Below, piece after piece: positions 1 to 20,858 of a stretch of 20,858 bases of DNA (positions within the stretch are counted from its first letter, which is position 1; each line of letters starts with the position of its first letter). Where the stretch lies: positions 1 through 20,858 of IMG/VR virus record IMGVR_UViG_3300033273_000195, one strand, 5' to 3'. Made by a program: the position numbers and the translations under genes. The notes under the pieces were generated by a model. The model did not search any database. It had not been told where the DNA came from and saw nothing but the letters and a program-made list of their open reading frames with translations. This DNA is from a virus.

Positions 1-71
1 AGTACTTCCACATAAATTAAGAGAATGAATGCTGTTGAACCGAAAACGATTCCACTGATTAGAGGAATCAT
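1..71 (-). CDS. Small membrane protein, 3' part outside window
   Basis: The ATG is at 71-69 and the frame stays open to the left edge, so only the first 23 residues are seen (MIPLISGIVFGSTAF..., then ILLIYVEV). They form one hydrophobic segment that looks like a membrane helix starting almost at the N-terminus. A GGAG sits eight bases before the ATG (79-82 on the plus strand). The ATG overlaps the TGA of the 35 aa micro-gene upstream (ATGA), so the two are probably translated together. No family recognised; the length and C-terminus cannot be judged because the gene is cut. Confidence 0.6.
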   Translation of the reverse strand, partial: MIPLISGIVFGSTAFILLIYVEV

Positions 72-175
72 TTTTTTGCTCCACAGTGACCTATTGAGCA
101 GAGAGCAGCTTTATGTTGTCTCTCTTCTTTTTGCTTTTGTAGTTTGATAAGTTGTAGAACATTAAGTTTCTGCAT
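68..175 (-). CDS. 35-residue basic micro-protein
   Basis: A 35-codon frame starting MQKLNVLQLIKLQKQKEERQ and ending in AKK. The ATG overlaps the stop of the DUF4278 gene (TAATG) and the TGA overlaps the next ATG (ATGA), so it exactly fills the space between two genes. That double coupling is the main support for it being real. The first half is rich in Lys and Gln and could form an amphipathic or coiled-coil helix; the second half has two Cys and two His (HKAALCSIGHCG), which could bind metal, though this is inference. No family recognised. It has no separate Shine-Dalgarno, as expected if translation is coupled. Confidence 0.5.
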   Translation of the reverse strand: MQKLNVLQLIKLQKQKEERQHKAALCSIGHCGAKK

Positions 176-327
176 TACTTACCTCCCACCATAGCGGTCT
201 TGTGACCTTGCTCATTAACATAGAACTTTACACCACGGTAAACTTCTACATGAGCGGGAGGTTGAGCTGCCTGGTTAGGACGGCTCTCGGTGTTGTAGGT
301 AACACCACGATAAGTAACTTGAGACAT
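175..327 (-). CDS. DUF4278 family small protein
   Basis: A 50-residue protein beginning MSQVTYRGVTYNTES, with a second copy of the motif in the middle (VEVYRGVKFYVNEQG). The Tyr-Arg-Gly-Val motif is the signature of the DUF4278 family, short proteins of unknown function common in cyanobacteria and their phages. A GGAG (335-338 on the plus strand) precedes the ATG by seven bases. The gene lies directly below a probable glutamine-responsive riboswitch (361-412); short peptides of this kind are the usual genes behind the Downstream-peptide form of that RNA. Expression is therefore probably tied to nitrogen status. It is followed by two coupled micro-genes. Family call is good; molecular role unknown. 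Confidence 0.85.
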   Translation of the reverse strand: MSQVTYRGVTYNTESRPNQAAQPPAHVEVYRGVKFYVNEQGHKTAMVGGK

Positions 328-360
328 GAGAATACTCCAAAGAAATGAGATTGGTTAAAT

Positions 361-412
361 CCCGTTCCTTCGGGCGGCGTTTGCGTCGGTTTCCCGATGA
401 ACGATCCGTTCC
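361..412 (-). promoter_or_regulatory. Probable glutamine riboswitch (Downstream-peptide/glnA class)
   Basis: Read on the minus strand, the leader of the DUF4278 gene contains CGTTCATC (403-396) and CGAAGGAACG (372-363), the two hallmark segments of the glutamine-binding glnA and Downstream-peptide RNAs. CGTTC (403-399) can pair with GAACG (367-363) as the closing helix. Inside it TCGG-GAAA-CCGA (397-386) forms a four-pair hairpin with a GNRA loop. The segment is visibly more GC-rich than its surroundings, as a structured RNA in an AT-rich phage would be. The position, about 35 bases above the DUF4278 ATG, fits cis control. Ligand and direction of control are inferred from the family. Confidence 0.72.
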
Positions 413-431
413 GCGTCGTCCTACTTGCGTC

Positions 432-620
432 CTATTCTTTTACCTCTGGGAAGCAGGCAGGATCAGTTCCTTCTGCATATCTAGCGATGAATTCTATTTT
501 CTCCCATACAGAAAGAACTTCAGAATTCATAGTCCTCTCAGATAACCATTCAAACTGCTCACAAGTGAGAAGTAGTTTTGGTTCTGGTTGGGCAAGTGCT
601 AGCAGTAGAGGTAATATCAT
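432..620 (-). CDS. Conserved cyanophage protein, 62 aa, hydrophobic N-terminus
   Basis: A 62-residue frame beginning MILPLLLALAQPEPKLLLTC. The first ten residues are hydrophobic and could be a short signal or membrane anchor; the rest is acidic and probably soluble. The segment LTCEQFEWL followed by a charged helix resembles a small protein I recall from many T4-like cyanophages, but I cannot name a function. The gene is the first behind the sigma70-type promoter at 638-666, with the ATG only about ten bases below the expected transcription start and no clear Shine-Dalgarno. The riboswitch and DUF4278 gene follow. Confidence 0.6.
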   Translation of the reverse strand: MILPLLLALAQPEPKLLLTCEQFEWLSERTMNSEVLSVWEKIEFIARYAEGTDPACFPEVKE

Positions 621-637
621 AGGATGAACGTAAGGGT

Positions 638-666
638 ATTATACCCCTGGTGCAAGTATTTATCAA
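638..666 (-). promoter_or_regulatory. Sigma70-type (early) promoter
   Basis: On the minus strand TTGATA (666-661) and TATAAT (643-638) are separated by exactly 17 bases. The -10 is perfect and the -35 has five of six consensus bases. TATAAT lies in a 13-base palindrome, GGGTATAATACCC (636-648 on the plus strand). Transcription would start near 631 and read the 62 aa gene, the riboswitch and the micro-genes. A late-type motif (657-664) lies within the same promoter. Confidence 0.72.
657..664 (-). promoter_or_regulatory. Late-type promoter motif GATAAATA
   Basis: GATAAATA on the minus strand matches the NATAAATA late motif of T4-like cyanophages. It overlaps the -35 of the sigma70-type promoter, sharing bases 661-664. 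It is 37 bases from the 62 aa gene's ATG, slightly more than the 26-28 seen at several other sites in this window. The short motif can occur by chance. Confidence 0.35.
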
Positions 667-699
667 GTAAGTTTTGTAAAATGTGATACAAAACCTTAC
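667..699 (-). other. Long stem-loop above the early promoter
   Basis: GTAAGTTTTGTA (667-678) is the reverse complement of TACAAAA plus CTTAC (687-699) with one bulged base, giving a 12-pair stem with an eight-base loop. It lies about 45 bases past the stop of the 86 aa gene and directly abuts the -35 hexamer at 661-666. No U-run follows, so it is not a standard rho-independent terminator. It may end or stabilise the upstream message, or be an operator. Confidence 0.5.
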
Positions 700-742
700 A
701 GAACAAAAATTTTGCCGGGTTTTTTTCCGACGATATGGGAAA

Positions 743-1003
743 TCACTTTCGCTTTTTGGAATCGGGTGCTTTATATCCCCACATCTTAGGGCTGACTGTA
801 CCCTCAGTCCATTTCATTCCTCTAAAGTCACGGTACTTATCCCAATATTGATCAAAGATATCACACTGAAGTCCTTGAACAATGTCGTGCTTTTGTTCGT
901 CATTATCACCATAAGTTACCAGATAAGAGTCCCGTGGGAGACTCCTATCATTAGCAGCAGATGGATCACAATTTACATGAATAATGTTGATGCCCTTCCC
1001 CAT
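743..1003 (-). CDS. Conserved cyanophage hypothetical protein, 86 aa
   Basis: An 86-residue soluble protein starting MGKGINIIHVNCDPSAANDR. The segments HVNCDPSAANDRSLPRDSYL and IFDQYWDKYRDF are ones I associate with a small protein found across T4-like cyanophages, without known function. It ends in a basic tail (APDSKKRK). The ATG overlaps the stop of the 204 aa gene by one base (TAATG), so the two are likely co-translated. No membrane segment or catalytic motif is visible. Real gene very likely; function unknown. Confidence 0.82.
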   Translation of the reverse strand: MGKGINIIHVNCDPSAANDRSLPRDSYLVTYGDNDEQKHDIVQGLQCDIFDQYWDKYRDFRGMKWTEGTVSPKMWGYKAPDSKKRK

Positions 1004-1617
1004 TACGAACGGTTACCCCATTGAATATCAGGATATGCCTCAGCGACAACATCCTGAGTGATCTTGTATTTGTCGGATAGTTTCTTATCCTTTACAAGAC
1101 AAATAATCTCTGCTTCAAGTGGGTGTAGACCTTGGAGAAGGTTGATGAACATGCTTTCTTTACGCATCTTGTTCATACCATCATTTCCACCCTTAACAAA
1201 GAAGTAGAAGTTCTTTGCCTCTTTACGAATAGTAGTCCTACCCTGCTGGTCAGTTACTCCCATGGAGAACGAACCAGTCTCATACATTCTACGTGTTTCT
1301 TCCGTGATTCGGGTAGAAAGTGTACCAGAGTTTACAGTTTGTTCATCATAAGAAGAGTATGGAACATCTCCTTCTGGGAGAACGCTCACAACACTCTCAT
1401 CAAAGTTCCAAACGAAGAGGATCTTAAGAGACATATCCTCATACTTCTTAAGAACTTCGACTTTCTTTGCTTTGCTTCGTTGCTTAGAAACAAGTTCAAG
1501 AACCTCAAAAGCCAAGGGGTTCTTAGGAAGTTCCAGTGAAGTGGAAACCTTTACCGTCCTTGGCTTCTTGGTGGTATCACTCGTCGATGTCTTCTTCGTC
1601 GTTGCTTTCGTAGTCAT
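1003..1617 (-). CDS. Conserved T4-like cyanophage protein (DUF6433-like)
   Basis: A 204-residue protein with a Lys/Thr-rich, probably disordered N-terminus (MTTKATTKKTSTSDTTKKPR) followed by a globular part. The blocks KNPLAFEVLELVSKQRSKAK, ILFVWNFDESVVSVLPEG and the ending VVAEAYPDIQWGNRS match what I remember of a family conserved in T4-like cyanophages and catalogued as DUF6433; the name is from memory. I chose the ATG at 1617; a TTG at 1629 would add four residues. The start overlaps the 77 aa membrane gene by 41 bases and the stop overlaps the next ATG. The basic tail might bind nucleic acid, but this is inference. Confidence 0.83.
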   Translation of the reverse strand: MTTKATTKKTSTSDTTKKPRTVKVSTSLELPKNPLAFEVLELVSKQRSKAKKVEVLKKYEDMSLKILFVWNFDESVVSVLPEGDVPYSSYDEQTVNSGTLSTRITEETRRMYETGSFSMGVTDQQGRTTIRKEAKNFYFFVKGGNDGMNKMRKESMFINLLQGLHPLEAEIICLVKDKKLSDKYKITQDVVAEAYPDIQWGNRS

Positions 1618-1810
1618 GATAGTTTTCAAAGTTAAATGCGATCACCTCATCTGGAATCAGGTTACCCTGGTTGTCGAACATTTCGGGGTGAGGTCTTGGA
1701 ATCTCCCGATAGTTCATCATGTATTCTCTTGCTACCCAACCACCTATAAGTCCCACAATAAGAAACAATACGGTCATGAATGAACCAAAAACTAGACTAA
1801 CTGCTAACAT
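1577..1810 (-). CDS. Small single-pass membrane protein, 77 aa
   Basis: The 77-residue protein starts MLAVSLVFGSFMTVLFLIVG; residues 1-25 form one membrane helix ending at a conserved-looking GWVAREYMMNY. The soluble tail has HPEMFDNQGNLIPDEVIAF and a very acidic end (NDEEDIDE). The PEMFD-x-NGN-IPDE pattern is familiar from small proteins of many T4-like cyanophages, but the role is unknown. It overlaps the 83 aa frame upstream by 14 bases and the 204 aa gene downstream by 41. The short N-terminus suggests the helix inserts in the host membrane with the acidic tail in the cytoplasm (inference). Confidence 0.82.
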   Translation of the reverse strand: MLAVSLVFGSFMTVLFLIVGLIGGWVAREYMMNYREIPRPHPEMFDNQGNLIPDEVIAFNFENYHDYESNDEEDIDE

Positions 1811-2048
1811 TTCTTTTGCCTCGGGAAACTACTATTCTCTTCCTTGACTTTAAGGAAAATTCAAAATAGATGGTAACTTCCCTGTTAAGAAAGCAAACCA
1901 TCTTCTCAAAGATGATGTGGAATGGGTGTGTTTGCTTTCTCTTACCTCCATTAAGCAGTAAATCAACGCCACGGTTTACGCGACTCTTGCTTTTATTTAT
2001 GTTAGGACTTGATGACTTGTTGTTCCTTGAGGAATCTGATTGTGTCAA
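1797..2048 (-). CDS. Possible conserved cyanophage protein with non-ATG start
   Basis: The frame 2048-1797 encodes up to 83 residues. The central part (VNRGVDLLLNGGKRKQTHPF, then FEKMVCFLNREVTIYFEF) looks like real protein and resembles a short basic protein I recall from other cyanophages. There is no ATG or GTG before residue 50. The only usual start is a TTG at 2048, with AGGAGG six bases upstream, but that sequence also encodes the conserved Gly-Gly of the glutaredoxin, so the ribosome site may be coincidental. The N-terminal Ser/Asn-rich stretch overlaps glutaredoxin by 47 bases and may not be translated. Start uncertain; existence moderately supported. Confidence 0.5.
   Translation of the reverse strand: MTQSDSSRNNKSSSPNINKSKSRVNRGVDLLLNGGKRKQTHPFHIIFEKMVCFLNREVTIYFEFSLKSRKRIVVSRGKRNVSS
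1994..2001 (-). promoter_or_regulatory. Late-type promoter motif CATAAATA
   Basis: CATAAATA on the minus strand begins directly after the glutaredoxin stop. It matches NATAAATA and could give late transcription of the small genes below (1810 downward). A transcript from here would lack the TTG at 2048, which adds to doubt about that start. Confidence 0.3.
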
Positions 2049-2244
2049 CTGAACCTCCTAACTTTTTACCATCACAAACAACCTGTGGAAAGGTTGAACC
2101 TTGACCAAATTCAGAGTAAAACTCCTCTCTAGTAAAGTCCTCATCTAGAGTATACACGACAAACTGTGAACCTGTCAACTCTAGAACTTGTTTTACCTTG
2201 ACGCAATAGGGACAACTGTCCTTGGAATAAACTGTAAAATTCAT
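2002..2244 (-). CDS. nrdC: Glutaredoxin
   Basis: An 80-residue glutaredoxin, a thiol-disulfide oxidoreductase that in T4-like phages supplies electrons to ribonucleotide reductase. The active site CPYC is at residues 11-14, the cis-proline loop TFPQV at 51-55 and the glutathione-binding GGSVDT at 63-68, all in the expected order for a minimal single-domain glutaredoxin. The ATG at 2244 overlaps the stop of the last 2OG oxygenase (TAATG), so it is the distal gene of the oxygenase operon. The pairing with four iron oxygenases may be casual, or it may keep thiols reduced for them (inference). The symbol follows T4 usage; the family call is secure. Confidence 0.95.
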   Translation of the reverse strand: MNFTVYSKDSCPYCVKVKQVLELTGSQFVVYTLDEDFTREEFYSEFGQGSTFPQVVCDGKKLGGSVDTIRFLKEQQVIKS

Positions 2245-2828
2245 TAGTCGAAAAAGAAAATGTGGAAAAGTCTTGAGTCTTCTTTGGTCTGACCAAAGTA
2301 TTTTGATGCTGCGTGAATATTTTGAGCATCAAAGATGATTAGTCTGTTGAACACATTACCAATAGAGTCAACTAGTTCAAACTTGGTTTCATCGTAAAAA
2401 CCACCAGCAAACACATCATCTGTAAAGTTGGGGTCACTGGTTCTCCTAGCACCATTCTTACTAGCGTAGAGAGAAGTTCCCGTACAATACGGAGCATCTG
2501 GGTTGAGATATATCATAGCCGCCCAGGTTTGACCATCATTATGATAAACAAGAGGGTCTTGTGAAGTACAGTATTGGAAACGACCACACATTCCATGAGA
2601 CTCCCACTCACGGATCTTGATACCCATGATTCTCTCAAATGCTTCCTTTGTCCCAGGAACAAAGTATTGGTTAATACTGCGACTACCTTTAAAATACTCA
2701 ATCTCAGGTTTGAACTCTTGCTTGAGAGCATACTCCCTGACGGCATATGGGTCGGAATAGAAGTTATCCACGACCCACACGGTTTTATTAGGTTGTCTGT
2801 TAATGGTTGATGGAACTATTTTTATCAT
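2244..2828 (-). CDS. 2OG-Fe(II) oxygenase-like protein (fourth in array)
   Basis: A 194-residue protein with the expected metal ligands of a 2-oxoglutarate/Fe(II) dioxygenase: HND at 96-98 (VYHNDGQTWAAMIYL), distal His172 (FDAQNIHAAS) and a possible 2OG-binding Arg186. The strand AAMIYLNPDAPYCTGTSLY matches the jelly-roll core of a group of small phage and bacterial proteins I believe is listed as DUF6445 (from memory). The substrate is unknown; the family usually hydroxylates proteins or small molecules. The ATG overlaps the stop of the third oxygenase (ATGA), and the stop overlaps nrdC. All expected residues are present, so it should be active. Confidence 0.82.
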   Translation of the reverse strand: MIKIVPSTINRQPNKTVWVVDNFYSDPYAVREYALKQEFKPEIEYFKGSRSINQYFVPGTKEAFERIMGIKIREWESHGMCGRFQYCTSQDPLVYHNDGQTWAAMIYLNPDAPYCTGTSLYASKNGARRTSDPNFTDDVFAGGFYDETKFELVDSIGNVFNRLIIFDAQNIHAASKYFGQTKEDSRLFHIFFFD

Positions 2829-3358
2829 CGTACCTCCATATCCCAGGATGTAACCATTCGGAGTTTATTGGTCTTCATACCATCAGCATAATGTAGCATA
2901 GCACTTGGCCAAATATATATCACACCTGGTTTGGGATCTGGGAGAATACCTAACTGAGTCTTATCATCAACTGGGTCATTCCAAGGTCCAATAAACTTGG
3001 TTGGTTCATGAACCTTTGGGTCATACTCAAGATAAAGAATACCAGTATAACCAGTTGAACTATGGTTATGTGGGCAGTGGTTCTCACTCTTCTTTGTATA
3101 CTTGAGAGTCCAGATATCCTTGACTTTCAGATACTGAAGTTGAGCATCTTCCTTGAACTGGTCCAATTCCTCCGAGAAGATACCCTCAAAGTCAAGGGCG
3201 TATCTGTTCTTTTCAGAATGCCTATCAGTCTGAAAGTCATTCAACCCATAATAGTCAAACTTACTCCTATTGATTCTGGAAAGAAGTGCTTGCTTCTTTC
3301 TGTCCCACTCATTCACCTCATAATAGAAGAGTGGAACATAAAACAATAGACTCATCAT
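2825..3358 (-). CDS. 2OG-Fe(II) oxygenase-like protein with HxH motif (third in array)
   Basis: A 177-residue protein from the ATG at 3358, which overlaps the previous stop (ATGA); an ATG follows at 3355. Residues HNH at 97-99 (CPHNHSSTGYTGILYLEY) fill the place of the usual HxD motif, His156 (WPSAMLHYADG) the distal ligand and Arg167 (KLRMVTSWDM) the 2OG anchor. This is the putative phage 2OG oxygenase pattern, but with His in place of the Asp ligand. The N-terminus (MSLLFYVPLFYYEV) resembles the substrate-strand start of related phage proteins. Substrate unknown. Confidence 0.78.
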   Translation of the reverse strand: MMSLLFYVPLFYYEVNEWDRKKQALLSRINRSKFDYYGLNDFQTDRHSEKNRYALDFEGIFSEELDQFKEDAQLQYLKVKDIWTLKYTKKSENHCPHNHSSTGYTGILYLEYDPKVHEPTKFIGPWNDPVDDKTQLGILPDPKPGVIYIWPSAMLHYADGMKTNKLRMVTSWDMEVR

Positions 3359-4020
3359 GATACTAAATCCATAGAGTTCCAAGAGATGTTACCAGAGATA
3401 GAAACTCTCTGCTCATCACATTCATAGAAAGGATAAACCTGGTGGCGCAACTGTGCTGGGAAAACAAGTATCCAACCTTCTTGGTAGTCCGCCATCTTGA
3501 TACGATAGTCTTGGTGACCACCTAACATATCAGAATAAGTGAACTGAAAGTCTGATGCTGAGGGTGCGTTGGAGTTAGCACAAATGGGTAGAGCATGTTG
3601 GTCTTCCCATTTTGTAGGAATCTTCATCCAAACCACAAAGGAAACAAGACCACTATGGTTATGAATAGGGTTGAACTCATGCTTGTTCTGGAAGTTGACC
3701 CAGAAGCGATTCATCACAAGTGACTTGGACTTGATAGTATTGTTGTTTTGAACCCAAGTCACACTGTGAGCATGGTTCACATACAAGTCAGCAATAGGAC
3801 CAACAACATACCTCATGAAGTAGTCATCTTCATCAACTAGAAGAAGACTTGTATCAATGTTACCAGCAAGACCTTCGTTATAGTTTACCTTTGCTTTATC
3901 TACATATCCCCAAAGACGATCCATGATATCTTGTGGAAGTTTCGTCTGATAGATGGGGATATTGGGTAGATGAAAGTGAGACCATTCAAGTTTTTTATCT
4001 TCGTTATCGGTCGTTTCCAT
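3355..4020 (-). CDS. 2OG-Fe(II) oxygenase, TIGR02466-like, with HxH motif (second in array)
   Basis: A 221-residue protein from the ATG at 4020; a TTG at 4029 is a less usual alternative. NPIHNHSGLVSFVVWMKIP places His120 and His122 in the metal motif, and FPAQLRHQVYPF and QRVSISGNI give the distal His193 and Arg205. The LxHxVxPF...RVSISxN ending is typical of the TIGR02466-type putative 2OG-Fe(II) oxygenases frequent in T4-like cyanophages. As in its neighbour, the second ligand is His where HxD is common. It overlaps the first P4H-like partner's neighbour by 17 bases, within a tightly coupled four-oxygenase run. Substrate unknown. Confidence 0.85.
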   Translation of the reverse strand: METTDNEDKKLEWSHFHLPNIPIYQTKLPQDIMDRLWGYVDKAKVNYNEGLAGNIDTSLLLVDEDDYFMRYVVGPIADLYVNHAHSVTWVQNNNTIKSKSLVMNRFWVNFQNKHEFNPIHNHSGLVSFVVWMKIPTKWEDQHALPICANSNAPSASDFQFTYSDMLGGHQDYRIKMADYQEGWILVFPAQLRHQVYPFYECDEQRVSISGNISWNSMDLVS

Positions 4021-4720
4021 GATGTACAAATGGTCCTTGTGCGTTTACATAATGTAGGAAGATTTGGTGATGGTAAGTATCATCTTCCTGTCTTCTGAGG
4101 GTCCTCCAGAGGTTCTGTACCTTATTGTACTTGGACTCTAGTGGGTCACGCCAGTGCTCTCGCTCACAACCCTTGTAGACGGCAGCATCACCATTCTTCA
4201 TCAGAACATATGACTCAGAACCATCAGGTCGTTCGAACCAAATAGGCCAAGGTTTATCAGAGTTCGTGCTGATCTGAAGAGTCACACTCACTTCGCAAGC
4301 AGGTCGGTCACTGTGACGCTTCAGTTGCTGACCGACATAATAGAAACGGTCATAGAAGTAAGTAGGCAGCAAGTCCATTCCAAGACGCTTCTCTACTTCC
4401 TTACGGACAAGGTAGTGAAGTTGCTTATACATTGGAACATTGTAACGAGCCAGAGAACCATTCACTTGCTTTTCTTCTGGAACAAAGTTTACTTTGTCCT
4501 TACGAACATAGTTCATTTGACCAGTAAGACGCTTACCGTTCTCATCCAGAGGAGGAGCACAGTACATATTCTCTGGGTCAGCAACTAGTGCTGGAAGGAA
4601 CAAGTATCCATTCTTTTCGAATGACTCGTTCTGGGACATGTTAGTGGTGGTTTGAGTAGCACATTTCTGATACCCATCCTCATAGACACCACCAGTTGAT
4701 ACATACTCCTTCTGTTTCAT
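4004..4720 (-). CDS. 2OG-Fe(II) oxygenase-like protein, 238 aa
   Basis: The ATG at 4720 overlaps the previous stop (TGATG) and has GAGG and GGAAG just upstream. HSD at 136-138 (QQLKRHSDRPACEVSVTLQI) is the His-x-Asp metal motif; HWRDP at 189-193 holds the distal His and the end HHQIFLHYVNAQGPFVHHGN closes the fold. WPIWFERPDG and MKNGDAAVYKGCEREHWRDP are blocks I recall from a family shared by T4-like cyanophages and marine bacteria. It is roughly the size of a full double-stranded beta-helix domain. Substrate unknown; it is probably a hydroxylase of protein or metabolite. It is the second gene of the operon behind the promoter at 5363-5391. Confidence 0.85.
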   Translation of the reverse strand: MKQKEYVSTGGVYEDGYQKCATQTTTNMSQNESFEKNGYLFLPALVADPENMYCAPPLDENGKRLTGQMNYVRKDKVNFVPEEKQVNGSLARYNVPMYKQLHYLVRKEVEKRLGMDLLPTYFYDRFYYVGQQLKRHSDRPACEVSVTLQISTNSDKPWPIWFERPDGSESYVLMKNGDAAVYKGCEREHWRDPLESKYNKVQNLWRTLRRQEDDTYHHQIFLHYVNAQGPFVHHGNDR

Positions 4721-5337
4721 CACTTCCACCTCGGACCAACACACCAACCTACAAGACTCTTACGCAAACCAGACTTGACCTTACGGACACGGTGCTTGGT
4801 GCGTGAGTCAAAGACCATCAGAGTTCCACGCTGCTTGGGAGCAAAGTAAGTCTTACCGCCATTATCAAGGAACTGAACCTCACCACCAGTGTAGTCACTG
4901 GGGTCAGAGAGTTGTAGAGCAAACGACAGTTTCCTTACATACTCACCATTCAGAGTCACTTGGTCTTGACTCATGTTCGTTCCAGAACCAGGAGTCAGTT
5001 GTGGTTTATAGAAGGTATCAATATCTGCGTCTTGGTGCCAGTTATAAAACTGTCCTGGACCATACTGCGTATATTGAATACTACATCCATCAATGTCCGT
5101 GAGATCATAACAGAAGTTCTCGCGGTTCACCCTATCAATATAATACCACAACCAACCACCAATCCAGTTGGAAGTTGGAATCCACAGGTTCTTGCTATTA
5201 CGAATGACCTTATCCACTTGTGCTCCCATAATCTGAGAGTCTTGAGCGTGCTCATCGTGCTTCTGGAGGTCTTTCTCAATAATTTCTACAATTTCAGTTG
5301 GCAACTCGGTCATGTGCCAACATGTTAAAAAAGCCAT
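4720..5337 (-). CDS. Prolyl 4-hydroxylase-like 2OG-Fe(II) oxygenase (first in array)
   Basis: With the ATG at 5337 the protein has 205 residues (MAFLTCWHMTELPTEI...). WHQDAD carries His101 and Asp103, FDSRTKHRV the distal His182, and GLRKSLVGW the 2OG-anchoring Arg192: a complete prolyl-4-hydroxylase-type (PKHD-like) site. Another ATG at 5364 would add nine residues, but it overlaps the -10 hexamer of the promoter at 5363-5391 and would not be in that transcript, so I prefer 5337. The gene heads a coupled run of four oxygenases and a glutaredoxin. Protein hydroxylation is the family's usual chemistry; the phage target is not known. Confidence 0.9.
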   Translation of the reverse strand: MAFLTCWHMTELPTEIVEIIEKDLQKHDEHAQDSQIMGAQVDKVIRNSKNLWIPTSNWIGGWLWYYIDRVNRENFCYDLTDIDGCSIQYTQYGPGQFYNWHQDADIDTFYKPQLTPGSGTNMSQDQVTLNGEYVRKLSFALQLSDPSDYTGGEVQFLDNGGKTYFAPKQRGTLMVFDSRTKHRVRKVKSGLRKSLVGWCVGPRWK

Positions 5338-5362
5338 GTGAGAATAATATTTTTCATTTCCC

Positions 5363-5391
5363 ATTATATATCATCAAATACCGATAGTCAA
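5363..5391 (-). promoter_or_regulatory. Sigma70-type (early) promoter of the oxygenase operon
   Basis: TTGACT (5391-5386) and TATAAT (5368-5363) on the minus strand are spaced by exactly 17 bases and sit immediately below the terminator at 5391-5412. Transcription should begin near 5356 and read four oxygenases and nrdC. This fixes the likely start of the first oxygenase at 5337. Confidence 0.8.
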
Positions 5392-5412
5392 TAAAAAACC
5401 CCTTGCGGGGTT
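5391..5412 (-). terminator. Rho-independent terminator after the 156 aa gene
   Basis: On the minus strand AACCCC-GCAA-GGGGTT (5412-5397) forms a six-pair stem with a four-base loop, followed by a T-rich run (TTTTATT). It ends the fibre-tip operon and separates it from the oxygenase operon, whose promoter starts at its lower edge. Confidence 0.9.
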
Positions 5413-5446
5413 AAGTTATGTTTATTTAAGAAACATTAAGGTTTCG

Positions 5447-5917
5447 TTACTCGGCAGGTGCTTCGGGAGTTTCTAATACCCATCCTTCTGTGTTATCTGC
5501 GACCCATGCCGACTCATCCCAACGATAGTATGAGCGTGCTTCTACTTGTGCTTCAGTAAGAGCAGGAGCAGCATGAGGGGGATCCCACATACCAGTCGTG
5601 GTATTCAGAGTGTGAGAGTTCATCAAATCTCCATCAGCATCTGAAGGTCTTGCGGGATGGAAGATATCATGCTCGGAGTTATAATACCATCCAATACCAG
5701 GATAGTTAGCACGGAAAGGTGTGCCACCATTTCTGTGAACTCCCTGAGAAGTATTGTATGAGCACTTCTTCCAGTTCTCATGACCATGGTGCTTGATCAA
5801 ATGAGCAACACCAATGTCTTCTCTTTCGATACCACCACGAGTCATGGTGTCGATAGTGTCCATTGCGAGGACTGCTGTGACTACGTTATCGAGTCCTAGT
5901 TTAGCGAAATGAGCCAT
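5447..5917 (-). CDS. Conserved cyanophage tail-associated protein, paralogue of 11104-11541
   Basis: A 156-residue protein starting MAHFAKLGLDNVVTAVLAMD. The MAxFA-L-NxV start, the GWYYNSEHDIFHPARPSD block (NIGYTYD..F-PP in relatives), SHTLNTTTGMWDPP and a C-terminal Trp-rich part are the pattern of a protein carried in one to several copies near tail-fibre genes in T4-like cyanophages. A structural or fibre-assembly role is inferred from this context. It is clearly related along its whole length to the 145 aa protein at 11104-11541 (shared GGIEREDIGV, GTPFRAN or RTPFRAN, GWYYNS-HDIFHP). It follows the 122 aa gene by two bases, and the terminator lies about 35 bases below its stop. No clear Shine-Dalgarno. 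Confidence 0.83.
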   Translation of the reverse strand: MAHFAKLGLDNVVTAVLAMDTIDTMTRGGIEREDIGVAHLIKHHGHENWKKCSYNTSQGVHRNGGTPFRANYPGIGWYYNSEHDIFHPARPSDADGDLMNSHTLNTTTGMWDPPHAAPALTEAQVEARSYYRWDESAWVADNTEGWVLETPEAPAE

Positions 5918-5919
5918 AG

Positions 5920-6288
5920 TTATAATACGGGTTCGGGTCCTTCGGGTTTAGGGTTATTTTCTTTAACTGCGTCGATAGCAGCAATCCAAGTACCATTATT
6001 TAGGTTACCTGATTTTAGATCATGGTAAAGCATATCCAACTGGTCTTTAATGTGTGGATACTCTTTCTCACGAGTTCTCTCATAGAGATAGTAGTTGTAA
6101 ATGTCTACTTCTCTTACGATCTCTGCTTGAATCTCTTCCCAGGTTGGTGGTTCTCTGCCTTCATCATCTTCCCACCCAACAAAGGTGGTATTCGACAAGT
6201 CCCAACGGGCACCTGGACAAAGAGTGTTGATTGCGGTGTCTACACCAGGAACTGGGTATTCAATACCCTTAAACTTTCTGTACGCCAT
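5920..6288 (-). CDS. Phage tail-fibre-linked protein, 122 aa
   Basis: A 122-residue protein. Its C-terminal half has YPHIKDQLDMLYHDLKSGNL followed by WIAAIDAVKENNPKPEGPEP, the YPxIxDQLDMLxHD...IxAVKxxNPKP pattern of small proteins encoded next to tail-fibre genes in many marine phages. The N-terminus (MAYRKFKGIEYPVPGVDTAI) is not recognised. A fibre-assembly or chaperone role would fit the context but is inference. A late motif AATAAATA (6322-6315) lies 27 bases before the ATG, so it is probably expressed late with the 156 aa gene immediately below. Confidence 0.8.
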   Translation of the reverse strand: MAYRKFKGIEYPVPGVDTAINTLCPGARWDLSNTTFVGWEDDEGREPPTWEEIQAEIVREVDIYNYYLYERTREKEYPHIKDQLDMLYHDLKSGNLNNGTWIAAIDAVKENNPKPEGPEPVL

Positions 6289-6314
6289 ATAATCAAATAA
6301 GTGATATACGGTTT

Positions 6315-6322
6315 TATTTATT
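6315..6322 (-). promoter_or_regulatory. Late-type promoter motif AATAAATA
   Basis: AATAAATA on the minus strand overlaps the stop of the oxygenase-like gene above and sits 27 bases before the 122 aa gene. The spacing matches other tail-gene sites in this window (7995, 13432). Confidence 0.5.
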
Positions 6323-6998
6323 AGAATTTTATTGATAAAAGCATAGGATCATTTTTATCAGAATTCTTTAAAGAATAATCCATACCTTCTTTTGTAAATA
6401 TATCAAATGCTAAACAATATCTTTTGTGTTCTACTACGGGACAGAAATGTTCCACCCAAGATGGAAAAAGTAAAAATGATCCCTCTGAGTTTGGTGAAAG
6501 ATAATTTCCACAGTGAGTAGACCAATGTGGAATAAGATACTCTGTTGATGTTTGACTATCAGTCAACATCAAGTTTCCAGATAAAAATGTATTCTCATGA
6601 TACGAATGTGAATGTAATGGTAAAGATTCTCCTCCGCTTAAAATACACATCCACCCACGAATATAAAGGTTATCAAAATGAGGATATTCTAGTGTAGAGA
6701 TATACTTTGAATAATTATTTTTTATCAGGTCAAGTAACTCATCTATAAATGTAAATTTATCGTTCCAGGAGAATAAATTATACGTCATCCATGTAAAATA
6801 TTTTTCTCCCAAATTATACTCATACTCTATTTCCCTTACTTCAGATAATATCTTTGAGGTAAGTTTTGTTGGAAAAATAGATGTCCACATCGGAACATCA
6901 AATTCTGGAGCAAAAGGGGTATTTGTTTTTAAATTTTTCCACCTGATAAGTTGATGTGTTTTACCACATACCCTTACGGGACATTCCATAATATTCAT
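6321..6998 (-). CDS. Putative 2OG-Fe(II) oxygenase-like protein, AT-rich
   Basis: A 225-residue protein whose second half looks like the double-stranded beta-helix of putative 2OG oxygenases: LPLHSHSYHENTFLSGNLML gives His129 and His131, LLFPSWVEHFCPV the distal His184 and HKRYCLAFDIF Arg193. The pattern (H-x-H, LFPSWxxH, R) recalls TIGR02466-like proteins but is weaker than in the array at 2244-5337. The gene is visibly more AT-rich than its neighbours, with many AAA, TTT and ATA codons, suggesting recent acquisition. It lies between two late tail genes; the ATG is at 6998, with M4 (6989) as an alternative. Function unproven. Confidence 0.68.
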   Translation of the reverse strand: MNIMECPVRVCGKTHQLIRWKNLKTNTPFAPEFDVPMWTSIFPTKLTSKILSEVREIEYEYNLGEKYFTWMTYNLFSWNDKFTFIDELLDLIKNNYSKYISTLEYPHFDNLYIRGWMCILSGGESLPLHSHSYHENTFLSGNLMLTDSQTSTEYLIPHWSTHCGNYLSPNSEGSFLLFPSWVEHFCPVVEHKRYCLAFDIFTKEGMDYSLKNSDKNDPMLLSIKF

Positions 6999-7009
6999 AT
7001 AAATTAAAC

Positions 7010-7969
7010 TTACAAAGATGGTACAGCAATAATAACAACTCCAGATCCACCAGCACCACTCATAGCTCCGCCACCACCACCACTATTTGCTGTTCCATTG
7101 GTTCCTGCTGGGGTTCCTTCATTTGTTGGAGAATTTCCACCATTTCCACCACCACCAGCTCCACCACCGGCAGTATATCCACCACCACCGCCACCATAAT
7201 ATACATTACTACCAGTAATAGATGATAGAGTTCCAGCACCACCAGAGTTACTACCATCACTAGCTGCATTATTTCCACCAACAGCAGAAGTTCCACCACC
7301 ACCGCCACCAGTGTCTCCTGTAGGAGATCCTGATCTATTACCTCCACCACCACGATATCCTTCTACTGGAGAGTAACCACCAGAATTACCATTTCCCCAA
7401 TTACTTTGAACGTTGGGGAAAGGGAGGTTATTATTCCCAGCTCCCCCACCTCCACAACCACCAGGTCCACCACTTCCATTAACACCGGTTCCACCATATC
7501 CACCGCCACTAGAGGATACTGTGGAGAATGTTGAGTTAGTTCCGTTAGTTCTGCTAGGACCGCCAGGACCACCACCACCGACTGTTACAGGATATGGTCC
7601 AGGACTCACGGCCATGGTTCCTGATCTAAGACCACCGGCTCCTCCGGCACCACCATAACCAGGTCCTCCAGCACCTCCTCCACCAGCAACTACAAGGTAC
7701 TCAATATCACCACTACCAGATGTTACGTTAAAAGTTCCTGGTGAAGTAAATGTATGAACAACATATCCACTTCTTGATGTTGAACTTGTTGTCCCACCAG
7801 TAGCACTGAATGCACCTCTAACGGTGAACCAACCAGTCCCATTATATGCTTCAATAGAAGTGTTTGTTGAGTTATAAATTACAGTCCCAGCAGAAACACT
7901 AGTCAGGGCATCTCTTTGTGTTGTAGTTAAAGAACCGAGAGCAACTCCATTCGCTAGAAGAATAGACAT
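7010..7969 (-). CDS. Glycine-rich tail-fibre tip / adhesin-like protein
   Basis: A 319-residue protein. Residues 1-60 (MSILLANGVALGSLTTTQRD, VIYNSTNTSIEAYNGTGW) match the short trimeric fibre head common in marine phages; residues ~70-95 contain HTFTSPGTFNVTSG, the start of a glycine-rich fibre domain, followed by about 200 residues dominated by Gly, Ser, Asn and Thr, ending in GGSGVVIIAVPSL. Such Gly-rich domains occur in phage adhesins (compare the polyglycine motifs of T4-like gp38). It is closely related to the C-terminal part of the 615 aa fibre at 11557-13404, but has no collagen-like stalk. A perfect late motif TATAAATA is 26 bases upstream. A receptor-binding role is inferred. Confidence 0.85.
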   Translation of the reverse strand: MSILLANGVALGSLTTTQRDALTSVSAGTVIYNSTNTSIEAYNGTGWFTVRGAFSATGGTTSSTSRSGYVVHTFTSPGTFNVTSGSGDIEYLVVAGGGGAGGPGYGGAGGAGGLRSGTMAVSPGPYPVTVGGGGPGGPSRTNGTNSTFSTVSSSGGGYGGTGVNGSGGPGGCGGGGAGNNNLPFPNVQSNWGNGNSGGYSPVEGYRGGGGNRSGSPTGDTGGGGGGTSAVGGNNAASDGSNSGGAGTLSSITGSNVYYGGGGGGYTAGGGAGGGGNGGNSPTNEGTPAGTNGTANSGGGGGAMSGAGGSGVVIIAVPSL

Positions 7970-7975
7970 ATTTTA

Positions 7976-9118
7976 TTAGACACTACCTTTCAGGTATTTA
8001 TAATTCTCACTCGCAACTTGGTGTAGAAGTTTCCCGTATCCACCACCATCAATGTAGAAGTTACTATTAACCAGGAAATAAAACTCTGGGAATGGTAGTT
8101 TACGCTCTGGGTCAACAAGCATCTCAGTGAAAGTCAGCATCGATTCATAGTCTCCCAGTTCACGATAGCACTCAGCAAGTCCTACAATGTGCTCATTTCT
8201 TCGTGGGCAGAAAGGACCAGCACGGAGACAAGAGTCGATAGCATTCTCATACTCGCCAAGGAAACGATACATCTCACCGATAGCAAACAAGGTGAAGTAT
8301 CCCATTTCCCATATCTGCCCAGTGTGTCCTATCTCATCATAGTTACAAACATAATTCAGATATTCTTTGTAATAGAAAATAGCACGGCGAGCATACTCTT
8401 TCTGTTGAAGTTCTCCCAAAGGGAATGCTTCACAACGACAAGCATCATGATAACTCTTACCAATGTACCAGAAGTGATAAGTATCAGTCAGCATCGTACC
8501 TTCACGGATATGCTGTTCTTCTAGTTTCAGAGCATCACTCACATACTTGGTGGGGACAGTATAACTCTCACCATCGTTAGTTCCTACCTGGCGGAAAGAC
8601 CGTGGAAGGTTGAAGCGTTGGAACTCTTCACCAACACCAGGAAGATCACAGACAATACATTCATGTGCTACATCATGCTTGAAGTGCCAGGGTAGTCTTG
8701 CGTTCCACATCCAGGCACGATAGTAGACACAACCAGGGTTGGTTGCTGTGATATGAAAACTCTGGATACTCTTATCATTCAACAGAGACCAGTCAAAGTC
8801 ATCATCAACCTCAAGATATTCATCACAGTCCATCTTGAGAATCCAGTCACAACCATGGTCAGTCTTAAGACAGGTCTGTAACAGGTGGTCACGGTTCCAA
8901 CCAAAACCAACCCAACCTTCTTCTACATTGTAAATGAAACCAGGGATATCTTTATCCTTGAAGAACTCATGAACAACCTCAGGAGTTCCATCAGTAGAAC
9001 CATTATCCTGAAGAATCCAATAGTCGATATGTTGATAACAAGACTCAAGCATTCGTCCAATGGTAGTGGACTCATTCTTGAACATTGAAATCATTACGAT
9101 TTTCGCTTGCTTTTCCAT
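7976..9118 (-). CDS. GT2 glycosyltransferase with C-terminal repeat-like region
   Basis: A 380-residue protein. The N-terminus (IVMISMFKNESTTIGRMLES) and DNGSTDGT at 38-45 are the nucleotide-binding start of a GT-A family 2 transferase; DCDEYLE at 97-103 is the metal-binding acidic motif. From about residue 260 on, the sequence (FAIGEMYRFLGEYENAIDSC, VGLAECYRELGDYESMLTF) looks like two or three TPR-type helical repeats. This layout is seen in GT2 proteins that glycosylate peptides or phage/bacterial surface parts. It overlaps the upstream oxygenase by 25 bases and is the last gene of the cassette opened by the promoter at 11075-11103. Substrate unknown. Confidence 0.9.
   Translation of the reverse strand: MEKQAKIVMISMFKNESTTIGRMLESCYQHIDYWILQDNGSTDGTPEVVHEFFKDKDIPGFIYNVEEGWVGFGWNRDHLLQTCLKTDHGCDWILKMDCDEYLEVDDDFDWSLLNDKSIQSFHITATNPGCVYYRAWMWNARLPWHFKHDVAHECIVCDLPGVGEEFQRFNLPRSFRQVGTNDGESYTVPTKYVSDALKLEEQHIREGTMLTDTYHFWYIGKSYHDACRCEAFPLGELQQKEYARRAIFYYKEYLNYVCNYDEIGHTGQIWEMGYFTLFAIGEMYRFLGEYENAIDSCLRAGPFCPRRNEHIVGLAECYRELGDYESMLTFTEMLVDPERKLPFPEFYFLVNSNFYIDGGGYGKLLHQVASENYKYLKGSV
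7995..8002 (-). promoter_or_regulatory. Late promoter motif TATAAATA
   Basis: A perfect T4-type TATAAATA on the minus strand, inside the last codons of the glycosyltransferase and 26 bases before the Gly-rich tip gene. It would let the tip gene be expressed late, independently of the early cassette above. Confidence 0.65.
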
Positions 9119-9819
9119 AATACTCTTTGTTGGATAAGGTCCAATACTTCTTGGTTGTTCTCTTGGTCTTCTGTTGGAGCGTATAGAGCTCTCTTTCTTG
9201 GGTCTATATCTTCTGGTGGGTCAGTCATATAGTAGACCGCCAGACTTTTTCTGTAGACACCTTCTGGGCAGTTTAGTGGTTGTGGTAGTCCGTGCCATGA
9301 GTTCTGAGTCGTATCAAATAAAACAGCACGGTTGAAGACATTATCTATAGTCTTCTCTTTCTTTAGTGGTCTGTTTGTCTTTTTGTTATGAGACCACAAT
9401 TCCAGACCACCACCCCACTCAGGTTTCCAACCTTCTGTGAGATATACAATAAGATTTAGTTTCCTTTGTAGACCCGTCTTTGGGTGTATCGAATAGTCTA
9501 GGTGAATGTTTAGTTTACCACCTCTAGGATGAATATGCCATCCTCCACCATGAAGACCGATGTCTGGATATAAGTATTCAATACCAGTCTTCTCAGTCAA
9601 TACTTCAAGGAACTCATTAGAGTTCAACATGGTTAGAGTTTTATAAGTTTCTGGAGGAAACTCATACCAGTTATTGATACTCTTCTTCTTTTCTAATGGG
9701 TTATTGTAAAGATACCAGGATGGGTCATCATAATCAGGAAACTCCTGAGAGAGTTTTTGTGCTTTCTCAGGAGGGAAGAAGTCATCAATGACTAGATGGT
9801 CATAAGGGAAATACTCCAT
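9094..9819 (-). CDS. 2OG-Fe(II) oxygenase between two glycosyltransferases
   Basis: A 241-residue protein with a clear prolyl-hydroxylase-like core. HLDYS holds His106 and Asp108, LTEGWKPEWGGGLELW is the typical middle of the fold (strand plus GGxLxLW), NSWHGLPQPL the distal His176 and YRKSLAVYYM the 2OG-binding Arg190. The N-terminus (YDHLVIDDFFPPEKAQKLSQ) is the usual entry of this family, often found beside glycosyltransferases in phage and bacterial surface loci. It starts exactly at the stop of the GT-methyltransferase (TGATG) and runs 25 bases into the second GT. It may hydroxylate a sugar or a protein to be glycosylated; this is inference from context. Confidence 0.92.
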   Translation of the reverse strand: MEYFPYDHLVIDDFFPPEKAQKLSQEFPDYDDPSWYLYNNPLEKKKSINNWYEFPPETYKTLTMLNSNEFLEVLTEKTGIEYLYPDIGLHGGGWHIHPRGGKLNIHLDYSIHPKTGLQRKLNLIVYLTEGWKPEWGGGLELWSHNKKTNRPLKKEKTIDNVFNRAVLFDTTQNSWHGLPQPLNCPEGVYRKSLAVYYMTDPPEDIDPRKRALYAPTEDQENNQEVLDLIQQRVLWKSKRKS

Positions 9820-11051
9820 CAGATACCAAGAACACCAGGCAGTCGCTCTTCGTCCTTGATAGCAGTCAACCAGGCAGTCACCACAGGGATATGAGGAGCC
9901 ATTTCCCAGGTGTCCAGTCGATAAGTCTGGAAGCGAATATCGCTATTGCGAATAAAGATTGCCTTGTCCTTATTAGTGTAGTACCAGAAACTATGTTCGT
10001 TCCAGAAACTTACATGAGTTGGGTCTTGCCAGGCACCACGACCATCAGTAGAAGGCACCTCAATCATCGCCCAACCACCATGGGCAAGAACACGGTGGAT
10101 CTCCCTCATCGACTTGATAGGGTCTCTCAGGTGCTCAAGAACATGACTTGCGTTGATAACACCAACACTATTATCAGGTAGAGGAATACCTTCATTCAGG
10201 TCACAAGTAATATCACCACCTTCCTGGTCAACAGTCAAGTATCCTGCTCTAGGATACAAACCACCACCAATATCAACCTTCAGCAGACCTCGGTCATCAG
10301 CATCCTTTTCTGCGAGTTGATAAGCATACTCCTTATAAAGGTCAACAGTCTTGGTCTGAATATCAGCGTTCCGTTGTAGATAAGTGTTCTCACCATAAAC
10401 CCTGTAGATATACAGAGGTTTCTTGATATGATACATCTTGGTCTTGAGGTATGTGCGAATCATCAGTTCGTGATCATCACAGATACTCAGGTCAACATTA
10501 TGACCACCAATTTCTTCATACACATTCTTGCGCCAAGACCGCACATGGTCAGGAGCATACCAGATATAAGCAAGCGACTGACTAGTAGGACGCCAAGAGT
10601 TCATTACATACAGGTTCTTACCACGGAACTTGTAGAAGTAGTAAGACCAACCGTGCTGCTCATTGTATGGAACAAAGTTATCATCATACACAGCAACATC
10701 ACTGAACACAAAACCAACACTCTCGTCTTGATATGCCTTGTTCAGTTCTTCCAGACAGTCTGGAGTGAGCATATCATCATGGTCAACTTCCACGACAACA
10801 TCACCAGACCCAAGGTGAAATGCCTTGTTCTTATGGAACCCAACATTAGGGTTCTTCTCATTACATTCGTAGATCTTTACTCTCTCATCATTCTCAATTT
10901 CAGTAGAGAGTTTGCTACGCTTGAACTTACCATTCAACCACAAGACCCACTCCCAGTTCTCATAAGTCTGAGCACACAGACTTTCGTAGAGTTCTTGGAG
11001 ATAGGGAGTGTTCTTGTGGGATGGCGAAATAATGCTGAACTTATAATCCAT
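9819..11051 (-). CDS. Fused GT2 glycosyltransferase and SAM-dependent methyltransferase
   Basis: A 410-residue bifunctional protein. Residues ~1-240 are a GT2 transferase: FSIISPSHKNTPYLQELYES start, DHD motif at 90-92 (VEVDHDDMLTPDCL) and acidic CDDHEL at 191-196. Residues ~250-410 are a class I methyltransferase: motif I KVDIGGG at 258-264, NASHVLEHLRDPIKSMREIH at 300-319 and HGGWAMIEVPSTDGRG. Thus one polypeptide can both transfer and methylate a sugar. It is the first gene of the cassette, right below a sigma70-type promoter (11075-11103). The product is most likely a modified glycan on a phage or host surface component. Both domains look complete. Confidence 0.93.
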   Translation of the reverse strand: MDYKFSIISPSHKNTPYLQELYESLCAQTYENWEWVLWLNGKFKRSKLSTEIENDERVKIYECNEKNPNVGFHKNKAFHLGSGDVVVEVDHDDMLTPDCLEELNKAYQDESVGFVFSDVAVYDDNFVPYNEQHGWSYYFYKFRGKNLYVMNSWRPTSQSLAYIWYAPDHVRSWRKNVYEEIGGHNVDLSICDDHELMIRTYLKTKMYHIKKPLYIYRVYGENTYLQRNADIQTKTVDLYKEYAYQLAEKDADDRGLLKVDIGGGLYPRAGYLTVDQEGGDITCDLNEGIPLPDNSVGVINASHVLEHLRDPIKSMREIHRVLAHGGWAMIEVPSTDGRGAWQDPTHVSFWNEHSFWYYTNKDKAIFIRNSDIRFQTYRLDTWEMAPHIPVVTAWLTAIKDEERLPGVLGI

Positions 11052-11074
11052 TCAAGTCAAGATGATATAGAAGT

Positions 11075-11103
11075 ATTATACCTTATGTAGGTGGTTGAGT
11101 CAA
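11075..11103 (-). promoter_or_regulatory. Sigma70-type (early) promoter of the glycosyltransferase cassette
   Basis: TTGACT (11103-11098) and TATAAT (11080-11075) are spaced by 17 bases on the minus strand, beginning immediately after the stop of the 145 aa gene. It is the same arrangement as at 5363-5391. Transcription should start near 11067, some 16 bases before the GT-methyltransferase ATG. Confidence 0.8.
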
Positions 11104-11541
11104 TTATTCAAGAGTTTTAAGTTCCCAACCAGTGGTATTGTCTGCCTGGTAAGCATCTTCATTCCAAACGTATTCTTTTCCATCAAGATATTCTTGATCA
11201 GTCTCTTGTGGTCGTTCTATTGGTGGTTCCCAATGACCAGTTGTAGTATTTAATGTCCAAGAATTATGTGGTGATGGTGGATGAAAAATATCATGTATAG
11301 AATTATAGTACCAACCGACATGTGGACAATTAGCTCTGAATGGAGTTCTTCCTTCTTTATGAACACCACCACTTGTCCACATAGAACCTTTCTTCCATGT
11401 TCTATGACCAGTAGATTCTATTAGGAAATTTACACCAATGTCTTCTCTTTCAATTCCACCAGGAGTCATGCAGTTAATATTATCAACTGCAACAACCTCT
11501 TCAACTATGTTATCCAATCCAATTCTTGCAAAAATAGCCAT
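11104..11541 (-). CDS. Conserved cyanophage tail-associated protein, paralogue of 5447-5917
   Basis: A 145-residue protein starting MAIFARIGLDNIVEEVVAVD, related along its length to the 156 aa protein at 5447-5917 (GGIEREDIGV, THRxWKK-like core, RTPFRANCPHVGWYYNSIHD, WTLNTTTGHWEPP). A good Shine-Dalgarno (AAGGAGG) lies about ten bases before the ATG. It directly follows the 615 aa fibre gene, as the paralogue follows the second tip module. A structural or fibre-assembly role is inferred. The 15-base gap from the fibre stop suggests co-transcription from the late promoter at 13432-13439. Confidence 0.83.
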   Translation of the reverse strand: MAIFARIGLDNIVEEVVAVDNINCMTPGGIEREDIGVNFLIESTGHRTWKKGSMWTSGGVHKEGRTPFRANCPHVGWYYNSIHDIFHPPSPHNSWTLNTTTGHWEPPIERPQETDQEYLDGKEYVWNEDAYQADNTTGWELKTLE

Positions 11542-11556
11542 TTTTTAAATACCTCC

Positions 11557-13404
11557 TTAAGTCCCTGGATATGCAACAATAACTATACCTGATCCGCCAG
11601 CACCACCATCGCCATTTCCATAACTAGACCATCCTGCCGCTGCTCCTCCTCCACCACCACTATTTGCTCCACCAGCACCACCATCACCAGAACCAGTAGG
11701 AGTACCAGACCCTCCAGTACTTCCATTATTATACCCTGGTCCACCTGATCCGCCAGTTCCTCCGCTATTATTTCCTGTAGCAGCGCCACCACCGCCACCA
11801 CCTGGACCACCATTTCCACCAGTAGCACTGTTAGTAGCATTTTCTGGATTAGCGGAACCACCTCCACCACCAGCAAAAATATTAGTTGTACCAGTAATAC
11901 TATATTGTAGTCCAGGTCCACCATTTCCACCAGTATGTCCAGATGGTTCTGGAGCAGTATCACCATTACTACCTTGCCCGCCAGCGCCGCCGCCACCAGC
12001 GCCACTTGACCTGTTGGTTACAGTTCCACCAGGATGTCCCCAACCATTTGATGGAGAAACACTACCATTTGTTCCACCAGTAGCACCAGTTGCTTGACCA
12101 GCAGGTCCAGGACCGTTTGAGTGCCCATTTCCTCCACCAGAACCACCGGGGTTTCCTTGGTCACCTGGTGAAACAGGGTGTCCACCACCTCCACCACCAC
12201 CAGGAGCGGTAAAACCAAACCCACTTGATGGATTTCCATTTACTTCACTTCCCGATGTTGGTGCAGGAGCAGGATTTGGAGCAGCACCACCAACGGTTAT
12301 TGGATATGAACCGGGTGAAAGAGGAATTCCAGTTTGGTATATCAAAGCACCTGCACCACCGGCACCAGCGTGTCTAGAAGCTCCACCAGCACCACCACCT
12401 CCAACGATTAAAACTTCGGCAGAAAGTTCTCCTGAAGTAACAGTAAAAGTTCCGCTTCCAGTGAATGTATGAACTGTCCACCCACTTCTTGTAGTTCCTA
12501 TATCTTTCGTTCCACCGGTAGCGACGAATGGAATATTTGATAAGTTATCCCATGTAGTTCCATTATATGCCTGTACGGATTTTAATGTACTATTATAAAT
12601 CACAGAACCAGCAGAGACCCCAGTCAAATCATCTCTTTGTGTTGAGGTAAAAGCACCTAAACCTAGTTGATGTTGTGATCCTAAAGTTAGTTTGTTTCCA
12701 GAAGCACTAAAAGTTAGACCAGCATCACCACCAGTGGAACCACCATCGTTAAACAATACTTGAGTATTAGAACCTCCAGTAGGTCCTGTAGCACCCTGAA
12801 CGCCTTGTGCTCCAGTAGCACCCTGTCTACCTTGAGCACCCTGTGCTCCCACTGCTCCTTGAGCACCTACTGCTCCCTGAGCACCAGCAGCACCTTGAGC
12901 ACCTACGGTTCCTTGTACACCTTGATTTCCTTGGGCACCAGCAGCACCCTGTGCTCCTACGGCACCTTGACGACCTTGGTTTCCTTGAGCACCAGCGGCA
13001 CCTTGAGCACCTACATCGCCCTGAGCACCAGCATCACCTTGTGCTCCTACAGCACCTTGACGACCTTGAGCACCTTGAACTCCTTGTGCTCCGGTTGAAC
13101 CACCAGAACCAGTATCTCCCTGAGCACCAACGGAACCTTGAGCGCCGACAGCACCTTGAGCTCCGACGGCACCTTGTGCTCCTACAGCACCTTGTGCTCC
13201 TACGGCACCTTGAGCACCAACGGCACCTTGTACACCTTGAGCACCTGTAGTTCCTTGAACACCTTGGGCACCCTGAGCGCCAGCGGCACCTTGGGTTCCA
13301 GGTGTTCCCTGTCTAACCCAAGATGTTCCGTTCCATATCCATCTGGAATTACCAGAGACAAAAATATCGTTTACTGATGGGCTATCTGGAAAGTTTAGAG
13401 CCAT
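11557..13404 (-). CDS. Tail fibre with collagen-like stalk and glycine-rich tip
   Basis: A 615-residue fibre. Residues 1-31 (FPDSPSVNDIFVSGNSRWIW...WVRQG) form a small head; residues ~33-210 are an uninterrupted collagen-like Gly-x-y stalk (GAQ, GAV and GVQ triplets dominate, with very few prolines); ~210-300 is a short linker domain (LGLGAFTSTQRDDLTGVSAG); and ~310-615 is a Gly/Ser/Asn/Thr-rich tip ending GGSGIVIVAYPGT. From the linker on it is paralogous to the 319 aa protein at 7010-7969. Trimeric receptor-binding tail fibre is the likely role. A late motif lies 28 bases before the ATG, partly within the end of the preceding fibre gene. Confidence 0.9.
   Translation of the reverse strand: MALNFPDSPSVNDIFVSGNSRWIWNGTSWVRQGTPGTQGAAGAQGAQGVQGTTGAQGVQGAVGAQGAVGAQGAVGAQGAVGAQGAVGAQGSVGAQGDTGSGGSTGAQGVQGAQGRQGAVGAQGDAGAQGDVGAQGAAGAQGNQGRQGAVGAQGAAGAQGNQGVQGTVGAQGAAGAQGAVGAQGAVGAQGAQGRQGATGAQGVQGATGPTGGSNTQVLFNDGGSTGGDAGLTFSASGNKLTLGSQHQLGLGAFTSTQRDDLTGVSAGSVIYNSTLKSVQAYNGTTWDNLSNIPFVATGGTKDIGTTRSGWTVHTFTGSGTFTVTSGELSAEVLIVGGGGAGGASRHAGAGGAGALIYQTGIPLSPGSYPITVGGAAPNPAPAPTSGSEVNGNPSSGFGFTAPGGGGGGGHPVSPGDQGNPGGSGGGNGHSNGPGPAGQATGATGGTNGSVSPSNGWGHPGGTVTNRSSGAGGGGAGGQGSNGDTAPEPSGHTGGNGGPGLQYSITGTTNIFAGGGGGSANPENATNSATGGNGGPGGGGGGAATGNNSGGTGGSGGPGYNNGSTGGSGTPTGSGDGGAGGANSGGGGGAAAGWSSYGNGDGGAGGSGIVIVAYPGT
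12778..13308 (-). repeat. Collagen-like coding repeat, 615 aa fibre
   Basis: A tandem array of nine-base units coding Gly-x-y, mostly GAQ, GAV, GVQ and GRQ. The DNA units are near-identical variants and form a clear substrate for slippage or recombination with the three blocks in the neighbouring 1209 aa gene. Confidence 0.9.
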
Positions 13405-13414
13405 TATCTAATAA

Positions 13415-16400
13415 CTATATTCCTTTCAAGTTATTTATCTCTTCTTTAAGGGAAGAAACTTCTGCTCTAAGTTCTTTGACTGCTTCAATAAGAACGGCAG
13501 TCAAGTTTCCATAAGCAACTGACTTTGGATCATCACCAATAACAAGTTCAGGTAGAACCTCTTCAACTTCTTGTGCGATAACACCGATGGAGTGTGTTCC
13601 ACCTTCAATGTAGTCAAACTCAACGCCACGCAACTTACAGACTTTCTCAAGAGCATTTGTGATAGTTGTGATATTTGCTTTCAGTTTTTCATCAGAGTTT
13701 GATGTGACTGTACCACCACAAGTTAAGTTAGTTCCATCAAAAGTAAGGTTTGCTGAACCAGCAGTAGAACCACTACTATTATAAAGAACTTGAGTATTAG
13801 AACCACCGATAGGACCAGTAGCACCTTGAACACCTTGGTTTCCTTGAGCACCTACGGCACCCTGACGACCTTGAGCACCCTGAGCACCAACAGCACCCTG
13901 TACGCCTTGAGCGCCTTGAGCACCTTGTGAACCCTGGGCACCTACAGCGCCTTGTGCTCCATCAGCACCCTGAGCACCTACCGCACCTTGAGCACCGACA
14001 GCACCTTGTACACCTTGAGCGCCTTGTGCTCCGACAGCACCCTGTACACCCTGGGCACCCTGGGCACCTTCAATAGCATTACTTGCGGTTACCCACTGGT
14101 TTGTATCAGTATCAACATAATAAACATGAAGGTTACCTGACTCAGAATCCCACCAGAGGTCACCAGCAGAAGGTGATGATGGAGTTTGAGTAGAAATAGC
14201 AACTAGACTATCACCACCGTTAGCAGAAACCCACTGTGAACTGGAACCATCATTATAGTAAACCTTCAGGTCAGCAGTATCACTCTCGAACCAGAGGTCA
14301 CCATCACTAGGACTTGAAGGAGCATCATCAGAAACAGTAACAGAAGCACTGCTGCTTGAGATACTAATATCAATAGTATTGGTAGCAGCATCATATAAGA
14401 AAGTATTTCCAGCACCAACAAAGTTCAGAGTGCTGATAGGACCACTAGCAACACTGGTTCCAGCAGAACTGATACCAAGGTTGAAACCACCAGTAGCAGT
14501 GATGATACCAGCAACATTCAGGTTGCTTCCATCAAAGGTAAAGTTGGAAGAACCAGCAGGACTATTACCAGAGTTCTTATAAACAACTTGGTTAGCAGAA
14601 CCTGCTACAGGACCAGTAGCACCTTGAACACCCTGGGATCCTTGAGCACCAACTGCGCCTTGACGACCTTGTGAACCCTGTGCTCCGACAGCACCTTGGG
14701 CACCAACTTCACCCTGTACACCTTGAGCTCCTTGTGCTCCTACAGAACCTTGAACGCCTTGTGCTCCCTGTACGCCTTGAGCACCTTGTACACCCTGAGC
14801 ACCCTGGGCACCTGCGTCTCCCTTATCACCAGTTCTAGCGAAGGTAATGATAACGTCTTCGCTGTTGCTGAAGGAAGAAGCACTACCAGATACATAACCA
14901 CAACTGACTGTGAAGTATCCAGTGTTCTCAGTCAGACTGGAGATAGTGAACAGAGCGAAGTCATCAGCATTCAGTCTATTAGAAATTCTAAAGTGACCCT
15001 TGATAGTAGAGGTAGAGTCATCAATAGTTCTCAGGAACGACTGAATATCAGTAGAGTTATCATCAGTATCGTCAATGTACATTGCTGTAGCAGACGAGAC
15101 TGTAGCATTATTGAGTTTTAGTGTGCCTGCTCCTGGGTCACTAGCAGTAGTGTTTGTGGAGAAAGTATAATCAAATGTAGCGCCACCGAAGTTACCATCA
15201 GCACCTTGAGCACCTACAGAACCTTGGACACCTTGATAACCTTGAGCACCCTGAACTCCTTGTGCTCCCTGTACACCCTGAGCCCCTTGGGCACCGACAG
15301 CACCCTGTCTTCCCTGAGCACCTTGTGCTCCTACTTCGCCTTGGACACCTTGAGCACCTTGAGCACCAACTGCGCCTTGGGCACCTACGGCACCTTGACG
15401 ACCTTGGGCACCCTGTGCTCCGTCAACACCGTTAGTACCTTGAACACCCTGGGCACCTTGAGCACCTACGGCACCTTGGACACCTTGAGCACCCTGAACA
15501 CCCTGAGCACCTTGAGCGCCAGAGTTACCAGTCCAGTTACCACCACTATCAATGACTTCTGTAGAACCAATATAAAGTGCCGATACTGTACCGATACCAC
15601 TGGAGTTGACTTGTAGAACGTCAAGACCAGTTGTATGAAGACTTTGAGTATGGAACTGAAGACCTTGTGTGTGACCTAAGGTAAGTGCCGTTCCAACATT
15701 TACAGTATTATTAGAACCATCAAGGGTAACAGAAGAACTACCAACGGTAAGAACACCAGTAACCCTAGCATTACCATCAACAACCAAAGCATCAGAAGCA
15801 GTGGTGGTTCCAATACCAACATTACCTAGAGTATGAATACCAGTTGAGTTTGATATCCATCTCTGGATACCACTCAGTAAACCAGAGTTAGCATCAACCC
15901 ACTGGGCACTATCAGTATCTTCATAATATATTTTTAGAATACCAGTGTCGCTCTCCCACCAGAGGTCGCCTGAATTTGGTGAGGATGGAGCATCATCACT
16001 AATAGTAACAGTCTCAGAACCACCAGCAGTCTCAACCCACTGGTTACTATCACCATCAGCATAGTAAATGTACAGTTCACCTACATCACTATCCCACCAG
16101 AGGTCACCAGCAGTGGGTGAGGATGGAGCATCTGTAGAGATAGAAACATTGGAACCGCCACCAGATCCTGACTGGTCAGCAAAACTTAGATTACCAGATC
16201 CATCAGAGACAAGAACTTGATTCGCACTTCCATCTGCGGTAGGGAAAGTATATGCACCATTGAAAACAATAGCACCATCTTTATCAATACCAAATCTATT
16301 TGCTTCGTTACCGTCTTTATCTCTTGTCCTCAGGTTAATAATACCAGCATCCTGGTCGGTACTATCAACATCCATCTGGAGAGAATGATAGATTGGATCA

Positions 16401-17044
16401 CTACCACCATCTCTACCGTGAACATTTAATCTGAAAAGATAATCGCCCGTTTGAACATCAGCAGGAGAAGCAATAGTTCCCCTTCTTCTGTATATTCTTA
16501 CGTCAGGAGCATCAGTACTATCATTATACTGCTCCATTCTAATCTGAGCAGTCTGAGCACCCTCACCAGTCATGTGAAGGGTTACATCAGGACTGGTCTG
16601 ATTTATACCAACATACTTATTACTATTATCAATAGTAAGAACACTCGTGGATGTTACGGTTTGTCCCGAACCAACAATTAGAAGTTCGTTTTGACTTCCA
16701 AGACTAGTAAGAGATAATCCGTCACCATAAAAGTTATAAGCAGTAACAACACCAGCAGCAAGGACAGCAGTATTGTTAGAACCTACCGCTGTAGTAACAT
16801 CGTCTGTACCGATACCAACATTACCAACGGTAAAGTTAATATCGTATGCTAATGAACCGACACCGACATTAAATGGGTTAACACATATAACAGTGGTTCC
16901 AATACCTACCCCATTCGGGTCTTGTTCTAGGTAAAGTTTACCATCGTTTGTGTTTATTGCGAGTTCTCCCAACGCCAACTGATCGGTCGTGGGAACCTTA
17001 TTAGGCGTTGCTGAACGCCTAATATAAATCTTAGGATCTGCCAT
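13415..17044 (-). CDS. Large tail fibre with collagen-like blocks and S74 auto-chaperone
   Basis: A 1209-residue fibre. The N-terminus (MADPKIYIRRSATPNKVPTT, LGELAINTNDGKLYLEQD) is the usual base of cyanophage fibres. Beta-rich domains alternate with three collagen-like Gly-x-y blocks and four copies of a module with PSSP-x-x-GDLW[WF]-[DE]SD...YY-x-D...QWV. The C-terminus from Ser1117 (SDEKLKANITTITNALEKVC ... IGVIAQEVEEVLPELV ... VLIEAVKELRAEV) is a peptidase S74 intramolecular chaperone, which in this family trimerises the fibre and then cuts itself off at the conserved Ser. The coiled-coil ending (SSLKEEINNLKGI) fits. A late motif at 17097-17104 and hairpins precede the ATG. It overlaps nothing downstream; the 615 aa fibre starts 11 bases below. 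Confidence 0.93.
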   Translation of the reverse strand: MADPKIYIRRSATPNKVPTTDQLALGELAINTNDGKLYLEQDPNGVGIGTTVICVNPFNVGVGSLAYDINFTVGNVGIGTDDVTTAVGSNNTAVLAAGVVTAYNFYGDGLSLTSLGSQNELLIVGSGQTVTSTSVLTIDNSNKYVGINQTSPDVTLHMTGEGAQTAQIRMEQYNDSTDAPDVRIYRRRGTIASPADVQTGDYLFRLNVHGRDGGSDPIYHSLQMDVDSTDQDAGIINLRTRDKDGNEANRFGIDKDGAIVFNGAYTFPTADGSANQVLVSDGSGNLSFADQSGSGGGSNVSISTDAPSSPTAGDLWWDSDVGELYIYYADGDSNQWVETAGGSETVTISDDAPSSPNSGDLWWESDTGILKIYYEDTDSAQWVDANSGLLSGIQRWISNSTGIHTLGNVGIGTTTASDALVVDGNARVTGVLTVGSSSVTLDGSNNTVNVGTALTLGHTQGLQFHTQSLHTTGLDVLQVNSSGIGTVSALYIGSTEVIDSGGNWTGNSGAQGAQGVQGAQGVQGAVGAQGAQGVQGTNGVDGAQGAQGRQGAVGAQGAVGAQGAQGVQGEVGAQGAQGRQGAVGAQGAQGVQGAQGVQGAQGYQGVQGSVGAQGADGNFGGATFDYTFSTNTTASDPGAGTLKLNNATVSSATAMYIDDTDDNSTDIQSFLRTIDDSTSTIKGHFRISNRLNADDFALFTISSLTENTGYFTVSCGYVSGSASSFSNSEDVIITFARTGDKGDAGAQGAQGVQGAQGVQGAQGVQGSVGAQGAQGVQGEVGAQGAVGAQGSQGRQGAVGAQGSQGVQGATGPVAGSANQVVYKNSGNSPAGSSNFTFDGSNLNVAGIITATGGFNLGISSAGTSVASGPISTLNFVGAGNTFLYDAATNTIDISISSSSASVTVSDDAPSSPSDGDLWFESDTADLKVYYNDGSSSQWVSANGGDSLVAISTQTPSSPSAGDLWWDSESGNLHVYYVDTDTNQWVTASNAIEGAQGAQGVQGAVGAQGAQGVQGAVGAQGAVGAQGADGAQGAVGAQGSQGAQGAQGVQGAVGAQGAQGRQGAVGAQGNQGVQGATGPIGGSNTQVLYNSSGSTAGSANLTFDGTNLTCGGTVTSNSDEKLKANITTITNALEKVCKLRGVEFDYIEGGTHSIGVIAQEVEEVLPELVIGDDPKSVAYGNLTAVLIEAVKELRAEVSSLKEEINNLKGI
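13432..13439 (-). promoter_or_regulatory. Late-type promoter motif GATAAATA
   Basis: GATAAATA on the minus strand, in the last codons of the 1209 aa fibre gene and 28 bases before the 615 aa fibre ATG. Confidence 0.5.
13811..14076 (-). repeat. Collagen-like coding repeat, block C of the 1209 aa fibre
   Basis: About 85-90 residues of Gly-x-y triplets (GAQ, GVQ, GAV, GRQ), with no Pro or Lys until the closing GATGPIGG. It joins the S74-domain region to the last pair of beta modules. Confidence 0.85.
14085..14340 (-). repeat. Two copies of the GDLWW module
   Basis: Two adjacent ~40-residue repeats in the 1209 aa fibre, each with PSSP-x-x-GDLW-[WF]-[DE]-S, a YY-x-D core and QWV near the end. 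They match the pair at 15888-16145. Confidence 0.85.
14608..14832 (-). repeat. Collagen-like coding repeat, block B of the 1209 aa fibre
   Basis: About 75 residues of Gly-x-y triplets beginning at GDKGDAGAQ and ending GATGPVAG. The TFARTGDKGDAG entry is typical of cyanophage fibres. Confidence 0.85.
15195..15522 (-). repeat. Collagen-like coding repeat, block A of the 1209 aa fibre
   Basis: About 110 residues of Gly-x-y triplets, the longest of the three blocks in this gene, with occasional Glu, Asp, Asn, Tyr and Arg. It is bounded by ordinary beta-rich sequence on both sides. Confidence 0.85.
15888..16145 (-). repeat. Two further copies of the GDLWW module
   Basis: Two adjacent copies of the PSSP-x-x-GDLWW-[DE]-SD...YY-x-D...QWV module, before the first collagen block. 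With the pair at 14085-14340 they form four related units in one protein. Confidence 0.85.
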
Positions 17045-17070
17045 TATGTGTGTCGGTATATACCTGGTTT

Positions 17071-17090
17071 AAGGCAATATATATTGCCTT
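17071..17090 (-). repeat. Perfect 20-base palindrome in the fibre leader
   Basis: AAGGCAA-TATATA-TTGCCTT is an exact palindrome, able to form a seven-pair stem in RNA. A second palindrome, GGTATATACC, lies at 17055-17064. Both are between the late motif (17097-17104) and the 1209 aa fibre ATG, so they would be in the 5' leader. No U-run follows on the minus strand, so this is not an obvious terminator for the HNH gene. Confidence 0.7.
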
Positions 17091-17096
17091 TTCATC

Positions 17097-17104
17097 TATT
17101 TATT
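17097..17104 (-). promoter_or_regulatory. Late-type promoter motif AATAAATA
   Basis: AATAAATA on the minus strand overlaps the HNH stop codon, 53 bases above the 1209 aa fibre ATG. The longer gap is filled by two palindromes. Confidence 0.5.
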
Positions 17105-17474
17105 ATGAGCAATTATTCCTTCTTGGACGATAGGCAAATAGGTTAGTTGGAGGGTCTGGTTTCATCCATTCTTGTATTTTTTCATACCTCTGAATACTAA
17201 AAAACTCCTGGGAAAGATACCAATCTTCCCAAGGAGTATGACCTTTATCTTGATTACAATCGTGGCAGCAGCATACAACATTTTTAGTGTAGTCTGCTCC
17301 ACCTTTTGAGCGAGGAACAATGTGGTCTAGTGTAAGTCCATCATCAGACCCACAGTAGGCGCACTTATGATCCCATTCTTCCTTTATCTTCTTCCTCCAT
17401 ATTCTCTTTGCTTCTGCTGAACTCGTTGTCTGGAGGTTGAAGACATAGGCTTGAGGGGAGTTATAAAGGGGCAT
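17103..17474 (-). CDS. HNH endonuclease
   Basis: A 123-residue protein with a complete HNH nuclease core: paired CxxC zinc sites Cys38/Cys41 (CAYC) and Cys70/Cys73 (CHDC), the catalytic DH at 50-51 (TLDHIVPRSKGG), and Asn65 and Asn74. The N-terminal segment (YVFNLQTTSSAEAKRIWR) is one I recall from HNH proteins of cyanophages and cyanobacteria. It stands alone between small genes and the first tail-fibre gene, so a freestanding homing or recombination nuclease is possible; a packaging or host-DNA role cannot be excluded. A late motif lies 21 bases before the ATG. There is no intron in the visible sequence. Confidence 0.9.
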   Translation of the reverse strand: MPLYNSPQAYVFNLQTTSSAEAKRIWRKKIKEEWDHKCAYCGSDDGLTLDHIVPRSKGGADYTKNVVCCCHDCNQDKGHTPWEDWYLSQEFFSIQRYEKIQEWMKPDPPTNLFAYRPRRNNCS

Positions 17475-17494
17475 AAAATGCTTGCCGTTTTAAC

Positions 17495-17502
17495 TATTTA
17501 TT
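17495..17502 (-). promoter_or_regulatory. Late-type promoter motif AATAAATA
   Basis: AATAAATA on the minus strand overlaps the stop of the 49 aa gene, 21 bases before the HNH ATG. The spacing is at the short end of the set in this window. Confidence 0.4.
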
Positions 17503-17647
17503 TGTTGGAACCCTCACATTTCTTTTTACATGCTCCCCGTGCATATGCTCTAGCAAGACTATCTACATGGGAGCAAGGTTTGCCCTGTTCACCACAGTAG
17601 GGACATTTAGCATCTTTAGAGTCATTAGGATACGAAAACTTCGGCAT
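17498..17647 (-). CDS. Cys-rich zinc-ribbon-like micro-protein, 49 aa
   Basis: A 49-residue frame from the ATG at 17647 (MPKFSYPNDSKDAKCPYCGE, then QGKPCSHVDSLARAYARGAC, KKKCEGSNK). CPYCG at 15-19, C25/H27, Cys40 and Cys44 suggest a small zinc-binding knuckle or treble-clef fold; this is inference from spacing. It overlaps the 87 aa gene by 23 bases, ends 23 bases before HNH and has a basic tail. It is too regular in Cys placement to be chance. No family name recognised. Confidence 0.7.
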   Translation of the reverse strand: MPKFSYPNDSKDAKCPYCGEQGKPCSHVDSLARAYARGACKKKCEGSNK

Positions 17648-17888
17648 AACCTTCTCTGAGTTCTAGTTGTTGCTGAGCATCTTCTAACTTATTTTTAGCA
17701 GAAGGAAGACCTTGTTGCCCAGAAAGTTGCTTACCTGATGAAACATCAATAATATCACCAGGGAAAGGAGTGAACTGATAATAATGACCATCACCCTTCA
17801 TGGCGACAAGAGTGGTTGCGTCTTGTAGAGAACCACAGTCAGCAATCTTCTTACCACTAGGTTGAAATACAGAATAAAAACCGTTCAT
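17625..17888 (-). CDS. Hypothetical protein, 87 aa
   Basis: An 87-residue soluble protein starting MNGFYSVFQPSGKKIADCGS. The first half looks like a small alpha/beta domain (FYSVFQPSGKKIADCGSLQDA, ALVAMKGDGHYYQF); the second has a Gln-rich helix (NKLEDAQQQLELREGY). The IADCGS...A pattern occurs in small cyanophage proteins, without known function. The ATG overlaps the stop of the 95 aa gene (ATGA), so they are probably co-translated. No signal peptide or membrane segment. Confidence 0.75.
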   Translation of the reverse strand: MNGFYSVFQPSGKKIADCGSLQDATTLVAMKGDGHYYQFTPFPGDIIDVSSGKQLSGQQGLPSAKNKLEDAQQQLELREGYAEVFVS

Positions 17889-18172
17889 TTCTTTTCGTAT
17901 GGGTGTGCTTGCTTCAACTCAGGGTTTGGTTCTGAGGGAACAACTGGACTGCGAGTAGCATTTTCAATCACGATGAAAGCATCATTCTGATAAGAAACCG
18001 TTCCAAAAGGTTTTGCCCACTTGGGGTTAGCACCTTCTGCCTGATGAATACCACTATGGGCAACACCACCAATCTTCACACGGAGTTCGTCACCAGCGTC
18101 CCAGTTTAGTTTCTCCAGAGCAACAGCAAGTTGCCCTAGCATATCAGCGGTTGCGTAGTTCTTCTTCTCCAT
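17885..18172 (-). CDS. Hypothetical protein, 95 aa (106 aa if started at 18205)
   Basis: From the ATG at 18172 the protein has 95 residues (MEKKNYATADMLGQLAVALE, KLNWDAGDELRVKIGGVAHS, then FGTVSYQNDAFIVIENATRS). The Gly/His-rich middle and beta-like end suggest a small globular protein; no family is recognised. An ATG at 18205 would add 11 residues (MIGNLEPEENV) but has no better ribosome site. I prefer 18172 because the product then starts with an ordinary charged helix; either is possible. A sigma70-like site (18244-18272) lies just upstream, and its stop overlaps the 87 aa gene. Confidence 0.72.
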   Translation of the reverse strand: MEKKNYATADMLGQLAVALEKLNWDAGDELRVKIGGVAHSGIHQAEGANPKWAKPFGTVSYQNDAFIVIENATRSPVVPSEPNPELKQAHPYEKK

Positions 18173-18284
18173 CACATTTTCTTCTGGTTCCAGGTTTCCG
18201 ATCATCTCTTTTCAGGTAATAAAGGTTTGGCCAAGTATCCATTATTATAGCACGAAGTTTGTCTGGAGTCTCAGAACTAATCAT
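18144..18284 (-). CDS. Possible overlapping 46 aa protein after talC
   Basis: A 46-codon frame starting MISSETPDKLRAIIMDTWPN and ending GEEELRNR. The ATG overlaps the talC coding end (stop TAG just inside), preceded by AGGGG. It ends inside the next gene in another frame. The charged, ordinary amino-acid composition and fitting start favour a gene; the overlap of 29-62 bases with the next start, and lack of a recognised family, count against it. Confidence 0.4.
   Translation of the reverse strand: MISSETPDKLRAIIMDTWPNLYYLKRDDRKPGTRRKCDGEEELRNR
18244..18272 (-). promoter_or_regulatory. Possible weak sigma70-type promoter
   Basis: A perfect TATAAT (18249-18244) with GAGACT (18272-18267) 17 bases upstream, four of six -35 consensus bases. 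It has the same spacing as the three stronger sites and would serve the 95 and 87 aa genes independently of talC. Confidence 0.4.
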
Positions 18285-18936
18285 TCCCCTGAACAGAGTC
18301 CCAGTCTTTTTGGAATTGCTCAAGACCCTTGTCGGTCAGAACATTCTTGTACATTGCCCAGAATACAGTTGGAGGAATGGTGACGATATCTGTCCCATAC
18401 TTAAATGCTTGCTCTACTTGACGAACATCGCGGATAGAAGCACCAAGAATTTGAGTAGTAGTAAAACGACCACCACCAGTATAGACTTCACGGATATCTT
18501 TGATGAGTTGAATACCATCAATGGAGTTATCCATCCAGCGTCCAACGAAAGGAGAAACAAACGCTGCTCCTGCCTTCTCAGCAAGGATTGCTTGAGCAAC
18601 GGAGAAGATAAGAGTTACATTGACTTTATAGTTGGTTGCGGCAAGAGCAGTACAAGCCTTAAGTCCTTCAACAGTACAAGGAACTTTAATAGTCACATTC
18701 CAGAGACCATTGAATGCTTGTGCCTGGTCCACCATTTCTTCAGCAGTGTCGGCAACGACTTCTGCGGAGATAGACTGTAGGTTAGGAAAATCTACAGACA
18801 TCTCTTTGATAACTTCAATAGGGTCACGACCACTCTTTTTAATAAGAGTTGGGTTTGTCGTAACACCATTGATAAGTCCAGTCTGATATGCTGGACGAAT
18901 CATATCAACTTCAGCGGTGTCTAGAAAGATTTTCAT
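18277..18936 (-). CDS. talC: Transaldolase (TalC type)
   Basis: With the ATG at 18936 the protein is 219 residues, the normal size of the short TalC/fructose-6-phosphate aldolase-type transaldolase found in cyanophages. FLDTAEV at 4-10, TTNPT at 26-30, Schiff-base Lys84 in VTIKVP, NVTLIFS at 106-112 and SPFVGR at 128-133 are all present. It would move three-carbon units in the pentose phosphate pathway; in infected cyanobacteria this is known to favour NADPH and ribose for phage DNA. An upstream extension to 19017 is not coding for talC. The ATG overlaps the stop of a 41 aa membrane peptide (TAATG). psbA lies about 1 kb upstream on the same strand. Confidence 0.97.
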   Translation of the reverse strand: MKIFLDTAEVDMIRPAYQTGLINGVTTNPTLIKKSGRDPIEVIKEMSVDFPNLQSISAEVVADTAEEMVDQAQAFNGLWNVTIKVPCTVEGLKACTALAATNYKVNVTLIFSVAQAILAEKAGAAFVSPFVGRWMDNSIDGIQLIKDIREVYTGGGRFTTTQILGASIRDVRQVEQAFKYGTDIVTIPPTVFWAMYKNVLTDKGLEQFQKDWDSVQGND

Positions 18937-19061
18937 TAATTTGGAAAGTAAATCAAGGACAATGTAAACACAACAAAGATGATGACTGTGAATATCATTA
19001 AACCTACACCCGCCCAAGGAACCCAGTCGGGCATAGGTTCGTAGTTGTGATTATGAGACAT
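18936..19061 (-). CDS. 41 aa single-helix membrane peptide
   Basis: A 41-residue frame from the ATG at 19061: MSHNHNYEPMPDWVPWAGVG, then one strong membrane helix (LMIFTVIIFVVFTLSLIYFP) and a two-residue end. The hydrophilic N-terminus with Trp-Val-Pro-Trp before the helix resembles small thylakoid or host-membrane peptides in general shape only. The stop is coupled to talC (TAATG). It fits the pattern of small one-helix cyanophage proteins; no name can be given. The tight coupling and clean helix make it very likely real. Confidence 0.72.
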   Translation of the reverse strand: MSHNHNYEPMPDWVPWAGVGLMIFTVIIFVVFTLSLIYFPN

Positions 19062-19102
19062 AAGTAGTGTAACATCTACTGGACTATAAATCAAGTCCTC
19101 TA

Positions 19103-19315
19103 TTATCTAGGGGGTTTCTTTTTCCAAGGGAATAGTTCTGATGGGTTTGTTAGGAATTGCTGATGGACCATTTCCCCAAGTTCATCAGCACACTTACACC
19201 ATTCTTTTCTTAGTTCTTTTGCTGCTGGGTCTTTATTAGAAAGCAACTCAAACCATTCTCGCCAGAGGGCAGCACACTCATCTGATTTTTTATTGAGGTG
19301 TGGTTCCCGATACAT
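19103..19315 (-). CDS. Small hypothetical protein, 70 aa
   Basis: A 70-residue soluble, charged, probably helical protein (MYREPHLNKKSDECAALWRE, LLSNKDPAAKELRKEWCKCA, WKKKPPR at the end). Three Cys (two in CKC) and many Trp are notable. It overlaps the membrane protein upstream by 26 bases. No family or function recognised; the reading frame is well supported by its composition and packing. Confidence 0.72.
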   Translation of the reverse strand: MYREPHLNKKSDECAALWREWFELLSNKDPAAKELRKEWCKCADELGEMVHQQFLTNPSELFPWKKKPPR

Positions 19316-19532
19316 CGGAACCTACTTGGGTTGTGTGCCCTTGACTACCATTACTATTTACATCGTTCCAGTGTCTTACTGCATTAGCCACGATAGCGAT
19401 ATTAGTAACCAAGTAAGAAACAAAAATAAGGGTACGTATCCAAGCAATAGTATCTGATTCTCGGTCGCATTTAGATGGTTTTTCTCCAAGTGCCTTTGCC
19501 CATAAACGCCAGATAGTTTTTCTCTTACTCAA
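19290..19532 (-). CDS. Conserved cyanophage membrane protein with TTG start
   Basis: An 80-residue protein. SKRKTIWRLWAKALGEKPSK and CDRESDTIAWIRTLIFVSYL match the start of a small protein familiar to me from many T4-like cyanophages; residues ~30-50 form one membrane helix. The only fitting start is TTG at 19532, overlapping the previous stop (TTGA), with GAGAGG upstream. The C-terminus is Ser/Gly/Thr-rich. A host-membrane location is inferred. Function unknown. Confidence 0.75.
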   Translation of the reverse strand: MSKRKTIWRLWAKALGEKPSKCDRESDTIAWIRTLIFVSYLVTNIAIVANAVRHWNDVNSNGSQGHTTQVGSDVSGTTPQ

Positions 19533-19723
19533 AGAGCATTACCTCTCATCAATTCATCAAAGTAATCTTTAGATACCAACCTGCTTTTATATCCAGGAAA
19601 GTATTCTTCTACTTTCTTAGGAACCATCATAACAGTTGGAAATCCACTAGCAACATAGACAGAGACACTTTTTGTCTCTTCGTCGATGTGATGTGGCCAT
19701 GGAAACTTAGTTTTTTTCTTCAT
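19529..19723 (-). CDS. Small hypothetical protein, paralogue of 19707-19880
   Basis: A 64-residue soluble protein starting MKKKTKFPWPHHIDEETKSV. The first 14 residues and a later FPGYKSR closely match the 57 aa protein encoded just upstream (KKTKFPW-HHIDE, FYPGYS), so the two are tandem paralogues. The ATG overlaps the upstream gene by 17 bases and the stop overlaps the TTG start of the membrane protein. No known family recognised. Confidence 0.78.
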   Translation of the reverse strand: MKKKTKFPWPHHIDEETKSVSVYVASGFPTVMMVPKKVEEYFPGYKSRLVSKDYFDELMRGNAL

Positions 19724-19880
19724 TGTTATCTATAAATTCGTAAGAGTAACCTGGATAAAACTTCCTTACAATATGAGGAACTCCATACCTTCCAATTTGC
19801 CCATTTCCATTCCAATAAATATTCACAATTTTATTTTTTTCGTCAATATGATGTGTCCATGGAAACTTAGTCTTCTTCAT
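19707..19880 (-). CDS. Small hypothetical protein, tandem paralogue of 19529-19723
   Basis: A 57-residue frame from the ATG at 19880: MKKTKFPWTHHIDEKNKIVN, then IYWNGNGQIGRYGVPHIVRK and FYPGYSYEFIDNNEEKN. It aligns with the 64 aa protein directly downstream in KTKFPW-HHIDE, an IVP/MVP-K-V-EYFPGY region and length. It is the first gene after the psbA terminator and is markedly AT-rich. Gene duplication in place is the simplest reading. Function unknown. Confidence 0.75.
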   Translation of the reverse strand: MKKTKFPWTHHIDEKNKIVNIYWNGNGQIGRYGVPHIVRKFYPGYSYEFIDNNEEKN

Positions 19881-19921
19881 AATCTCAATGTTCTTGTAGA
19901 TATTCTATCATAATACCATAA

Positions 19922-19947
19922 GAAAAGGAACCCGAAGGTTCCTTTTC
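19922..19947 (-). terminator. Rho-independent terminator of psbA (UUCG loop)
   Basis: GAAAAGGAACC (19922-19932) pairs perfectly with GGTTCCTTTTC (19937-19947). On the minus strand the loop is TTCG closed by a C-G pair, the very stable UUCG tetraloop, and the lower arm and following bases are T-rich. It lies about 25 bases past the psbA stop. The symmetric A/T arms could also work on the other strand. Confidence 0.9.
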
Positions 19948-19970
19948 CGTTTATTCAATTTTTAGTTTTC

Positions 19971-20858
19971 TCAACCAACAGTAGGTGCGGTCAGAGCAAC
20001 AGGAGTGGACTCAACAGATGCGAGGTCCAGAGGGAAGTTGTGAGCATTACGCTCGTGCATTACCTCAAAACCAAGGTTGGCACGGTTCAGGATATCAGCC
20101 CAAGTGTTAATTACATGACCCTGACTATCCTGAATGCTCTGATTAAAGTTGAAACCATTCAGGTTAAAAGCCATCGTAGAAACACCAAGAGCAGTGAACC
20201 AGATGCCGACTACTGGCCACGCCGCTAAGAAGAAGTGAAGCGAGCGGGAGTTGTTGAACGAAGCATATTGGAAAATCAGACGACCGAAGTAACCGTGAGC
20301 GGCGACGATATTGTAGGTCTCTTCCTCTTGACCAAACTTGTATCCATAGTTCTGGGACTCGTTTTCGGTGGTCTCACGAACCAGCGAGGAAGTAACCAGA
20401 GAACCGTGCATGGCACTGAACAGAGAACCACCGAAGACACCAGCAACGCCCAGCATGTGGAAGGGGTGCATCAGGATGTTGTGTTCTGCCTGGAAGACGA
20501 GCATGTAGTTGAAAGTACCCGAAATACCGAGAGGCATAGCATCAGAGAACGAACCTTGACCGAAAGGATAGACAAGGAACACAGCGGACGCGGCAGCGAC
20601 GGGAGCGGAGTAAGCAACACAGATCCAGGGGCGCATACCCAGGCGATAGGACAGTTCCCACTCACGACCCATGTAAGCATAGATACCAATTAGGAAGTGG
20701 AAAACGACCAGTTGGAATGGTCCACCATTATATAGCCATTCATCTAGCGATGCTGCTTCCCAAATGGGATAGAAGTGAAGACCAATAGCGTTAGAAGAAG
20801 GAACAACTGCACCAGAGATGATGTTGTTACCCCACATAAGAGAACCCGAAACAGGTTC
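19971..20858 (-). CDS. psbA: Photosystem II D1 protein, 5' end outside window
   Basis: The frame runs from the right edge to the stop at 19971: 295 residues corresponding to D1 residues 65-359. Key residues by D1 numbering are present: Tyr161, Asp170, Glu189, His190, His198, His215, Ser264, His272, His332, Glu333, His337, Asp342 and Ala344 ([13 protein letters not shown], the C-terminal processing site). Residue 130 is Glu (MGREWELS), the form linked with high-light D1 in cyanobacteria. Cyanophage psbA is known to replace host D1 and sustain photosynthesis during infection. No intron interrupts the visible part. The first 64 residues and promoter are outside. The UUCG terminator at 19922-19947 follows. 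Confidence 0.98.

Follow-up and report, generated by a model that had tools for sequence, protein, structure and literature searches.

A predicted two-core glutamine riboswitch with a protein gene inside its aptamer hairpin in marine cyanophages

The locus

The window (the whole stretch of DNA that was analysed, a 20.9-kb IMG/VR virus record from a marine cyanobacterial virus) comes from a T4-like cyanophage, to judge from its nearest relatives and from psbA-like and transaldolase-like ORFs, which we take to be such on reading the sequence by eye. Its minus strand, on which the features of the locus described below are located, also carries two long ORFs encoding collagen-like GAQGAQGVQG repeats (11557-17044), probably coding for tail-fibre proteins, and an HNH endonuclease gene (17103-17474; Pfam HNH_5, E 1.4e-13).

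In the direction of transcription, the locus begins with a candidate promoter (638-666) made of TTGATA (661-666) and TATAAT (638-643) separated by 17 nt, with 11 of the 12 consensus letters, a level of matching that is also expected by chance in this region. The TATAAT box ends 8 nt upstream of the first stem (P1), and the predicted transcript start, at about 631, coincides with the edge of the aptamer. In 190 relatives, a similar box is found equally far upstream, and this recurrence at a fixed distance suggests that the RNA should begin at the aptamer.

The element itself, as delimited by comparative analysis, extends from 630 to 363. The 5' strand of its outer P1 (CGTTC, 626-630) is assigned to GAACG at 363-367 by the nested topology discussed below. 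It is followed by the 5' strand of hairpin P2a (UCCUAU, 619-624), whose partner AUAGGA is located at 430-435, as indicated by comparative analysis and by the covariation of the P2 stems in relatives, whose observed pairing is matched by none of 2000 shuffles. Between these strands runs a gene of 62 codons (432-620), recognised by its selection and by the position of its homologues; the A and U of its AUG belong to the first P2a strand and its UAG to the second. Then come the outer-core J2/3 (CGCAAGUA, 422-429), in which C427 would form a long-range pair with G362 and AGUA provides one side of a loop E, and the 5' strand of a shared P3 (GGACGACG, 414-421), which faces CGCCGCCC at 372-379 (a strand supported by P3 covariation) with six standard pairs and two A.C oppositions. 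Enclosed by P3 are an inner P1 (399-411: GAACG at 407-411, a GAU loop and CGUUC at 399-403), supported by two-sided changes in relatives, the hairpin P2b (UCGG-GAAA-CCGA, 386-397), visible in the sequence and in its covariation, and the inner-core J2/3 (CGCAAA, 380-385), whose C383 pairs with G406 according to the analysis of pocket pairs. The last part (363-371) contains GAA, the other side of loop E, a G, and the 3' strand of the outer P1. Downstream are a ribosome-binding site (GGAG, 335-338; a similar site stands about 20-24 nt past the aptamer in relatives), a DUF4278-like gene of 50 codons (175-327), a basic 35-aa ORF (68-175) coupled to it through a TAATG overlap, and a third, hydrophobic ORF (1-71) coupled through ATGA and running off the contig end.

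The original prediction had proposed a single 52-nt glutamine aptamer at 361-412, closed by its own stem, in front of a DUF4278 gene and two coupled micro-genes. The hallmark segments on which it relied are present (CGTTCATC at 396-403 and CGAAGGAACG at 363-372), the GNRA hairpin does lie between them, and the leader does precede an operon of this composition. However, the interval is too short to be the whole aptamer, as the conserved element reaches 630; it corresponds to the inner core together with the 3' end of a larger element with two nested cores, the most likely partner of GAACG at 363-367 is CGTTC at 626-630 and not the CGTTC at 399-403, and the gene inside P2a had been overlooked.

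Membership of the glutamine aptamer family

The prediction named a scan with the Rfam models for glutamine aptamers as a check. RF01739 (Glutamine) matches the leader over the full length of the model at 359-405, with 30.0 bits (E 3.7e-4 for 1.2 kb), but this is less than the Rfam gathering score of 35 bits, and RF01704 (Glutamine-II) gives merely 14.3 bits against a gathering score of 33; at gathering thresholds the window has no match in Rfam. The 189-nt gene in P2a blocks a full match, and the hit below the threshold is not due to chance, since the same motif recurs at the same place, before a YRG/DUF4278 gene, in many cyanophages. Several of these relatives reach the gathering score of RF01739 (ACG-2014f with 41.1 bits, P-TIM68 with 35.4, P-SSM2 with 35.1), which upholds the idea of this aptamer family in a phage setting.

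The structural features of RF01739 can also be traced in the window. The three-way junction of P1, P2 and P3, with the AGUA/GAA loop E beside P3, is formed by 363-435 together with 619-630, and C427-G362 is the long-range pair that links J2/3 to the base following P1; in glutamine riboswitches of solved structure, a pair of this kind closes the binding pocket (C19:G41 in glutamine-II, with an equivalent in glutamine-I; PMC6698751). Membership of the glutamine aptamer family is thus supported, glutamine binding is predicted from it, and a nitrogen-sensing role of this RNA would be a further step that we only infer.

The low score of the window could also be taken to mean that the RNA is a degenerate remnant which has lost glutamine binding and is maintained solely by the overlap of coding and structure. 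We consider this scarcely credible, the least probable of the readings discussed here, because both junctions have kept the pocket core (CGUUC, CG[C/G]A and GAACG, with the covarying long-range pair) nearly unchanged across about 200 elements, including those without a nested gene. The retention of the pocket pair in both junctions suggests two glutamine sites; the inner core has no loop E, however, which leaves its competence for the ligand uncertain.

Two nested cores

In the relatives, the motif found at 361-412 is preceded by GACGCAAGTA-[P3]-CGGAACG-GAT and, farther up, by a second CGTTCATC. Both halves lie within 80-100 nt in S-PM2, P-TIM68, S-CREM1, ACG-2014f and many metagenomic phages. 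The first half is interrupted in the window, where it consists of CGTTCATCCTAT (619-630) and ATAGGACGCAAGTAGG (420-435), separated by the nested ORF and containing the complementary UCCUAU and AUAGGA. The first pattern used for viral sequences was expected to produce many random matches, so that only structured ones were kept, and the comparison set consists of 204 distinct complete double elements from phage relatives. Each half offers a CGTTC-type and a GAACG-type strand, which may be joined either within halves (1-1' and 2-2', a tandem) or in a nested manner (1-2' and 1'-2).

Several lines of evidence converge on the nested form, which we regard as supported by these comparisons. RNAalifold, applied without supervision to 40 compact relatives, produced the outer P1 from 1 and 2' and the inner hairpin from 1' and 2. 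The P3 shared by the halves is paired in 83.5% of cells, with two-sided change in seven of its eight pairs (26 two-sided cells observed against 8.4 +/- 1.9 after shuffling), and versions slid out of register are paired in at most 36%; a permutation test over the 204 elements agrees with a P3 joining the halves. About ten distinct sequences from two lineages have an inner P1 changed on both sides to CAACG...CGTTG while the outer P1 is still CGTTC...GAACG (this count considers CAACG/CGTTG rows only and leaves out outer-P1 strands such as AGTTG and CAAAC, which the pattern mis-assigned). The pocket pair, between base 23 and the base after GAACG, is formed in all of 51 single phage aptamers, and it alternates between C-G and G-C in these singles and, with nested pairing, in 186 doubles; in the doubles that can discriminate (S-CREM1, L084, L089 and L092), 8/8 pocket pairs are formed by nested and 0/8 by tandem pairing. 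In every case at least 3 nt join the two strands of the inner P1, though 1-2 nt were allowed. Finally, the RF01739 model spans both halves in ACG-2014f and S-B68, and loop E, beside the shared P3, needs both halves to be complete, AGUA coming from the first and GAA from the second.

The conventional alternative would be a pair of independent glutamine aptamers in tandem, with a separate P1 and P3 for each; tandem glutamine riboswitches have been published (PMC2864571, PMC9481103), and in several loci each half has its own match to RF01739 or RF01704. The shared P3, the two-sided changes of the inner P1, the pocket-pair changes and a loop E divided between the halves all contradict it, and we consider it very improbable. 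A pseudoknotted version of the tandem is sterically allowed (as H-type pseudoknots) but ruled against by the covariation, and membership of Glutamine-II is rejected both by its score (14.3 against 33 bits) and by the inner-P1 and pocket-pair changes, which are at odds with 1-1' pairing.

Two other observations concern this fold. Two A.C mismatches, at positions 3 and 6 of P3, recur in the class with a long (8-pair) P3 to which the window belongs (372-379/414-421), and possibly represent a tertiary contact or A+.C pairs. As for a host origin of the doubled form, it was considered and rejected, the exact core pattern being present in just 11 contigs of a genome set of 84,980 species; none of these bears the title of a cultured picocyanobacterium, two come from Prochlorococcus single cells or MAGs (one also being an IMG/VR phage contig), and the others resemble phage contigs or chance matches.

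Genes inside the hairpins

Among the 204 double elements, 61 have a long P2a, 138 a long P2b, 37 both and 42 neither. An ORF of at least 40 codons is present in 58 of the 61 long P2a and in 137 of the 138 long P2b hairpins, although the pattern used to collect the elements favours a gene in P2b and inflates these proportions, so that retrieval by protein similarity alone is the fair test. By this test, 80 of 80 homologues of the P2b proteins and 79 of 80 of the P2a proteins lie in an aptamer hairpin, the one lost being at a contig end. The same holds for nearly all of the 52 proteins related to that of the window, apart from contig ends, inner-P1 variants and one case in which the inner half is replaced. 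All 13 isolates that were read individually (P-SSM2, P-SSM4, Syn10, S-SKS1, S-RIM2, S-SSM7 and S-CAM1 among them) carry a nested gene in a hairpin, and the P2b family, which corresponds to phrog_504, has tblastn matches in 311 phage records, all of them named as cyanophages. In P-SSM2 (L003, 2827-2976), a 49-aa gene in hairpin P2b is absent from the annotation.

To judge from substitution rates, the nested genes are under purifying selection and evolve as proteins: median dN/dS values are 0.17 and 0.22, with every pair below 1, against 0.77-2.0 in the other frames, though the high synonymous divergence calls for some caution. The proteins have a common plan, with a hydrophobic N-terminus and two invariant cysteines. 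That of the window, which matches phrog_13397 weakly, is predicted to form a short N-terminal helix followed by a two-helix hairpin (pLDDT 86); its nearest viral folds are short cyanophage proteins, including one of 66 aa from S-CAM1 and one of 53 aa from ACG-2014d, and a fold search of the PDB gave no significant match. A different insertion was noticed in L498 (2217-2822; also in L499), where a 201-aa ORF replaces the inner half directly after GGAACG; its N-terminus resembles a GIY-YIG endonuclease by eye (YTYYS...GYIGSRG), and Pfam gave no match for it.

The position of the genes relative to the RNA is strikingly regular. The ATG is mostly located 4-5 nt, and almost always 3-7 nt, past CGTTCA, within the stem, and the stops fall in P2a, J2/3 or P3 at a few fixed points: in the 3' strand of P2, at GGACGCAAGTAA (proteins ending in GRK) or, within P3, at GGGACGCAAACGACTGA (proteins ending in WDAND). 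One might nevertheless regard these genes as passengers, expressed independently of glutamine and stored in tolerant P2 loops of a riboswitch that controls the DUF4278 operon only. The P2 and P3 loops of the crystallised glutamine-I RNA were freely exchanged and tolerate insertions (PMC5393176), and 42 of the 204 elements have no nested gene. Such storage fits poorly with starts placed inside the stem, with so few stop positions, with two divergent families in both hairpins, and with homologues that are essentially never found outside an aptamer; we judge it unlikely, though it keeps real weight for reasons given with the folding results below.

A ribosome terminating at these stops would sit over the core, which also raises the possibility of a leader-gene attenuator, in which a ribosome at or near the nested stop opens P2a and the junction and sets DUF4278 expression regardless of glutamine. 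We find this improbable, as the nested sequence is conserved as a protein, the same downstream gene follows elements without a nested gene, and the pair of the glutamine pocket is retained.

The downstream genes

The DUF4278 assignment of the first downstream gene stands, even if the 50-aa protein falls slightly below the PF14105 cut-off (24.1 against 25.3 bits, E 4.8e-5); proteins in the same position in relatives pass it with 29.3 and 25.9. A YRG/DUF4278-type protein is encoded by the next gene after nearly all elements, whether or not they have a nested gene. That of the window covers DUF4278 only, without the IF7-like inhibitory part of IF17 (gifB), and the DUF4278 part by itself is not needed for inhibition of glutamine synthetase (PMC6316151). 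As DUF4278 makes up the N-terminal part of this inhibitor, the phage might have a role in the nitrogen assimilation of its host. No solved-structure homologue was found for a phage YRG protein, and the 35-aa coupled ORF has no match in Pfam.

Some further variants were noted in the relatives. A short basic helix (LIKKQIxKAAALHDAQI) is variously added to the YRG domain as a fusion or takes its place, for example in L031, L130, L138 (MNTL... class), L001 and L092, and this helix resembles, by eye, the separate 35-aa gene of the window. A manA RNA follows closely behind the glutamine element and DUF4278 gene in L131 (2669-2854), L134 (2676-2875) and L048 (586-780), two structured leaders thus standing in succession; in P-RSM6 the manA RNA precedes talC. 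About 58 single glutamine-I aptamers, mostly of the G23/C60 type, precede various other small phage genes (loci among L004-L123, for instance L008, L024 and L036), and glutamine control in phages may therefore reach beyond DUF4278.

Proposed working

We propose, with a probability of about 0.6, that the element is a two-core riboswitch of the glutamine-I type, with a nested pseudo-symmetric fold and a gene in P2a, and that it switches between the nested gene and the DUF4278 gene depending on the ligand. What is read from the sequences is the topology of the fold and the presence, selection and conserved position of the nested gene; to these the proposal adds the ligand, the direction and the reciprocity of control, which are conjectural. 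The outer core would be a canonical glutamine-I junction (P1 from 626-630 and 363-367, P2a, loop E and P3), to which the inner core would be attached head to head through the common P3. With a start in one strand of P2a and a stop in the other, a translating ribosome and the folded aptamer should be mutually exclusive. At low glutamine, ribosomes entering at the nearly leaderless 5' end would translate the nested gene and hold the aptamer open, while the DUF4278 gene would remain low; at high glutamine, both cores would shut, the start codon of the nested gene would be buried in P2a, and the DUF4278 gene would be switched on at the level of translation, as in the glutamine riboswitches of the hosts. 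Whether control goes as far as a true toggle, in which two interlocked glutamine sites give the hairpin gene at low and the DUF4278 gene at high glutamine, is a more tentative matter, somewhat less likely than not; were it so, the elements that carry one gene in P2a and another in P2b would place three genes under one fold.

Two results weigh on the other side. We found no supported helix that would hide the Shine-Dalgarno site of the DUF4278 gene, and this counts against the proposed mechanism; hairpins sequestering this site, or a P4 hairpin after the aptamer, were no commoner than in shuffled controls. In equilibrium folding, P2 was formed and the nested AUG largely paired before any ligand was considered, and enforcing the aptamer made no clear difference, as would be expected if the gene were a passenger. 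It is these two points that preserve the weight of the passenger explanation.

Relation to known systems

Some parts of this picture were known. Cyanobacterial glutamine aptamers are mainly tied to DUF4278 genes and turned on by glutamine (PMC6316151), both glutamine-I and glutamine-II being reported as ON switches for such genes (PMC6316151, PMC6698751), and glnA RNAs had already been seen in cyanophages (PMC9964418); the association of aptamer and DUF4278 is therefore not new (PMC6316151, PMC9964418). With glutamine-I (RF01739, as in the Synechocystis gifB leader) the phage element shares P1 (CGUUC/GAACG), P2, CG[C/G]AAGUA...GAAGGAACG, loop E, the long-range pocket pair and a DUF4278 gene downstream, but here a second, circularly arranged core caps P3, a 62-aa gene occupies P2a, and the carrier is a phage. 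With glutamine-II (Downstream-peptide, RF01704) it has in common the core letters CGUUCA, CGCA and GGAACGG and, in picocyanobacteria, the DUF4278 genes (PMC6316151); glutamine-II is, however, a pseudoknot of CGUUC with a GGAACG loop, whereas covariation favours nested pairing in the phage element. The published tandem riboswitches (PMC2864571, PMC9481103), which also have two CGTTCA...GGAACG units and are probably in part the same sequences, were described as separate pseudo-cooperative units, whereas the phage form appears as one interlocked fold with a shared P3 and could plausibly be truly cooperative for this reason. The Melnitz-type riboswitch on ssrA (PMC9004378) is likewise a glutamine riboswitch of a marine T4-like phage, but in another phage group, with another target and a single aptamer reported. 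In the open literature that could be searched (Ames and Breaker 2011 and Klahn 2018 lie outside it), neither the nested topology with a shared P3 nor genes in aptamer hairpins have been described.

Conclusion

In an mRNA, the aptamer and the coding sequence usually occupy different regions. A parallel to the present case is given by group I introns with ORFs in peripheral loops, where a structured RNA likewise houses a protein gene in a loop; the phage element differs in being neither catalytic nor, by present evidence, mobile, its nested product is unlike homing endonucleases, and the start and stop codons are themselves part of the RNA stems. Whole genes run through hairpins that would sense a ligand, so that the nitrogen-sensing RNA and the translated RNA would be the same stretch, the fold dictates the start, the stop and the C-terminal residues (WDAND, GRK) of the nested proteins, and folding and translation are bound to compete. 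The "tandem" glutamine riboswitches of the literature may, in these phages at least, be re-read as a single two-core structure, which bears on their cooperativity. The analysis also reveals small genes that had not been annotated. The nested arrangement is widespread in cyanophages, with hundreds of relatives, and its presence in long-studied genomes such as those of P-SSM2 and P-SSM4 means that tests in culture are possible.
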